Assembly: GCA_026390575.1 (NCBI GenBank)
Contig: JAPLFR010000016.1
Location: 1 to 64,000 of the forward strand
Length of the DNA: 64,000 nucleotides
Direction of reading: 5' to 3'
From: Ignavibacteriales bacterium
GTDB taxonomy: Bacteria; Bacteroidota; Ignavibacteria; UBA10030
A program made the translations under genes and the position numbers. The notes beneath the pieces were generated by a model, which worked only from the letters and a program-made list of their open reading frames with translations, was not told where the DNA came from and did not search any database. This document shows positions 1-64,000 of the stretch, one piece after another; position 1 is the first letter of the stretch; each line of letters opens with the position of its first letter.

Positions 1-133
1 ACTCTGCTCGGCGATAGCGTGATCGATGTCGCTGACTTCTTTCCATCTATCCTCCTTTGGATTCTTCTCGCTGTGGTACCCAAAGTATAAACTCTGGGTA
101 CCATCTGCAAGAAAAGTAGGAGGACAAATGTCC
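1..133. other. left-edge segment with hairpin and unresolved open frames
   Basis: Short stretch between the window edge and the stop of the deacetylase gene. A 12-base stem with one mismatch (GGTACCCAAAGT at 75-86, ACTCTGGGTACC at 91-102, loop ATAA) lies here; no T-run follows on either strand, so it is not a standard terminator. The minus strand has a 44-codon open frame from 132 to 1 that reads like protein (it includes YFGYHSEKNPKEDRWKE) but has no ATG. Another minus frame has an AAAGGAGG site at 51-58 four bases before an ATG at 44-46. A plus frame ends with TAA at 88-90. I cannot tell which of these, if any, is a gene. Confidence 0.3.
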
Positions 134-1666
134 TTATTTCAACAAAATCATTTTTTTCATCGCAGTAAATCGTTCTCCATCACCACTGACTACATTTAAG
201 CGATAGAAATAAATGCCAGTTGCGTAACGCGACAAATCAATAGTTTGGCTCGCACTACCTGCATTCAACAAACCTAAATCAACATTCTTGATCCTCTGAC
301 CAAGGACATTAAATATCTCGATCTTTACATCAGATTTACTTTTGAGATTAAATGTTATGTTTGTTGATGGATTGAATGGATTTGGATAATTTTGGAAGAG
401 TTCAAAATCTTCCGGAACGCCGCGTGATGCTGATACCAGGGTTGTCTGGTTTGCATCAAGAGATTGGACGAGATTATAAAGATACAAATGGCCTAGATTC
501 ACATACCAGACGTTGGTATGGCCGCTAATATGATTCAGATGATTAATAAGATAACTCTTGTTAATATCAGGATAAAGAACTTGCGGGTGCCACATAAAGT
601 GGTACACATCTCCCTTTGCTAAAATCGCATCAAATAATCCATTCAAAGAAGTCAGACTTGTATCACCACCACCCCATGATGGCGCACCAAGCTCCAGAGT
701 AGGGAAAAAAGCGCTAAAGTGATTTCTAGAATTATCCCATGGATGCAAGATTGAATCGCCGTACACATATTCACGAGGCGATGCTGTACTGCCATTCTCA
801 TATAAACGAGCATCAAGATAACCATAGCCACCTAAGAGTGAATCTACTTTAGAATCATAATCTCCATAAGGAGCGATCCAAGTGTAAACATATTTTGTTC
901 CATTCAAAGAAAAAAGTGGAGGAAAGTTGAGTGCTGTTTTAATATCTTGGACAGACCCTCCGACCTCACTCACTGAAGTATAATGTTGTGTACCAATTAT
1001 AGTATCATAAGGAGTAGCAATATGGGTACGGCTGTGTGATGCAATCTCTACAAATCCTGAATCAAGTTCAGCTTGGATTTTTTGCCAGGTCGGTCTGGAT
1101 GTAGACCAGGTAATAACGCCTCCTGTAACATAAATGCCATACGAACGAAAAAGATGAATAAGCGCACCTTCTTCGTTAAACATCCAATCACCCCAATCAT
1201 CAAATGTAGCGGTAACTACGGCTTTGCGATTATCGTAATATTTGCTGATCCCGCGATACACTATGGAGACCGGATTATTTGCTCCATCAACAATTTCGAG
1301 GAAAAGAGAATCACTCGCACCGGAAAATGCCGCTGATACATAGACTCGGCTGTTTGTGTAATCAAAGCGCACAGCTTCGACTGCATTAAACGTATCTACT
1401 GATGTTTTTTCTGTTAACTGAATCCAAGTTGATTCCAATATTTGATGCTTCTCTAAGGCTTTCAAGCTGCTAGATCCTGAAGGAATATCAATCTGGTAGG
1501 TCATTGGATATTTCAATCCGTAAGCGGTGTGAAATGTTGGCGTAACTGCTATGACAACCATTCCGGTCGATGGAGTGGTGATTGATAGTTTCGCTTGATC
1601 TTGTGAAAATGTAAAAAAGACGATACACAACGAAAGAGAGAATAATAATCCTAATCTAATTTTCAT
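134..1666 (-). CDS. secreted polysaccharide deacetylase-like protein with T9SS sorting domain
   Basis: 510 residues. The N-terminus (1-22) is a signal peptide ending near FTFSQ. A beta-rich segment follows (about 25-140), then a NodB-like deacetylase core: the catalytic and metal Asp pair in VTATFDDWGDW (D156, D157) and the second metal motif in EIASHSRTH (H211, H215). These fit zinc-dependent carbohydrate esterase family 4 enzymes that remove acetyl groups from N-acetylated glycans. Residues 421-510 form a C-terminal sorting domain (QNYPNPFNPST, IFNVLGQR, ATGIYFYRL), which in this bacterial group directs export by the type IX system and is usually cleaved or anchored at the surface. The substrate is unknown; peptidoglycan, chitin-like or exopolysaccharide are all possible. 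The next gene upstream on the same strand also encodes a sugar-binding-type exported protein. Confidence 0.8.
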   Translation of the reverse strand: MKIRLGLLFSLSLCIVFFTFSQDQAKLSITTPSTGMVVIAVTPTFHTAYGLKYPMTYQIDIPSGSSSLKALEKHQILESTWIQLTEKTSVDTFNAVEAVRFDYTNSRVYVSAAFSGASDSLFLEIVDGANNPVSIVYRGISKYYDNRKAVVTATFDDWGDWMFNEEGALIHLFRSYGIYVTGGVITWSTSRPTWQKIQAELDSGFVEIASHSRTHIATPYDTIIGTQHYTSVSEVGGSVQDIKTALNFPPLFSLNGTKYVYTWIAPYGDYDSKVDSLLGGYGYLDARLYENGSTASPREYVYGDSILHPWDNSRNHFSAFFPTLELGAPSWGGGDTSLTSLNGLFDAILAKGDVYHFMWHPQVLYPDINKSYLINHLNHISGHTNVWYVNLGHLYLYNLVQSLDANQTTLVSASRGVPEDFELFQNYPNPFNPSTNITFNLKSKSDVKIEIFNVLGQRIKNVDLGLLNAGSASQTIDLSRYATGIYFYRLNVVSGDGERFTAMKKMILLK

Positions 1667-1707
1667 GAAGAATATCTTTTATAAATGGATATATATTGTG
1701 AAACATT

Positions 1708-2505
1708 TTATTTTATACTATCTATTGGCGTAACGGTCTCTTTGGAAAAGATAATGCTGCCAAATTTCGAAGGCACATGAAATCCTTCACGAGGATCTGT
1801 TTGATTCCAAGATGAAGCTTCTACTGTCTGCTGTTCTGTTCGCTGATAATCATACCGAGCTGTCAAGATACGCCATCTATCGCCATCGTGCGGAGGAAAA
1901 TTCATCGACGGTGCCATAAACTGTAATTCTTTAAATGGTATAGCAACTTCGACCGTCCATCCTGTGTCAATATCTTTTTTATTATTAAGAGTTCCCTGCA
2001 CCGACACTCCCACTTTTATGCTGTCGAGATTCCAAGCACGGTTCCCATATCCATTGTTGTAAAATGGCTTCTTAAAAAATATATCCAAAATCGTTCTTAG
2101 AGGATTCACTTGTATTTCGCAATAATTTAATCCATCCCCATCCGGGTCACAGAATATTTCGACCACATCTTCATACCATAATCGATCATCTCTTTCAGTC
2201 ATCGTTGCCCAGACATCCGGATCTAGACAGATGAATCCAATATACAGATATTGATCATCCCACAAATATTTCACTTGTGTTGAGAGTTTCGCCTGTGAGC
2301 CATCTTGATAGTGGACAAATTTTTCCGAGAATGCAGCCGCTTGCCAATCAGGTTCTGTAAGGTGTCCGTCAATCGTGATTGATGTAGCAGTATGTTTAAT
2401 AACGTACTGACGAATTTCTTGGGACCAAAGAGAGTTGGAATAAATCGCGATACAAAGCAGTGCAAGTTCTATAGAACGAAGAAATATTTTGATTGATACG
2501 CCCAT
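1708..2505 (-). CDS. exported carbohydrate-binding family 9-like protein
   Basis: 265 residues with a signal peptide (about 1-29, ending LWSQ). The body matches the CBM9-like/DOMON-like fold: an opening ITIDGHLTEPDWQAA, then VKYLWDDQYLYIGFICLDPD, EDVVEIFCDPDGDG with an acidic loop that may bind calcium, and the closing GWTVEVAIPFKEL. Members of this family bind sugars or heme-like ligands outside the cytoplasm; here only the domain is visible, with no catalytic module. It lies 41 bases upstream of the deacetylase gene on the same strand, so the two could be co-transcribed and act on the same extracellular glycan. No T9SS sorting domain is present, so it is probably periplasmic or released. 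Confidence 0.7.
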   Translation of the reverse strand: MGVSIKIFLRSIELALLCIAIYSNSLWSQEIRQYVIKHTATSITIDGHLTEPDWQAAAFSEKFVHYQDGSQAKLSTQVKYLWDDQYLYIGFICLDPDVWATMTERDDRLWYEDVVEIFCDPDGDGLNYCEIQVNPLRTILDIFFKKPFYNNGYGNRAWNLDSIKVGVSVQGTLNNKKDIDTGWTVEVAIPFKELQFMAPSMNFPPHDGDRWRILTARYDYQRTEQQTVEASSWNQTDPREGFHVPSKFGSIIFSKETVTPIDSIK

Positions 2506-2728
2506 TATACATTATAAAATCGTTAAAATGATATTTATGATTGAAAGCCACCTAACGACCCTTTGATAGTATCTTGAAAAATGAGTCAAGAATCAAATAA
2601 GAAATGATCTAATAAATATTTTCCTTTTACCCTATTTTTCGGTCAATCAGAATTGATTTACTGAAAAACAATCTAATCTAATTTTCAATTTACAAGTGTA
2701 CTAGCTAAAGTGAGATATAAAAATATAT

Positions 2729-5263
2729 TTATAATCTTGTTGCCACAACTGCCACCGCTTTCGCACGTTCTACTCTGCCGCTTGAATGGTCAGTCGACTC
2801 AAGAAAAATAATATAGATTCCAATGCGGGCACGCTGCTTATCATTACAAAAGCCGTCCCATACAATCTCTCCATGCGCACCAGCAAGTTCACCATTCGCC
2901 AACGTCCGAATGAGTCTTCCTTTTATATCGTAGATTCTAAGATTCACTGTCGATGTCATGACCGGGAGATTGTATCGAATGATACAGAAATCTTCAAAGC
3001 CATCACCATCCGGCGAGAATGGATTGGGCGAGATGGAAATCATTGAGCTGCTTGGTATGCTTGTCGTAACGATACTATTCGCTTTTCCCGGAGTGCCTCC
3101 AAGAATATTCGTGCACGTGCTCCAATTGCGCGGATCGTTCGAGTCAATATTAGGATTTATACGCTCAAGCGAACGTCCTCTTGTGTCAACGACATCGGGA
3201 TGATGCCAACGCGGTAAGTACGCAACACTATCGATTGCTTGACCTGTAAGATCTTTCAATACAACAATATCTCCATCATTGTTGAAACTCAATCCACTTA
3301 AACGATTAAGAATACGAATATGGACCAGCGAATCTGACTGTAACAGGTTCGGAAATAATCGGAAGAGAGAAGAATCAGCTGCGACAATCGCATTCCCGCC
3401 GGACTCGACGGCAAACGGCTGGCTGGAAATATCAAATGAATTCACATTGTTCAAGGTCGGATTGTCATTGAAACTCCAACCTGCTAAATCGATCGGTTGA
3501 CCGCTGCGGTTGAAAAGTTCAATCCATTCATTCTGGCCATACAATGGATCATACATAATTTCATTGATTATAAGTGAACGAGGTTCATACCTGATATTGA
3601 CAGTAATCGATGTCCGATTATTTTGCAAACGCTCGTCGCGCCACCAATCAACAACAACAATGATATTGGTTGTACCGGAAGCAAGTTGAGGAAATGATTC
3701 AGAAAAAAGAATTGAATCGCCTGCAGCTAATGGTTGCGCAGATAATATCGTGCGCATAAGTTCCGGCGTTGAATCGCGATGTCCATCAGCATAATACCTG
3801 ACCAGAACACTATCCACAATTCGTCTGCCGATATTATGAACGCTTGCATGTACGATTGGATGAATTTTTCCACCGACCGTCGTTTGTGTTTGCGTCACAT
3901 TGCTGATCATCAAATCGCAATCGAGCCGGGCAATACTGTTTTTCTTACCCGGCGTACTGCCAAGCGAATCTTGTGATGTTCCCCAGTTTGTCAATACAGT
4001 GCTTGACAGTTCACCATCAATGCGTTCTAATGATTTTCCATTTTGTCCGCCCCAGGATGGCGCATACATGACACTGTCGATAGTACTCAATCTCGAATCG
4101 TAAATGACGACAGCATCAGGCGTAGAATTGTTAAGCGCAGAAAAACTTGTCGTGACAACTGATATGCCGGAATGATATGAACGGAATACAATGTCCTTCG
4201 CAATCACTAAATATGAACTTGGCGGAAGAAGCACATCGGTTTGTGTGATGATTGATTTCGCAGAAATGTTGCTGTCTGATATTCTCCAATTCTTTACATT
4301 GATTGTATCGGACGAAGTATTAAACACTTCCACCCATTCCAGTTCATCACCGATGGGATAATACATAATTTCATTTACCAGGATATCGCACTTCACATTC
4401 CCCACACTTACAATCGTGCGTGCAGTATCGTTTGAATGATTTTCATCCGAGGAATAATCAATGACCGCAGCAAAGTTATGGTCGCCTGCTTTCATTGGAG
4501 CATGTGAGACAAGACATGTTGACGAATCGCCGGGACTGAGAGAAAGTCCATGGAGAGCAGTGAACTGCTCGATAGATTCATAGAGACCATTAGAGTTTTC
4601 ATCACAGAATAATCGAATTGAGAAGTTTGAAGAGGCGAGTAATCCATAATTCTTTACTACCGCCGAAAGTATTATCGAGTCTTTTCGTGTTGCGTGAACA
4701 GGCGCAGCACTGATCTTGGAAAAACCTACATCACTTCCGGTCGTGACCGAAATTGAGACATCATCGATCCTGAGCACTCCAGTATTGTTTGTGCTATCGG
4801 CAAGCACGATCCATTTGAGTTGGACATTGGATTGGAAATTCAATCCCTTCTTCGAAAGATCAATAGTGCGTTGAACATAACTGGTGATTGTGGTGATTGT
4901 ATCAAACCTTGCCAGCAGTATCCCAAAGTTGATGCCATCCACGGAAGCGCGGATCTCTAATCGGTAGGCAGCTGCAGTGCTTGTCCTTCGCTCCCAAAAG
5001 ACCAATGTATTCGGAAAGCGTGAGCCAAAATTAAACACAGGAGAGAGGAGCGTTTTTATGGAACGGTTACCAGTCGCAGAAACGCAATTCGGAGCTGAAT
5101 GCGGTGAAGATGCATACGTCGAAAAACCGTTTCCGCTCCAGCCGTATGGCAGGATCGGTGCTGTTACTCCATCGAAATTTTCTGAATATTGGGAAGCAGT
5201 AATTTGTGCTATGGAACATGTTGTTTGAATGAATAGAAGAAACAAAATTGCTCGCAATTGCAT
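2729..5263 (-). CDS. exported lamin-tail/CARDB repeat protein with FlgD-like C-terminus
   Basis: About 844 residues when started at the ATG at 5261-5263, which has a GGGAGGG site upstream and gives a signal peptide (MQLRAILFLLFIQTTCSIAQ); the longer open frame (to 5368) would bury this signal. After a jelly-roll-like region (about 25-170) come two CARDB-like adhesion domains (about 178-290 and 440-540), each followed by a lamin-tail domain (NEIMYYPIGDELEWVEVFN; NEIMYDPLYGQNEWIELFN). The C-terminal ~95 residues (SPNPFSPDGDGFEDFCII ... LRIYDIKGRLIRTL) look like a FlgD Ig-like domain, a common alternative surface-sorting ending in this group. It is probably a cell-surface structural or adhesive protein; no catalytic domain is visible. 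Confidence 0.75.
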   Translation of the reverse strand: MQLRAILFLLFIQTTCSIAQITASQYSENFDGVTAPILPYGWSGNGFSTYASSPHSAPNCVSATGNRSIKTLLSPVFNFGSRFPNTLVFWERRTSTAAAYRLEIRASVDGINFGILLARFDTITTITSYVQRTIDLSKKGLNFQSNVQLKWIVLADSTNNTGVLRIDDVSISVTTGSDVGFSKISAAPVHATRKDSIILSAVVKNYGLLASSNFSIRLFCDENSNGLYESIEQFTALHGLSLSPGDSSTCLVSHAPMKAGDHNFAAVIDYSSDENHSNDTARTIVSVGNVKCDILVNEIMYYPIGDELEWVEVFNTSSDTINVKNWRISDSNISAKSIITQTDVLLPPSSYLVIAKDIVFRSYHSGISVVTTSFSALNNSTPDAVVIYDSRLSTIDSVMYAPSWGGQNGKSLERIDGELSSTVLTNWGTSQDSLGSTPGKKNSIARLDCDLMISNVTQTQTTVGGKIHPIVHASVHNIGRRIVDSVLVRYYADGHRDSTPELMRTILSAQPLAAGDSILFSESFPQLASGTTNIIVVVDWWRDERLQNNRTSITVNIRYEPRSLIINEIMYDPLYGQNEWIELFNRSGQPIDLAGWSFNDNPTLNNVNSFDISSQPFAVESGGNAIVAADSSLFRLFPNLLQSDSLVHIRILNRLSGLSFNNDGDIVVLKDLTGQAIDSVAYLPRWHHPDVVDTRGRSLERINPNIDSNDPRNWSTCTNILGGTPGKANSIVTTSIPSSSMISISPNPFSPDGDGFEDFCIIRYNLPVMTSTVNLRIYDIKGRLIRTLANGELAGAHGEIVWDGFCNDKQRARIGIYIIFLESTDHSSGRVERAKAVAVVATRL

Positions 5264-5424
5264 GGAGAAAACCCTCCCATTGGTAGTGAAAAGCTTGGCT
5301 CTCGAGAAATTGCTGATGTACAATAAGAACATTTTCATTTCGACGCAACTGCATTTTCGAGATTTCAATTTTTGATACTGCTTTTATGATGCCTTATTTC
5401 TATCTTATCAAATAAGTTCCCTTG

Positions 5425-5449
5425 TTGGACGGAACAATATTCTGTCCAA
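5425..5449. promoter_or_regulatory. imperfect palindrome upstream of pepT, possible operator
   Basis: Inverted repeat TTGGAC/GTCCAA with inner GAA/TTC pairs and a five-base centre (CAATA), ending 30 bases before the pepT start. The position is right for an operator or for a hairpin in the leader. No regulator is known from this window. Confidence 0.35.
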
Positions 5450-5479
5450 TGTTCACACCTATTATGAGAGGAGTACGTT

Positions 5480-6715
5480 ATGTCTGAGACCGTTCTCGAT
5501 AAATTTCTCCGATATGTTATCATCGATACACAGTCTAAGGAAGATTCTGAATCCTATCCGAGTACCGCGAAACAGTTCGACCTGCTCAACCTGCTGGTAA
5601 AAGAGTTAAAAGGTCTTGGTGTTCCGAAAGTGAGTATTGACGAGTTTGGATATGTGATGGCAACAATTCCAGCGAATGTGCAAAAGAATGTGCCCGTTAT
5701 CGGATTTATCGCACACGTGGATACGTCGCCGGAAGTGAGCGGTGCAAACGTGAAGCCGCAGATCATCACCAAGTACAAGGGCGGTGATATAGTTTTGTCT
5801 GGCGAGCCCACTGCCGTCATTCGCGAATCAGAAAATCCGACGCTGAAAGCTGCACTCGGCAAGATGATTGTCACCAGCGACGGCACAACACTTCTTGGCG
5901 CTGACGACAAAGCTGGTCTTGCCATTATTATGACAGCTGTTCAATCGCTCATTGATAATCCAAAAATTGCGCATGGCGAAATTAAAATCGGTTTCACGCC
6001 GGATGAAGAAGTCGGTGCAGGGACAAAATTTTTCGACATCAAAAAGTTCGGCGCTCAGTTTGCCTACACGATAGATGGTGACACACCCGGTGAGTTGAAC
6101 AAGGAAACATTTAGTGCTAATTCCTGTCTTATCACTGTCCAAGGCCGGGACATTCATCCCGGCAGTGCAAAAGATATTATGATCAATTCTGTACGCGTCA
6201 TCTCCGATATCATTGCTCGGCTGCCAAAGAATACTGCACCGGAAACGACAGAGGGATACGAGCCCTACATTCATCCATATGTTCTCGAAGGCGGTGTTGG
6301 CAAGTCAACAGTAAAAATTCTTTTCCGCGATTTTAAAACGGCCGGATTGGATGCTCTCAAGAAGATTGTGGAAAAAGTCGTTGCAGAAGTTCAATCGATG
6401 TATCCAAAAGCAAAAATCGAGTTACAAATTACAGAGCAGTACCGTAATATGCGCGAAGGGTTGGAAAAAGATACTCGCGTGATCGATTACTTGTTCGAGG
6501 CAACGAAGCGTTCCGGTTTACAGCCGGAGTGGACACCAATCCGGGGCGGCACAGATGGATCACGCCTGACAGAGAATGGCTTGCCAACGCCGAATATTTT
6601 CACCGGCGGGGCAAATTATCACAGCCGCACAGAATGGGTAAACGTATGGGGCATGGAAAAATCTGTGGAGACCGTACTGAATTTAGTACAGATTTGGGCG
6701 GAGAAGAGTAATTAA
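5480..6715 (+). CDS. pepT: peptidase T (tripeptide aminopeptidase)
   Basis: 411 residues, close to the usual ~408 for PepT. This cytoplasmic M20-family zinc enzyme removes the N-terminal residue from tripeptides. The di-zinc site is readable in order: H79 and D81 in GFIAHVDTSPE, bridging D142 in LLGADDKAG, catalytic E176 and metal E177 in GFTPDEEVGAG, the aspartate in YTIDGDTPGEL, and a late histidine in GANYHSRTEW. The start ATG follows GAGAGGAG. The OPT transporter gene begins 96 bases downstream on the same strand, so import of oligopeptides and their hydrolysis are probably linked. Confidence 0.95.
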   Translation: MSETVLDKFLRYVIIDTQSKEDSESYPSTAKQFDLLNLLVKELKGLGVPKVSIDEFGYVMATIPANVQKNVPVIGFIAHVDTSPEVSGANVKPQIITKYKGGDIVLSGEPTAVIRESENPTLKAALGKMIVTSDGTTLLGADDKAGLAIIMTAVQSLIDNPKIAHGEIKIGFTPDEEVGAGTKFFDIKKFGAQFAYTIDGDTPGELNKETFSANSCLITVQGRDIHPGSAKDIMINSVRVISDIIARLPKNTAPETTEGYEPYIHPYVLEGGVGKSTVKILFRDFKTAGLDALKKIVEKVVAEVQSMYPKAKIELQITEQYRNMREGLEKDTRVIDYLFEATKRSGLQPEWTPIRGGTDGSRLTENGLPTPNIFTGGANYHSRTEWVNVWGMEKSVETVLNLVQIWAEKSN

Positions 6716-6716
6716 G

Positions 6717-6801
6717 CACTCAGTAGTCAGTCTTCAGTTCTCAGCAGATAAAGCAATTTCATGAATTGATCACTGATCGCTGATAACTGATAGCTAATAA
6801 A
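6717..6801. repeat. degenerate ACTGATA-type low-complexity spacer repeat
   Basis: The pepT to OPT spacer is built from imperfect copies of short units such as CAGTAGTCAGT, CTTCAGTTCTCAG and GATCACTGATCGCTGATAACTGATAG. Related strings occur near 29624-29655, 33213-33240, 54271-54300 and 54656-54688. It does not read as protein and has no clear hairpin. Confidence 0.5.
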
Positions 6802-6811
6802 AGGAGTTACT

Positions 6812-8818
6812 ATGGATCAACAAGCACCCACAATAAGCAGTATTCCGGAAAACGCGTATAAAGAATTAAAGCCAGGTGAAGAGTACCGGCCCATTATGGT
6901 ACCCGAACAATCGTACCCCGAAGTAACTGTATGGTCGGTAACATGGGGATTGGTCATGGCAGTCCTCTTTTCTGCGGCAGCAGCTTATTCCGGATTGAAA
7001 ATTGGACAAGTGTTTGAAGCCGCAATTCCCATTGCGATTCTTGCAGTTGGCATAACCGGTGTTGCAAAAAAGAAGAATGGTCTTGGTCAGAATGTGATCA
7101 TCCAGTCCATTGGGGCTGCGTCTGGTGTCATTGTCGCCGGGGCTATTTTTACAATTCCAGCACTATATATTCTTGCACTTCCGGCAAGCTACTTTCAGAT
7201 GTTTATGGCATCGGCACTCGGCGGATTTCTCGGAATTCTCTTTCTCATTCCGTTCCGAAAATATTTTGTCAAAGACATGCATGGCACACTTCCCTTTCCT
7301 GAAGCGACGGCAACAACAGAAATTCTCGTTGCCGGCGAACAAGGCGGCAAACAGGCAATGGTACTAGTTGTCAGCGGACTTATCGGTGGAATATTTGATT
7401 TCGTCTTCAGCGCATTTGGATCATGGTCGGAAGTCATCACGTCACGGATGTTCGGCTGGGGACAAACGCTTTCCGATAAGCTGAAGATAGTATTTAAAGT
7501 AGATGTCTCTGCAATGGTCTTTGGACTTGGATATATTATCGGATTGAAATATGCGGCAATCATTGCAGCGGGTTCTATTCTTTCCTGGTTTGTCATGGTA
7601 CCTTTGGTCTATGAAGTCGGTCAGTATCTTACCATTCCGCTTGGTGCAACAGCAACAAAACTCATTGCACAAATGAGCCCTGAAGAAATCTTCCGTACGT
7701 ACGTTCGGCAGATTGGCATAGGCGGAATTGCGATGGCAGGCATTATCGGCATTATTCGTTCCTCGAAAATCATTGCCGGTGCATTCTCGCTCGCCTACAA
7801 AGAAATCGCACATCATACTTCCGGGGATGAGGGAAAAACGCTCCGCACGCAATCCGATATTCGCATGCTGTGGGTCGTCGTTTTGATCCTTCTAACGGCT
7901 CTTGCGCTCTTCGTATTTTTTATGCTTGGAGTCGTTCCTACAATCGGACAGGCGATCGTCGCATTGTTAGTGGTCACTATTATTTCTTTCCTTTTTACCA
8001 CTGTTGCAGCAAATGCTACAGCTATTGTTGGAACAAATCCGGTTTCCGGTATGACATTGATGACACTGATTCTTTCATCTCTCGTACTGACACAAATTGG
8101 TTTAAGCGGCACATCCGGTATGGTGAGCGCACTTATTATTGGCGGCGTCGTATGCACGGCGTTGTCGGTTGCAGGAGGATTCATTACCGATCTCAAAGTT
8201 GGTTACTGGCTTGGTTCTACACCGAAGAAGCAAGAGACATGGAAATTTCTCGGTGTTCTTGTCTCAGCAGCAACTGTAGGCGGTGTCATTCTTATACTCA
8301 ATCAGGCATATGGCTTTACCGGTGAAAAAGCAATGGTTGCTCCGCAAGCTAACGCGATGGCGGCAGTCATCAAGCCGCTGATGTCAAACGCCCCAACGCC
8401 TTGGGTACTTTATATTGTCGGTGCAGTTATAGCGTTATTGCTTGTGATTCTGAAAGTCCCGCCCCTGGCTTTTGCGCTTGGAATGTACATTCCACAGGAA
8501 TTGAATATGCCGCTTGTCTTTGGAGGATTCATTGCGTGGCTCGTGTCAACACGAACAAAGAATGAAAAGTTGAACAACGCCCGTTTCCAACGCGGTACTT
8601 TGATCGCTTCCGGGTTCATTGCAGGCGGTGCACTGTTCGGTGTCTTTAACGCATTTTTAAAATTCATCGATCAGCAATGGTCGTTTGGATATGCCGCTTG
8701 GAATAACGAGCAGTGGGCAGGATCAACAAACGGCGAGATAGCCGGTTTAGTGATGTTTGCATTGTTGTTCGCTTATGCATTATGGGATTCGATGCGGGGA
8801 AAAGAGACAGAGTCCTAA
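6812..8818 (+). CDS. OPT family oligopeptide transporter
   Basis: 668 residues, with about 15 hydrophobic segments and a short hydrophilic N-terminus. The opening EVTVWSVTWGLVMAVLFSAAAAYSGLKIGQVFEAAIPIAI and the later FPEATATTEILVAGEQGG are characteristic of the prokaryotic OPT family (proton-coupled importers of oligopeptides; relatives carry metal-siderophore complexes). It is an inner-membrane protein. The ATG follows AAAAGGAG. Position directly behind pepT favours peptides as substrate, though the family alone does not settle this. A terminator follows at 8868. Confidence 0.9.
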   Translation: MDQQAPTISSIPENAYKELKPGEEYRPIMVPEQSYPEVTVWSVTWGLVMAVLFSAAAAYSGLKIGQVFEAAIPIAILAVGITGVAKKKNGLGQNVIIQSIGAASGVIVAGAIFTIPALYILALPASYFQMFMASALGGFLGILFLIPFRKYFVKDMHGTLPFPEATATTEILVAGEQGGKQAMVLVVSGLIGGIFDFVFSAFGSWSEVITSRMFGWGQTLSDKLKIVFKVDVSAMVFGLGYIIGLKYAAIIAAGSILSWFVMVPLVYEVGQYLTIPLGATATKLIAQMSPEEIFRTYVRQIGIGGIAMAGIIGIIRSSKIIAGAFSLAYKEIAHHTSGDEGKTLRTQSDIRMLWVVVLILLTALALFVFFMLGVVPTIGQAIVALLVVTIISFLFTTVAANATAIVGTNPVSGMTLMTLILSSLVLTQIGLSGTSGMVSALIIGGVVCTALSVAGGFITDLKVGYWLGSTPKKQETWKFLGVLVSAATVGGVILILNQAYGFTGEKAMVAPQANAMAAVIKPLMSNAPTPWVLYIVGAVIALLLVILKVPPLAFALGMYIPQELNMPLVFGGFIAWLVSTRTKNEKLNNARFQRGTLIASGFIAGGALFGVFNAFLKFIDQQWSFGYAAWNNEQWAGSTNGEIAGLVMFALLFAYALWDSMRGKETES

Positions 8819-8867
8819 AACTGCACAACTCGCGGCAGCGAGTTCCAATTTCGCTGTGTGTACATAG

Positions 8868-8900
8868 AAGCCGCTCTGGAACAATTTTGAGCGGCTTTGC
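8868..8900 (+). terminator. intrinsic terminator of the pepT-OPT unit
   Basis: Nine-base perfect stem AAGCCGCTC (8868-8876) / GAGCGGCTT (8889-8897) with a 12-base loop and a short T-rich tail, 50 bases after the transporter stop codon. Confidence 0.75.
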
Positions 8901-9086
8901 TATTCCAAGTTATAGATTCCCGATATTTTAATGAGCAAATATTAATAGAGAAATATCAGGAATCTTCTCTACAGGATAACAGATCCGAAAAGTACAGAAC
9001 CATTCGATTATACATCACATGGGGTGAAACGCCATTTTTAAATTGCGGCATTCCTTCCCAACTTAAGGATGAAAGAACCCTCGTTG

Positions 9087-10334
9087 TCAATCTATAAACA
9101 ACGGTTTAAGATGCCGATTCAGAATGTTGCCCGTGACCGATGCACTCACCGAGTTTTCATACTTGTCCAATGCCGAAGTGTATCGAGTACCCATTTCTGC
9201 AGCAATCTTGAATGCGACATGAAGCATTTGGCGCAAATGAATATTGAAAACAGGATTTTTTTGATCGTGCTGAAGTGCAGAGACAAACTGTTGAGACGTC
9301 CAGTTGCTTACCTGCGATGGCTGAGGTAATTTTGAATTATCGATCTCGACCACAGTTGCATACGGTTTGCAAAGTTCAACCCTGCGGGCAAACGCTTGGG
9401 CGTAGACATCGTGAGCGATCGCCAAACCATCACCGCCCGCCAATGCTAATCCAATCAATTCTTCAAGCCACGTTGTTCCTGCTGTTTTAAGATGAAGGCC
9501 TGCGTTATGCATCTTCAGCACTTGACGTATATGCGGGTACAGAGAAAACTTATCGCTGCCGGAATGTACGCTTAACTTCAAATTTTTGGGAAGATTAAAT
9601 ATATTAACCGCATGAGCAATAACCAAAACATCTTCTTCAAATTCTTGTGCGAATGCGCTCGGATTGCCTACATAATCAATTCCCTTTAGGAACTTGCCGG
9701 AAAATTTCGGAGCGATTGTCTGCGCAGGAATTCCTTCCTGCGCAAGAGCCGCAAGAATAAAAAACATTTCAACCGGAGTCTGCGGCGTATCTGTTTCATC
9801 CATAGATACTTCGACAATAAATTTGCCTTCGCCTTTATTCTTTTTAATGTGCTGATAGGTCTTCGCCGCTTCTTCGATCGCATAAAGATATTTCGCTCCT
9901 ATTGAATGAACCGAATCTTTTGTAACGGTAATTTCTCGCTGGACTCCAGGAATATTCAGCTTGCCGATGTACTTTGCCATTGATTGTTCGAAGGCTAGGA
10001 GATCTGCTTCTGCCGGAGCTATACCGATAAAATCAGCAACATCGAGAGTGAAGAAATCTGCATGCGCCATAAATTTATCTACGTTACCAAGCCCTATATG
10101 ATCGGCATCAACGTGATATGCCCCCTTCCACCCCATTTTTTTCACTGCTGTATCCGCTTCACGGCGGGTATCTTCCGGGTTCGTACCAATGATCGTGTGT
10201 TCACGATTAGATTTATTCCAAACTGGAACCACATCTACTCCTAGCTGTTGTGCAATCAGGAATGCCTGCAATTGTGCATTCCCCTGGCGGCCAAAACGAT
10301 CTCCGACACCTATTGAATACTTCTCGAGCGTCAT
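9087..10334 (-). CDS. uxaE: tagaturonate/fructuronate epimerase (UxaE family)
   Basis: About 415 residues from the ATG at 10332-10334, preceded by AAGGAGA; the longer frame to 10439 adds an unlikely basic extension. It matches the UxaE family, first characterised in Thermotoga, which interconverts D-tagaturonate and D-fructuronate in hexuronate breakdown. Supporting blocks are IGVGDRFGRQGNAQLQAF at the start, the histidine/aspartate cluster AYHVDADHIGL (H74, D76, H79), FIVEVSMDETDTPQTPVEM, and KLSVHSGSDKFSLYPHI, which hold likely metal ligands. No other uronate genes (isomerase, reductases, KDG kinase) are next to it, so the pathway must be completed elsewhere or the enzyme serves another sugar acid. 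Confidence 0.75.
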   Translation of the reverse strand: MTLEKYSIGVGDRFGRQGNAQLQAFLIAQQLGVDVVPVWNKSNREHTIIGTNPEDTRREADTAVKKMGWKGAYHVDADHIGLGNVDKFMAHADFFTLDVADFIGIAPAEADLLAFEQSMAKYIGKLNIPGVQREITVTKDSVHSIGAKYLYAIEEAAKTYQHIKKNKGEGKFIVEVSMDETDTPQTPVEMFFILAALAQEGIPAQTIAPKFSGKFLKGIDYVGNPSAFAQEFEEDVLVIAHAVNIFNLPKNLKLSVHSGSDKFSLYPHIRQVLKMHNAGLHLKTAGTTWLEELIGLALAGGDGLAIAHDVYAQAFARRVELCKPYATVVEIDNSKLPQPSQVSNWTSQQFVSALQHDQKNPVFNIHLRQMLHVAFKIAAEMGTRYTSALDKYENSVSASVTGNILNRHLKPLFID

Positions 10335-10592
10335 TGTATATCTCCTTATTTTAGGGACAACGTATCTGTCAATATTGATTCTTAGGATTGGTATGAAATA
10401 CATCCTATAAAACCTTAATAGCCTCATGCTATCTATCAATGAGATAGATGCCTTACGTTAAGATAGGAATATTTTTTTTATCTGCCAATCACCTTACCAT
10501 AAAATTAGCTCATTGACTTTTTGTTGAGCCTTTTGCATGTTGAATCATCAAAAGAGATCATACTAAGTCATACTATTTTAAGGAAGAGGATC

Positions 10593-11027
10593 ATGACGAC
10601 AGTCAAAAATGTTCTGCAAGCCAAAGAAAATAATATTTGGTCGATTGCTCCAGATGCGATCGTATTTGATGCACTTAAAATTATGGCAGAAAAAAATATC
10701 GGCGCGCTTCTGGTGATGCAAAAGGAAAAAGTGGTGGGGATTTTCTCTGAACGGGACTATGCCAGAAAGATTGTACTCAAAGGAGAATCTTCACGCACAA
10801 CTGCTGTAAAAGATGTGATGACCTCCGAAGTGCTTTCTGTGAACCCGGAGCAATCCATTGACGAATGCATGGCTCTTATGACCAATAAACACGTCCGTCA
10901 CCTTCCTGTCATAGAGAACGGAAAACTCATTGGTCTCATTTCAATTGGAGACGTAGTAAAAGCGATTATTTCCGAACATGAATATACGATAAAACAGTTG
11001 GAAAATTATATTACAGGTTCCCGGTGA
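10593..11027 (+). CDS. CBS-pair domain protein
   Basis: 144 residues from the ATG at 10593, behind AGGAAGAGGA; an upstream in-frame start at 10521 adds 24 residues with no family support. Two CBS motifs fill the protein (about 8-65 and 72-130), with typical ends VVGIFSERDYARKIV and LIGLISIGDVVKAII. Stand-alone CBS pairs sense adenosine nucleotides or S-adenosylmethionine and regulate partner enzymes or channels. The partner is not evident here. It diverges from uxaE across a 258-base gap. Confidence 0.85.
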   Translation: MTTVKNVLQAKENNIWSIAPDAIVFDALKIMAEKNIGALLVMQKEKVVGIFSERDYARKIVLKGESSRTTAVKDVMTSEVLSVNPEQSIDECMALMTNKHVRHLPVIENGKLIGLISIGDVVKAIISEHEYTIKQLENYITGSR

Positions 11028-11036
11028 GGGGAACCT
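11015..11036 (+). other. hairpin at the end of the CBS gene
   Basis: Perfect eight-base stem AGGTTCCC (11015-11022) / GGGAACCT (11029-11036), overlapping the stop codon. No immediate T-run follows, so termination is only a possibility. Confidence 0.35.
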
Positions 11037-11229
11037 CGGCTGCACCTCTCTTCCTCTTTATTTCGCTAAAGCAATTTTTATTGCCGCATCTCTTGAATTC
11101 CCGCATTACCATTCGTATATTATTTTTGTTTGATTTTGACATTCAACGATGAAGCCTGCCTCATGTCTTACGTTATGTCATTTATCAAGTATCGCACCGA
11201 AAGCTGGCACCACATAAGGATCTTCGAGA

Positions 11230-13800
11230 ATGTTTGAAAAGTTTATCTCGCTTCTTGCACCGCCAAACTTCGGCGATGAAGAAAAAAATCGCATTGCAGA
11301 AATCCTCAATGTTATCGCGCTGAGTATCCTTACAGGCTTTATAATTCTCGTTCTTCAAAGAGCGATCGCCGGTCAATATAAACTCTTTATTCAAACATTA
11401 TCCGCTGGCGTCATGATTATTCTTTCTATCGTGTTCCTCAGGAAAGGGTATTTGCAATGGGCAGAAGGACTGTTGCTCTGGACAATCTTGGGTTTCATAA
11501 CATTTCTGCTCTATACATCAAATGGACTTCACAATATTGCTCTTCTTGGCATCCCTATATGTCTGGTGTTTGCAGGAATTGCTCTCCGTGCAATTTATTT
11601 CTTTGCCTTCACATTTTTGGCAATTCTGTCAGTAGTCACCATAGGCTTTCTCGAAATTAATGGATTGCTTACGACTCGAAACATCACGCAGACAACGTAC
11701 TTCGATGTTATCGATATCGTTGTTATCCTTGTTGTGACAGCTGTTGCTGTGCGGATTCTTTCAGACAATCTTCTGCGAAGTATCAATAGAGCGCGTATGA
11801 AGGAGAAGGATATCCGGCATCAAGCCACGGAACTAAAGGAATCGGAAGAAAAGTTCAGAACACTGACTGAAGAATTACCAAATATGGTTTTCATTTACGA
11901 GAATGGAAAGATTGTGTATGTGAATGAACGATGTAAAGAGTTGATCGGGTTTACACGCGAAGAAATTTATGCTCCGGGATTCGATATTCTTTCCATTATT
12001 GCACCGGAACATCGGGATGTGATCATGCAAAAATTCTTTCAGCATAAAATTGGCGTTGAGGTAGAACCGTATGAGTGTACATATATTGGAAAAGCCGATC
12101 AGAGAATCGAGTGCCTTCAAATGTCGAAGGTGATCCATTATACAGGACAACCAGCCATACTTGGAATTGTAGCGGATTTGACGGAATTTAAGCGCGCTCA
12201 AGACGCTATTCGTGAAAGTCAAAGCCGGCTTTCTTGCATCATCACATCTGCAATGGAAAGCATCATCACATTAGATGAACACCGGCGTATCTTATCGTTT
12301 AACCCTGCATCAGAACAGATGTTCTGCTGCTCCGAAGCAGAGGCAACAGGACAGTCCATCGATCGCTTCATTGCCCTTCCAAACACCGATAAGAACCATG
12401 GCAACGGTGATGTTCATGAGTCGCACTCGATCGTCAGCTTATTGGAAGGCAGGATGAGAACGATTAACGGAATTCGTGTGAACGGTGAAGTTTTTCCAGT
12501 TGAGGCATCCATCGCAAAAGTGAATTCGGGAAACGAAGAACTCTACACAATCATCCTCCGTGATATCACTGAACGAATAAAGTCAGAAGAGACTCAAAGA
12601 AACTTGCAGGCACAGCTATTGCAATCGCAAAAGATGGAGGCAGTTGGTTCTCTGGCTGGCGGTATTGCACATGATTTTAACAATATTCTTTCTGTCATTA
12701 TTGGCAATGCCGAACTAGTGAAATTGAAACTCGCTCCAAAACATCGAGCAATGAAACATATCGAGGAAGTGGTCAGTGCATCGGATCGGGCGCAAGATCT
12801 TGTTCAGCAAATTCTCGCTTTTAGCAGGAAACAAGACACACAGTTCCGGCCCGTTCGGCTGCATTACATTTTACGAGAAGGAATGAGACTTCTCCGTGCA
12901 TCGCTTCCTGCCACCATCGAGATTAAAATGGATTTACCGATCAATGGCCCGCTCATTTTGGGTGATGCGACACAAATACACCAAGTGATTATGAATCTTT
13001 GTACAAATGCCGCTCAAGCAATGGAAGGAATCGACGGAAAGCTCATCTTGCGCCAGAAGAATGTAGCGTTCGACGATCGTTCAATCCTGTTTCATCCTGA
13101 TCTGAAGAAGGGTCTCTATGCAATGTTCTCGGTACAGGATACCGGACTCGGCATGGATGGATTCACGTTGAAACGGATTTTCGAACCGTTCTTTACCACA
13201 AAAGCACCTGGTAAAGGAACGGGATTGGGATTGGCAATTGTCCATGCCATCATCAAAAACCATGGCGGCGCAATTAAAGTTCAAAGTCAAGTTGGAAAAG
13301 GCACTCAAGTAGATGTGTATATACCTGTGTATGAAGGTGAAGAAGAAAATGTAAAATCTGAAACAGCAAAGAAACGCTTCGGACACGCCGAACGTATTAT
13401 GATTGTTGATGATGAAGAACTATTACTTAAAACGCTGACAGAGACCCTCAAAGGTCTTGGCTATCAAGCGTACCCCTTTGTCAGGCCGACTGAAGCGCTA
13501 CAAGCATTCGAGCAACACCCCGACGAATTTGATCTCATCATTACAGACCAGACGATGCCGCATATGACCGGTATTCTTCTCGCCGACAGAATCAGGCAAG
13601 TGCGTAACGACCTGCCGATCGTTTTAATGACGGGATATGATCAATTAGAAGATTCCAAGAAACTTGAAGCTCTCGGCATTCAGACTGTTCTGCTCAAACC
13701 CTTTAGGAAAGTTGTTCTTGGAGAGACTCTTAAGAAAATATTGGAAACAAAAGAAGTAACAAAACCGTACAATCATTTAGCAAAAAAAGCAAAACACTAA
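11230..13800 (+). CDS. membrane hybrid sensor histidine kinase with receiver domain
   Basis: 856 residues. About six membrane segments (25-175) are followed by two PAS domains (about 205-320 and 330-450), a HisKA domain with the phospho-acceptor H481 in [13 protein letters not shown], an HATPase_c domain with N box [11 protein letters not shown]1 DTGLGM and G2 GTGLGLAIV, and a C-terminal receiver beginning RIMIVDDEE with phospho-acceptor aspartate in [10 protein letters not shown] and the lysine in LLKPF. It is a self-contained phosphorelay that senses an unknown membrane or cytoplasmic signal. The convergent response regulator gene next door is a natural partner candidate. Confidence 0.9.
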
Positions 13801-13833
13801 AGAGAAGAAAACCATCCTCACTCTCTTCTCTTT
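13799..13833. terminator. bidirectional AT-rich terminator between convergent genes
   Basis: Ten-base perfect inverted repeat AAAGAGAAGA (13799-13808) / TCTTCTCTTT (13824-13833) in the gap between the convergent kinase and response-regulator genes. The stem is GC-poor but ends in A/T on both sides, as bidirectional terminators do. Confidence 0.45.
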
Positions 13834-13875
13834 CATGTTCATGATCATCCGAAGTAGTAATCCTGAACGAGAGAC

Positions 13876-14985
13876 TTACAATCCTGATAGAAGTCTGAGC
13901 TGTTCGTACCTTTTTATTTTTCCACGAACTGTGGCAAGAAGATTTTCGCGATGAATCGGTTTAACAAGAAAATCATCGACACCGATTTCTTTACTAGCTC
14001 GCATAAGAACGGCATCATTTAATCCTGTGATAAACACAAATGGCACTTGCTGCAGGTGACGCAGTTCCCTGGTTTTTTCATAAAATAAAAAACCATTCAT
14101 TGTTGAAGTTTCCAGGCTGATGTCACAGAGAATCAAATCAACTTTTTCTTTCTTAAAATATTCGTATGCATCATCCGACGTGCTAAAGCCCGCCACATTG
14201 TATTTTTCTTGAACAAGCGTCGCCTCCATCAAGGTAAGTATTTGCTCGTCATCGTCAATCACAGCAATCTTCCACTTCTTCCTCTTCATCTCCTTTAAAA
14301 CAACAAGGTTTGCATCGATGACAACCTGGTCGGAATTTGACACGTCGAAACTTTTACGAAGTTCGGCAAGACTTTCTTTCACCTCTGTCTGCGATGCATG
14401 TTGTAAAAGATGCTTTAGTAAAAAAATATAAATTTCTAATTTTGCTTGTCTATCTAAGACTTCATGTTCTTCCGCTGTAATAGAAAGCGATTGTCTGAGG
14501 TCTAGAAGTTCGTGTACTTCCTCTTCAGTTTTTTGACCGTCAGACCAGATAAGCAAGAGTGCCTGTTTGTAGGTTTCTAATGCTTCTTTCGACGCTCGTT
14601 TTATTTTTGCAGGTTCGGTTGAATCAGTAGAACGCAGACCCGCTTTTTTGAATTCCTCATACAGCGCCGGCACTTTCATTCCATTGATGCCTGCGGGATC
14701 AGTGAGAATGTGCTCATTCAGATTATATGGTGTGAGCACTTTGTCAGATACATCGGTATTCTTTACGTTATTTTGTGGATCTGTATTTTTGCGTTGCTGC
14801 TGAAAAAAAAGTTCTTGAATTCGTTCTTCATAGGCAAATGCATATAAATTTTTGGGATCTAATTCGCGCGCTTTTTTTACTTCCTGAAGCGCCTTTTCTA
14901 AATTATTCGATTTTACAAGTTGATCGACATGCTTTAGGATTTCTCTGGACGATTTCGTGGCTTCAGGTATTCGTGTCGATTCCAA
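13876..14985 (-). CDS. response regulator with TPR-like and TerB-like N-terminal half
   Basis: 369 residues. Residues 12-60 look like a TPR helix pair (LVKSNNLEKALQEVKKARELDPKNLYAFAYEERI). A helical segment at about 135-205 (ALLLIWSDGQKTEEEVHELLDLRQSLSITAEEH) has the pattern of TerB-like domains, with acidic positions in WSDG. The C-terminal receiver (238-360) is intact: acidic triad in VIDDDE, phospho-acceptor D288 in LILCDIS, the T/S site in FITGLND and K342 in LVKPI. There is no DNA-binding domain, so output is presumably through protein contacts. It is convergent with the hybrid kinase at 11230. The TerB assignment is by pattern only. Confidence 0.7.
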   Translation of the reverse strand: MESTRIPEATKSSREILKHVDQLVKSNNLEKALQEVKKARELDPKNLYAFAYEERIQELFFQQQRKNTDPQNNVKNTDVSDKVLTPYNLNEHILTDPAGINGMKVPALYEEFKKAGLRSTDSTEPAKIKRASKEALETYKQALLLIWSDGQKTEEEVHELLDLRQSLSITAEEHEVLDRQAKLEIYIFLLKHLLQHASQTEVKESLAELRKSFDVSNSDQVVIDANLVVLKEMKRKKWKIAVIDDDEQILTLMEATLVQEKYNVAGFSTSDDAYEYFKKEKVDLILCDISLETSTMNGFLFYEKTRELRHLQQVPFVFITGLNDAVLMRASKEIGVDDFLVKPIHRENLLATVRGKIKRYEQLRLLSGL

Positions 14986-15300
14986 TTAATTTTCTCCTTT
15001 ATATGGTCACACGTATTCTTGCGATTTGGAAAAATATGAAGAACTGTCCTCTTTGGATCATAACGAATTATGAGAGGCAACTATAAGATAAACAACGAGT
15101 TCTTGTTGTGCACCGACAGATTACACTACTCTATTACAGTAGAATGTAGGAATGTCTTTCGAGAAACGCAATTTGAAAATCCTTGTATTCACATATTTTA
15201 TGGACAGCAAATCGATCGCTGTTGCAGCGGTGTACGAGAAGCGACCACGTTTCCTTTTCCTTTGAGAGTATTTGTAATTCAGCTTTTACGAAACCAACCT
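14986..15300. other. 315-base intergenic region
   Basis: Lies upstream of the response-regulator gene and downstream of cstA (both minus strand). It must hold the promoter of the regulator. I see no convincing gene, strong hairpin or repeat; the plus-strand open frame crossing it is the antisense of cstA. Confidence 0.6.
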
Positions 15301-17124
15301 CTACTCGTTCGTAATAATTTCTTGCCTGCCCCGAACAACAGCGATCCATTTGGGCACTGCATCAACGATCACAATAATCACGCTTCCCATAATCACAACT
15401 GTGAGAAGAAGATTAATAATTCCGTGCATGTGCGTTTTTTCTATACGCAGCATCGGAATGAACAAGTTCATAATATTCATTGCACCGGCAACGAGAGTGG
15501 TGATAGTGACAAAGATGAGCGGTACAATGGTGACCCACGCATACCGGGCTTTTCCACGATTGATAATAAACGACGTTCCCACCGTGAGTGCTATTGCTGC
15601 AAGCAACTGGTTCGCTGTTCCAAACATCGGCCATATCGAAGAAACACTGCCGGTATAGATAAAGTATGCCCACGCAACAACAATCACAAAACTCGCAAGC
15701 AAATTGCCTGGCAGCCAATCGGTCCGGCCAAAAGGCTTGTAAATTTTTCCTAGCATTTCCTGTAATACGAATCTGCCGATTCGTGTGCCTGCGTCAATCG
15801 TTGTAAGGATGAACAGCGCCTCGAACATAATAGCAAAATGATACCAGTACGACATTAAATTCGTTAATCCGGGAATATTAGAAAATATTTGTGCCATCCC
15901 GACTGCCAGCGATACTGCGCCGCCCGTTCTGCCAATAATCTTCTCGCCCACATCCGCCGAAAGCTGCGCAATATTCGAATCCACAAATCCCATTGCGTGA
16001 AGCTGCGGAAGAACAGATTGAAATTTTTCCACCGGCACATTGATCATAAAATAATCGAGAGGCAACAAACTTGCCGCCGCAATAAGAGCCAGCACACTGA
16101 CAATGCCTTCAGCAAGCATTGAGCCGACTGCGATGAATTTGATTTGCGATTCTCTCATCAACATTTTCGGCGTTGTACCGGAACTCACGAGCGAATGAAA
16201 TCCCGAGACGGCTCCACATGCGATAGTAATGAACAAATACGGGAAGAGTGTTCCAGGAATAATCGGCCCGCCGCCATGCACATACATCGTAAATGCCGGC
16301 ATCTTCAGGATCGGTGCGACAATGATAATACCAAGCGCGAGAAGTCCTATAACGGTCAGTTTCATTATTGAACTCAAATAGTCACGCGGCGACAACAACA
16401 GCCACACCGGCAATACAGAGGCACAGAAGCCATACATCGCAAGCAGAATCGTTAATGAACTATGATCAAACATGAACCACGAGGCAACGGGCGAATCTGG
16501 AATGTAGCGGCCGTAGATTACTGCGAGTGTCAACAAGATCACACCGCCTATTGTGGCTTCCGCAACTTTTCCTTTTCGCAACCGAAACATCCAGATGCCC
16601 ATAAGAAGCGCGATAGGAATCGTTGCCGCAATAGTGAAGGTACCCCACGCACTTTCGGAAAGTGAATTTACAACTACCAAGCCAAGTCCTGCCATTGCGA
16701 CGACGAGGATGATCAGGATGGCAATCGATGCTGTCGTTCCACTGAGCCGGCTAATTTCCACTTTTGCAATCTCTGCCAGAGATTTTGCATCGTGCCGAAC
16801 CGATGCAACAAGAATAACAAAATCATGTACCGCACCTGCCATCACTGCACCAATCACCATCCACAGGAAACCAGGAAAGTAGCCGAACTGCACTGCAAGC
16901 ACCGGACCAACAAGTGGACCTGCGCCAGCAATTGCCGCAAAATGATGACCGAAGAGCACCCATTTGTTCATGGGATAATAATTCTGACCGTCGTACAATC
17001 GGCTTGATGGCAGAACATTAACATCATTCACGACGGCAACTTTTGCTGCGATGAAACTAAAATAAAAACGATACGCAAGCGCGAAAAAAGCTATCGCCGC
17101 AATGAGCAAAGGCATAGCATTCAT
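15301..17124 (-). CDS. cstA: carbon starvation protein CstA family transporter
   Basis: 607 residues with about 15-16 membrane segments. The family signature is clear from the start: [44 protein letters not shown], and the later [19 protein letters not shown]. CstA proteins are inner-membrane transporters induced by carbon starvation; characterised members import pyruvate or peptides. It is somewhat shorter than the ~700-residue Escherichia coli protein but similar to many short members. It stands alone between pncB and the response regulator. The peptide genes at 5.5-8.8 kb make a peptide substrate plausible. Confidence 0.92.
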
Positions 17125-17360
17125 TTTTGCTCCATTTCAATTAATTCCAGGGGAACGGAAAACAAGAAAGAAGTGTCAAATAAACGGAGATAATCACAGA
17201 TCGCCGGCAACCAACAATATCTTTCATTATTTAAAAAAATTCTTTTATCATACTCCTTGAAAACCACTCACGCAACTATATCATCGTGTGAAAAGTTTTT
17301 GCTTTTCTTGCAGCGATGGCGGAAAAGTTTTCGTTTTGTTAACAAACAACATTCAATTTC

Positions 17361-18788
17361 TTACTTCTTCGCCAATGAACCTTTTTGTATTTGTTCAAAC
17401 AAGAATGTACGCAATCTCATCAATGAAGGGCTAAGACCAACCTTAAAATGCTGTGGATTTTCGAAACGTTTACATTCTCCAGGTAAACAAGAAAACCTTT
17501 GTGATACATAGCGGGCACTTTCCGTCGGAGTCGGCAATGGGCCAATGATATGTCCATCTTCCATCACTTTTTGCATAAGCGGCCTTGGAATCAATCCTCC
17601 AACACTATGCTGCTGCTCTGTATGAAATGGATCGTAGAATACTTCGATGTCATCTTCTGTTTCCATCATGATACCGTCTGAATCGAAATGGCCCATAGGA
17701 TCAAAATAGCGTACGACTTTTTTCCGTCCGGGCAGCGTAGTCTTCGCATAGCTTTCCGCAAATTTTAATATAGGCTGTTCTCCAATGACGCTTGGTTTGT
17801 ATACGCCTTGTAACGCAGGACAACTATATGCAGTTAAGAGTCGTGTACCAATGCCAAATGCGTCAATAGGTGCACCTTGTTGAAGAAGACTACTAATAAG
17901 CAATTCATCAAGTTGATTCGAGACAACAATTTGCACGTAGCTAAGTTTTGCGGCATCCAGTATTGCACGAGCTTTCTTGCTCAAATGTGCAAGATCGCCC
18001 GTGTCAAGCCGGATGGCTTTAAGTTTTTTTCCTCTCTCTTCCATTTCTTTTGCTACAATTAATGCATTGGGAAGTCCACTTCTCATAACATTATACGTAT
18101 CAACAAGAAGTGTGCAATCTTCCGGATAAATTTCCGCGTATGCGCGGAAGGCAGTAAGTTCATCACCGAAACTTTGAATCCATGAATGAGATTGTGTACC
18201 AGCTAACTGGAGCGAGTAACGGAAAGCTGCGTAGACATTTGAGGTCGCATCTAATCCACCAATGATAGCGGCTTTACTTGCTTGAATGCCTCCTAATCCT
18301 TGTGCCCGGCGCAATCCAACATCAATGATTCTCCGATTGCCAGCTGCAAACCGGATACGTGATGCTTTCGTAGCTATCAGCGATTGGAAATTTAATAAAT
18401 TAAGAAGTATCGTTTCGATGAACTGCGTTTCGAAAAGGGTTCCCTCTACACGAACAATTGGTTCTAACGGAAATATAAGTTCACCTTCCCTCATTGCGTG
18501 AACTGTTCCCGAAAAACGAAAATTAAAAAGATAGCGAAGAAATTCTTCTTTGAACCCCAGGGACCGAATATATTCAATCTCGCTATCTTCAAACCGCAAT
18601 TTTTCGAGAATCTCCAGAAGGTCGCTGAGCCCAGCAAAAACGACATAGCCGTTGCCAAAAGGATTTTCGCGGAAAAAGAAATCGAAGACTGCCTTTGTTT
18701 CAGCTCTCCCTGATAATAAATATCCCTGCGCCATCGTGAGCTGGTAGTAATCTGTGAAGAGCGCAGCATGTGAATCGAAGACTCTCAT
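17361..18788 (-). CDS. pncB: nicotinate phosphoribosyltransferase
   Basis: 475 residues, the expected length. The enzyme joins nicotinate to PRPP with ATP hydrolysis to give nicotinate mononucleotide, the salvage entry to NAD. Recognisable blocks are LFTDYYQLTMAQGYL at the N-terminus, RRAQGLGGIQASKAA, the phosphoribosyl-binding LVDTYNVMRSGLPNA, AIRLDTGDLAHLSKKAR and the GIGTRL motif. It is the last biosynthetic gene of the long minus-strand block; 49 bases separate it from yraN. Confidence 0.93.
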   Translation of the reverse strand: MRVFDSHAALFTDYYQLTMAQGYLLSGRAETKAVFDFFFRENPFGNGYVVFAGLSDLLEILEKLRFEDSEIEYIRSLGFKEEFLRYLFNFRFSGTVHAMREGELIFPLEPIVRVEGTLFETQFIETILLNLLNFQSLIATKASRIRFAAGNRRIIDVGLRRAQGLGGIQASKAAIIGGLDATSNVYAAFRYSLQLAGTQSHSWIQSFGDELTAFRAYAEIYPEDCTLLVDTYNVMRSGLPNALIVAKEMEERGKKLKAIRLDTGDLAHLSKKARAILDAAKLSYVQIVVSNQLDELLISSLLQQGAPIDAFGIGTRLLTAYSCPALQGVYKPSVIGEQPILKFAESYAKTTLPGRKKVVRYFDPMGHFDSDGIMMETEDDIEVFYDPFHTEQQHSVGGLIPRPLMQKVMEDGHIIGPLPTPTESARYVSQRFSCLPGECKRFENPQHFKVGLSPSLMRLRTFLFEQIQKGSLAKK

Positions 18789-18837
18789 AATCTATCACTC
18801 TCCTGAATCGTTAATAATTTTATGCTGAGAAAAAGAA

Positions 18838-19197
18838 TTAAAATGCATTTTTTATATGCCGAATATCTGCTTTACCATCTTTGAATTCAATCGCAACAAC
18901 ATCGAACCGGCATAGACGATTATCAATATCGTGCTCGAACAGATAACCGTCGGCAACTCTCTGCACCTGTTCCTGTTTTTCTTCCGTTACTGCATCTTCC
19001 GGCGCTCCGAACACTGTAGAGCGTCGTGCCTTGACTTCTACAAAGACTAACTCATCACCTTCTTCTGCAATCAGATCAATCTCGCCCCGTTCAAAACGGT
19101 AATTACGGTCTATTATTTTAAAACCGTTTCGTTCAAGAAACCGTGCAGCTAAATCTTCTCCGGCTTTTCCTTGAATTCGACGATTGATCGGCGGCAT
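18838..19197 (-). CDS. yraN: YraN/UPF0102 family putative endonuclease
   Basis: 119 residues, the usual length. It has the restriction-endonuclease-like core typical of the family: GEDLAARFLERNGFKIIDRNYRFERGEIDLIAEE then LVFVEVKARRS, giving the E-D-ExK metal site. The exact cellular role is not known; the family is nearly always found next to rnhB, as here. Confidence 0.9.
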   Translation of the reverse strand: MPPINRRIQGKAGEDLAARFLERNGFKIIDRNYRFERGEIDLIAEEGDELVFVEVKARRSTVFGAPEDAVTEEKQEQVQRVADGYLFEHDIDNRLCRFDVVAIEFKDGKADIRHIKNAF

Positions 19198-19353
19198 AGT
19201 ATTTATTCAAACGTACCTAACGTTCCTTCATCCGAACATAAAAAGATGAGGCACAATTCGTGCAATTAAAATAATGAATGTGTGTGGGACATGCAATCCA
19301 TTGTACTATCTGCACTCATCCAGACATTAGATGAAGAATAATCAATATTTTTA

Positions 19354-19977
19354 CTATAATAATTTTCCTTGAAGAGCGGACGGATGAAACGATCTACGAT
19401 GAATTTCGCAGAATCCGTACGTGCGGATAGCGTCAATGTGTTGGCGTGTCCCATAACCTTTATGTTGGGCAAAGCCATATTGTGGAAATTGAATATCAAG
19501 GTCGCGCATGAGCCGATCACGCGTCACTTTCGCAACGATTGAAGCGGCAGCAATCGTGAAAGACGTTTCATCGCCTCGAATAATGTTTTGGAATTTCAGC
19601 GTTTCATGCTTAAAAGAATTACCATCGATAATTGCATATTCCGGCTGAATATTCATACTCTCTATCGATTTCCTCATTGCCAAAATGGTCGCCTGCAGAA
19701 TATTAATTCGATCAATCACTTCGTGATCGACAACGCCGACACCAACACAAATGGCTTGTTCCATAATTAACGTGAACAATGCTTCCCGCTGTTTTGCTGT
19801 ACATTTCTTAGAATCATCCACATGCTCTATGGTAAGATCTCTGGGGAAGACAACTGCCGCTGCGACGACGGGTCCTGCAAGCGGGCCCCGGCCGGCTTCA
19901 TCTACACCTGCAATGTGTTCGATGCCTTGCAGCCATAACGCGCGTTCTATTTCAAGACTGACGCAAGAATGTTTCAT
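19354..19977 (-). CDS. rnhB: ribonuclease HII
   Basis: 207 residues. It cleaves RNA in RNA-DNA hybrids, including single ribonucleotides in DNA. The catalytic D26 and E27 lie in HIAGVDEAGRGPLAGPV; the third acidic residue is in HVDDSKKC and the fourth in YAIIDGNSF. The stop codon is 156 bases before yraN and the start is 3 bases after the stop of the prenyltransferase gene, so it is likely co-transcribed with it. Confidence 0.95.
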   Translation of the reverse strand: MKHSCVSLEIERALWLQGIEHIAGVDEAGRGPLAGPVVAAAVVFPRDLTIEHVDDSKKCTAKQREALFTLIMEQAICVGVGVVDHEVIDRINILQATILAMRKSIESMNIQPEYAIIDGNSFKHETLKFQNIIRGDETSFTIAAASIVAKVTRDRLMRDLDIQFPQYGFAQHKGYGTRQHIDAIRTYGFCEIHRRSFHPSALQGKLL

Positions 19978-19980
19978 GAG

Positions 19981-20823
19981 TTACATCGAACCGGCGATAA
20001 TTGAAATCAGCCCAATAATCATAATTATTTTTAAAATCATACTGACAGATCTCATTGCTCTTGAAGAATGATCGCGCCACATCAGTATTATTGAAACGCA
20101 TATCAGACAGTCGGCAACAAGCACAATAAAGGAAAACGCTGAATTGTACAAAGCTCCGATGAACGCCGCAAACGTGGCACCAATCAACACAACGAGCGAA
20201 ATCGTTGCTAACACAAGCGCTGGCACAACACCGTATTTAATGGGCAGTGTCATTGCATGTTCTCTCCGATCACCTTCCATGTCTTCTACATCTTTCAGTA
20301 ATTCACGCGCAAGATTCACAAGGAACGCAAATATCGCTGGAACAATAGCACGCTCTATTCGCCCAATGACAACGCCGCCATAGATAAACGCCATGCCCGT
20401 CATCAATCCAATAACGAGATTGCCGATCAGCACTGTTCTCTTTAACCGTGCTGAGTAAAAATAGAGAAGGGCAACTGCGAGAACAGCAATCAGCAAAGCG
20501 GTTAAATTCAAATAAATATTTATTCCGAGCGCCGCAATAGAAACAATCAGCCACATCCTACGTGCGTTATGGAGAGTGAGTGTGCCACGCGGTAATGGAC
20601 GATCCGGCCTATTGATGCGATCAATATCAATATCAAATGCATCATTGATGGCGTTTGCACCGGCCGTGATTAACGCGCCAGTTATGCCGGCCAAAAGAAT
20701 GAATGGCCACGATGAAGCGGTTCCACCAGCAATCCAACATGCAACAGGGATGGATACGAATGTAATAAAAACATTGACCGGACGACTGAGCTGAAAATAT
20801 GCTGTGAGTTTTTTAGAATTCAT
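19981..20823 (-). CDS. UbiA-family prenyltransferase
   Basis: About 280 residues from the ATG at 20821-20823 (MNSKKLTAYFQLSRPVNV); the longer frame to 20880 lies inside the upstream gene. This start overlaps the Omp85 stop by 11 bases, consistent with translational coupling. About eight membrane segments surround the two Mg-prenyl-diphosphate motifs: GANAINDAFDIDIDRINRPDRPL (NDxxD and DxxxD) and ELLKDVEDMEGDRREHAMTLP. The pattern GANAINDAFDIDIDRINRPDRPLP is nearest to geranylgeranylglycerol-phosphate geranylgeranyltransferase-like and chlorophyll/menaquinone-type members; the true acceptor cannot be read from sequence. Confidence 0.85.
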   Translation of the reverse strand: MNSKKLTAYFQLSRPVNVFITFVSIPVACWIAGGTASSWPFILLAGITGALITAGANAINDAFDIDIDRINRPDRPLPRGTLTLHNARRMWLIVSIAALGINIYLNLTALLIAVLAVALLYFYSARLKRTVLIGNLVIGLMTGMAFIYGGVVIGRIERAIVPAIFAFLVNLARELLKDVEDMEGDRREHAMTLPIKYGVVPALVLATISLVVLIGATFAAFIGALYNSAFSFIVLVADCLICVSIILMWRDHSSRAMRSVSMILKIIMIIGLISIIAGSM

Positions 20824-22633
20824 TGATGAGCCGAATATGAATTTTCGATGTACTGAACGTGTCTCCCTCTCCAAGAGCAAAGCTTACATTGATGAGCCCA
20901 AGTGCTGAGTCCATTCGCACACCGATTCCATAACCAATTTTACTTTGTTCTGCTGCCGTCATGTTCATTGCAGCTATAACAGGTTGAACGATGTATCCAA
21001 CATCAACAAAACCATAAAAGAACGAACGCGGCGCAACAAGAAAGCGATATTCCAGGTTTGTCCACACAATGCGCGAACCGAGAAACTGCCCTTCTCGATA
21101 CCCACGCAGTGTTGATGCACCGCCAAGCCGAAACAAATCGCTTGCATCCATTGTGCTGCTGCTAAAATCTTGAAGATGCAGTTCCGCCGCAAGCACCTGC
21201 CGGTAGAAGATGGAAAGATAGTACGAGAGATCGAACATCAAACGCTGTGTCGTGTTTTTCATTTCTGATGGAAATATTCCGCTGGCGCTTGTCTGTTTAG
21301 ATCCTGTTTGATATTCCGTTGAATAGATGATGCCGCTGGTCGGCGTAGTCGGATTATCGCGCGAATCATATCGAATGGATGCACCAAAGCTTGTTGTCTT
21401 GCTTTCTGCCATGACTGAACGTCCATATCCCTCCGTCGGATAGACACCGCGTTGAGAAAACGAAGCTCCGACGGAAAACTCATCCGTTAACATCATTTCG
21501 ACGAATATGTCGTATTGCAATCTCACAAATGTTGAATCCTGTTTGCGTTGAAAAAATCCAAGCTGTGCATTTACGGGATAGGAAGCTACCCAAGGCTCGA
21601 AGTAGTGAAGTTCCGTTTCCTGTGAACTTTGATTCTCTTGATACCAACGGGCAGAAAGTTTGCGGCCTGTGCCAAAAAGATTCCTGAGCGAGACGTTCAC
21701 GAGTCCAGTGATGTAACCACTTCCACTTGAGCCGTTGGAAGGAATGTACCCAAGTACACCATCGAAACTGTTTTGATTCCCTTCGACAACACGCACAGCC
21801 AATCCTGCTTGTTCAGCATCGGTGAGATATAATTCAGGCAATGAAACTGACGAGAAGAGTTGCATATGGTCTAATCGCCGTTTAATTCTTTCCGGAAGAT
21901 CACTGCGAAACAACTCGTTTGTATGCAATCCCGCTTCTCGTGTGATGACATAGTCTTTCGTTGTTTTATTGCCTTCGATGCGTAATTCAGCAACATGCAG
22001 TTCTTTCCCCTCATCAATATGAATGTGCGCCCTCACAGACATTTCTTCTGTCGAATCAGTGAATGATATATTTTTGATCATCACTTTTGCAAGCGGGTAT
22101 CCTTTGCGCTCATACAGCTGTAGAATTGATTGGACATCTTGTTCCAAGAGAGAAGGAACGAAGAGATCACCTTCGTGTAACTTCATGACTGCGTTTATCT
22201 CAGCAGCAGTGAAATTCCGACAGCCATCCAATTCAATCTGCCGCACAATTGATGGTTTTCCTTCGTTGAGAAAGATCAGGACTTCTACATCCTGCCGCAC
22301 TGTATCGCGTTTCATCCACACCGAATCTACACACGCATGCAAGTACGCTTGACTCCTATAAAGATCGAGGATGCGTTCAAGGTCGGTTGTCAGCATGGAT
22401 TCGGAAAACATTCCATCTTTTGTAATTTGAAGTACAGAGGCAAGTTGGTTTGCAGAGAATGTATGATTTCTTTCAAAGCCGATCGAGCGGATCTTCCACG
22501 ATGGTTGTGCATTAGCAAACGACACGAACAGAACAAGAAAGGTGCCACAGAGAAAAGGGTATCCTAAGGTGAAGACATCTCTCGCACTCGCTGAAAGTTG
22601 TGTGCACCTCTGCTTCACCGCACCCTTCCCCAC
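20813..22633 (-). CDS. Omp85-superfamily outer membrane protein (BamA/TamA-like)
   Basis: 606 residues. A signal segment (about 20-43, ending SFANAQP) is followed by POTRA-like repeats (about 45-285; for example SIGFERNHTFSANQLASVLQITKDGMFSESMLTTDLERI) and a C-terminal beta-barrel from about 290. The Omp85 lid-lock motif LRGYREGQFLG is at about 509-519 and the chain ends in phenylalanine (RLINEF), as barrels inserted by Bam do. It is shorter than a housekeeping BamA (~800), so it more likely is a TamA-like or special-purpose assembly or secretion protein. It overlaps the GWxTD gene by 19 bases and the prenyltransferase by 11. Confidence 0.85.
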   Translation of the reverse strand: MGKGAVKQRCTQLSASARDVFTLGYPFLCGTFLVLFVSFANAQPSWKIRSIGFERNHTFSANQLASVLQITKDGMFSESMLTTDLERILDLYRSQAYLHACVDSVWMKRDTVRQDVEVLIFLNEGKPSIVRQIELDGCRNFTAAEINAVMKLHEGDLFVPSLLEQDVQSILQLYERKGYPLAKVMIKNISFTDSTEEMSVRAHIHIDEGKELHVAELRIEGNKTTKDYVITREAGLHTNELFRSDLPERIKRRLDHMQLFSSVSLPELYLTDAEQAGLAVRVVEGNQNSFDGVLGYIPSNGSSGSGYITGLVNVSLRNLFGTGRKLSARWYQENQSSQETELHYFEPWVASYPVNAQLGFFQRKQDSTFVRLQYDIFVEMMLTDEFSVGASFSQRGVYPTEGYGRSVMAESKTTSFGASIRYDSRDNPTTPTSGIIYSTEYQTGSKQTSASGIFPSEMKNTTQRLMFDLSYYLSIFYRQVLAAELHLQDFSSSTMDASDLFRLGGASTLRGYREGQFLGSRIVWTNLEYRFLVAPRSFFYGFVDVGYIVQPVIAAMNMTAAEQSKIGYGIGVRMDSALGLINVSFALGEGDTFSTSKIHIRLINEF

Positions 22634-23937
22634 AAATCAGTCTGGGGATACCGAAGTTGGTAGTCACCAAATCCAGTTTCATCTACAAAAATGAATTCCC
22701 GATTTTGGTCATAATAATACCATATCTCGAATGGTTTATTGTCTGAATCGAAGGGATGGCGCTCTATATTTTGTGGCGGACCAAATCGGATCAACACCAT
22801 TCCTCGATCAGTTTTCCATCCCTCCATAAAACTCGCATAGTTTTTGTTTGCGTATTCCACACGTGAATAATATTCTTCCATCAAAGCATTATGCGATGCT
22901 TTGGGATTGGGATTGTACTTCGACCAGAATTCGAGAAACCGTTTTTGTTTCTCCTCAGGCGTCATCGCTTCTCTGATGTAGTCGATTTCGTTTCCTTTGG
23001 CAATATACCGAAGCTGTTCTGTCGCCTTTTCAAGATCTGTAATAACCAGCGGCATATTCTTCATCCGAACGGTGCAGAAGCGTGACACCGATGCACAATA
23101 TGATTTGCCCGAATCAGCTTTGGAATTTCCGACAGCTTCCACTGTGAGGACATATTGACCGGGAACAAGTGAAGGCGTGTCAATCTGCCAAATCGTTTGC
23201 GTCCGATTACTCACGAGCAATTCGCTTTTTGTCCGCTTCACAACAACTTCATGTTTCGGATTGATGAACTTGCAAATTAACTGAACCGAATCGAGTTTCG
23301 CGTGATTATAGATTTCGAAAAAGAGATAGAAGCTGGTTTGTTCTTTACCGATCATTCCTGTGAGATTGGGGACAATATTCTTGCGCGTGCCATCGATGGC
23401 CATTCGATGGACAAACATTACATCGCTCAATGCAAGCGTATCATTCTCAAAGTCTTTTACAACAATGGGTCGCCTGGATGTCTCAACCTTCTTAGATTCT
23501 TGATCTGTTACTTGCAGAATGAGCTCATAGTTTCCCGGTGCAAGATCCGTGGAGAATTGTTTCAAACTGAAAAATCGATGGGAGAGGGTTTGGGAAAAAT
23601 CTTTCAGACGCAACTCTACAAGTTGGCTTTTTTGCCAGAGCTGTTGTTTCTCACGAGAAAGCACAGCTGCTGTAATTTCAAATCGCCCCGTATATTTCTC
23701 TTCCTCTTTGATAAAGTTTATTTCCGGATACGGGACCTGAACATAGATATCAACACGCCCTTTACCAGGTTGATCAGATGCAAATGCGAATACTTCTGTA
23801 AGCAGATCAGATACTGCCTCATCTGGAGGCACGCTTTCCATCTGTGCGTGCAGGCAAGAAGCGAGGATTCCCACCGTGAAGAATGTTTTGCATGTTAAAC
23901 TTTTCCAACTTGCCCATACGTATGACATACTATTCAC
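22615..23937 (-). CDS. exported GWxTD domain-containing protein
   Basis: 440 residues with an N-terminal signal (ending near LHAQ, about residue 32). The GWxTD domain is C-terminal (about 325-435) with its name motif at 373-377 (EGWKTDRGMVLIRFGPP) and the ending FEIWYYYDQNREFIFVDETGFGDYQL. The first 300 residues look like beta-sandwich domains. The domain is found in exported proteins of Bacteroidetes, Ignavibacteria and Acidobacteria; its function is unknown. The gene starts 16 bases downstream of rimO and runs into the Omp85 gene, so a role at the outer membrane is a fair inference. Confidence 0.85.
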   Translation of the reverse strand: MNSMSYVWASWKSLTCKTFFTVGILASCLHAQMESVPPDEAVSDLLTEVFAFASDQPGKGRVDIYVQVPYPEINFIKEEEKYTGRFEITAAVLSREKQQLWQKSQLVELRLKDFSQTLSHRFFSLKQFSTDLAPGNYELILQVTDQESKKVETSRRPIVVKDFENDTLALSDVMFVHRMAIDGTRKNIVPNLTGMIGKEQTSFYLFFEIYNHAKLDSVQLICKFINPKHEVVVKRTKSELLVSNRTQTIWQIDTPSLVPGQYVLTVEAVGNSKADSGKSYCASVSRFCTVRMKNMPLVITDLEKATEQLRYIAKGNEIDYIREAMTPEEKQKRFLEFWSKYNPNPKASHNALMEEYYSRVEYANKNYASFMEGWKTDRGMVLIRFGPPQNIERHPFDSDNKPFEIWYYYDQNREFIFVDETGFGDYQLRYPQTDLWGRVR

Positions 23938-23952
23938 CTCGCAACATGCGGA

Positions 23953-25245
23953 TCACACCGATGCAAATAAATCGTACTCCTCTGCATCGGTAATAATAAC
24001 TGTATGGAATGTTCCCACCTTCAACGGCTGACTGCTGCTCACAAATACTTCTTGGTCGATCTCAGGCGCGTCCCATTCTGTTCTTCCAATAAAGAATTCT
24101 CCATCCTGAGAATCAATCAAGACCTTCACCGACTTTCCGATCAAAGATTCATTGTAACTTTCAGATATATCTTTTTGGATTTCCATGATCGTTGCTTGAC
24201 GCTCTTGCTTTATTTCTTCTGAAACTGGATCGCCAAGTCCAAAGGCCGCGGTACCTTCTTCCTTTGAATATGTAAAGACACCAAGCCGATGGAAGCGCAT
24301 CTCTTTCACAAAATCGCATAACGCTTGAAAATCATCTTCGGTTTCGTTTGGATACCCGACGATAAGCGTGGTGCGGATTGCAACGCCAGATATTTCGCTC
24401 TTTAAGCGCAACAACAAATCCCGTGTTGAGCGTTCCGTAATGCCTCGTCTCATTGATTTTAATACGCTGTCGGAATTATGTTGAATTGGGATGTCAATAT
24501 AGCGGCACAATTTTTGGAATTTTTTAAACGCCTCAATGACGTCATCAGGAAATTTTGCGGGATACGCGTACATAAGCCGGATCCATTCGATTCCATCGAT
24601 ACCGTTTAATGCGCCAAGAAGGTTTGCAAGCTGCCGCTCGCTGTACAAATCCAATCCGTAGTATGTTGTATCTTGCCCAATGACAATGAGTTCTTTCACG
24701 CCCCTTGCTGCCAACAGCCGCGCCTCATGGACAACTTCTTCAACCGGTTTGCTTCGGTGCTGCCCGCGCATCAACGGGATTGCACAGAACGAACATGGAT
24801 TGTCGCAGCCTTCGGAGATTTTTAAATATGCATAATGTGTTGGCGTCGTCAGAAAACGTTCGCCGAGCAATTCACTTTTATAATGAACGTCAAGATCTGT
24901 AAGCACATCGCGCAATTGATTGGTGCCAAAGAACGAATCGACTTCTGGAATTTCGGCCGCGAGTTCTTTTTTGAATCGCTCCGAGAGGCATCCCATCACT
25001 ACAATTTTTTTCAGCTCACCGCGGTTCTTCTTTTCCACCGCTTCCATAATTGCGTCGATGGATTCCTGCTTCGCATCCTTAATAAATCCACAGGTGTTGA
25101 TGATAACCGTATCGGCATCATCAGCGCTTGCAACAAGCTGGATACTGCTGTGCTTTAATTGACCGAGAAGGTATTCCGAGTCAACAACATTCTTTGGACA
25201 TCCGAGTGTAATGACATTGATCTTCGACTGTTTAGACACACACAT
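23953..25245 (-). CDS. rimO: ribosomal protein S12 methylthiotransferase
   Basis: 430 residues. This radical-SAM enzyme adds a methylthio group to an aspartate of ribosomal protein S12. The N-terminal auxiliary cluster cysteines are C16 (TLGCPKN), C52 (INTCGF) and C86 (VMGCLSER); the radical-SAM CxxxCxxC is C147, C151, C154 (GCDNPCSFCAIP). A TRAM domain occupies the last ~65 residues. TLGCPKN and DSE in place of the MiaB pattern support RimO rather than MiaB. Confidence 0.95.
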   Translation of the reverse strand: MCVSKQSKINVITLGCPKNVVDSEYLLGQLKHSSIQLVASADDADTVIINTCGFIKDAKQESIDAIMEAVEKKNRGELKKIVVMGCLSERFKKELAAEIPEVDSFFGTNQLRDVLTDLDVHYKSELLGERFLTTPTHYAYLKISEGCDNPCSFCAIPLMRGQHRSKPVEEVVHEARLLAARGVKELIVIGQDTTYYGLDLYSERQLANLLGALNGIDGIEWIRLMYAYPAKFPDDVIEAFKKFQKLCRYIDIPIQHNSDSVLKSMRRGITERSTRDLLLRLKSEISGVAIRTTLIVGYPNETEDDFQALCDFVKEMRFHRLGVFTYSKEEGTAAFGLGDPVSEEIKQERQATIMEIQKDISESYNESLIGKSVKVLIDSQDGEFFIGRTEWDAPEIDQEVFVSSSQPLKVGTFHTVIITDAEEYDLFASV

Positions 25246-25263
25246 CTTTCTATACGATTATTT

Positions 25264-26214
25264 TTACGACAACACTATAAAGTCTATATAAAGATACACA
25301 ATCGGAGAGATATAAACCAAACTGTCGAAACGGTCGTAGAAGCCTCCATGCCCCGGAATCAATTGAGAAGAATCTTTCATTCCGGCATCCCGCTTAAAAC
25401 GAGATTCGATAAGATCGCCCAGTTGTCCGAATACACCAATGAGCACACCAAGAATAATCGCATGCTGAAATGCAAGATAACCAAGTACCAATATTTTTGC
25501 TGCCACCATCGTCAAAATAGCGAAGACAAAACCAAAGATCGCACCTTCCCATGTTTTTTTCGGACTGACACTCTCGAACAAACGGTGTTTTCCAAATGTC
25601 GACCCGCCAAAGTACGCCGCCGTATCGCATATCCAAATCGATGCAAAAACGGCAATGACCGTGTATCCGCCCCAACGATTGATTTGAGCAAGCTGCAGAT
25701 CATCGGCATATCCTGTTGCAAAGAACTTATAGACAGGAAATCCGTATGGAAATAATTCTCGCAAGAAAATAAGTGTACCGAAGCAGAGCGAGACGATCAT
25801 CACACCTGATATTGTCGTTGCAATATTGGTTATCGGCGAAGCTTTCGTACGGAATAGTTCAATGAGCATCGTCAGCAATAAAAGTTTCAGTACTACAACC
25901 GTAAGCAGTTGATGCTGCGAAAACATCGCAAGATGAATGTTGAAATGACTAAGGATAAATTGGTAGATATCTACTTGAAACCGCTCATAGACAAACACAG
26001 CATTGACAATAACTCCGGCAATAAGCCCGAGAGTTTTCAGCGGTGCCGCACCTTTAGCTTCTGCAAGCCCGTAGAATTCATATAAGGTAAGCGATGAGAT
26101 GACGGTCATAAGGAAGAAGAAGTAATACCCGCCTAACATTGTCAGCCATAAAATAATTGGAATTGCGATGAGCGCGACGAGCACGCGTGTGGACAAACTT
26201 TCGAATTTTGTCAT
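25264..26214 (-). CDS. cdsA: phosphatidate cytidylyltransferase
   Basis: 316 residues with about eight membrane segments. It makes CDP-diacylglycerol from phosphatidate and CTP, the branch point of phospholipid synthesis. The family signature is complete near the C-terminus: SRFKRDAGMKDSSQLIPGHGG then DRFDSL. KKTWEGAIFGF is the other conserved block. It lies 18 bases upstream of rimO on the same strand. Confidence 0.95.
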   Translation of the reverse strand: MTKFESLSTRVLVALIAIPIILWLTMLGGYYFFFLMTVISSLTLYEFYGLAEAKGAAPLKTLGLIAGVIVNAVFVYERFQVDIYQFILSHFNIHLAMFSQHQLLTVVVLKLLLLTMLIELFRTKASPITNIATTISGVMIVSLCFGTLIFLRELFPYGFPVYKFFATGYADDLQLAQINRWGGYTVIAVFASIWICDTAAYFGGSTFGKHRLFESVSPKKTWEGAIFGFVFAILTMVAAKILVLGYLAFQHAIILGVLIGVFGQLGDLIESRFKRDAGMKDSSQLIPGHGGFYDRFDSLVYISPIVYLYIDFIVLS

Positions 26215-26269
26215 AGTTCAGTAATCATTAAGAGTGGTGAATACCCAATAGACAATGAACCGGAATCAA

Positions 26270-26737
26270 TTATGAATGAGCGATCAGGTTCAATTCTTCA
26301 AGAAGTGCTTTTGCTTTTTCACTTTCCGAGTTTCTCACAAACAAGAGCACACGACTTTCGTTCAACCAGAATGTTGCTGCATAGTGATGCAGTGAAAAAG
26401 ATTTTGCATCGATCCCGCCGTCTGCAAGATTGCGGACGAGCGCATCCGCTTCAAACTCCGAAGCTGGCCGATGCAACACGGTCCACTCTTGAAGCAAATT
26501 TCTATGTTCCGGATTAGCACACAAAATCTTCTCGCCGCTTTTCACTTCGCATTCGGAACAAACCGATCTGCCGCAGACAACACAAAGCCCGACTGCACAA
26601 CGATCTGGATGTGTTTCACATTCAATAGTAACAATTATTTCTTCGCTCGAGTCGCTGAGCGCACCACACACACCGCAGAACTTCTGTCTGGCTTGGAGTT
26701 GTGTTGAACAATTCTTGCATGTGTGTCTTGTCTTCAT
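26270..26737 (-). CDS. zinc-ribbon/B-box-like protein with DUF2007-like C-terminus
   Basis: 155 residues. Two metal-binding parts are visible: an N-terminal zinc ribbon (CKNCSTQ ... CGVCGAL) and a second cysteine/histidine cluster (CETHPDRCAVGLCVVCGRSVCSEC ... CANPEHR) like a B-box. Residues about 88-150 (VLHRPASEFEADALVRNLADGGIDAKSFS ... LLFVRNSESEKAKALLEEL) resemble the DUF2007 putative signal-transducing domain. Its start overlaps the stop of the CPBP protease gene by four bases (ATGA), which suggests coupled translation. Function unknown. Confidence 0.7.
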   Translation of the reverse strand: MKTRHTCKNCSTQLQARQKFCGVCGALSDSSEEIIVTIECETHPDRCAVGLCVVCGRSVCSECEVKSGEKILCANPEHRNLLQEWTVLHRPASEFEADALVRNLADGGIDAKSFSLHHYAATFWLNESRVLLFVRNSESEKAKALLEELNLIAHS

Positions 26738-27681
26738 GAATGAATCCGCCGAGAACTATCGTGTGTGAGACGAAGATAAAGAACAAATGTTAAAAAAAAG
26801 AGCAATCCAAAACCTATTAAATCGAATATCATGATAGGCACACTGGATGTCATCTGCGCGGCTGCCATGAGATTATCATCCTGTATACCGTAATAGGAAG
26901 CAAGCACTGCCATAAGGTTATTGAAAAAATGCGCAGCGATCGGCACTAACAGACTTTGCGAACGATATCGTAGCAATCCAAAAAATACGCCTAATCCCAC
27001 GAGCGGAACAATTTCAAACGGATTGAGGTGGTACAATCCGAAGATTGTTCCTGCCAGCACTGCCGATACGACGGGCGACATTAATCGTTCAAATATTTTT
27101 TGAATAAGTCCGCGAAACAGCAGTTCTTCTACAATGGCCGGCACAACCGCGACAACCAAAATGACAGCCAACAGTTCTATTGGAGAATCGGCGCGCACCA
27201 GAACTTTCGTCAATTCCTCAAACATTTTTTTAATTGGTTCGACGATTTCACGAAGTATTTCCGGCATCGGAACGCGTTCCTGGAAAAACATATAAGCTTC
27301 AAATACACGCTGCAATGAAAAAAGTGCTAAGAGTGCAAGTGTCGATTCGCGCAGTCCCGGAACTCTGAATTGAAACACTTCACGTAAGCGAGTGGCAAAC
27401 AACCGCGCGAGGAGAAATGTAGGAATTAGGATGAAACACAGTTGTCCGGTGAGCGTTAGCCAGCGCATTGTCCAAACATTGGCGCGTGTAATAGATGTTG
27501 CACCTGTAATGAGATACGTCAGCACACCACCGCCGACTTGATAGAGAAGAAACACAAAAACTAATGAAGCGAATGCAAAAATAAGCGGATGGATCGCATG
27601 TCGATCAACAAAAGAAAGTTTATCAGCAGCGAATTGTTCATTATCTGCTGATTCTGGAATCTGTTCGTTCGGTTCTATCAT
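26734..27681 (-). CDS. CPBP family intramembrane metalloprotease
   Basis: 315 residues, about seven to eight membrane segments. The glutamate pair is in AIVEELLFRGLIQK, followed by the histidine motifs IFGLYHLNPFE and AHFFNNL, which together form the catalytic site of CAAX-protease/bacteriocin-processing (ABI) enzymes. Substrates of bacterial members are mostly unknown. It overlaps both neighbours by four bases (with the zinc-ribbon gene and with the gene at 27678), so all three are probably one translational unit. Confidence 0.88.
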   Translation of the reverse strand: MIEPNEQIPESADNEQFAADKLSFVDRHAIHPLIFAFASLVFVFLLYQVGGGVLTYLITGATSITRANVWTMRWLTLTGQLCFILIPTFLLARLFATRLREVFQFRVPGLRESTLALLALFSLQRVFEAYMFFQERVPMPEILREIVEPIKKMFEELTKVLVRADSPIELLAVILVVAVVPAIVEELLFRGLIQKIFERLMSPVVSAVLAGTIFGLYHLNPFEIVPLVGLGVFFGLLRYRSQSLLVPIAAHFFNNLMAVLASYYGIQDDNLMAAAQMTSSVPIMIFDLIGFGLLFFLTFVLYLRLTHDSSRRIHS

Positions 27682-28637
27682 CTGGCAGAAAGTTGAGCTT
27701 TGATCATTGCGGCAAACAGTGGAAACATAATTTCATGATGCCCCGTGAAGTTGTACCCCCGTCCAAATTTTTGCGTCGGCCGTTCGACAACATTCATTTG
27801 AGGCCGGTATTGGCGTATCATATCGAAGTTCGCGGTAGAAAATCCTTTTGCTTTGTAGCCGAGATTTCGCGCAACAGTGAGCGCTTTCAAAAAAACCTCC
27901 GGCATGATTACTGCAGATCCAAAGTTGAGTACGACGCCGCCATTAATCAGATTTTTTATGGAGTTCACAAACACTTTAAAATCGCGATAACTCAACTCGC
28001 CTGTTGCAGCGCCATCCATCGTCGCCAGTTGATGAATGATATCCGTACCAATCGCCGCGTGCACAGTTATCGGAATATCAAGTTTGTAGCACATGGCAAG
28101 AATACTCAAGCTTATATTTCGTGCCTTCAGTGCAATAATTTTCTTCCCGAGCGTTTCGCCATAACCGGCGTCTGATTCTTTCATTCCCTTCGTAAGGGCA
28201 TGGTTGATGAAGTCACCGGTTTCTTTTGACATACCAAATGTTCCATCCATCAAATTCACCGCAACATCTTCCGAAGTCTTTCCCCACATCGCTGTTTCAA
28301 CATCGTGAATTGAAGCCGCGCTGTTCATCGCCACATGGGTGATAATACCATGGTTGAGTAAATCAACAATAAGCGGTGAAAGTCCGACCTTTATAACATG
28401 CGCTCCCATCATGAGTATGACAGGTTTATTATTTTTGCGAGCGCGGACTATGTCGTTCACCAAATTCCTCAGTTCTTCGGCGATAAGAATGTGCGGCAGT
28501 GAATCAACAAAGTCCTTGAAGCTTGCATGCGTTGCGTCGAGCGGTCGAGCAAAATCTTTCGGCGTTACTTTGCTTTTACGTCCCTTAATGGAAATCGTTT
28601 TAACACCGGTAACATCTATTTGTTTATATTTTGACAT
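27678..28637 (-). CDS. conserved protein, deoxyhypusine-synthase-like
   Basis: 319 residues, soluble. The central stretch VILMMGAHVIKVGLSPLIVDLLNHGIITHVAMNSAASIHDVETAM has the glycine pattern and layout of the NAD-binding region of deoxyhypusine synthase-fold proteins, followed by GTFGMSKETGDFIN and a conserved-looking end GYNFTGHHEIMFPLFAAMI. Bacteria do not carry hypusine-modified eIF5A, and the known active-site lysine context of true deoxyhypusine synthase was not recognised, so a different reaction (for example homospermidine-type or unknown) is likely. The assignment rests on pattern memory only. It overlaps the CPBP protease start by four bases. Confidence 0.5.
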   Translation of the reverse strand: MSKYKQIDVTGVKTISIKGRKSKVTPKDFARPLDATHASFKDFVDSLPHILIAEELRNLVNDIVRARKNNKPVILMMGAHVIKVGLSPLIVDLLNHGIITHVAMNSAASIHDVETAMWGKTSEDVAVNLMDGTFGMSKETGDFINHALTKGMKESDAGYGETLGKKIIALKARNISLSILAMCYKLDIPITVHAAIGTDIIHQLATMDGAATGELSYRDFKVFVNSIKNLINGGVVLNFGSAVIMPEVFLKALTVARNLGYKAKGFSTANFDMIRQYRPQMNVVERPTQKFGRGYNFTGHHEIMFPLFAAMIKAQLSAR

Positions 28638-28739
28638 GATTTTCTGTGCCTGTTATGCCGCGGATTGTCTAAGATGTCTATCTCCTCACTATCCAGCTCT
28701 CGCGTAAGGTGCCCAGCATCTCATTGGCATGATTTTAGT

Positions 28740-29549
28740 TTATTTTACCTTTGCCTTAATCGGTCCATTGATTCCTGAATATTCCCGCAACTCAGCATCT
28801 ATTGATCCAATAGGTACTTTCGTGCTCACCTTCACCGGGATCTTGCGTTCATCATTCGTCATCCAGATAATTATACGCCCCTCACTCTTGAAGAGACCGC
28901 CTTCCATAATAAGTGGTTCCACTACCACACAGTCAAAGGTTCCTGCATCTACAGAAATTTGCTGGTACCCAATGAACTTTACTGCAAGTTGATATGTCTT
29001 ATCTTTTGTAAAGTTTTGTAAATACTCTTTTTGACCCGGGCGGGATTTTGAAAAGTCCATCGTCCGGTAGTAAAACATGGCTGAAACTACATCATGCACA
29101 TAGGGGGGAATCGGATAACGACCTTCTTTTGTCGTCGCTACGTTATGAAGCTGATCGAACTCAGCGGCGAAATCGTTGCTGTATTTTCCCTCACGTATGC
29201 GCTGCGAATACCGCCACGGAAAAATTCCTTTTTTATCAATCATCGTTTCATAGCGATCATCAACTTTATAAAAGAATGAGAAAGTCTTAGTAGTATTCAC
29301 TGTAAATAGCACTTGATAACATTCTCTCTCACTGATTGTCTGAATCTCTGGAATAGAAAATACCGCCTCGGCCGCCGTGATAAAACTATATCCAACGTCG
29401 TACACTAAACGCTCACCCCGTGTAAAAGCAATTTGATTAAGATCGCGAAGAGAGTCTACGGACTTTACCTGCCCGGATTCCTGCACTTGAGTAAACGTGA
29501 TGGTAAATGGAAAAAGAATAAGGATAATAATGTTATGGATTGTTTTCAC
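28740..29549 (-). CDS. exported DUF3108 domain protein
   Basis: 269 residues with a signal peptide (about 1-20, ending TITFTQ). The DUF3108 pattern covers the rest: FTRGERLVYDVGYSFITAAEA at the start, FFYKVDDRYETMIDKKGIFPWRYSQRIREGKY, and the closing IIIWMTNDERKIPVKVSTKVPIGSIDAEL. DUF3108 proteins are periplasmic or outer-membrane-associated beta proteins of unknown role, often next to cell-envelope genes. Here it follows a glycosyltransferase of the heptosyltransferase family. Confidence 0.85.
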   Translation of the reverse strand: MKTIHNIIILILFPFTITFTQVQESGQVKSVDSLRDLNQIAFTRGERLVYDVGYSFITAAEAVFSIPEIQTISERECYQVLFTVNTTKTFSFFYKVDDRYETMIDKKGIFPWRYSQRIREGKYSNDFAAEFDQLHNVATTKEGRYPIPPYVHDVVSAMFYYRTMDFSKSRPGQKEYLQNFTKDKTYQLAVKFIGYQQISVDAGTFDCVVVEPLIMEGGLFKSEGRIIIWMTNDERKIPVKVSTKVPIGSIDAELREYSGINGPIKAKVK

Positions 29550-29623
29550 TTAAAAAACCTCCATCTGTATTTCTTATATCGCACCAGACTGTTATAAGCA
29601 TGATGTTTTCTATAGGACATTCG

Positions 29624-30637
29624 TTACTCATTACCAGTTATTAGTTTTACCGCCGATTCCACGACCTGATCCACTTCAATCTGCTCCATACATTTGTTAC
29701 CTGTACACTCGCCGCCTTTGCACTGTGGACATAAAGCTGGATCGGGAACGAAGATTACTTTCTTGTCAGTCAATGGTCCCCAACGCTTCGGGCTCATCAC
29801 ATGCACCGGAGCATAGAACCCTATGACGGGAGTTCCAACTGCTGCCGCAATGTGCAACGGACCCGTGGAGTTCGCCACAAACAATTGTGCCGTTTGAATG
29901 AATGCTGCAAACTCTTTTAAACTGAGATCACTGATGAACGACTTCACACCTTCCCCAGCGTTCCGTGTTACGCTGCACACAAGCTCTTTTTCAGAAATCC
30001 CTCCTGTAATAACGACAAGAAATCCCTTTTTCTTCAATTCAGCGGCAAGTTGGGCAAAGTTTTCCGGTTTCCAATCACGCGCTGAACCGCCACTGCCGGG
30101 GTGCAACAATACTAAATTGTCGGCCTCCGAAATTCCCATTGAATGACGAATATCAGAGACTGTTTTTCTTTCCTGTTGAGAGATTACAAGCTTTACATCG
30201 GGAATCGACGATACTGTACATCCCAAACCTCTTAAGAGCGAAACATTGTATTCCGCTTCATGCTTCTCAACGGTTTTACGGTGCTCAAAGATTTTTCGAT
30301 TGAATAAAAACGAATACCACCGGTACCCGGTTCCAATTCGAAGTGGAATTCCGGCCAGCCATAATAAAAGAGCAATGCGGAATCGTGGAAATGCAACCAC
30401 AGCCGCATCAAATCGCGCGCGGCGAAGTTCCGCCAGCATCTCAAAGAATGGCTTCAGCGCTCTTTCTCTATTATAAGTAAGAACGTCCGCAATGCCTTCC
30501 ACTAAGCTCGCGGTATACGAACTCAACAACATTGCAATATGTGCATTCGGGAAATTTAACTTCAGCACTTCGATTGTAGGGAGCGTAAGGATTACATCTC
30601 CAATGCGGTCGGTTCGAACGATTAAAATATTCTGCAA
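29624..30637 (-). CDS. glycosyltransferase family 9 (LPS heptosyltransferase-like)
   Basis: 337 residues. The start is TTG (30635-30637), giving MQNILIVRTDRIGDVILTLP, the normal GT9 opening. The two-lobe GT-B fold shows in LLHPGSGGSARDWKPENFAQLAAEL and FVANSTGPLHIAAAVGTPVIGFYAP, the nucleotide-sugar-binding region. Four cysteines near the end (CPQCKGGECTGNKC) may bind metal. Family members transfer heptose from ADP-heptose to lipopolysaccharide core; the sugar here is not provable. The last codons fall in an ACTAATAACTGGTAATGAG-like repeat, so the C-terminal tail may be repeat-derived. Confidence 0.85.
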   Translation of the reverse strand: MQNILIVRTDRIGDVILTLPTIEVLKLNFPNAHIAMLLSSYTASLVEGIADVLTYNRERALKPFFEMLAELRRARFDAAVVAFPRFRIALLLWLAGIPLRIGTGYRWYSFLFNRKIFEHRKTVEKHEAEYNVSLLRGLGCTVSSIPDVKLVISQQERKTVSDIRHSMGISEADNLVLLHPGSGGSARDWKPENFAQLAAELKKKGFLVVITGGISEKELVCSVTRNAGEGVKSFISDLSLKEFAAFIQTAQLFVANSTGPLHIAAAVGTPVIGFYAPVHVMSPKRWGPLTDKKVIFVPDPALCPQCKGGECTGNKCMEQIEVDQVVESAVKLITGNE

Positions 30638-31139
30638 TCGCCGTTATTTCACTCCACAGGTTGATAAATCTTAAATCAATATAACGAGCGATGGCGGGAG
30701 ATGCAAGAAACGCTGATGAGAAGATGAGCATTTGAGTAATTGACTATATTTCATAACTTTTTAAAGACATTACGTTATCATCCTTTCAATAGTTAAGACG
30801 AGCACACTTTATTATTTGATTTTCGGCTATAATATTTGTATATCCTTTCAAGAAATAGCTGCTCACTAAGGTTGGTGATAGTTATAACAAATGGAGAGAG
30901 AAACATCCTTATACCCCTGTTATTTTTCTTACTATTGTTACACAAAATATTAAAATTCAAAGAACAAACGGACAAATCACAAACAAATATCAATACACAA
31001 TATCTGCTATAACCTAATTTCAGCACTTTGGAATTTGATATTTACGAATTGTTTGTTTTTTTGAGCATTGGGTTTTGGAATATAACTTCTTTTCGTAACG
31101 TGAGTGAGTTAATCATATATTTATAATATTAAACATACA
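30638..31139. other. 502-base AT-rich divergent intergenic region
   Basis: Separates the minus-strand glycosyltransferase from the plus-strand AraC regulator, so it should contain both promoters. It is clearly more AT-rich than its flanks. A 77-codon minus open frame (30793-31026) has no family likeness and odd composition, so I do not call it. No strong hairpin was seen. Confidence 0.6.
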
Positions 31140-32300
31140 ATGATGTTATTGATGGATGTTCCTCATCCGAATCTTACACCTCTGAGTTTTATTTTTATCA
31201 TTGCCATATCAATAGGCTTTTTTCTCTCCTTGATTATTTTCCTCTCCCCAAAAGGGAATACCAGGGCAAACAAATTTCTTTCCCTATTGATATTCCTCTT
31301 CTCCATTGTTCAGATTTGGGATTTTCTCATGCAAACGCGATTAATTCTGCAGGTTCCGAATATGATCATGGTGGTCAATCCATTGATATTACTCCTCGGT
31401 CCATTTGTTTATTTTTATGTGAAATCCCTGACCAATATCAATTGGAAGTTCAGTGTAAAACTTCTTATACATTTTATTCCTGCAACGGCATTCTATATCT
31501 ATTTTTTACCTGTATACATTTTAAATGAACAGGAAAAATTCCAATTGATTTTGGATGCATTCCAGAATCACAAGTTTATCATTCCCAAAACTTTTTACAT
31601 CATCACGATAGCACAAATCTTCATCTATATAGTTTATTCTATAAAACTACTCTATCAACATTCCAAATATATAAAGAACAACTTTTCTTTCATCGAGCGG
31701 CTCAATCTCAATTGGCTGAAACGATTACTCGTCATTTTTATTTTCCTTTGGCTTGCATTTGCACTACGATCGCTGTATCCAATCAGTATGATTTGGGAAA
31801 TCAGTGCATTGTTGTCGATTCTCACGATGTATATTGTCGGGTATTTCGGGTATAACCAGCCTGTTATTTTTCCAGAATCACTGAACGATCCATTGTCGGC
31901 GCTGAACAAAGAGGAAAAAAAGAAATATGCTACTTCCACTCTCACAGAGAACGAGATAACAGAGTATGTGAAGAAGCTCCAGGCATTGATGAATAGCGAA
32001 AAAATATTCTTAAAAAGTGATCTGAAAATAGGAGATGTTGCCGAGAAAATGGATCTGCCGGTGTATTATGTTTCGCAAGTAATCAATGAAAAACTCGGCA
32101 AGAACTTTTACGACTTTGTTAATGAATACAGAGTTGATGAAGTAAAAAAGCGATTCGCTGACACCAAGAATGACTATTTGACTATTCTCGCTATCGGGTT
32201 CGATTCTGGTTTTAATTCCAAATCAGCGTTCTATTCTGCTTTTAAAAGAAATACCGGAATGATTCCATCGGAATTCAAAAAGCACCTTATTTCCCGCTAA
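31140..32300 (+). CDS. AraC-family regulator with seven-helix membrane sensor
   Basis: 386 residues. About seven membrane segments (15-250) form a sensor half, followed by a linker and an AraC DNA-binding domain in the last ~100 residues: LKIGDVAEKMDLPVYYVSQVINEKLGKNFYDFVNEYRVDEVKKRF (first helix-turn-helix) and TILAIGFDSGFNSKSAFYSAFKRNTGMIPSEFK (second, with the family signature). Membrane-bound AraC regulators of this layout are common in Bacteroidetes and relatives and are thought to respond to external or membrane signals. The only plus-strand neighbour, 124 bases downstream, is the secreted metallo-beta-lactamase-fold gene, a possible target. Confidence 0.88.
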   Translation: MMLLMDVPHPNLTPLSFIFIIAISIGFFLSLIIFLSPKGNTRANKFLSLLIFLFSIVQIWDFLMQTRLILQVPNMIMVVNPLILLLGPFVYFYVKSLTNINWKFSVKLLIHFIPATAFYIYFLPVYILNEQEKFQLILDAFQNHKFIIPKTFYIITIAQIFIYIVYSIKLLYQHSKYIKNNFSFIERLNLNWLKRLLVIFIFLWLAFALRSLYPISMIWEISALLSILTMYIVGYFGYNQPVIFPESLNDPLSALNKEEKKKYATSTLTENEITEYVKKLQALMNSEKIFLKSDLKIGDVAEKMDLPVYYVSQVINEKLGKNFYDFVNEYRVDEVKKRFADTKNDYLTILAIGFDSGFNSKSAFYSAFKRNTGMIPSEFKKHLISR

Positions 32301-32424
32301 TCGATGTTGGGCACGATCTATATGTCCTTCTCTATAAAGAAGGACGATTCTCGAACAATGTTTATATATCTTAGGTTGGTATTCAATCACTCAACTTCAA
32401 TTAAATAATTTGGACGGAAAAACC

Positions 32425-33429
32425 ATGAACCGGAATTACAAAATTCGTATACTCGGTATGACTCTCTGTTTCTATATGTTCATCATATGCGGGTATATTA
32501 ATAACGCCATGGCGCGAAATACCCTTGGCAAGTCAGATTCACTCAAATATCTTGGACATTCATTTGTCAAGATTAAGACTTTGGAGGGGAAAGTGATCTA
32601 TATCGATCCTTATAATGTGAATGAGTTCGCAGATTCAGCCGATGTTATTCTTGTCACTCACGAACATTCGGATCACAATGATCTCACTCGTGTAAAACAA
32701 AGAGCGACCTGCCAGGTTATTCGAAGCGCTAACGCGATACAGAGCGGCGCTTATCAGAGTTTTACGATCGGGAATATTAAAATCACAGCAGTGGCGGCAT
32801 ACAACGCTAATCATCCAAAAAGCAGTTGTGTCGGATATGTGATTGAATTTGATGGTATCAAACTCTATCACGCTGGCGACACTGGAAAAATTACCGAAAT
32901 GGCTGATCTTGCTAGTCAAAATATATCGTACGCTCTTCTGCCTATGGATGGTATTTATACAATGACTCCTGAAGAAGCAACGCAAGCATCCGCAATGATC
33001 CAGGCAAAGTACGATATACCAATCCATACTATGCCTCCACCGGATACTTATAGCGATGCATGTGTAGCACGATTTACATCACCGCATAAACTTATTGTAA
33101 AACCCGCGGCGTCAATCGAATTGAGTAGCACTGCGACATCCGTTGATAAATCCACGATGCATCCTGAAGGCTTTCGACTGGAGCAAAATTACCCGAATCC
33201 ATTCAATCCGACAACAGCTATCAGTTATCAGTTATCAGTTAATGGCAACGTGAAGTTGAGCATCTTCGATATGCTTGGAAAAGAAGTAACAACATTAGTG
33301 AACGAGAAGAAACCGGCAGGCAGTTATACTGTGCAATGGAAAGCGACAGGAATGCCAAGCGGGATTTACTTTTATCGTGTGCAAATGGGTGTATTTACTG
33401 AGACGAAAAAGCTCGTGTTATCAAAATAG
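32425..33429 (+). CDS. secreted metallo-beta-lactamase-fold protein with T9SS sorting domain
   Basis: About 334 residues from the ATG at 32425, giving a signal peptide (ending NNAMA); a TTG five codons upstream is less likely. The hydrolase part (35-235) resembles UlaG/YtnP-type enzymes: LKYLGHSFVKI, IYIDPYNV, the metal motif VILVTHEHSDHND, and KLYHAGDTG. The substrate is unknown. Residues about 250-334 are a sorting domain (RLEQNYPNPFNPTTAISY ... SIFDMLGKEV ... GIYFYRV), so the enzyme is probably displayed or released. The bases coding TAISYQLS are three tandem TATCAGT-type units identical in kind to the intergenic repeats of this genome. Confidence 0.85.
   Translation: MNRNYKIRILGMTLCFYMFIICGYINNAMARNTLGKSDSLKYLGHSFVKIKTLEGKVIYIDPYNVNEFADSADVILVTHEHSDHNDLTRVKQRATCQVIRSANAIQSGAYQSFTIGNIKITAVAAYNANHPKSSCVGYVIEFDGIKLYHAGDTGKITEMADLASQNISYALLPMDGIYTMTPEEATQASAMIQAKYDIPIHTMPPPDTYSDACVARFTSPHKLIVKPAASIELSSTATSVDKSTMHPEGFRLEQNYPNPFNPTTAISYQLSVNGNVKLSIFDMLGKEVTTLVNEKKPAGSYTVQWKATGMPSGIYFYRVQMGVFTETKKLVLSK
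33213..33240. repeat. TATCAGT tandem units inside the T9SS domain coding sequence
   Basis: Three near-perfect seven-base units (TATCAGT) in tandem within a coding region. The complement, AACTGATA, is the same unit seen in the 6717-6801 spacer. Confidence 0.5.
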
Positions 33430-33461
33430 TATCAACTAATACAGGTGGATTGAACTTCTTT

Positions 33462-33507
33462 AGGTGGAGGATATAAATTGCTTCGATAGATTCTCCACCT
33501 TTTCTTT
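33462..33507 (+). terminator. intrinsic terminator after the metallo-beta-lactamase-fold gene
   Basis: Perfect eight-base stem AGGTGGAG (33462-33469) / CTCCACCT (33493-33500) followed by TTTCTTT, 33 bases after the stop codon. The loop is long (23 bases). Confidence 0.6.
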
Positions 33508-33712
33508 ATACGTATTATCCCGTTTTCTGTTTTATGAAATCTGTTCTATCCGTTGACTCTCCCATAATCCTTTACGATATTTGTAATACTTATCTATAAC
33601 AATCTGCTTGTATTCCGGCAACCAGTGGCTGTCGGGACTGCCCAGCTGTTCACACCGACATGAACGGCGGCAGCATTCGTTTAACACAATAAAAAATTAC
33701 ATAGGTGTCATT

Positions 33713-35044
33713 ATGAAACGTGCCAGAGTGATCATTATGGGCGCTGCGGGAAGGGATTTTCATAACTTTAATACCGTTTTCCGTACGGACGATCGCTATG
33801 AAGTTGTTGCCTTTACTGCAACACAAATACCAAATATCGCAGAGCGAAAATATCCTGCAGAACTTTCAGGCGCGCTTTATCCCAAAGGTATTCCAATCTT
33901 CCCGGAATCGGAATTACCGCGCCTCATTAAAGAATTGAAGGCCGATGAAGTCGTGTTCGCATATTCGGATGTATCGTTCAATTATGTGATGAGCAAAGCA
34001 GCGCTTGTTGTGGCGGCTGGAGCCGATTTCAAGCTGCAGGGTGCTCGACCTACAATGTTGAAGAGCAAAGTTCCAGTCGTTGCTGTTGTTGCCGTACGCA
34101 CAGGAGCAGGAAAAAGTCAGACTTCACGCAAAGTATGTGAATTACTTCGCGCAGCTGGAAAGAAGGTCGTTGCCGTCCGTCATCCGATGCCATACGGCGA
34201 TTTGGTCATGCAAAAAGTGCAGCGATATTCTTCTCTTGAAGATTTACAAAAACACAAATGTACAGTCGAAGAAATGGAAGAATACGAACCGCATATTGTC
34301 AATGGCACGATCATATATGCCGGCGTAGATTATGAAGCAATTTTGCGAGAAGCAGAAAAAGAAGCTGATGTCATTGTATGGGATGGTGGGAATAACGATA
34401 TGTCGTTTTACCAACCTGATCTCACAATTACAGTTGCAGATCCGCATCGCGCTGGGCACGAAATATCTTATTATCCCGGAACGGTAAACATTCATCTTGC
34501 CGATGTTGTCATCATTAATAAAATTGATACTTCATCACGCATCAATATTGATATTGTTCGGAAGAACATCGTCAGCCTTAATCCGAAAGCAATCATCATT
34601 GAAGCGGCGTCGCCTATAAGCGTGGATGACGAATCTGTTATCCGCAACAAACGCGTTCTCGTTGTGGAAGATGGGCCAACCTTGACGCACGGTGAGATGA
34701 CATACGGAGCCGGTCATGTTGCAGCACGAAAATACGGTGCAAAAGAGATTGTCGATCCGCGGCCGTGGGTCGTCAATTCCATTGCTGAAACTTTTAAGAA
34801 ATATCCGCATATTGGAACGTTGCTGCCGGCAATGGGGTATGGCGGAAAACAGATCAAAGATCTGGAAACGACGATCAACAAAGTTGAATGCGATTCTGTC
34901 ATCATCGGCACACCGATTGACCTTCGCCGTATCATCAAGATCAACAAACCAAGCACGCGTATTTATTACGAGCTGGACGAAATCGCAAAACCAAATTTGA
35001 ATGAGATTTTGACCGGCTTTATGAAGAAACATGGATTGAAATAA
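33713..35044 (+). CDS. cyclic 2,3-diphosphoglycerate synthetase-like P-loop GTPase
   Basis: About 443 residues from the ATG at 33713 ([15 protein letters not shown]); the longer open frame to 33608 adds an implausible segment. An N-terminal Rossmann-like domain (1-120) carries [14 protein letters not shown]; a P-loop NTPase domain follows with [13 protein letters not shown] (about 128-138) and an NKID base-recognition motif ([11 protein letters not shown], about 265). The family is usually named after archaeal cyclic 2,3-diphosphoglycerate synthetase, but most bacterial members lack a proven reaction. It is the first gene of a run with argF, arcC, a membrane protein and pyrB, so a role in carbamoyl phosphate or amidated-metabolite chemistry is more likely here than osmolyte synthesis. 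That role is inference. Confidence 0.75.
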
Positions 35045-35052
35045 CATTAAAT

Positions 35053-35080
35053 GTAGGGACACAGCATGCTGTGTCCCTAC
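35053..35080. repeat. perfect 28-base palindrome
   Basis: GTAGGGACACAGCA followed at once by its exact reverse complement. It fills the short gap between the GTPase stop codon (35044) and the argF ribosome-binding site (GAAGGAG at 35081). As RNA it would form a 12-bp or longer stem. There is no T-run, so it is not a standard terminator. It may be a small dispersed palindromic element or a processing or translation-control hairpin. Confidence 0.75.
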
Positions 35081-35095
35081 GAAGGAGACGTAATA

Positions 35096-36109
35096 ATGAA
35101 ACGAGATTTTCTCACAATCGCCGATTGGTCAGGAAAAGAGTTGCTCCAAATCCTCGCCTTGTCGAAGAGAATGAAAGCGAATCCAAAAAAGTTTTCGAAA
35201 TCATTGGAAGGTAAATCCGTTGCGTTGATTTTTGAAAAACAATCGCTTCGCACCCATGTGACGTTTGAAATCGGTATCAAACAACTCGGCGCGAATACAG
35301 TGTATCTTACGAATGCAGATATCAGTCTTGGCAAGCGCGAATCGATTTATGATGTTGCAAAGAATCTCGAACGCTGGGTGGATGCAGTTGTCATTCGCAC
35401 ATTTGCGCAGAAAGATGTTGACGATCTTGCTCAGTGTGCCAAGGCGAGCATCATAAACGCGCTGACGGACTTCGAGCATCCTTGTCAGGCGGTTGGAGAT
35501 TTTTTCACCATTCAAGAGCATCTCGGCTCTTTCCAAGGAAAGAAATTTGCGTGGGTTGGCGACGGTAACAACGTATGTCATTCGCTTATGCTGTTGGCGG
35601 CAAAAGTTGGAATGAATTTTACGGCTGTTACTCCAGCCGGGCTTCTGCCGGATACAAACGTCATAAATCGTGCAAAAGAAATTGCCGCATCGACTGGCGC
35701 AAGAATCGAATTCTCATCAAATCCAGCTGAAGGTGTACGCGATGCGGATGTTATATACACAGACGTGTGGGTGAGTATGGGACAAGAGGCTGACCGTGAA
35801 ACAAAGATGAAAGCATTTTCCGGATTCCAAGTGAACGCAGAATTGTTGAAGAATGCTAAACCAACTGCTGTTTTTATGCATTGCTTGCCGGCGCATCGTG
35901 GAGAGGAAGTGACGGATGAAGTGATGGATTCGCCGCAGTCCATTGTTTTTGATGAAGCAGAAAATCGGCTTCACACACAAAAGGCAATTCTCTACACGTT
36001 GTTGAAGGGACAGAGTCGTGAAAAACTCCATACTGGTGGCAGTCGGCGGAAACTCGCTCATTCGCGCGGGACAACGCGGAACAATAGCCGAACAACGCGA
36101 AAACGCTAG
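35096..36109 (+). CDS. argF: ornithine carbamoyltransferase
   Basis: About 337 residues from the ATG at 35096, behind GAAGGAG. It transfers the carbamoyl group of carbamoyl phosphate to ornithine, or runs in reverse in arginine/citrulline breakdown. Recognisable sites are the carbamoyl-phosphate loop EKQSLRTHVTFE (S50, R52, T53), DFEHPCQAVGDFFTI, GDGNNVCHSLM, the ornithine-site DVWVSMGQE, and HCLPAHRGEEVTDEV. The usual STRTR reads SLRTH, so the fifth position is histidine. Family members end near AENRLHTQKAILYTLLKG; here the frame runs ~30 basic residues further and overlaps arcC by 92 bases, which suggests a frameshift or lost stop near 36000. Confidence 0.88.
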   Translation: MKRDFLTIADWSGKELLQILALSKRMKANPKKFSKSLEGKSVALIFEKQSLRTHVTFEIGIKQLGANTVYLTNADISLGKRESIYDVAKNLERWVDAVVIRTFAQKDVDDLAQCAKASIINALTDFEHPCQAVGDFFTIQEHLGSFQGKKFAWVGDGNNVCHSLMLLAAKVGMNFTAVTPAGLLPDTNVINRAKEIAASTGARIEFSSNPAEGVRDADVIYTDVWVSMGQEADRETKMKAFSGFQVNAELLKNAKPTAVFMHCLPAHRGEEVTDEVMDSPQSIVFDEAENRLHTQKAILYTLLKGQSREKLHTGGSRRKLAHSRGTTRNNSRTTRKR

Positions 36110-36956
36110 ACTCACAGCTGAGGTTATCGCTGGAATTGCCGCACGCGGATATTCGCTTGTTGTCACACATGGGAATGGTCCGCAAGTCGGCGCACAGTTG
36201 TTGCGCTCGGAAGCCGGCTCTTCTCAAACGTACACTCTTCCGCTGGATATCTGTGTCGCAATGACGCAAGGCGAGATTGGATTCGCGTTACAAAATTCCA
36301 TGCAGATAGCGTTTCGGAAACACGGAATCAATCGTCCGGTAGTGACTATCGTAACACAAGTGGTTGTTGATAAAAATGATCTTGCATTCCAGCGTCCAAC
36401 CAAGCCAATTGGCCCGTTCTATTCCAAAGAGACTGCAGAACGCAAACGAAAAGAGCTGGGATGGAATATTATTGAAGATGCTGCTCGCGGTTATCGGCGT
36501 GTCGTCGCTTCGCCGCTTCCGAAAGACATCGTCGAACTTGAAGTCATCAAAGGGTGTCTCGAACGCAACATCGTCGTCGTTGCAGTCGGCGGCGGTGGTA
36601 TTCCTGTGATTTTTGAAAATAGTGAAATGAAAGGCATTGAAGCGGTGATTGATAAAGACCGCGCATCAGCTTTGCTTGCCGCGAGATTAGGCATCGAACA
36701 TTTTATTATTTCTACCGAGGTACCGGAAGTATACATCAATTACAAGAAACCGAATCAGCAAAAATTACGCGGCATCACAGTGGCGGAAGCGAAGAAACAT
36801 TTCGCTGACGGACAGTTTAGCGAAGGAAGTATGAGACCGAAGATTGAAGCAGCACTGGATTTTCTCAACAACGGCGGTAAAATGGTTACGATTACCGATC
36901 CGGAGCATCTCATTGCCGCACTCGACGGCGAAGCGGGAACAAGGATAACAAAATAA
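36018..36956 (+). CDS. arcC: carbamate kinase
   Basis: 312 residues, the expected length, with GTG start (36018-36020). It interconverts carbamoyl phosphate + ADP and carbamate + ATP, the energy-yielding last step of arginine deiminase-type pathways. Blocks seen are ILVAVGGNSLI, LVVTHGNGPQVGAQLLRSE, TQVVVDKNDLAFQRPTKPIGPFY, VAVGGGGIPVI and VIDKDRASALLA. In an alternative frame TGA at 36019-36021 overlaps the GTG (GTGA), the coupling expected if argF originally ended there. No arginine deiminase gene is in the window, so carbamoyl phosphate may come from citrulline or another donor. Confidence 0.95.
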   Translation: MKNSILVAVGGNSLIRAGQRGTIAEQRENARLTAEVIAGIAARGYSLVVTHGNGPQVGAQLLRSEAGSSQTYTLPLDICVAMTQGEIGFALQNSMQIAFRKHGINRPVVTIVTQVVVDKNDLAFQRPTKPIGPFYSKETAERKRKELGWNIIEDAARGYRRVVASPLPKDIVELEVIKGCLERNIVVVAVGGGGIPVIFENSEMKGIEAVIDKDRASALLAARLGIEHFIISTEVPEVYINYKKPNQQKLRGITVAEAKKHFADGQFSEGSMRPKIEAALDFLNNGGKMVTITDPEHLIAALDGEAGTRITK

Positions 36957-36973
36957 CACCACTGAGGAGAGAA

Positions 36974-37276
36974 ATGTCACGCATCAAAACAGGAATAATT
37001 GCAGGACTTGCGTTCGGTATCATCGACATCACTCCGATGTTCTTTATGAATTTACCGGATCGCAATCTCGCTATTGCTGGCGCGTTCATCAATCGATTTG
37101 CTATCGGCTTCCTCATCCCTAACACTGCATTACCGCTTCCCGGCTGGGCAATCGGATTACTTATAGGTTTACTGCTAAGCTTGCCGGATGCAATCATCAC
37201 CGGGGTGTACGGACCCATACTTGGATTTGGAATAATTGGCGGGATTGTGATTGGGCTTCTTGTCAATCGAAAGTAG
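36974..37276 (+). CDS. small conserved-looking membrane protein
   Basis: 100 residues, mostly hydrophobic, with three predicted membrane segments (about 5-25, 35-55, 58-95). It contains GFLIPNTALPLPGWAIGLLIGLLLSLPDAIITGVYGPILGFGIIGG. I recognise no family. A GAGGAG site precedes the ATG; spacing is 17 bases after arcC and 23 before pyrB, so it is part of that operon. It could be a membrane partner or a small carrier, but nothing in the sequence shows which. Confidence 0.75.
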   Translation: MSRIKTGIIAGLAFGIIDITPMFFMNLPDRNLAIAGAFINRFAIGFLIPNTALPLPGWAIGLLIGLLLSLPDAIITGVYGPILGFGIIGGIVIGLLVNRK

Positions 37277-37299
37277 AATTGAATGAAGGATAACTATCT

Positions 37300-38226
37300 A
37301 TGAAACTCCAACATATCATCGAATCTCAACAATTCAACTTGCCAAAACTAAACGAGTTCTTTAGTCTTGCTGATCAGATGGAACACGTTGTTGCGCGCGG
37401 CGGCACATTAGATTACCAGCACAAAATTATGGCGTCATTATTTTATGAACCATCAACACGGACACGGTTCTCATTCGAATCTGCAATGCTGCGGCTTGGC
37501 GGCAAGATTATGTCAACCGAACGCGCACAGGATTTTTCTTCTGTCTCGTACGGTGAATCATTGGAAGACACTATTCGTGTCGTCGGTAATTATGCAGATG
37601 TGATCGTCCTCCGGCATAATCAGGTAGGCGGTGTCAAACGAGCAGCCGAGGTATCTTCTATCCCCATCATTAACGCCGGCGACGGCAAAGGCGGTCAGCA
37701 TCCGACACAAGCGCTGCTTGATCTATATACCATCTACAAAGAAATCAAAACGATTGATGGCGTTAAAGTTGCTCTCGTTGGTAATTTATTAGACGGTCGC
37801 ACGGTTCGTTCGCTTGCGTATTTACTTGGAAAGTACGAACGAGTGAAAATCTATTTCGTTGCCCCGCCGACACTTCAAATGAAACAAGACATACTCGACT
37901 ATCTGAATCGCCACAATGTTTGGTACACATTGGAAAGCGATTTCAATAAGATTCTTCCGGAAGTTGATGTCGTGTATATGACACGCATTGAAGAAGAAAA
38001 AATTCCAGCGGCTTCAATAGAAAAACCATTCAAGCGTTATTTCATTGATGAAGAGGTCATGAAGCTCATGCAATCCCATGCAATTCTTATGCACCCGTTG
38101 CCGCGACTCAATGAAATTTCACCGATAGTCGACGCCGATCCTCGTGCGGCGTACTACCGCCAGACCAAGAATGGTGTTTTAATACGAATGGCTCTGCTGG
38201 CTTCTGTGCTGGATTTTGGCGAGTGA
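37300..38226 (+). CDS. pyrB: aspartate carbamoyltransferase catalytic chain
   Basis: 308 residues, as expected. It joins carbamoyl phosphate and aspartate in pyrimidine synthesis. The STRTR carbamoyl-phosphate loop is intact (EPSTRTRFSFESAMLRLGG, S52-R56), followed by the HPTQ motif GDGKGGQHPTQALLDLYTI and the aspartate-chain ending HPLPRLNEI, which separates it from ornithine carbamoyltransferase. No pyrI regulatory chain follows. Its placement with argF and arcC puts two carbamoyl-phosphate users and one maker/consumer in one transcription unit. Confidence 0.93.
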   Translation: MKLQHIIESQQFNLPKLNEFFSLADQMEHVVARGGTLDYQHKIMASLFYEPSTRTRFSFESAMLRLGGKIMSTERAQDFSSVSYGESLEDTIRVVGNYADVIVLRHNQVGGVKRAAEVSSIPIINAGDGKGGQHPTQALLDLYTIYKEIKTIDGVKVALVGNLLDGRTVRSLAYLLGKYERVKIYFVAPPTLQMKQDILDYLNRHNVWYTLESDFNKILPEVDVVYMTRIEEEKIPAASIEKPFKRYFIDEEVMKLMQSHAILMHPLPRLNEISPIVDADPRAAYYRQTKNGVLIRMALLASVLDFGE

Positions 38227-38386
38227 TGCCGTGAGCCGCTCGTATGAACAAAATGCTGTTTGATCCGGTACAAATGAATGGCATGGTTGAAGAGCGTAAT
38301 ACAGAGGCACTGCTTATCACTAATATTTTAGCAAGCTGATTCAACATGCAGTTGGGCTTTTGCTCTTTTCTTCCTATCATAACATC

Positions 38387-39091
38387 ATGAAAAGCCAAAT
38401 AACCATAGAACAAAAGAAAGAATCATACGAACAATTCCGTGATCTTTCTGCCTATCTTCAAGCTGCACGTGAAGAAGAACGGAAAAGCATCGCACGTGAG
38501 ATTCACGATGAACTCGGTCAAGCACTCACGACCATCAAACTTGAGCTGTCGCTCTTACATGAAGAAGTTTTGAACGATGCCTCAGCAGCGACCGACCGTA
38601 TTCAATCTTTAAAAGATCAGGTCGATGTCACCATTCATACGGTGAAAAGCATTATCACAAAACTGCGTCCCGGGTTATTAGATGATCTTGGCCTCACCGC
38701 CGCCATTGAATGGCAGGCAAACGATTTTCAAAAACGAACAGGAATTGTCTGCGAAGTGTTGTTGAAACCAGAAGAGATGAACATCAACCAGGAAATTTCT
38801 ACGGATATGTTTCGCATATTTCAAGAAACATTAACAAACATTACACGCCACTCCGGTGCTACACATGTTATGGTTCATCTGTACCAGAAAGACGATGCAC
38901 TCGAACTGCAGGTACACGACAATGGGCGCGGAATCACATCCGAAGAAAAGAACGACCCAAAATCATTCGGTTTGATCGGCATTCGCGAACGGGCTCAGTA
39001 CTGGCACGGCATTGTGGAGATTGAAGGCACGACAGGGTTTGGTACTATCATTACTGTTCGATTCCCCCTGACGTCGGAGAAACAGAAGTGA
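38387..39091 (+). CDS. NarX/DegS-type sensor histidine kinase
   Basis: About 234 residues from the ATG at 38387; an upstream TTG start would add nine residues. It has only the kinase core: the HisKA_3 dimerisation helix with phospho-acceptor H40 in EERKSIAREIHDELGQAL, and HATPase_c with EILTNITRHS-like N box (FQETLTNITRHSGATH), DNGRGI and GIRERAQYWHG. No membrane or sensor domain is present, so it must read a cytoplasmic cue or a partner protein. It overlaps the response regulator by four bases (GTGA). Confidence 0.88.
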   Translation: MKSQITIEQKKESYEQFRDLSAYLQAAREEERKSIAREIHDELGQALTTIKLELSLLHEEVLNDASAATDRIQSLKDQVDVTIHTVKSIITKLRPGLLDDLGLTAAIEWQANDFQKRTGIVCEVLLKPEEMNINQEISTDMFRIFQETLTNITRHSGATHVMVHLYQKDDALELQVHDNGRGITSEEKNDPKSFGLIGIRERAQYWHGIVEIEGTTGFGTIITVRFPLTSEKQK

Positions 39092-39762
39092 TCCGCATCC
39101 TGATTGTTGACGATCATGCAATGTTTCGCGAAGGGTTGAAACAGATTCTCGCAAAACATTCCGATATGCGTGTTGTGGACGAAGCCGGCAGTGGTCAAGA
39201 AGTGATAGCAAAAGTTCTCCAGCATAAACTTGATGTCGTTCTCCTCGATATTTCGCTCCCCGGGAGAAGCGGCCCTGAACTGCTTAGTGAAATTAAAAAA
39301 TTGAAGCCGGAACTTGCTGTGTTGGTTTTAAGCATGCATCCAGAAGATCAGTATGCTGTGCGTATGATGAAGGCAGGTGCATTGGGATATATCACAAAAG
39401 AAAGCGCTCCTGAAGAATTAATTTCTGCCATCCGCAAAGTCTCTACAGGGAGGCATTATATAAGTTCAAAATTAGCGGAAGAGATGGCGGTCGCTCTTGA
39501 AACGAACACGCCGAAACTTCCTCATGTCACACTTTCCAACCGCGAATTTCACGTCATGCGGATGCTCGCCTCCGGTAAATCGCTCAAAGATATTGCCGGC
39601 GAATTATTGATCAGCGAAAAGACAGTCACAACCTATCGTGCACGGATTCTTGAAAAAATGAAGCTCCACAATAACGTCGAGTTGACGCTGTACGCAATCG
39701 AGAACAAATTGCTCCCCTGGTACTTTTCTTTACGGGATCGGGATCGTTCTACCCGGGAATAG
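39088..39762 (+). CDS. NarL/FixJ-type response regulator
   Basis: 224 residues, GTG start overlapping the kinase stop. The receiver has ILIVDDHAMFREGLK, phospho-acceptor in DVVLLDISLPG and lysine in YITKESAP. The C-terminal LuxR-type helix-turn-helix is LSNREFHVMRMLASGKSLKDIAGELLISEKTVTTYRARILEKMKL. It forms a pair with the upstream kinase. Palindromes of the kind NarL-type regulators bind (see 45875 and 50494) occur upstream of nearby operons, but no link is shown. Confidence 0.92.
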   Translation: MIRILIVDDHAMFREGLKQILAKHSDMRVVDEAGSGQEVIAKVLQHKLDVVLLDISLPGRSGPELLSEIKKLKPELAVLVLSMHPEDQYAVRMMKAGALGYITKESAPEELISAIRKVSTGRHYISSKLAEEMAVALETNTPKLPHVTLSNREFHVMRMLASGKSLKDIAGELLISEKTVTTYRARILEKMKLHNNVELTLYAIENKLLPWYFSLRDRDRSTRE

Positions 39763-39856
39763 GTTTTTCCAGAGGTAATCCTTCACAAGTTTTTAGCAGA
39801 TGATAGCATCTTCATAACAAGATTGGAATAAAAAAGTAATCTTATTTATTGCTGTT

Positions 39857-41104
39857 TTAAACCCAACCTCGCAATTTACAGGCTTCTGCAACACGTGCTA
39901 CACCGACAACCATAGCCGCTAATCTTGGATGGACTTTCTTCTCTCGAATAGCTTCCTGAACTGTGTGATACGCTTTTCGCATCTTTTCGTCAAGCCGATC
40001 ATGGACAGTCGCTTCATCCCAGAAGAAGGAACTCTTATCTTGCACCATTTCAAAGTATGATACAGTCACACCGCCGGCACTGGCAAGAATATCAGGAATC
40101 ACGTGAATGCCGTGTTTATTGAGAAAAAGATCGGCTTCTGGAGTTGTGGGACCGTTTGCCAACTCGCACACAATTTTTGCTTTGATACGTTCCATATTAT
40201 CTTCATTGATGGAATTCTCAAGCGCTGCCGGATAGAGAACATTCACTTCGAGTTCGAGAACCAAATCACGGGGAATACTCCGTGTGCCTGGAAAGCCGAC
40301 AACAGATCCCGTTTTCAGTTTGTGCGTAACAAGTTCTTTCGGATTCATTCCATCCGGATTCAAGATGCCGCCGCGTGAATCACAAACAGCAATCAATTTT
40401 CCACCGCCAAGAAGTTCAGGATGCAGCAATGCTGTTCGTTGGCCGGCATTTCCAAAACCTTGAATCGCAAATGTACCGGTCGGGTCAACTCCAAGTACTT
40501 TGCATGCCTCACGGACTGCGACAGCGCCTCCTCGAGCGGTTGCATCGCGACGACCTTCTGTACCGCCAATCTGCTGTGGTTTATCTGTAAAAACACCGGG
40601 ATGATGAACTTGCATAAGTGTTTCATATTCATCCATCATCCATGCCATTGTTTGCGGATTTGTATAGACGTCGGGAGCAGGTACGTCTTTATCTACACCA
40701 ATGTATTGAACAACAGCACGAACGTATGCGCGAGATAAATTCTCCAACTCTCGCTCAGACATTTTACGCGGATTACAGACCACCCCGCCTTTTGCACCTC
40801 CGAGCGGGAGATCCAAGACCGATGTTTTCCATGTCATCCATCCTGAAAGTGCCCGTATCGAATCGGCTGTTTCATCCGGATGAAATCGGATGCCGCCTTT
40901 CGCAGGCCCGCGCGCAGAATTATATTGGATGCGATACCCATGGAATATCTTGACTTCTCCATTGTCCATACGGACCGGAATGGTAAATTTATACTCCCGC
41001 TGAGGCCACATAAGCAATTCAGTGGTCGCATGATCTAGATTGAGAATTTTAGCGGCTTCTGCCACTTGCTGTTGAAGTACATCGAATGAATTATACGAAG
41101 CCAT
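39857..41104 (-). CDS. glutamate dehydrogenase (first of two)
   Basis: 415 residues, the short NAD(P)-type length. It deaminates glutamate to 2-oxoglutarate and ammonia. The catalytic region reads YNSARGPAKGGIRFHP, then LPLGGAKGGV with the catalytic lysine, DVPAPDVYTNPQTMAWMMDEYE, and the Rossmann block FAIQGFGNAGQRTA. This pattern is closest to the RocG/GudB-like, catabolic type, though the cofactor is not certain. A small zinc-ribbon gene and the receiver-dikinase gene lie directly upstream on the same strand, and a second, different glutamate dehydrogenase lies beyond them. Confidence 0.92.
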   Translation of the reverse strand: MASYNSFDVLQQQVAEAAKILNLDHATTELLMWPQREYKFTIPVRMDNGEVKIFHGYRIQYNSARGPAKGGIRFHPDETADSIRALSGWMTWKTSVLDLPLGGAKGGVVCNPRKMSERELENLSRAYVRAVVQYIGVDKDVPAPDVYTNPQTMAWMMDEYETLMQVHHPGVFTDKPQQIGGTEGRRDATARGGAVAVREACKVLGVDPTGTFAIQGFGNAGQRTALLHPELLGGGKLIAVCDSRGGILNPDGMNPKELVTHKLKTGSVVGFPGTRSIPRDLVLELEVNVLYPAALENSINEDNMERIKAKIVCELANGPTTPEADLFLNKHGIHVIPDILASAGGVTVSYFEMVQDKSSFFWDEATVHDRLDEKMRKAYHTVQEAIREKKVHPRLAAMVVGVARVAEACKLRGWV

Positions 41105-41107
41105 TAT

Positions 41108-41299
41108 TTAATCCTCCTGTCGTTCTATAGAATGACCGTCTCTTTTATCTAATCCATCCCGTCGATCCAGAATAATTCTGTACCAGCAGTTCTTACACAT
41201 CAACGAGCGATCTACACTCAACAGCACTTGCTGCCATGGGCTTAGCTTTTCTCCGCAATGAGGACACGCATCAAAAATTTTTATGCCAGCTTTTTCCAC
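41108..41299 (-). CDS. small zinc-ribbon protein
   Basis: 63 residues, GTG start one base after the stop of the receiver-dikinase gene and three bases before the glutamate dehydrogenase. Two CxxC pairs (C12/C15 in ACPHCGEK, C35/C38 in MCKNCW) make a zinc ribbon; the tail is highly charged. Tight spacing on both sides argues that it is a real gene in this operon. Function unknown. Confidence 0.65.
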   Translation of the reverse strand: MEKAGIKIFDACPHCGEKLSPWQQVLLSVDRSLMCKNCWYRIILDRRDGLDKRDGHSIERQED

Positions 41300-41300
41300 G

Positions 41301-44300
41301 TCATTCCTCCGGCTTCAGGATCACCCCTTTATTCTGGTGTCCGTTGATTTTAATGACAAGGTGTTTATCAAATCTAAATAATTTTGTGTATCGCTTTTTT
41401 TCTGATGGCGGCTGACTCAGTAACCATTCCCAGTCCAAGAATCCTTGTTTCTGAAACTCATTGACAGTAAAATAACCGATCATAAACGAAGTAATATTTT
41501 GAAAGAAATGAGAACCCTGTGATGGCGTGACCGACATATCCCTAAAACCGGTTTCTATAATCGCCCTTGCACCTGAAATTTGTTCCCACGTTACAGGAAT
41601 ACCCAGCCATGGATCAAGCGAACCCCAGCGGCCAATACCAATGAGAAGATACGGCCTATTCTCTCTTAAAAGCTGTGCATTGTACAAAGCAATTTCTGCC
41701 GCTACTTGCTGGCTTGCTGCTCTGTCAAACAAATGATAATCGACAGCCACAATATCAAAAATGCCATCAATCAAACCATGCCCAAGCACTTGACTGCTCT
41801 GGCACAAAACTTTTGATTGATCGTTTTCTTCCACTACCAATTCTTCCGACTCGCGGTTTACCACTAAGGGACGCATTTGCAATAAAGCAAATTCTGCCCC
41901 CGATGGAGAAGGCACATCAAAATTGACTGCAAATTCCATTTCGACCGGTGTTCCCATCCCCCACACACCCATATCAAGCAGTAACTCTATGATTTCCGCT
42001 ATCGGCACTGATTTATTGTGAAGAACTGGAGAGAATGTTACTACACGAATACCTCTTCGTCCCAGACCGTCATAAATCGCTTCATTTTCGGGCAGGTATG
42101 TAGATCCCACGTATTTAAGGACATCATCATTCTCTGCAACTTCCAAAGTTTGCTGTTGCACCAGCACATCATAAGTCTCAGCACCAAAATCCGGACTCGC
42201 ATCAAGTGTCAACGAGAAGAATGACCGCTGGGAACTATTGAGCGTCTCCTTCACCGAATAAAATTGTACGATGTCGTTTGGATATTTTGGACAGAACCGA
42301 ACGGTATTGCCGCCATCCACTACCCATTTGCCCAGTCCCAATGCGACTGCCGCTGTCCCATCGGATGATTTTTGCGGCTTCATTGGATAAAAATTATATG
42401 ATTTGGCAACACCGGAAATGTCAGGATAATATCTCTTCTCGTGCACTTTGCCAACAAGGTTCTGAACGATGACCGCCATTTTTTCTTCTTCATAGCGGTA
42501 AGAGGTTACACGGATATAATCCTTTGCGCTTTGATAGAACGTTGACGCATAGACACGCTTGATGCTCTTCAACAGTTCATTCAATCGGACGTGGATGTCC
42601 GAATGCGCATTGGGGATCATATAGGTTTCGTATACGCCTGCAAAGGGATGATACTGGGAATCCTCCAGCATACTGGATGAACGAACCGCCAATGGTGCAA
42701 GCGCCAATTCAAGGAATGATAAGAGATCTGCAATAACTTCCGGTGGAAATTTATCTGCAAGAAGAAACCGCTTTGTAATTTCCCTATCATCCTTGCATTC
42801 TATTGCGAACTTCAGCAGATCATTCTCTTTCAGAAATTGGTCGAAGACATCTGTACCAAGAACAACCGCCGAGGGAACATATATTTTAACATGCTCGAAC
42901 CTGTTCCGCACATTATAGTCATTGAGCAGCATGTCAACAAAACCGAGCCCGCGTGCTTTGCCGCCCAGCGAGCCGCCGCCAATACGTGCAAACGTTGTTT
43001 CCGAGCCAAATGTATCTTTTGAAAAGTTCGCGACAATACCGCGCTGGCATAAATTGCGGTAATGATGGAGAGAGATGATCAAATCTCTCCGCAATGCTTC
43101 GAGGTTCGGAAAATCGGAGACCTTCCTGGGAAGAAGTTTGCCGGCCAACCAAAATTCTGTCCGTGCCCTCAGCCAACTGGAGAAGTGATTGCGATCTGCA
43201 TGGTAACGAATGCTCTCGCCCGGAACAATACGAAGCATATCTTCTAAACTTTTCATGTCGTTTGCACGGCCGACTTCTGTTCCATCCGGCAAACGAAAAA
43301 CAAAATCGCCAAAACTGAAGTTGTAAATCATAAACTGTTGAAGATCATGCATGAGCGATGGTGAATCCTTCAACGTGAAAGAAGCACCCATATTTTCTGC
43401 AGAAACTTTGTTCTCCAGAACATTTGAAAAAAGAAGTACTGGGACATCGGGTCTTTCATTTCGCACTGCCCGCATAAAATCAATCCCTGCATGCGGATCT
43501 TGCTTTCCGTTGCGCGGAAAATCAACATCCGATATAATCCCAAGGAGAAATCTTTTATACCGCGTGTAATATGTCCATGCTTCTTCGTACGTACTACACA
43601 AAAGAATTTTCGGACTCGCGCGCATACGCAGGAATTTGTGGCCAAGATCTATTCCTTCGGAAATCAACCGCTGAGATTGCTTCAGGATTTCAGTATAGAT
43701 AATAGGAAGAAACGAAGAATAGTAATTCACGTTGTCTTCGATAACAATAATCGATTGAACGCCGACTGCTTGCGTATCATGCTCAACATTGAGACGATCT
43801 TCGAGGAATTTAATGATCGCAATGATGATACGAAAATCACCCTGCCAAATAAATATTTTATCGAACACTGATGTATCGTGAGTAAGTAAAAAATGTTTTA
43901 GCTCACGCGTATCATGCATCAGTAAAACGACAGGGATGTTAAGATCGGATTGTTTTACTAACCGGGCGAAATCGATTGCCTGCATATCATCGATATGCAA
44001 GGTTGTGATGATAAGATCGAAATGACGTTCTTCCTTTGCAAGCACCATCGCTTCTTTGCCGCTCGAGACGCACGTAAGCTCCGGGGATTGGCTGAGGTTA
44101 AGTCCTTCGTACTCGCCGCGGCTTAACTCGTAGAGCCGGCCATCTTCTTCGAAAAGATAGAGGTCATAGAGACTGGAGACAAGCAGAACATTGCTTATGC
44201 GAATTCGCATTGGGTTCTGGACGCCGTAGAAGAGATTTCCAAACCCATGCTCAACCGAATTGGAATCTAACGGACTGACGGTTTGATCAACTATTTCTTC

Positions 44301-44303
44301 CAT
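41301..44303 (-). CDS. double-receiver protein with pyruvate-phosphate-dikinase-type ATP-binding domain
   Basis: 1000 residues, no membrane segment. Residues 35-170 are a receiver-like domain that has lost the phospho-acceptor (FDLIITTLHIDD, Thr where Asp is usual). Residues 183-325 are a second, apparently intact receiver (IIVIEDN, GIISDVDFPRNG with D259, TLKDS with K312). Residues about 435-860 are the PEP-synthase/dikinase nucleotide-binding domain: ARIGGGSLGGKARGL, PLAVRSSSMLEDSQ with R541, FAGVYETYM. The ATP-grasp part ends in FALLQMRPLVV, but the swivelling phosphohistidine domain and the PEP/pyruvate barrel are not present. The last ~130 residues (IGIGRWGSLDPWLGIPVTWEQISGARAI) form an extra domain. 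A regulated phosphotransfer or adenylate-sensing role is inferred, not known. Confidence 0.75.
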   Translation of the reverse strand: MEEIVDQTVSPLDSNSVEHGFGNLFYGVQNPMRIRISNVLLVSSLYDLYLFEEDGRLYELSRGEYEGLNLSQSPELTCVSSGKEAMVLAKEERHFDLIITTLHIDDMQAIDFARLVKQSDLNIPVVLLMHDTRELKHFLLTHDTSVFDKIFIWQGDFRIIIAIIKFLEDRLNVEHDTQAVGVQSIIVIEDNVNYYSSFLPIIYTEILKQSQRLISEGIDLGHKFLRMRASPKILLCSTYEEAWTYYTRYKRFLLGIISDVDFPRNGKQDPHAGIDFMRAVRNERPDVPVLLFSNVLENKVSAENMGASFTLKDSPSLMHDLQQFMIYNFSFGDFVFRLPDGTEVGRANDMKSLEDMLRIVPGESIRYHADRNHFSSWLRARTEFWLAGKLLPRKVSDFPNLEALRRDLIISLHHYRNLCQRGIVANFSKDTFGSETTFARIGGGSLGGKARGLGFVDMLLNDYNVRNRFEHVKIYVPSAVVLGTDVFDQFLKENDLLKFAIECKDDREITKRFLLADKFPPEVIADLLSFLELALAPLAVRSSSMLEDSQYHPFAGVYETYMIPNAHSDIHVRLNELLKSIKRVYASTFYQSAKDYIRVTSYRYEEEKMAVIVQNLVGKVHEKRYYPDISGVAKSYNFYPMKPQKSSDGTAAVALGLGKWVVDGGNTVRFCPKYPNDIVQFYSVKETLNSSQRSFFSLTLDASPDFGAETYDVLVQQQTLEVAENDDVLKYVGSTYLPENEAIYDGLGRRGIRVVTFSPVLHNKSVPIAEIIELLLDMGVWGMGTPVEMEFAVNFDVPSPSGAEFALLQMRPLVVNRESEELVVEENDQSKVLCQSSQVLGHGLIDGIFDIVAVDYHLFDRAASQQVAAEIALYNAQLLRENRPYLLIGIGRWGSLDPWLGIPVTWEQISGARAIIETGFRDMSVTPSQGSHFFQNITSFMIGYFTVNEFQKQGFLDWEWLLSQPPSEKKRYTKLFRFDKHLVIKINGHQNKGVILKPEE

Positions 44304-44330
44304 ACGTCCACACCCGCTTCACTAAATAAC

Positions 44331-44364
44331 CGCCGCCTTTTCAGTAATCTTCTGAAAGGCGGCG
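44331..44364. terminator. GC-rich hairpin between gdhA and the receiver-dikinase gene
   Basis: Stem CGCCGCCTTTTCAG (44331-44344) / CTGAAAGGCGGCG (44352-44364) with one bulged base and a seven-base loop. The minus-strand tail is only moderately T-rich (GTTATTTAGT); the plus side has TTTTTT further off. It probably ends or attenuates gdhA transcription. Confidence 0.55.
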
Positions 44365-44397
44365 ATTACTTGATTTTTTACAATTCACTACAGCGGG

Positions 44398-46082
<1,685 letters not shown>

Positions 46083-47045
46083 ATGGACGTTTTTTTTTAC
46101 GAAGCATTCGAAGAAGAAGCCGATGCGCTTCAATCTCTTCTCGGTAATCAATTATCCTTTGATTTGACGGATAAAACGATTCAGGAAACCGGGCATGTTA
46201 CTCCGCCAGCACGTCTGATCAGTATCCGCACACAATCCATCGTTCCGATAGATTGGGCAAACAAAATTGACGGCATTTTGAGCCGAAGCACAGGCTACGA
46301 TCATCTAAAAAAATACTTGGAGGCAATTCACACACAACTCCCGTGCGGACATTTGGAAGAGTATGCTACACGCGCCGTTGCCGAACATGCTATTCTGTTG
46401 ATGATGGCTTTACTGCGGCGATTGCCGCAACAGATGATGCAGTTCCAGCACTTCGATCGCAATAGCGTAACAGGAGGAGAATGCGCAGGAAAGAATCTTC
46501 TCGTCGTTGGCGTCGGACGAATCGGCAGTGAAATTGTTAAAATCGGGAATGCGCTTGGAATGGACGTTCGCGGTGTAGATATCGTTCAGCATAACAACGA
46601 AGTGCATTATGTCGGAAAAGAGGAAGGCGTTGCGTGGGCAGATGTTATCATCTGCGCGATGAATTTGACAAAAGAAAACCGAAGTTATTTTTCCTACAAC
46701 CTTTTAAAGCAAGCAAAACAGGGCATTTCCTTCATCAACATTGCACGCGGGGAACACGCTCCACTCTCCAATCTGCTGCAATTACTACAGGAACATCATA
46801 TTGGCGGGCTTGGGCTTGATGTGTTCGAAGATGAACCGAATGTTGCCGTAGCTCTCAGGACCGGGCATACGAAAACTTCTTCCGAAACTCAAATAGTAAC
46901 GGCATTACTTCAGTATCCAAATGTTCTCTTCACACCGCACAATGCATTTAACACAATAGAAGCGGTCCGACGAAAATCGCAGTTTAGTGTTAATGAGGTT
47001 TTGTATTTTCTGAAAAACAAAAATTTTCGGTGTCGTGTGCAATAG
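46083..47045 (+). CDS. NAD-dependent D-2-hydroxyacid dehydrogenase
   Basis: 320 residues. It reduces 2-oxoacids or oxidises D-2-hydroxyacids. Rossmann motif VVGVGRIGSEIVKIG (GxGxxG) with an acidic residue at the end of the second strand (RGVD), catalytic Arg in INIARGE, Glu in GLDVFEDEP and His in FTPHNAFNT are all present. LSRSTGYDHLKK is the usual substrate-loop pattern (SRSTGYD). D-lactate or a related small acid is the most likely substrate; exact specificity is not readable. Confidence 0.85.
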   Translation: MDVFFYEAFEEEADALQSLLGNQLSFDLTDKTIQETGHVTPPARLISIRTQSIVPIDWANKIDGILSRSTGYDHLKKYLEAIHTQLPCGHLEEYATRAVAEHAILLMMALLRRLPQQMMQFQHFDRNSVTGGECAGKNLLVVGVGRIGSEIVKIGNALGMDVRGVDIVQHNNEVHYVGKEEGVAWADVIICAMNLTKENRSYFSYNLLKQAKQGISFINIARGEHAPLSNLLQLLQEHHIGGLGLDVFEDEPNVAVALRTGHTKTSSETQIVTALLQYPNVLFTPHNAFNTIEAVRRKSQFSVNEVLYFLKNKNFRCRVQ

Positions 47046-47069
47046 AAATTGTCTGTGTGCAACGTTTTC

Positions 47070-49073
47070 CTACAGTAATATTTCTTCTTGCATGATAGGC
47101 TGGAGAATTACTTCAAGAAGCAATTTAATCGACGTAGGTTGTTCCAATACAGCATGAGGTTTCGGCGCTTCACTTGCTTTCATCTCATCCATTTGAGTTT
47201 TTGTTGCCATCACAATCAATTTGGCAGCAGGCTCAAATTTCAAAACGTCTTTCATTAACGCTGGAGTCTCACCAGGTGAGAATCCGTCAAATATTGCTAC
47301 CTGAACTTTACCGAGATTTTGAAAAAGTGTTTCCCGAACCTGCGTTTTCCCCACCGCAAGAAGCGGTTCATATCCGTTATCTTCCAAGTCATCAAAAAGT
47401 TTGTAATTGTATTCGTCTTCAGAGCATGCAACAAAAATGATGGGCTGATTCGTGTCTGATTGAAATTCCGCTTCCGGTGAACCGGCATTGATCGTGGACA
47501 CTGCCGGCAGGAATATTTTAAATGTTGAACCTTTCCCTTTTTCACTTTCGACTGTGATAAACCCATTATGACCCTTCACTATACCAATGCTAACGGAAAG
47601 ACCCAAACCTGTGCCTTTCCCGACTTCTTTTGTGGTGTAGAATGGTTCAAAAATCTTGTGTACTTCGGAGAGCGGTATTCCCGTTCCGGTATCGCTGACG
47701 CTGAAGAGGACGTATTCTCCTTCAACTGCTTTGGAGTATTCTTCCGCCATTTCTTTACTTACGAAAGTATTCTCTGCTGTAACGGTTAACTTGCCGCCTT
47801 TCGGCATGGCATCACGTGCATTTGTACATAAATTGATGAGGACTTGTTGAAGCTGTGTGACGTCTCCCATAATGGATGAAATATTTTCAGAGACCTGCGT
47901 ATGCATACGGATATTGTCCGGAATAATTTGCTCCAATTGCCTGTAAACATCTTTAATAATCTTCTGCGGATTAAGTTTTGTGTGTACGCCCTGCGCACCT
48001 TTCACAAAGGAGAGCACCTGATGCGCCATTTCAGAACCATACTTTGCGCTCGATTCAATGTTATTTAACAGCCGGCGGCTTCGTTGGTCATGCAGTTTCC
48101 GTTTCAAGACCCGCACACCGATCAGCATCGGTGAAAAAACGTTATTTAAATCATGCACAATACCGCTGGCAAAAATACCGATACTTTCCACTCGCTGTGC
48201 GCGGAGGGACCGAGATTCCATTCTCTTGCGTTCCGTAACATCCGTACATACTTGAAGAATGCCCGTTGGTTCACCTTGTGCATTGCGGACAAGTGTCCAG
48301 CGGCAATCTGAAACGATATCGGCTCCCCCTTGCTTTGTTTGATGAAGTTCGCCAGACCACTCTGCGGTTTGCATTGTGAGATCATACGCCCGTTGAAACT
48401 CTTTCGCGCTGCTCTCATTATAAATAACTTCCATCACATTTCTTCCAGCTACCTCCACCGATGGATACCCGTACACACGTTCCGCCCCCTTGTTCCAATA
48501 GCGTATGTGTTTATCAAGATCGAGTACAAGAATGGCGTCTTGTGCTTGATCCAGCAGCTTTGCTTGTTCATGTATTGTTTCTTCGGCTTGTCTTCGTTCT
48601 GTAATGTCAATAAAAACTGCTTCTGTATGATTTTCGGGGGAAGACAACGTAGCTGAAAAAGATACCCATAGCTCCGATCCATCCTGGCGATGCAGGAGAG
48701 TCTCATGATCTTCCACAGTTCCTTTTGCCAACAACTCTTCAACAAGCCGTTTCCGCTCCATGGGAGACATGGTATATATTATTCCTTTAACTTCATCAAA
48801 GGTACTAACTTGAAACATGCGGAGGAGGGCCTGGTTGGCATCAACCACATTCCAGTGCGGTGTTGTAATGCGGAGCATTCCGGCAGGCGAGTGTTCGAAG
48901 AGGTTTCTAAACTTACGCTCGCTCTCTGCAAGTTCTTCAAATTGACGCTTCTTAGTAACGAGTTCTTTCTGCTTACTTGCGGCAACTGTAAAAACAAATC
49001 CTATTGCAATTGATAGCAGTGCAATAGTGCCAAGCGCTACAACCCACCATACATCAAATGTTACCTCTTGCAC
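47070..49073 (-). CDS. PAS sensor histidine kinase with degenerate receiver
   Basis: 667 residues. One membrane segment (8-31), PAS domains at about 50-160 and 170-280, HisKA with H307 in FASGIVHDLNNVFSPM, and HATPase_c with NLCTNARDAM, DTGTGI and GTGLGLSV. The last ~115 residues have receiver topology (IIFVACSEDEY, VAIFDGFSPGE, KLIVMATKTQM, AVLEQPTS), but the acidic cluster is altered and the conserved lysine before proline is replaced by Gln (EQP), so it is probably a pseudo-receiver. The gene overlaps the upstream membrane-protein gene by 13 bases, so the two are probably made together; that protein may act as its sensor. Confidence 0.88.
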   Translation of the reverse strand: MQEVTFDVWWVVALGTIALLSIAIGFVFTVAASKQKELVTKKRQFEELAESERKFRNLFEHSPAGMLRITTPHWNVVDANQALLRMFQVSTFDEVKGIIYTMSPMERKRLVEELLAKGTVEDHETLLHRQDGSELWVSFSATLSSPENHTEAVFIDITERRQAEETIHEQAKLLDQAQDAILVLDLDKHIRYWNKGAERVYGYPSVEVAGRNVMEVIYNESSAKEFQRAYDLTMQTAEWSGELHQTKQGGADIVSDCRWTLVRNAQGEPTGILQVCTDVTERKRMESRSLRAQRVESIGIFASGIVHDLNNVFSPMLIGVRVLKRKLHDQRSRRLLNNIESSAKYGSEMAHQVLSFVKGAQGVHTKLNPQKIIKDVYRQLEQIIPDNIRMHTQVSENISSIMGDVTQLQQVLINLCTNARDAMPKGGKLTVTAENTFVSKEMAEEYSKAVEGEYVLFSVSDTGTGIPLSEVHKIFEPFYTTKEVGKGTGLGLSVSIGIVKGHNGFITVESEKGKGSTFKIFLPAVSTINAGSPEAEFQSDTNQPIIFVACSEDEYNYKLFDDLEDNGYEPLLAVGKTQVRETLFQNLGKVQVAIFDGFSPGETPALMKDVLKFEPAAKLIVMATKTQMDEMKASEAPKPHAVLEQPTSIKLLLEVILQPIMQEEILL

Positions 49074-49690
49074 AGAAAGCCCCGCATATAGAGCAGACTT
49101 GAGACAATTATGAGAATCCTATTCATTGACAACACTATTCTCAAACGGTCTGGTGAGGCATGTAACATTATATTGAAGAGTGCATAATAGAATAAACTTC
49201 CTGCTGAATATATTATAATACCAACTGCAACCCAGAATCGCGGATCGTTTACCCAAACAATGTCACTCTCCCGCACAATATCCACAAATATAAATGCTGA
49301 AAATGTTATTAGAAGGACTTTAGAAATTGCGGCGGTCCATCCATCAAGAAGCGAAAGCGGTTCGAAGGTGAACTTACTTACAATCCAGAAGACAACAAAT
49401 ACTGAAAGACACAACGATAGCATCAAACGATTTTGACTTTTTTTTAACCATGATGAATACATTAAAACCACGAATACGATTTCAACCAACGTATAAAAAT
49501 GCGACGTCCAAAGATTATGAATATGATAAAAAGCAAGTGTCAGCTGTAATCCTACGTCCAAAATACTAATAATAATCAGCCATTCAAGAATTCTCAAAGG
49601 ACGCGGGAGGTTTCTATAGCGAAAACCTCCCACAATCGCAGTAAGAATTTCGATCAAAAGCAAAATATAAAACAAAACTGAATTTTTCAT
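49061..49690 (-). CDS. polytopic membrane protein coupled to a histidine kinase
   Basis: 209 residues with about six to seven membrane segments. No family recognised. It has conserved-looking polar spots within helices (EILTAIVGGFRYRNLPRPLRILEW, AFYHIHNLWTSHFYTLVEIVF, SDIVWVNDPRFWVAVGIIIY), including histidines and acidic residues that could form a ligand site. The stop overlaps the kinase start by 13 bases; the start is 25 bases after the secreted-protein gene. It is a candidate membrane sensor for the kinase. Confidence 0.75.
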   Translation of the reverse strand: MKNSVLFYILLLIEILTAIVGGFRYRNLPRPLRILEWLIIISILDVGLQLTLAFYHIHNLWTSHFYTLVEIVFVVLMYSSWLKKSQNRLMLSLCLSVFVVFWIVSKFTFEPLSLLDGWTAAISKVLLITFSAFIFVDIVRESDIVWVNDPRFWVAVGIIIYSAGSLFYYALFNIMLHASPDRLRIVLSMNRILIIVSSLLYMRGFLCKR

Positions 49691-49715
49691 CTAAGAACTA
49701 TCGGATTAAATCGCT

Positions 49716-50171
49716 TCAATTAAAACAATCTGGTGGACACGGGGCTGCCATTTCCATAACAGCAGCACTTGTCATAGCCTGTCCTTGAGTATTCACTCCA
49801 ACAAGAACTATTGTTGGTGAACCGTCAGCATTCTTTGCAAAATAATATCGTAGGCCAATAACTCCTGGCTGCGCGAGAATTTGATCAATAGCACTGCGAG
49901 CAAAAGTACCACCCCTTGTTCCTTTTGTAACTCTGCTGGCGGCGTTAGCGCTAATGGAGAGATTAGGACTAATACTACCTTTTTGATTTGCAATCAATTG
50001 GGATGCCGTCGCCCAATCAATTTGATGGTTTGCAGTACTTAAGGCATTAACTAAAGCCTGCCCTTGATCCTGTGGTTCAGAAGCACTTTTTCCTGGACCA
50101 TTGAACGCCCAAAGCAATCCAAAACAGAGTACAACAAGAATGCTTAGAACGAGTAAACCTTTGATTTTCAT
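49716..50171 (-). CDS. small secreted protein with C-terminal Cys motif
   Basis: 151 residues, ATG preceded by AGGAGG at five-base spacing. Residues 1-23 are a signal or membrane anchor segment. The mature part is polar (SASEPQDQGQALVNAL, TKGTRGGTFARSAIDQIL, GLRYYFAKNADGSPTIVLVGVNTQGQ) and ends in AAPCPPDCFN with a CxxxC pair. The GLRYYFAKNADGSPTIVLVGVN part reads like a beta hairpin. No family recognised. It is first in a probable three-gene operon with the membrane protein and the kinase, so it could be a signal, a ligand-binding protein or a target. Confidence 0.7.
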   Translation of the reverse strand: MKIKGLLVLSILVVLCFGLLWAFNGPGKSASEPQDQGQALVNALSTANHQIDWATASQLIANQKGSISPNLSISANAASRVTKGTRGGTFARSAIDQILAQPGVIGLRYYFAKNADGSPTIVLVGVNTQGQAMTSAAVMEMAAPCPPDCFN

Positions 50172-50785
50172 AACTACCTCCTGTTATTTGTAAGAAGCGT
50201 TTGAAAAATTATTCCCGTGCACTGGCGTTTCCAGGAACGCGAGAAGGAACTATGAATAAAATGGATTGCACCTTATAAGTAGAAGGTACTGCATTTCATG
50301 TGTAAAGCAAAGTCTTCATATATGATACGCGCAACTATGAAATTGGTTTCCAGCTCAGGTACTTTTTACCTATATTTGTATGAAGTGTAATTGCTAAGTT
50401 TAATTCTTTTACTTTGCAAACCGTTCATTATCCTGCAAATTAATGTGATATTTTGCTGGTGTAAAAGATATCAGTAAAAGAACTATTTTTTAATAGGAAA
50501 TTTCCTACGTTCTTCCGGTGTGCTGGATTGTTAATTGATAAACCGGTATACCTTACGCTGGATAGCTTCTGTGCTTAGTAGTTTTTCAAGGAATGCAAGC
50601 GGTCCCAGTTCTAATCTATTGTGACTTCTGAAAAATTCGATGTTAATATCATTATGAGACACGACAAAGAATCTAATGTTTTAGCTTGAAAATAAAGTAT
50701 AGGTTCTGTACTGTGCCCAGAGTTACAGTAGACGAACAAATTTTCGGATATATTCATTAGATAGTATACCGCTCACGAAATCGTT
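50172..50785. other. 614-base AT-rich divergent intergenic region
   Basis: Lies between the secreted-protein operon (minus) and the ABC-F gene (plus). It holds a 14-base palindrome at 50494-50507 and otherwise no open frame of note, no repeat and no convincing RNA structure by eye. It is unusually long for this genome and could hide a small RNA or long leader. Confidence 0.5.
50494..50507. promoter_or_regulatory. perfect palindrome TAGGAAATTTCCTA, possible operator
   Basis: Seven-base arms, 322 bases upstream of the secreted-protein gene and 278 upstream of the ABC-F gene. Similar in form to the site at 45875. Confidence 0.3.
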
Positions 50786-52729
50786 ATGTTATCACTTGAA
50801 CATATTACTATTCAATTTGGAGAACGTTCGCTGTTTGAAGATGTGACAGCGACTATTGGTCCGCGAGACCGTATAGGACTGGTCGGTTCAAACGGCAGCG
50901 GTAAATCTACACTTTTGAAAGCAATAGTTGGTATTCAGCAAACCGATGTTGGAACTATCAATAAAGCGCAATATGTAACCGTCGGGTACCTGCCGCAAGA
51001 TGGTGTCACCGCCTTCGGCTGCACTTTGTACCAAGAATCAGAGACTGCTTTTGAAGATGTACTGCAAGTCCAACGCGAACTCGATGACGCACACCAACAA
51101 CTCACAACACTCGATCCTTCCGGCAGCGACTTTGCAGACACGCTGGAAGTATTAGGTGAACTCCAACATAAATTAGAAGACCTCGATGCCTATCGGATGA
51201 AATCCAAAATCGAACGCATTCTTATGGGACTTGGATTTTCCATACATGATTTCGAGCGCATGACGGAGGAGTTCAGCGGCGGCTGGCAGATGCGTATCGC
51301 ACTTGCGAAATTACTTTTAAAAGAACCCAATGTCCTCCTCCTTGATGAACCGACAAATCATCTCGATATTGAAACGCTCCAATGGCTGGAAGAATATCTC
51401 CACCAGTATAACGGCGCCATCATGCTTGTCTCGCACGACCGCACTTTTCTCGACAATCTTACGACGAAAACATTTTCACTCAGCCGCGGCAAATTCGAAA
51501 GCTATGCCGGCAATTACTCTTTCTATGAAACAGAGCGCGAAGTACGCAAAGAACTTTTGGTAAGCCAGCTCAAGAACCAACAGCAGCACATCAAACAAAC
51601 ACAAGAATTTATAGATCGATTCCGGTACAAGGCAACCAAGGCGCGCCAGGTACAAAGCCGGATCAAACAGTTGGAAAAGATTGATATCGTGGAAGTAGAA
51701 AGTGAAGAAGACGAAATCCATTTTCATTTTCCACCGCCACAGCAAAGCGGGCGGGTCGTGATGGAATTAAACAATATCGGCAAACACTACGGCGCCTTAG
51801 AGGTTTTCAATAACCTTGATTACAAAGTTGAACGAGGTGATCGTATCGCAATCGTCGGCGTCAACGGCGCTGGTAAATCAACACTATCGAGAATTCTTGC
51901 CGGCGTAGAATCCTACGACGCAGGCGAGCGCATTATTGGTTACAATGTCGTACCATCGTACTTCGCACAAGATCAAGCGGAGGAACTCGACCTCACCAAG
52001 GACGTACTGCAAACGGTTGAGGAATCTGCAGGAACAGAAACTCGCGCACAGCTTCGTACACTTCTTGGTTCCTTTCTTTTTCACGGCGATGATGTTTTTA
52101 AGAGCGTCTCCGTTCTTTCCGGCGGTGAGAAGAGCAGGCTTGCGTTGGCAAAAATGCTGCTGCAGCCGGCAAACTTTCTGATCATGGACGAGCCGACGAA
52201 TCATCTTGACATGAAATCAAAACGTGTGCTGCAGGAAGCTCTGTCAAAGTATGAAGGCACGTTCGCCATTGTATCGCATGACCGTGCTTTTCTCGATCCC
52301 ATCGTCAACAAGGTTTTAGAAGTGAAACCCGGTTTGCTCAGAACGTTCCTTGGCAATCTCTCCGATTATATCATAAAGAAAAAAGAGGAACGCCAACAAG
52401 CAGTTCAGAATATTGAAAAGTTAGATGCGCCTCCGTCCGACGAAACACAGACGACATGGCAAGAACAACAAAAACGCCGCAAGAGCATTGCTCGCGATGT
52501 TCGTGCTGCGAAGAAGAAGGTTGAAGAAGCTGAGGCATTAATCCATCAGCTGGAAACACGGAAAAAAGAGGTCGAAGTGTTGCTTGCAAATCCCGACTTC
52601 TATAAAAACGGCGCAGAAGCGAAATTGATTTCGGCAGAATATAAAGATGTGCAAATCCAAATCGAAAAGGCATATGCCTATTGGTCTGATTTGATTCATC
52701 AACTTGATCAAGTGGAGAAAGACGTTTGA
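50786..52729 (+). CDS. ABC-F family ribosome-associated ATPase
   Basis: 647 residues, no membrane segment. Two ABC cassettes: Walker A GLVGSNGSGKST and GVNGAGKST, signatures FSGGWQMRIALAK and LSGGEKSRLALAK, Walker B NVLLLDEPTNHLD and LIMDEPTNHLD, joined by a charged linker (P-site tRNA interaction motif region, about 235-290). A C-terminal coiled coil (about 555-645, RARRAAKKKVEEAEALIHQL-like) is Uup/YdiF-like. Such proteins act on the ribosome at the E site in translation quality control or antibiotic protection; this one cannot be assigned to a subfamily by eye. Confidence 0.9.
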   Translation: MLSLEHITIQFGERSLFEDVTATIGPRDRIGLVGSNGSGKSTLLKAIVGIQQTDVGTINKAQYVTVGYLPQDGVTAFGCTLYQESETAFEDVLQVQRELDDAHQQLTTLDPSGSDFADTLEVLGELQHKLEDLDAYRMKSKIERILMGLGFSIHDFERMTEEFSGGWQMRIALAKLLLKEPNVLLLDEPTNHLDIETLQWLEEYLHQYNGAIMLVSHDRTFLDNLTTKTFSLSRGKFESYAGNYSFYETEREVRKELLVSQLKNQQQHIKQTQEFIDRFRYKATKARQVQSRIKQLEKIDIVEVESEEDEIHFHFPPPQQSGRVVMELNNIGKHYGALEVFNNLDYKVERGDRIAIVGVNGAGKSTLSRILAGVESYDAGERIIGYNVVPSYFAQDQAEELDLTKDVLQTVEESAGTETRAQLRTLLGSFLFHGDDVFKSVSVLSGGEKSRLALAKMLLQPANFLIMDEPTNHLDMKSKRVLQEALSKYEGTFAIVSHDRAFLDPIVNKVLEVKPGLLRTFLGNLSDYIIKKKEERQQAVQNIEKLDAPPSDETQTTWQEQQKRRKSIARDVRAAKKKVEEAEALIHQLETRKKEVEVLLANPDFYKNGAEAKLISAEYKDVQIQIEKAYAYWSDLIHQLDQVEKDV

Positions 52730-52838
52730 TACTTCCCTGTGAACGAAATAAGAGAGGTGTCATACATTCGAGTTGAAACTTGACAAGGGAATTGCTAAAC
52801 TGTACTAGGTTTCTTCAATGTATTGTTAGAAGGCGTTT

Positions 52839-54284
52839 ATGCTGACTACGATTTCCTATGTTCTCGATGGCAAAATTGTTACACTCGATTTCAATTCCGC
52901 TTCACAACTCACACCAACAACAACGGTTCTCAATTATCTTCGAAGTCTGCCGAATCATAAAGGCGTAAAAGAAGGTTGTGCCGAAGGCGACTGCGGTGCT
53001 TGCACAGTTGTCATTGGAGAATTTGCTGCCGGCAGTAAAATCCATTATCGAAGCGTTGATTCATGCCTCATATTCCTGCCGATGCTGCACGGCAAACAAA
53101 TTGTAACAATCGAGAACCTGCAAAATAAAAAAGGACAATTGCACAACGTTCAATCTGCAATGGTGGAAACCGGCGGAAGCCAGTGTGGATTTTGCACGCC
53201 GGGAATTGTCATGTCGTTGTTCTCGCTCTACAAGAATCACACCATGCCAACACGAGAACAAATTGATGATGCGATCACCAGTAATTTGTGCAGATGTACC
53301 GGTTACAAACCGATCGTGGAGGCTGCTGCGCAAGCCTGCGTTCATGATGGAATCGATCATTTCACAGACGATGAACCGACAACCATTGAACTTCTCAAGT
53401 CCATTCCACACGAATCTATTTCTATAAGAACAAAGGATCAGGAATACTTCCGTCCGAACAATCTAAAAGAAGCTCTTTCACTGAAAAGTAAACATCCTGA
53501 TGCTATTATCATCTCTGGTTCAACGGATGTTGCATTACGTGTAACAAAAGGACATGAGGTCTTACCACAACTCATTGATCTCTCTGGCGTTGAAGAGTTG
53601 CAATCTATGCTGGAAACCGACGATACACTCACACTTGGCGCAGGAATGATTCTTAGCGATGTGCATCAAGCTGTAAAGAACAATTATCCTGCACTGTACG
53701 CAATTTTGTCAATCTTCGGCTCACAGCAAATCAGGAACCTCGCTACGCTTGGCGGCAATCTCGGAACAGCATCTCCTATCAGCGACACGCTGCCCGTGCT
53801 GATGGCATATATTGCAACTATCATTCTCCAAAGCACCAATGCAAAACGCGAAATCACCCTGGATGATTTCATACTTGGTTATCGGAAGACCGCTCGCAAA
53901 CCAGATGAACTGATTACAGCAGTACGCCTGCTTAAATCGCAAAATGGCACCATCATCAAATCGTATAAAATCTCCAAACGTAAAGATCTCGACATTTCTA
54001 CGGTAAGTGCAGGATGTAGATTGGAATTGAATAGTAACAAATCGGTAAAAGCAATCAAACTTATCTATGGTGGTATGGCAGATTGTGTAAAACACGCGAC
54101 TCAAACAGAACAATTCCTTGCTGGGAAATTATGGAAACGTGAAATAGTGGAAGAAGCAATGCAGTTCATTAATAACGACTTCACACCAATTTCCGATGCA
54201 CGCGGCTCTGCAGAATTTAGAACAATCGCTGCAAAAAACCTGCTCCTTAAATTCTGGGCAGATACAGTGAACAATGAGCAATGA
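52839..54284 (+). CDS. xdhA: xanthine dehydrogenase small subunit (FeS and FAD)
   Basis: 481 residues. The N-terminal plant-type [2Fe-2S] cluster is bound by C47, C52, C55 and C76; the second cluster by C116, C119, C151 and C153 (SQCGFCTPG; LCRCTGYK). The FAD domain follows with AIIISGSTDVAL and LATLGGNLGTASPISD. It pairs with the molybdenum subunit XdhB to oxidise hypoxanthine and xanthine to urate. The last codons (NNEQ then TGA at 54282-54284) fall inside the repeat that begins the four-helix-bundle cassette, so the native end may have been altered. Confidence 0.93.
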   Translation: MLTTISYVLDGKIVTLDFNSASQLTPTTTVLNYLRSLPNHKGVKEGCAEGDCGACTVVIGEFAAGSKIHYRSVDSCLIFLPMLHGKQIVTIENLQNKKGQLHNVQSAMVETGGSQCGFCTPGIVMSLFSLYKNHTMPTREQIDDAITSNLCRCTGYKPIVEAAAQACVHDGIDHFTDDEPTTIELLKSIPHESISIRTKDQEYFRPNNLKEALSLKSKHPDAIIISGSTDVALRVTKGHEVLPQLIDLSGVEELQSMLETDDTLTLGAGMILSDVHQAVKNNYPALYAILSIFGSQQIRNLATLGGNLGTASPISDTLPVLMAYIATIILQSTNAKREITLDDFILGYRKTARKPDELITAVRLLKSQNGTIIKSYKISKRKDLDISTVSAGCRLELNSNKSVKAIKLIYGGMADCVKHATQTEQFLAGKLWKREIVEEAMQFINNDFTPISDARGSAEFRTIAAKNLLLKFWADTVNNEQ

Positions 54285-54300
54285 GCAGTGACGAGTGACG
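54271..54300 (+). repeat. left inverted repeat of the four-helix-bundle cassette
   Basis: Contains AATGAGCAGTGA at 54280-54291 in a run of ATGAGCA and GTGACGA units. An exact inverted copy, TCACTGCTCATT, is at 54659-54670. Confidence 0.6.
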
Positions 54301-54301
54301 A

Positions 54302-54658
54302 ATGGCAAAAGAAAGTATTGTTCGAGAGAAAGCGTTTAAGTTTGCAGTCAGAATTGTAAAGTTATACCAATTTCTATCAATCGAAAAAAAGGAATTTGTT
54401 CTCTCGAAACAGATATTACGTAGTGGTACTTCTATTGGTGCAAATATTGAAGAAGCAGATGGTGCAATTTCAAAAAAGGAATTTTCAAATAAGATTTCCG
54501 TTGCCTACAAGGAAGCAAGAGTAACTTCCTATTGGTTGCGTTTACTGCAAGCCACTGATTTCATTGAAAAACATCTATTCGAATCTTTAGCGGCCGATTG
54601 TGACGAATTGTGCAAACTTCTCTTTGCAATCATAAGAACCGCGAGGATCAAAAATTGA
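54302..54658 (+). CDS. four-helix-bundle protein (23S rRNA intervening-sequence type)
   Basis: 118 residues. It matches the small family first found encoded in intervening sequences of 23S rRNA: FAVRIVKLYQFL, QILRSGTSIGANIEEADGAISKKEFSNKISVAYKEARVTSYWLRLL. The protein is a helix bundle of unknown role, possibly RNA-binding. It splits the xdhA-xdhB pair and is flanked by inverted repeats (54280-54291 and 54659-54670), so it looks like a small mobile cassette that landed in the operon without breaking downstream translation. It is in the same direction as xdhAB. Confidence 0.9.
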   Translation: MAKESIVREKAFKFAVRIVKLYQFLSIEKKEFVLSKQILRSGTSIGANIEEADGAISKKEFSNKISVAYKEARVTSYWLRLLQATDFIEKHLFESLAADCDELCKLLFAIIRTARIKN

Positions 54659-54688
54659 TCACTGCTCATTCATCACTGATCACTATGA
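54656..54688 (+). repeat. right inverted repeat of the four-helix-bundle cassette
   Basis: Contains TCACTGCTCATT (54659-54670) followed by CATCACTGATCACTA units, ending at the xdhB start codon. Confidence 0.6.
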
Positions 54689-56985
54689 ACATTCCGCACG
54701 AATCAGCTTCAAAGCATGTAACCGGCGAAGCGATCTATATTGATGACATTCTTGTAAGCGATCAGTTGTTAGTCGGTCGGGTAGTTTATAGTCCTCATGC
54801 ACATGCCAAGATTAAATCGTTTGATGTAAGCGAAGCAAAGAAGTCAGAGGGCGTTCATGCGGTGCTCTGTTACAAGGATATTCCCGGACACAACCAGATG
54901 GGACCGGTTGTGAGTGACGAGCTCTGCCTCGCCATTGACGAAGTGACATTCGTAGGACAAGCAATATTCCTTATTGCCGCCGAGACCGAAGCGCAGGCCC
55001 AAATTGCTGAGAAATTAATAAAAGTTGATTATGAGGTGCTTGAACCGATTCTCACAATCGAGCAAGCAATCGAGAAAAACAATCTGCTCGGCCCGCCGCG
55101 CACTATGCAGCGTGGCGATGCAGATAGTGCGCTCGTTTCGGCACCGCATGTATTAAAAGGAAAAATCAAAACTGGCGCACAGGAACATTGGTACCTTGAA
55201 TCGCAAATCAGTCTCTGTATTCCCGGTGAACATAACGAGATGAACGTCTTCAGCGGGACACAGAATCCAACCGAAACACAAATTCTTGTCGCAGAAGTGC
55301 TTGGCATCTCATTGAATGAAGTTGTTGTAGAAATCCGACGTATGGGCGGTGCTTTCGGCGGAAAAGAAACGCAGGCAAATCACGTTGCTTGTTGGACTGC
55401 GCTCCTTGCGCGGGCAACGAAACGCCCGGTAAAGATTCGTCTTTTCCGTGATGATGATATGATTATGACCGGCAAGCGCCATCGTTTTCTGACGCGCTAC
55501 GAAGTTGGATTTGATGATAACGGAAAACTGCTCGCACTGAAATTGGAACTAAACAGCGATGGCGGCGCAGCAACCGACTTATCGTTCGCAATTATGGAAC
55601 GAGCTATGCTCCACGCTGACAATGCATACTTCATTCCCAACATGACGGTTCTTGCACGTGTATGGAAAACAAATCTGCCTTCCAACACCGCATTCCGGGG
55701 ATTTGGCGGACCACAGGGAATGGCAGCGATAGAAACTATCATCGATCGTGCTGCGCGGTATCTGAAAAAAGATGCGCTTGAGATTCGCTTTGCAAATTTC
55801 TATGGCATCGAAACAAACAACATCACGCATTATGGTCAGCAGATCGAGAACAACAGGCTCTTTGTCATTTACGATCAATTAATGAAATCGTCAGAATATT
55901 ATGAGCGACGAAGCAAAGTGAATAATTTCAACGCTGCGCATGAATTCATCAAAAAAGGTCTTGCCTGCACACCGGTAAAATTTGGTATCTCGTTCACCAC
56001 AACATTTCTTAATCAAGCCGGAGCGATTGTTAATGTATATACCGACGGTACGATCCTCGTCAACCATGGCGGCACAGAAATGGGTCAAGGATTGCACACA
56101 AAGATTCAGCAAATTGCAGCGGCAGAATTTGGCGTCAGCTTGGAACGCGTGAAGGTGAGCGCCACGAACACATCTAAAGTCCCAAACACATCCGCTACAG
56201 CGGCATCTTCCGGCACGGATCTCAACGGTGCCGCAGTGAAGAATGCCATCGACATACTCAAGGCTCGCATCGCCGAGGAAATAGCAAAAGTGTTTTCAGA
56301 AAAGAACCCCGGCAATCCAACAGTACCGAATTCCATTATGTTCCAGGATGACGTTATCTTTGATTCCATTCATCCTGATCGGCGAATGAAGTTTGAAGAA
56401 GTCATGAACTTAATGCGCTTGCATCAAATAAGCCTTAGTTCCACCGGATATTACCGCACACCTGAAATCGGCTGGGATAAACAGAAAGGTTGGGGCACAC
56501 CATTCTATTATTTTTCATTCGGAATGTGCGTTTCGGAAATAGAATTAGATATTCTCACTGGGCGGCATACATTTGTACGCGTCGACATTTTACACGATGC
56601 CGGGAAATCACTTAATCCGCTCATCGACCGCGGGCAGATTGAAGGCGGTTTCATCCAGGGCGTTGGCTGGTGTACAACCGAAGAAATTAAATGGGATGAC
56701 AAAGGCAGACTCATGACGCACTCGCCAGATACATACAAAATTCCAACGGTGCAGGACATCCCAAAGGATTTTCGTGTAGAACTCTTGCAGGGCTATCCTA
56801 ATCCTGTCGCGATTCGACAAAGCAAGACGGTAGCTGAACCGCCATTGATGTACGGACTTTCAACGTGGCTCGCTATCAAAGATGCTGTTTCGGCAACTAG
56901 AAATCATGAAATCGAACCTGAGTTTTCTCTTCCAGCAACGAATGAAGTAATCCTTCTGTCGATTGAGAAGCTCAAAAGAAAATAA
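54685..56985 (+). CDS. xdhB: xanthine dehydrogenase molybdenum subunit
   Basis: About 766 residues from the ATG at 54685; the longer frame to 54610 is translated repeat plus four-helix-bundle sequence. It holds the molybdopterin cofactor and substrate site. Motifs seen are ASKHVTGEAIYIDDI at the start, RMGGAFGGKETQ, the substrate arginine loop NTAFRGFGGPQGM, MGQGLHTK, ASSGTDLNGAAV and the active-site glutamate in VAEPPLMYGLSTW (usually GEPP; here A precedes E). The set matches purine-type xanthine dehydrogenases rather than CO dehydrogenases, which carry a cysteine-bound copper. Confidence 0.92.
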   Translation: MNIPHESASKHVTGEAIYIDDILVSDQLLVGRVVYSPHAHAKIKSFDVSEAKKSEGVHAVLCYKDIPGHNQMGPVVSDELCLAIDEVTFVGQAIFLIAAETEAQAQIAEKLIKVDYEVLEPILTIEQAIEKNNLLGPPRTMQRGDADSALVSAPHVLKGKIKTGAQEHWYLESQISLCIPGEHNEMNVFSGTQNPTETQILVAEVLGISLNEVVVEIRRMGGAFGGKETQANHVACWTALLARATKRPVKIRLFRDDDMIMTGKRHRFLTRYEVGFDDNGKLLALKLELNSDGGAATDLSFAIMERAMLHADNAYFIPNMTVLARVWKTNLPSNTAFRGFGGPQGMAAIETIIDRAARYLKKDALEIRFANFYGIETNNITHYGQQIENNRLFVIYDQLMKSSEYYERRSKVNNFNAAHEFIKKGLACTPVKFGISFTTTFLNQAGAIVNVYTDGTILVNHGGTEMGQGLHTKIQQIAAAEFGVSLERVKVSATNTSKVPNTSATAASSGTDLNGAAVKNAIDILKARIAEEIAKVFSEKNPGNPTVPNSIMFQDDVIFDSIHPDRRMKFEEVMNLMRLHQISLSSTGYYRTPEIGWDKQKGWGTPFYYFSFGMCVSEIELDILTGRHTFVRVDILHDAGKSLNPLIDRGQIEGGFIQGVGWCTTEEIKWDDKGRLMTHSPDTYKIPTVQDIPKDFRVELLQGYPNPVAIRQSKTVAEPPLMYGLSTWLAIKDAVSATRNHEIEPEFSLPATNEVILLSIEKLKRK

Positions 56986-57020
56986 TCATTACCGGATAAA
57001 TGAAAGCGTATTGATAATAC

Positions 57021-58157
57021 ATGGATATTTACAAGGAACTCCTCGATTCACTTGAAACAGAAGAACAAATTATTCTGGCGACTATTGTCTCCACAAAGGG
57101 CTCGACACCATCGGCAGCGCTTTCAAAAATGATTATCAAGAATCAAGGCAAGACATCTATTGGAACTATTGGCGGCGGATGTGTTGAGGCAGATGTTTTG
57201 GGGCGGGCACAACAGAAACTTCAAACGGGGACTGTAGAGACACTGTGCTTTGAATTGCGCGAAGACGAGTATATTCAAGGATTAATCTGCGGCGGCACAA
57301 TCAATGTTTTGCTGGAGCCAATCGGTAGAGATCTCATTCCATTTTTCCGCGATCTCAAATCTATCCGTGATAATGGAAATGATTCTGTTATTGGCACGTT
57401 TCTTAACTCTGATGGTTGTGTTAAGTGTAAAACAATTCTTGCTGAAATGCGAAGCACTGAACTTTGCTTAAACAAAGAGCAAGAATCATACTGGCAAATG
57501 CTTCTGCAAAAAGCTGCGTCGCCGTTGCAAAATACATTCGTCGAAATTATTGCATCTTCTTTGAAGCATCAGGGTGTCACTCGCATTCCATTGAATGAAG
57601 GCGAACTCATTTTTGAACCTGTCCCCGGTTTGCCAAATCTTATTCTTTTCGGAGGCGGTCATGTCTCCAAGGCAATTTGCAAATCAGCGGCTTCCTGCGG
57701 ATTTCAAGTAACTGTCACCGATGATCGAGAAGCGTTTTGCAATCCTGCCCGATTTCCAGAAGCATCCAAAACCGTTGTTTCCGATTTTTCTGAAGTTTTT
57801 AACCGTATTACCATCAAACCGACAACGTATCTTGTCATTGTAACACGCGGACATCAATATGATGAAGAAGTTCTAGAAAAAGCGCTGAAAACCCCGGCAC
57901 ACTATATCGGAATGATGGGAAGTCAACGGAAAGTCTTGACGTCATATAAACGGCTTCTACAATACGGTTTTAACAGCGAAGATCTCAAGCGCGTTCAATC
58001 TCCAATTGGAATTGAGGTTGGTGCGGTTACTCCAGAAGAAATTGCAATAAGTGTCGTTGCACAACTTATTCGCGTTCGTCGTGGTTATTCAAAATCAGCC
58101 ATTGATAAATCTGAAGCGATGTATTCCTTTTTTCATAAAAACGACGTACCATCTTAA
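57021..58157 (+). CDS. xdhC: XdhC-type molybdenum cofactor insertion/maturation factor
   Basis: 378 residues. It binds molybdopterin and helps sulfurate and insert it into XdhB. The N-terminal XdhC/CoxI domain reads ATIVSTKGSTPSAALSKMII, IGGGCVEADVLGRA and GLICGGTINVLLEP; the C-terminal Rossmann domain has LILFGGGHVSKAICKSA and THYIGMMGSQRK-like (AHYIGMMGSQRK). It follows xdhB by 35 bases, completing the xdhABC operon. Confidence 0.93.
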   Translation: MDIYKELLDSLETEEQIILATIVSTKGSTPSAALSKMIIKNQGKTSIGTIGGGCVEADVLGRAQQKLQTGTVETLCFELREDEYIQGLICGGTINVLLEPIGRDLIPFFRDLKSIRDNGNDSVIGTFLNSDGCVKCKTILAEMRSTELCLNKEQESYWQMLLQKAASPLQNTFVEIIASSLKHQGVTRIPLNEGELIFEPVPGLPNLILFGGGHVSKAICKSAASCGFQVTVTDDREAFCNPARFPEASKTVVSDFSEVFNRITIKPTTYLVIVTRGHQYDEEVLEKALKTPAHYIGMMGSQRKVLTSYKRLLQYGFNSEDLKRVQSPIGIEVGAVTPEEIAISVVAQLIRVRRGYSKSAIDKSEAMYSFFHKNDVPS

Positions 58158-58202
58158 GAGTACCTAAAATAATTCAAATCACATGATAAAAGAAAATAAT
58201 TC

Positions 58203-58601
58203 ATGGATGCGACTGCACCAAAACGAAAAGTATTAATTATCGATGACGATCCTTCACTTCGACGTCTCGTGCAGGTTCTTTTTGAACGTGACGGGTTTGA
58301 TGTATCCCTTGCGAGCGAAGGCAGTGAAGGAGTCCAACTGGCATTGATGAATCCTCCACATATCATCATTCTCGACATTATGATGGAAGGACTTCATGGA
58401 TTTGAAGTATGCAAGATGCTTCGCGCTAATTCAAGTATGCGACGTACTGCCATTATTATCATATCGGGGAAATCGTACAAACCGGATATCGATAAGGCTA
58501 TGGAACTCGGTGCTGATGCGTATGTTGTAAAACCTTTTTCACCCAAAGAGCTTCTTCAAATTGCCATCGAACATATGAATAAACGAGCAAGTCAACTATG
58601 A
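58203..58601 (+). CDS. single-domain response regulator
   Basis: 132 residues, one receiver domain and no output. KVLIIDDDPSLRRLV, phospho-acceptor in IIILDIMMEG, and lysine in VVKPFSPKELL are intact. The stop overlaps the next gene by four bases (ATGA), and it follows xdhC by 45 bases, so it may belong to the same operon. Such CheY-like proteins pass phosphate to other proteins; the kinase is not identified. Confidence 0.88.
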   Translation: MDATAPKRKVLIIDDDPSLRRLVQVLFERDGFDVSLASEGSEGVQLALMNPPHIIILDIMMEGLHGFEVCKMLRANSSMRRTAIIIISGKSYKPDIDKAMELGADAYVVKPFSPKELLQIAIEHMNKRASQL

Positions 58602-59482
58602 TGAAGATAAAGTTTTGGGGAACACGGGGTTCTATTCCTTCACCGGGTAAATCGACAGTGAAATATGGTGGAAACACATCCTGTGTGGAAGTGCGTGCCG
58701 GAAAACAAATACTCATTTTTGACGCTGGCACTGGCATCCGAGATCTTGGCAATCAGCTTCTCCATGAATTTAAATCGCAGCCGGTCACAGTGCATCTGTT
58801 CATTAGCCATACGCACTGGGATCACATACAAGGGTTTCCTTTTTTCATGCCAGCGTATAACAAAAACTTTCAGATCATCGTCTACGGTCCTCCTGCACGC
58901 GATAAAAGTCTTAAAGATTTATTTAAATTTCAGATGGACTCAGAATATTTTCCGGTGCCGTTAGGCGGTTTGAATGCACAGATCGTCATGCAGGAAGTCC
59001 GCGAACCATTCCGTATTGGCGATTTACAGATTACATCGTTCTATATGAACCATCCCGCGATGACGCTCGCCTATAAAATTTTCGACGGGGAAAAAACATT
59101 CGTCTTCGCCACAGATAATGAACCTTATCGGTACACGCTTCATGCCGTGCGCAAAGATCCGCTTGCTTCACAGTACGGTGCAGAGTTAGATCAGAAGTTC
59201 ATCGAGTTTATCAGTGGAGCTGACTTCGTAGTGTGTGACGCTCAGTACACTCTCGAAGAGTATCGGTTAAAAGTCGGTTGGGGACACTCCCCCATCGAAT
59301 CAGTTATGGAGTTTGCCATAAAGGCAAATGTGAAACAGTTAGCGTTGTACCATCACGACCCATCGCACGACGATGCCGCAGTTGATGCAATAGTAAAGCA
59401 CGCTCAGCAATTAATTTCATCACAAAAATCTTCTGTGCAATGTTTCGGCGCTTCTGAAGGTATGGAAATAACGCTGGCATAA
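58598..59482 (+). CDS. metallo-beta-lactamase-fold hydrolase
   Basis: 294 residues, cytoplasmic. Opens MMKIKFWGTRGSIPSPG with the metal motif LFISHTHWDHIQGFPFF (HxHxDH) and later histidines in YMNHPAMTLAYKI, GWGHSPIES and LYHHDPSHDDAAVD. The layout is that of the PhnP/RNase Z-like phosphodiesterase group. The substrate is not known; coupling by four bases to a receiver protein suggests that the two act together, for example in cyclic nucleotide or signal turnover. Confidence 0.85.
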   Translation: MMKIKFWGTRGSIPSPGKSTVKYGGNTSCVEVRAGKQILIFDAGTGIRDLGNQLLHEFKSQPVTVHLFISHTHWDHIQGFPFFMPAYNKNFQIIVYGPPARDKSLKDLFKFQMDSEYFPVPLGGLNAQIVMQEVREPFRIGDLQITSFYMNHPAMTLAYKIFDGEKTFVFATDNEPYRYTLHAVRKDPLASQYGAELDQKFIEFISGADFVVCDAQYTLEEYRLKVGWGHSPIESVMEFAIKANVKQLALYHHDPSHDDAAVDAIVKHAQQLISSQKSSVQCFGASEGMEITLA

Positions 59483-59491
59483 AGCCCGTAC

Positions 59492-60622
59492 TCACTTCAA
59501 TGATCCTTTGAATCGTTGTGCGACGTACTCCATCATGTGCTGTTTGAAGATCGCTCGATCAAACTTTTCTGCATGTCGACGAACAGCATACGGATCGATT
59601 TTCAATTTTGAAAGTGATTTGACAGCTGTCGTGAGGGCTTCGACAGTTGATTCATAGAAGAAAACACCGGTTGACGAAACACCATTTGCAACGACCGTTT
59701 CCAATGCGCCCCCTTTCCCAAATGCAACCACGGGCTTGCCGCTTGCCATAGCTTCAAGCGGAACGATACCAAAATCTTCAACTCCGGGAAAAATCAGTGC
59801 TCTGCATCCGGCATAAAGCTTCGCAAGACTCTCACCGCTCTGCCAGCCGAGAAATTCGATGTTCCTATTTGCTCTCTTCTCCAATTTTTCTCGTTCAGGG
59901 CCAGAACCGACAACGAGAAGTTTTTCACCATAGTTATTAAACGTTTCGATTGCAAGGTCAACCCGTTTATATGGAACTAATGCACTGACAACTAAATAAT
60001 AGCCATCATCTTTTTCAGAGACTGTGAACTGGTCGGTGCTAACCGGTGGGTAGATAACATCCGAGGTCCTATGATAAATACGCGAGATACGTTCAGCAAC
60101 ATTGTGTGAGTTAGCAATAAAATAGTGAACGCGGTTGCAGGTCCGAACATCCCATCGACGAAGATATGGCGCCACCAGAGCCATTCCTGATCTCGTTATA
60201 AATCCGGCGCGCCCTTTTCCAAAATACTCCTCATACTGATCCCAGACATACCGCATGGGAGAATTACAATAGCAGATATGTTTCGCACCATCCCTTGGAA
60301 TTGCTCCTTTTGCAACAGCAGCGCTTGTTGAGATAATGAGATTATAACCGGAGAAATCCAGTGAGCCAATTGCAAGCGGCATCAGCGGTAAATAATTACG
60401 GTACTTCGTTGCCTTCATCGGCAAGTGTTGGATGAATGAATTATTTATTCTCATCCCTTCAATGGTTGGCGACATTGCTCCTTCATTATGAAGCAACGTG
60501 AAAACTGTGGCATGGGGGAATAATTCACATAAAACTTCAAGAATCTTTTCGCCGCCGCGCATACCCGTCAGCCAATCTTGAACAAGTGCAACTTTATGAG
60601 AGGAAGTTTCACGTAAGTTCAT
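59492..60622 (-). CDS. glycosyltransferase family 4 (GT-B)
   Basis: 376 residues. N-terminal lobe with KVALVQDWLTGMRGGEKILEVLCELFP, and C-terminal donor lobe with VVSALVPYKRVDLAIETF, LLVVGSGPEREKLEKRA, IEFLGWQSGESLAKLYAGCRALIFPGVEDFGIVPLEAMASGKPVVAFGKGGALETV, the family 4/1 glutamate region (E..DFGIVPLEA). It transfers a sugar from a nucleotide donor to a cell-surface or exopolysaccharide acceptor; which one is unknown. It starts 30 bases downstream of the Memo-like gene on the same strand. Confidence 0.9.
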   Translation of the reverse strand: MNLRETSSHKVALVQDWLTGMRGGEKILEVLCELFPHATVFTLLHNEGAMSPTIEGMRINNSFIQHLPMKATKYRNYLPLMPLAIGSLDFSGYNLIISTSAAVAKGAIPRDGAKHICYCNSPMRYVWDQYEEYFGKGRAGFITRSGMALVAPYLRRWDVRTCNRVHYFIANSHNVAERISRIYHRTSDVIYPPVSTDQFTVSEKDDGYYLVVSALVPYKRVDLAIETFNNYGEKLLVVGSGPEREKLEKRANRNIEFLGWQSGESLAKLYAGCRALIFPGVEDFGIVPLEAMASGKPVVAFGKGGALETVVANGVSSTGVFFYESTVEALTTAVKSLSKLKIDPYAVRRHAEKFDRAIFKQHMMEYVAQRFKGSLK

Positions 60623-60651
60623 TTTCTTCCGAATCCTTCTTCATAAGACAT

Positions 60652-61680
60652 CTATTCCATGAAATATCCAGCGGACAGATAGCCCACCCAATGCTTCAGT
60701 GAAAATGGCGCAGTAGTTCCCATTCCAGTCTGCTTGAGCGGAATGATTCCCTCCGTATATGAATCAGAGTAGCGGAAAATTATTCCCGTGAGCGTCTTCC
60801 CAGATAATAGCTGGAGTGTTTTTTGAGTAGCCAACAAACCAAACGGAACCGAGAATTTGCCACACCATACAAAATTTTTCATCTCTAAAGTAAAGTTGCG
60901 AATTTTCTCCGATTGGATTGCACCGGCAAGATATTTATCGGCAATTTGTCGATCTCGCTTTGTCCCCTCTGCATGAGCTATACTGTCATCTCCAAACGGA
61001 ACATTATTAAAATCTTTTCCGTAGTGATTGGCATCTGACGAGTAAAGAAAGAAGATATCTTTTCCGGGAACGAGTTTATTTTCCTTGATATAGGTAACAA
61101 GAGCTTCAGAGAGATTTTTTGAAATTTCATCCATTCGTTCGAACGGCATCGCGGTCACCATTATTGGCGTAATATGAATATCGGGATTGAAGTACTGAAG
61201 CCATGGAACCATCGCTTCTATAGAATGTTCAAGTCTGTGCGCCTGATTGTTCACGCGAAAGTATTGTGTATCAAGTCTGCTTCTGAGATAATCTCGTAAC
61301 GGTGAAATTGCAATGTTTCGGCCGCAACCTGCCCATTCTTTGTATTCTTCAAGAAGAAGGATGTTTTGTGGATCGCCGATTTCTTTTCGTACTGTTGCGT
61401 GAGTAACACCAAAAATAACTACTTCTTTTGTTCTGAAGGATTGGAAAAGCGGATAATAGACACTCGCAGCATAAAGGAAATCATCATGGGGAGAAATTCC
61501 GGCAATAAATGATTGTTGAGGAACTGATCCCCTATCCTTGGTTTCTACATAAGTGATAAGCCGGTTCATTTGTTCCGCATTCCAGCAATAACCAATACTA
61601 TCACGTACCGGCCGGACTTCCTGAGCAACAAGACCTGACAAGGAGCAGAAAATCAGAAAAGTAATGAGTAGAGTTTTCAT
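60652..61680 (-). CDS. secreted Memo-like protein
   Basis: About 342 residues from the ATG at 61678-61680, giving signal peptide MKTLLITFLIFCSLSGLVAQ; the longer frame to 61824 adds a non-homologous membrane-like segment. The body has the Memo/AmmeMemoRadiSam-B pattern: FIAGISPHDDFLYAASVYYPLF, HRLEHSIEAMVPWLQYF, FFLYSSDANHYGKDF and the ending VGYLSAGYF. Memo proteins adopt a LigB-like fold and bind metal; most bacterial ones are cytoplasmic and sit with a radical-SAM and an AMMECR1 gene. An exported copy without those partners is unusual. Possible role: metal or redox enzyme in the periplasm. Confidence 0.75.
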   Translation of the reverse strand: MKTLLITFLIFCSLSGLVAQEVRPVRDSIGYCWNAEQMNRLITYVETKDRGSVPQQSFIAGISPHDDFLYAASVYYPLFQSFRTKEVVIFGVTHATVRKEIGDPQNILLLEEYKEWAGCGRNIAISPLRDYLRSRLDTQYFRVNNQAHRLEHSIEAMVPWLQYFNPDIHITPIMVTAMPFERMDEISKNLSEALVTYIKENKLVPGKDIFFLYSSDANHYGKDFNNVPFGDDSIAHAEGTKRDRQIADKYLAGAIQSEKIRNFTLEMKNFVWCGKFSVPFGLLATQKTLQLLSGKTLTGIIFRYSDSYTEGIIPLKQTGMGTTAPFSLKHWVGYLSAGYFME

Positions 61681-61855
61681 CGTATGTATTCCTACCACAG
61701 GAAGATAATAGAACATGAGAATGATAACAAAAAAAAGGCCGTCATCAAATACCGAAGGCATGCCTTTGGCAGATGACGGCATCGAAAATAAGGATGAGCT
61801 GTTAACGTATTTTCCCGAATACAAATATTCTACAATTGTATTTTGTTTTTTCCAG

Positions 61856-62824
61856 CTATTTCCTTCTCATACGCGGCAATATCAGGAGTGCAACAATCAC
61901 AATCAACGCTCCTCCGGTTGCATATGTTGCCCAAGGATTGGCGGTACGGGACTCGACATTCATTGTATAGGCTAAGTATGTGAATTTATCCTCATTAAAA
62001 GACCATGTTACTTTGTTCCCTTCCACAGTATTCGCATTGGTATTTAAAATGATCCCAGGCATCACTACTTCGTTAATATAATAACCCCCTGCCCCTATCA
62101 TAAATTCAATCTTGTCGTCAATCGATTTCACGATGCCATCGATTTGCCGTTCCAATTTATCCCGCAATTTTAGACCAAGGACTCTCTCAAGATATTGCAC
62201 AATATCTTTTGTGTTATGCTCCGCCTTGTCAATATCGATTTCCTTTTTCTTCGCGATAAAAATACTCACAGGAAGAGATGGATCGTGAAGACTCTTCACT
62301 GAATCGATCAACCGACAATAAAATTCTTCTAAAATATTTGCCATCAAGAATTCGTCCATTCTCTTCTTGAACGCTTTGCTGGTATCGCCACGTTCGTATA
62401 GCGCATATTCTTCTGCGGTCAAAAATGTCCGGATGGGAATTCTCTGAATCTGTAAGCAGGGATTATACGTTTCTTGATAACTGAAGTACGAAAAGAACCA
62501 TCGGAATTTCTTTTCAAACTTTAGGTCAACGCCAACTTTACCTGGTCTTCTATATTCATTACTCATTTGGTTAACATCGTCGAACCTCTTACTGGCAACA
62601 TAGACCTTCTCTGTATCTCCTTCCAACCGAGTCTCCCAGCTTTTATCCGTCGGGATGGGAAAAGATGATGATGTATCACTGACGGGATTGACAACGATAG
62701 TTCTCATACACGATCCATCGCTATTGATTTTAGTCGTGGTCTTTTTCTCTTTTTTACAGCCAGATGCGGTTAAAAGAACCAAGACGATGAGGGCAGCAAA
62801 CCGATAATTCATATGAGTATTCAT
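61856..62824 (-). CDS. putative lipoprotein with C-terminal membrane anchor
   Basis: 322 residues. N-terminal lipobox LTASGC with cysteine 23 as lipid site, then KKEKKTTT, a mid region rich in charged residues (VKSLHDPSLPVSIFIAKKKEIDIDKAEHNTKDIVQYLERVLGLKLRDKLERQIDGI) and a C-terminal membrane helix (ATYATGGALIVIVALLILPRMRRK). No family recognised. The start overlaps the anti-sigma stop by four bases (ATGA), so it is the third gene of a sigma operon and may be its output or part of the sensing path. Confidence 0.7.
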   Translation of the reverse strand: MNTHMNYRFAALIVLVLLTASGCKKEKKTTTKINSDGSCMRTIVVNPVSDTSSSFPIPTDKSWETRLEGDTEKVYVASKRFDDVNQMSNEYRRPGKVGVDLKFEKKFRWFFSYFSYQETYNPCLQIQRIPIRTFLTAEEYALYERGDTSKAFKKRMDEFLMANILEEFYCRLIDSVKSLHDPSLPVSIFIAKKKEIDIDKAEHNTKDIVQYLERVLGLKLRDKLERQIDGIVKSIDDKIEFMIGAGGYYINEVVMPGIILNTNANTVEGNKVTWSFNEDKFTYLAYTMNVESRTANPWATYATGGALIVIVALLILPRMRRK

Positions 62825-63576
62825 TGTCGTCCCTTCTTCAGATTGCTTTGTTGCAATTCTTTCTTTAATCGTTCGATTTCATTTCGAAGAGCAGTTATTT
62901 CTACGCGATTTTTTTCAGTCACAATAATGGAAGATTCCTCTTTCCTATATTTATCCCACATCTCGTTGAGGCGTGTCTGCGACGCTTTATCTAATGTCCT
63001 GTATCCTTTAAGCAGGGCGTTCAAATCCGTTTTCTTCATAAGAACCAAGGTGTTTGTTAATTCCACGGACGATGTACTTCCATTTGACAAATTGTAAAGA
63101 TCGCTCAGAAAATTCAGAACATTGATTTCTTGTTGGAATATATACGCACGGTTCATTTCACTCTTTTTCCCCAGTCTTTGTTCCAGACTCACAATTGCCT
63201 TTGTATCGTTATATTCCATAAACACATATGTCATTCCACACAAGAGGAGAATGATACTGCAAGCGAATCTAATGATTTCCATGCTGAATATATCACTCAA
63301 ACGATCGAGGAAGGTATTCGTATCAGCATCTGCCACCCATTTCTTTTCGCTAACGATTGCAGCGATAATGGATTCTGTCATTGCTTGCTCATTCCGGATG
63401 CGGGGTGTTGCCTCCTTGATTCTGTCAAGGATCCGGTCGGCTTTCGATACTTCTCGAAAGATCGTTTTGCACGTTTCGCAATCAGCAAGATGCTTCTTTA
63501 AGAAATTTCTATCAACCGGATCAAAGTCTTCGATTCTTGTTGAGTAAAGAAGCCGCTGTAGTTCTTTGCACGTCAT
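62821..63576 (-). CDS. anti-sigma factor with zinc-finger and coiled coil
   Basis: 251 residues. The N-terminal zf-HC2 finger is H29-xxx-C33-xx-C36 (KKHLADCETCKTIF), the usual anti-sigma domain that holds the ECF sigma factor. A membrane helix follows (about 95-115, IIRFACSIILLLCGMTYVFME), and the last ~100 residues are a periplasmic helical/coiled-coil part (VEITALRNEIERLKKELQQ). The start overlaps the sigma stop by four bases. Confidence 0.85.
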   Translation of the reverse strand: MTCKELQRLLYSTRIEDFDPVDRNFLKKHLADCETCKTIFREVSKADRILDRIKEATPRIRNEQAMTESIIAAIVSEKKWVADADTNTFLDRLSDIFSMEIIRFACSIILLLCGMTYVFMEYNDTKAIVSLEQRLGKKSEMNRAYIFQQEINVLNFLSDLYNLSNGSTSSVELTNTLVLMKKTDLNALLKGYRTLDKASQTRLNEMWDKYRKEESSIIVTEKNRVEITALRNEIERLKKELQQSNLKKGRQ

Positions 63577-64000
63577 ACGCTTGCCTCTAACATTGCTAAT
63601 TTCTTTCTGATATTTTGTCTTGCGAAAAACAGATTTGTTTTTATCCCCGATTCAGACATGCCGGTAATATCGACAACTTCTTGAATGGTCAGATCTTGAA
63701 AATCTCTCAGCAGAAAAATCATTCGTTGCTTTTCAGATAATCCATCGGCTATAGATTTGATTAGTACTGCTATTTCTTTATTCATCAATTCCTGTTCCAT
63801 ATCGGTACTATCGATACAGTCTTCTTTGAGGGAATTATTATTCAATCTCGAAAACACTTTTATTCTTCTCTTGTTGGATTTAGCTTTATCATAACATAGA
63901 TTGACGACGATCTTGTACATCCATGTTGTAAACTTCATATTCGGATCGAATACATTGAGATGATTCCAAATCCTGATAAAACTTTCCTGGACAACATCTT
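63573..64000 (-). CDS. ECF-type sigma-70 factor, 5' end beyond the window
   Basis: At least 142 codons are in the window; the frame is open to the right edge, so the start lies beyond it. Region 2 reads DVVQESFIRIWNHLNVFDPN at the edge, then MKFTTWMYKIVVNLCYDKAKSNKRR; region 4 is LSEKQRMIFLLRDFQDLTIQEVVDITGMSESGIKTNLFFARQNIRKKL. It recruits RNA polymerase to promoters set free when the downstream anti-sigma releases it. The ATG at 63936-63938 is internal, not the start. Confidence 0.9.
   Translation of the reverse strand, partial: DVVQESFIRIWNHLNVFDPNMKFTTWMYKIVVNLCYDKAKSNKRRIKVFSRLNNNSLKEDCIDSTDMEQELMNKEIAVLIKSIADGLSEKQRMIFLLRDFQDLTIQEVVDITGMSESGIKTNLFFARQNIRKKLAMLEASV

Follow-up and report, generated by a model that had tools for sequence, protein, structure and literature searches.

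The closest described counterpart of the element treated here is the intervening sequence (IVS) of the Coxiella 23S rRNA gene. According to the IVS sections of PMC4990558, it is 428 nt long, has complementary ends with tandem heptamers before its open reading frame (ORF), and carries a gene of the four-helix-bundle (4HB) family PF05635; the same sections report that the Coxiella protein is thought not to be made, and cite Ralph and McClelland (1993) for the suggestion that ORF-bearing IVSs are of mobile origin. The family has also been likened to Avd of the diversity-generating retroelements (DGRs) in the passage of PMC10053308 that concerns it. Elsewhere, PF05635 genes are annotated as 'four helix bundle protein' without a function.

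Tandem repeats of seven bases are known from several other settings, the heptamer repeats of Cyanobacteria under the name STRR. TAACTGA and other intergenic heptamer repeats occur in Beggiatoaceae, Cyanobacteria and Bacteroidetes and, in the repeat sections of the paper describing them, are presented as mainly direct and as having a possible regulatory role (MacGregor 2015, PMC4679880); the terms 'four helix', 'S23' and 'intervening' have no occurrence in its text. Cyanobacterial repeats named LTRR appear in the relevant passage of PMC2408588. The P6b stem of the Nostoc trnL group I intron consists of degenerate 7-nt motifs (TDNGATT or NNTGAGT), and the P6b sections of PMC4476775 describe repeated replacement of one motif class by another and indels on both sides of the stem. 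In a library of open-licence papers, preprints excluded, we found no paper joining IVSs, heptamer repeats and trnL stems, and no description of an intergenic element made of a 4HB gene and repeat arrays.

Here we describe such a cassette between xdhA and xdhB of an Ignavibacteriales bacterium, located in a stretch of 64,000 nucleotides (GenBank assembly GCA_026390575.1, contig JAPLFR010000016.1, positions 1 to 64,000) that is called the window hereafter. Comparison with other genomes indicates that the cassette (54266-54684) is very probably a short mobile element with arrays as its ends. With 23S IVSs (Coxiella, Leptospira), to the extent that the cited sections cover them, it shares the protein family, complementary ends, a similar size, heptamers and suspected mobility, and the family link to IVSs drawn in a preliminary description of this sequence is meaningful. 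In contrast to IVSs, elements of the window type sit between or inside other genes, and their units vary between 4HB loci; the IVS heptamers are described only 5' of the ORF in those sections. The 4HB gene is conserved here, whereas the Coxiella protein was thought unmade. The cassette is not within a 23S rRNA gene, and an rRNA location of 4HB loci was rejected after 146 such loci, searched by blastn with the 23S gene of this genome, gave no match. The rRNA IVSs that carry a 4HB gene may themselves be elements of this type. Like the TAACTGA-type repeats, 4HB elements have tandem seven-base units in intergenic DNA; the trnL P6b motifs differ in their location within a group I intron, and the P6b sections of PMC4476775 do not mention a 4HB gene.

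Layout of the xdhA-xdhB cassette

The 4HB gene of the window is co-directional and closely spaced with xdhA and xdhB (Table 1). The preliminary description had reported an exact 12-base inverted repeat and further degenerate units around the gene, and both are present: AATGAGCAGTGA and its exact complement TCACTGCTCATT form the best-conserved stretch of two opposed degenerate arrays, each of period 7. The left array reads AGTGAAC AATGAGC AATGAGC AGTGACG AGTGACG, and the right array contains inverted members of the same unit family. The ungapped inverted match of the two arms spans 26 nt at 85% identity (54266-54291 / 54659-54684), which gives the cassette the complementary ends around an S23p ORF by which 23S IVSs are recognized, while the arrays have the form of degenerate 7-bp intergenic tandem repeats of the STRR and TAACTGA type. 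The arrays overlap the coding signals as had been stated, with the xdhA stop codon (TGA, 54282-54284) inside the left array and the right array reaching, with its last base at 54684, the xdhB start (ATG, 54685-54687); the 4HB stop codon, TGA, falls within the right array.

Table 1. Features of the cassette and of the genes on either side, in window positions
Feature	Positions	Strand	Basis
xdhA, xanthine dehydrogenase small subunit	52839..54284	+	ORF; TIGR02963 555.8 bits
Left array, ~5 degenerate 7-bp units, ARTGARC type	54266..54301	+	repeat analysis
Exact 12-bp arm AATGAGCAGTGA	54280..54291	+	inverted match
Four-helix-bundle protein gene, 118 aa, PF05635 / TIGR02436	54302..54658	+	ORF, profile matches
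Right array, 7-bp unit family of the left array, inverted	54656..54684	-	repeat analysis
Exact 12-bp arm TCACTGCTCATT	54659..54670	-	inverted match
xdhB, xanthine dehydrogenase molybdopterin-binding subunit	54685..56985	+	TIGR02965 1023.6 bits

Taken by itself the exact 12-mer is weak evidence, as the window has two exact inverted 12-mer pairs spaced 60-600 nt apart. Arrays of period 7 or 8 with an inverted partner (score at least 15, within 650 nt) are rare: 464 kb of the genome, comprising the window and a further 400 kb, contain only six, namely the two window arms, the two arms of another 4HB gene (C16:412103) and two gene-less arrays, and both 4HB genes in this sample are therefore flanked. 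The same 464 kb yielded no array with an inverted partner at periods 5, 6, 9, 10, 11 and 13, and none in a control with a reversed partner. The window arrays are not a product of chance.

The gene between the arms encodes the 4HB protein and no transposase. PF05635 (92.7 bits, cut-off 33.8) is the sole Pfam match of the protein at E 0.001, TIGR02436 matches with 102.7 bits (cut-off 24), the predicted pI is 9.4, and a sequence search identified one solved relative, 2rld. No Rfam family reached its gathering score in 52000-58000.

Inverted heptamer arrays around other 4HB genes

The genome has 14 PF05635 matches, which represent 13 genes, a frameshift having apparently divided one of them, and most of these genes are bracketed by inverted arrays, each with a unit of its own (GGTAGAA, GAGTCTTT, GTGATTGA, AGAAGCC and others). 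The arm score, obtained by local alignment of the left flank to the reverse-complemented right flank, averaged 18.5 over 12 loci of this genome, compared with 9.05 for 350 ORFs found in the 464 kb (the window 4HB gene included) and 9.4 for mispaired arms, and 11 of the 12 loci lay above the 95% quantile of the ORF control. The same was true of 18 of 20 4HB loci from five further genomes in the genus, and of 22 of 23 from named records (Flavobacterium, Spirosoma, Chitinophagaceae, Omnitrophota, Saganbacteria, WOR-3, Chloroflexi and others). For 69 loci of the wider phylum the mean arm score was 17.8 versus 9.7, with 50 above the 95% limit of mispaired arms; these loci are the best-scoring among the matches listed (29, then 40 + 20), and because they come from the top of a score-sorted list, weak members of the family are under-sampled.

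Pooled over genome assemblies from several phyla, 106 of 124 loci had an arm score of at least 13, and their best period, with 5-12 tried, was 7 in 82 loci, 8 in 21 and 9-11 in 3. The other 18 fell short of this score or, as with L034 and L102, were passed over because of unread bases; the split gene (L016/L017), three loci at contig ends (L028, L039, L090) and L091 were left out, and L031 was dropped after this scoring. By eye, L090 and L091, neither of which is counted, show arrays. Scores below 13 were found for 14 of the 139 loci of the set used below for unit similarity, and the arrays of L153, L163 and L120 look direct by eye. Plasmids have some perfect arrays: among 25 plasmid records with a PF05635 match, from Cyanobacteriota, Bacteroidota, Spirochaetota and Bacillota, 14 loci were scored and all reached 18-43, the lowest being L251 with arrays of mixed orientation. 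The expectation that other copies would carry the repeats was thus borne out for the architecture, which recurs in most of them, and failed for the sequence, as other copies have other units; the exact 12-mer occurs just once more in the genome, at a place without a 4HB gene.

PF05635 matches were present in 157 of 198 sampled phylum genomes at least 90% complete, 153 of which passed the cut-off of the family, and a single genome had as many as 16. Phage carriage is unsupported, with 4HB matches in just 2 of 50,697 phage records and none in viral_contigs in a search reaching close relatives only. In 85 of the 100 loci that could be assessed, no more than 20 nt separate the start of the left arm from the stop codon of the gene upstream (median -2 nt). 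The suggestion that such units capture operon boundaries gained no support, as two plasmid elements have replaced part of a gene or spacer sequence. Since an element can lie inside a gene on a plasmid, the bias toward junctions may reflect survival, or selection against gene damage, rather than targeting.

Gain, decay and absence at defined sites

The preliminary description had called for a comparison of xdhA-xdhB junctions, and most relatives indeed lack the cassette there. By tblastn, the 4HB gene is found only in the genome under study among 13 xdhB loci of the family, in the stretches compared. In G001, whose XdhB is 88% identical, the xdhA stop and xdhB start overlap (TGA/ATG) with no insert, and the junctions of G011, G012 and G016 are short and clean by eye. 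G004 retains a relic of the window right array (score 15, 0/300 shuffles), the left array being absent. In other genera, six of seven junctions hold gene-less heptamer arrays of another unit, with inverted scores of 13 (L046), 14 (L048), 12 (L050), 17 (L052), 13 (L051) and 17 (L049) compared with shuffled maxima of 10-12; the junction of L047 has no inverted array. L077, a metagenome-assembled genome (MAG) that does not belong to the family sample, carries a 4HB gene with the unit AATGAAT at this junction. As the nearest relative G001 is empty, the more distant G004 has a relic and L077 is occupied, an ancient insertion followed by precise losses may be the history of this site.

At hypD, the 4HB gene is again present only in the genome under study among 23 loci, of which 22 were viewed, two of them uninformative and only some with hypC directly upstream; G001, G004 and G005 have hypC directly upstream of hypD and no 4HB gene. 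A third site in the genus is occupied in G005 and clean in G003 and G004. A fourth is occupied in the genome under study, retains a 4HB fragment with the right array in G003, the right array in G002 (0/300 shuffles) and a weaker trace in G004 (2/300), and gave nothing significant in G001 and G005. At mutL, the genome under study is occupied, G004 keeps a 4HB fragment (0/300 shuffles), and G002, G003 and G005 are clean. Decay products were also identified in L204 (4HB fragment and right array) and L209 (4HB fragment), each at 0/300 shuffles. An inverted array first seen by eye in L208 was withdrawn at a score of 10, as were relics of the L013 element in L202 and L206, for which 46/300 and 50/300 shuffles were equally good.

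Plasmids provide the sharpest boundaries. The plasmids of Nostoc sp. C052 (L240) and Dolichospermum flos-aquae (L250) carry one element between different neighbours, and their similarity runs from the first base of [TAATTCG]4 to the last base of its inverted copy, with 4 units per side. On three Nostoc plasmids a DNA cytosine methyltransferase gene is interrupted by an element, and it is whole on two others, where 332 host bases stand between the junction motifs in the place of the element; at a second site, the position of the element is taken by 198 host bases on four plasmids. Similarity resembling a target-site duplication (TSD) gave no signal (62 of 125 loci, p 0.91). Thus, occupied, decayed and clean sites, the swaps of whole cassettes described below and the L240/L250 boundaries together argue for a mobile element with inverted heptamer arrays as its ends, much as the preliminary description had supposed in proposing a small mobile unit with repeat ends. 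No transposition event was observed, and mobility is read from comparison.

Cassette exchange and the link between unit and protein

The gatB-tpiA site has an element in five of six genomes of the genus. Between G002 and G003 the neighbour proteins are 96/96% identical and the DNA windows beside the element 82-98% identical, whereas the 4HB proteins share 56% identity and the unit is changed in both arms; the difference is bounded by the arrays. The G002 cassette resembles that of G000 (4HB proteins 94% identical), with a 4HB dS of 0.60 (L009-L032) versus 1.67 and saturation in the neighbours. The G003 cassette resembles that of G001 (90%), for which dS is not below both neighbours. The reverse relation is seen in L111-L121 and L020-L023, where 4HB dS is 2.4 and 1.6 versus 0.25-0.35 in the neighbours. 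As judged from these alignments, whole cassettes are exchanged between species as one block.

The unit follows the protein. Unit similarity climbs as the 4HB proteins become more alike, being -0.2 at identities under 35% and 3.5 at identities over 65%, with a Spearman coefficient of 0.25 and a Mantel p of 0.003 (the floor of 300 permutations) over 5522 pairs of loci without a common neighbour, reversed sequence serving as composition control; the set comprised 141 loci, less 2 with unread bases and the 14 of low arm score. In the 4HB tree, which served only for ordering loci, the neighbours of the window locus, from Bacteroidetes, Anaerolineae, a Bacillota MAG and two MAGs named only 'bacterium', mostly have AATGRAY-like units. 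This correlation would be expected if the 4HB protein recognizes its array, and common descent alone would also yield it. Of 19 pairs, 14 gave an estimable 4HB dN/dS other than zero, and in these it is 0.03-0.14, values that are rough since several of the underlying dS exceed 1, and on this sequence evidence the protein is under purifying selection. The median pI of the 4HB proteins is 6.8; as a set they are thus not basic, which makes a role in nucleic-acid binding less likely.

Likeness of the two arms and alternative explanations

The arms of a locus resemble each other beyond a shared unit. Among loci preselected for an arm score of at least 13, after 12 of 125 had been dropped for weak arrays, the arm score exceeded the unit-shuffled mean in 96 of 113. 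Left and right unit counts are equal in four Nostoc loci, one insertion there has three alleles with 4/4, 4/4 and 3/3 units, and in L254 a single non-heptamer insert is, by eye, present in both arms. A general matching of array sizes is unsupported (rho 0.15, p 0.095, 125 loci), and since left and right sizes are not significantly correlated, arm copying is not the whole story. Two tests of concerted arms among orthologues were mixed in outcome. The two arms of a locus matched better than arms paired across species in 52 of 66 pairs (10 of 12 groups), but they did not outdo left-left comparisons between species (33 of 66, mean 18.5 vs 26.6; 6 of 12 groups); both tests are confounded by untrimmed coding sequence and cassette swaps, and the alignments were relied on instead.

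Complementary arms could also be selected in RNA. In this explanation the cassette is an mRNA-level intervening sequence, whose arms pair in the polycistronic transcript so that RNase III removes the 4HB segment and leaves the operon unharmed. The 4HB gene indeed shares its strand with both neighbours in 96 of 125 loci, the predicted RNA fold of the window cassette pairs its two ends (z -2.0), and the ORF-bearing Coxiella IVS, in the sections of PMC4990558 that describe it, combines complementary ends and heptamers before the ORF with RNase III cutting. However, the z-score is modest (the DNA fold gives -0.8), a stem requires neither a 7-bp period nor units that track the protein, and the arms have no excess of G.U over A.C mismatches (137 vs 163, p 0.15). 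RNA-type covariation is thus unsupported; given the lack of a G.U excess, arm pairing in RNA is not visibly selected and copying at the DNA level fits better. We consider RNase III excision unlikely as the full explanation, though it is the main rival. It could coexist with a mobile element, in which case it may explain why inserts inside operons are tolerated.

Much less probable is that two independent things have been taken for one, heptamer arrays that slippage creates in intergenic DNA, and 4HB genes that travel by ordinary recombination and lie among them by chance. Gene-less inverted arrays do exist, in L001 (score 14), at the two places in the 464 kb and, weak to moderate (12-17), at the six xdhAB junctions of other genera, and in its repeat sections PMC4679880 presents heptamer repeats without a 4HB link. 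Yet both 4HB genes of the 464 kb are bracketed and just two other inverted arrays occur there, units track 4HB similarity, the L240/L250 homology stops at the arrays, and some gene-less arrays are decay products, as in L204 and L209.

It is very improbable that each insertion builds its units afresh from the target site, or that the target is chosen by homology to them. The empty hypCD site contains AGAAGCC and the methyltransferase site CAATTCG, each as the respective unit does. However, the downstream flank matched the left arm better than the mispaired mean in only 56 of 125 loci (p 0.59), the TSD-like similarity was at the level given above, 16 tests on 8 junctions at 6 sites in both orientations produced only two low ranks (0.038 and 0.091), and L240 and L250 have one unit at different sites. 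Derivation from, or guidance by, the target is accordingly unsupported. Least probable of all is that the gene is accessory to the xanthine dehydrogenase operon and comes with a regulatory hairpin, which would suit the co-directional, close spacing and the L077 MAG, but the gene is present in 1 of 13 family xdhB loci and the 4HB family at many unrelated sites.

Discussion

The mobile element with array ends differs from the mobile DNA to which it might be compared. Insertion sequences and DNA transposons likewise have inverted terminal repeats where homology ends (L240/L250; G002/G003), but the 4HB elements have no TSD signal, and on plasmids two of them have taken the place of 198 and 332 host bases. 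REPINs and RAYTs (PMC3116915, PMC2817692) are similar in being small, in their short palindromic ends and in their intergenic spread; in contrast, RAYT is a tyrosine transposase whereas the 4HB protein has no recognized catalytic domain, and the ends of a 4HB element are arrays rather than fixed REPs. Unlike Avd in a DGR, the 4HB gene has no reverse transcriptase gene beside it; the two RVT_1 matches in the genome lie on other contigs, and their matched fragments look retron- or group II-like by NCBIfam.

As a whole, an account that combines a mobile element, pairing of its arms, recognition by the 4HB protein and movement driven by the host is, in our judgement, a fairly probable one, and its parts merit different degrees of belief. 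Copying from arm to arm is likely: the two arms would pair, either in RNA or in DNA that is single-stranded during replication, and be copied from each other, whereby unit, unit order and sometimes unit number become matched. For binding of the arrays by the 4HB protein, the sequence comparisons leave the balance about even; the protein, a relative of one described as a pentamer, would recognize its own array, which would explain why the units follow the protein. Movement by way of host replication is put forward tentatively. The mobile form would be a folded single strand that arises at the replication fork and whose arrays are held by their own 4HB ring. Joining would fall to replication and repair enzymes of the host and would sometimes replace host DNA; such dependence on the host is suggested by the lack of a nuclease or polymerase of its own in the element. 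Elements would persist where they land between genes in operon direction, or die and leave array relics.

In its widest form, the proposal is a transposase-free class of mobile DNA, in which a ring-forming 4HB protein and cognate inverted heptamer arrays, with mutually copied ends, move as a folded single strand with the help of host replication enzymes. This class would extend through most of a phylum and several others, could replace host DNA, and would take in, as special cases or relics, 23S rRNA IVSs, the heptamer repeats that stand alone in cyanobacteria and sulfur bacteria, and perhaps also the P6b stems of trnL; in this breadth we regard it as possible, somewhat short of an even chance.

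The mobile-element reading would assign a function to the PF05635 family, points to where intergenic heptamer repeats could come from and reopens the origin of rRNA IVSs. It would also supply a natural test system, in which termini differ between protein lineages, making recognition, arm copying and transposase-free movement separable. Beside one 4HB element (L004), TAACTGA-type units were seen nearby.

Further elements and gene-less arrays

The window's element, a four-helix-bundle (4HB) gene bracketed by inverted arrays of degenerate 7-bp units, is not the only 4HB element of its genome. Another immediately precedes an apparent 2Fe-2S subunit gene, and another XdhB-like gene (33% identity) is found approximately 1 kb away. 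A further 4HB copy is apparently frameshifted, and would appear to be an element in decay. In addition, an inverted array of the unit family used by the window's element occurs without a gene, immediately following what reads in the sequence as a tRNA gene, with an arm score (local alignment of the left flank against the reverse complement of the right) of 14. This array is possibly a non-autonomous copy or a relic. Gene-less heptamer arrays are also found at the xdhA-xdhB junction in other genera of the family (L046, L048, L050 and L052 in g15, L051 in g17 and L049 in g16), with units other than those of the window and inverted scores of 12-17.

Two short ORFs of the same genome, judged by eye, resemble the REP-associated transposases of the known analogue, REPIN/RAYT, and have palindromic flanks. 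A reverse transcriptase fragment, Retron St85-like, reached 230.6 bits, where the cut-off is 235.

Coordinates of features in the genome of the window (G000)
Feature	Locus	Position
4HB element	L007	C11:75056
Second XdhB-like gene		C11:71826-73934
4HB copy	L016/L017	C16:501330-501625
Gene-less array	L001	C10:48762
Transposase-like ORF		C16:325192
Transposase-like ORF		C16:216835
Reverse transcriptase fragment	L130	C10:31045

Elements in other genomes

Elsewhere, a 4HB element separates cas2 from cas1 on each of two plasmids from cyanobacteria (L237, L251), and another separates hsdS from hsdR on a plasmid of Monoglobus (L241). At three loci (L104, L126 and L150, the latter two having neighbours in common) the 4HB sequence seems, by eye, to be in frame within a larger ORF, with its flanks translated. 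In L250 the left arm is separated from the gene by a second, nested array of TTGGAAT units. L254 carries the same non-heptamer insert in both arms, giving an inverted pair with a score of 43.
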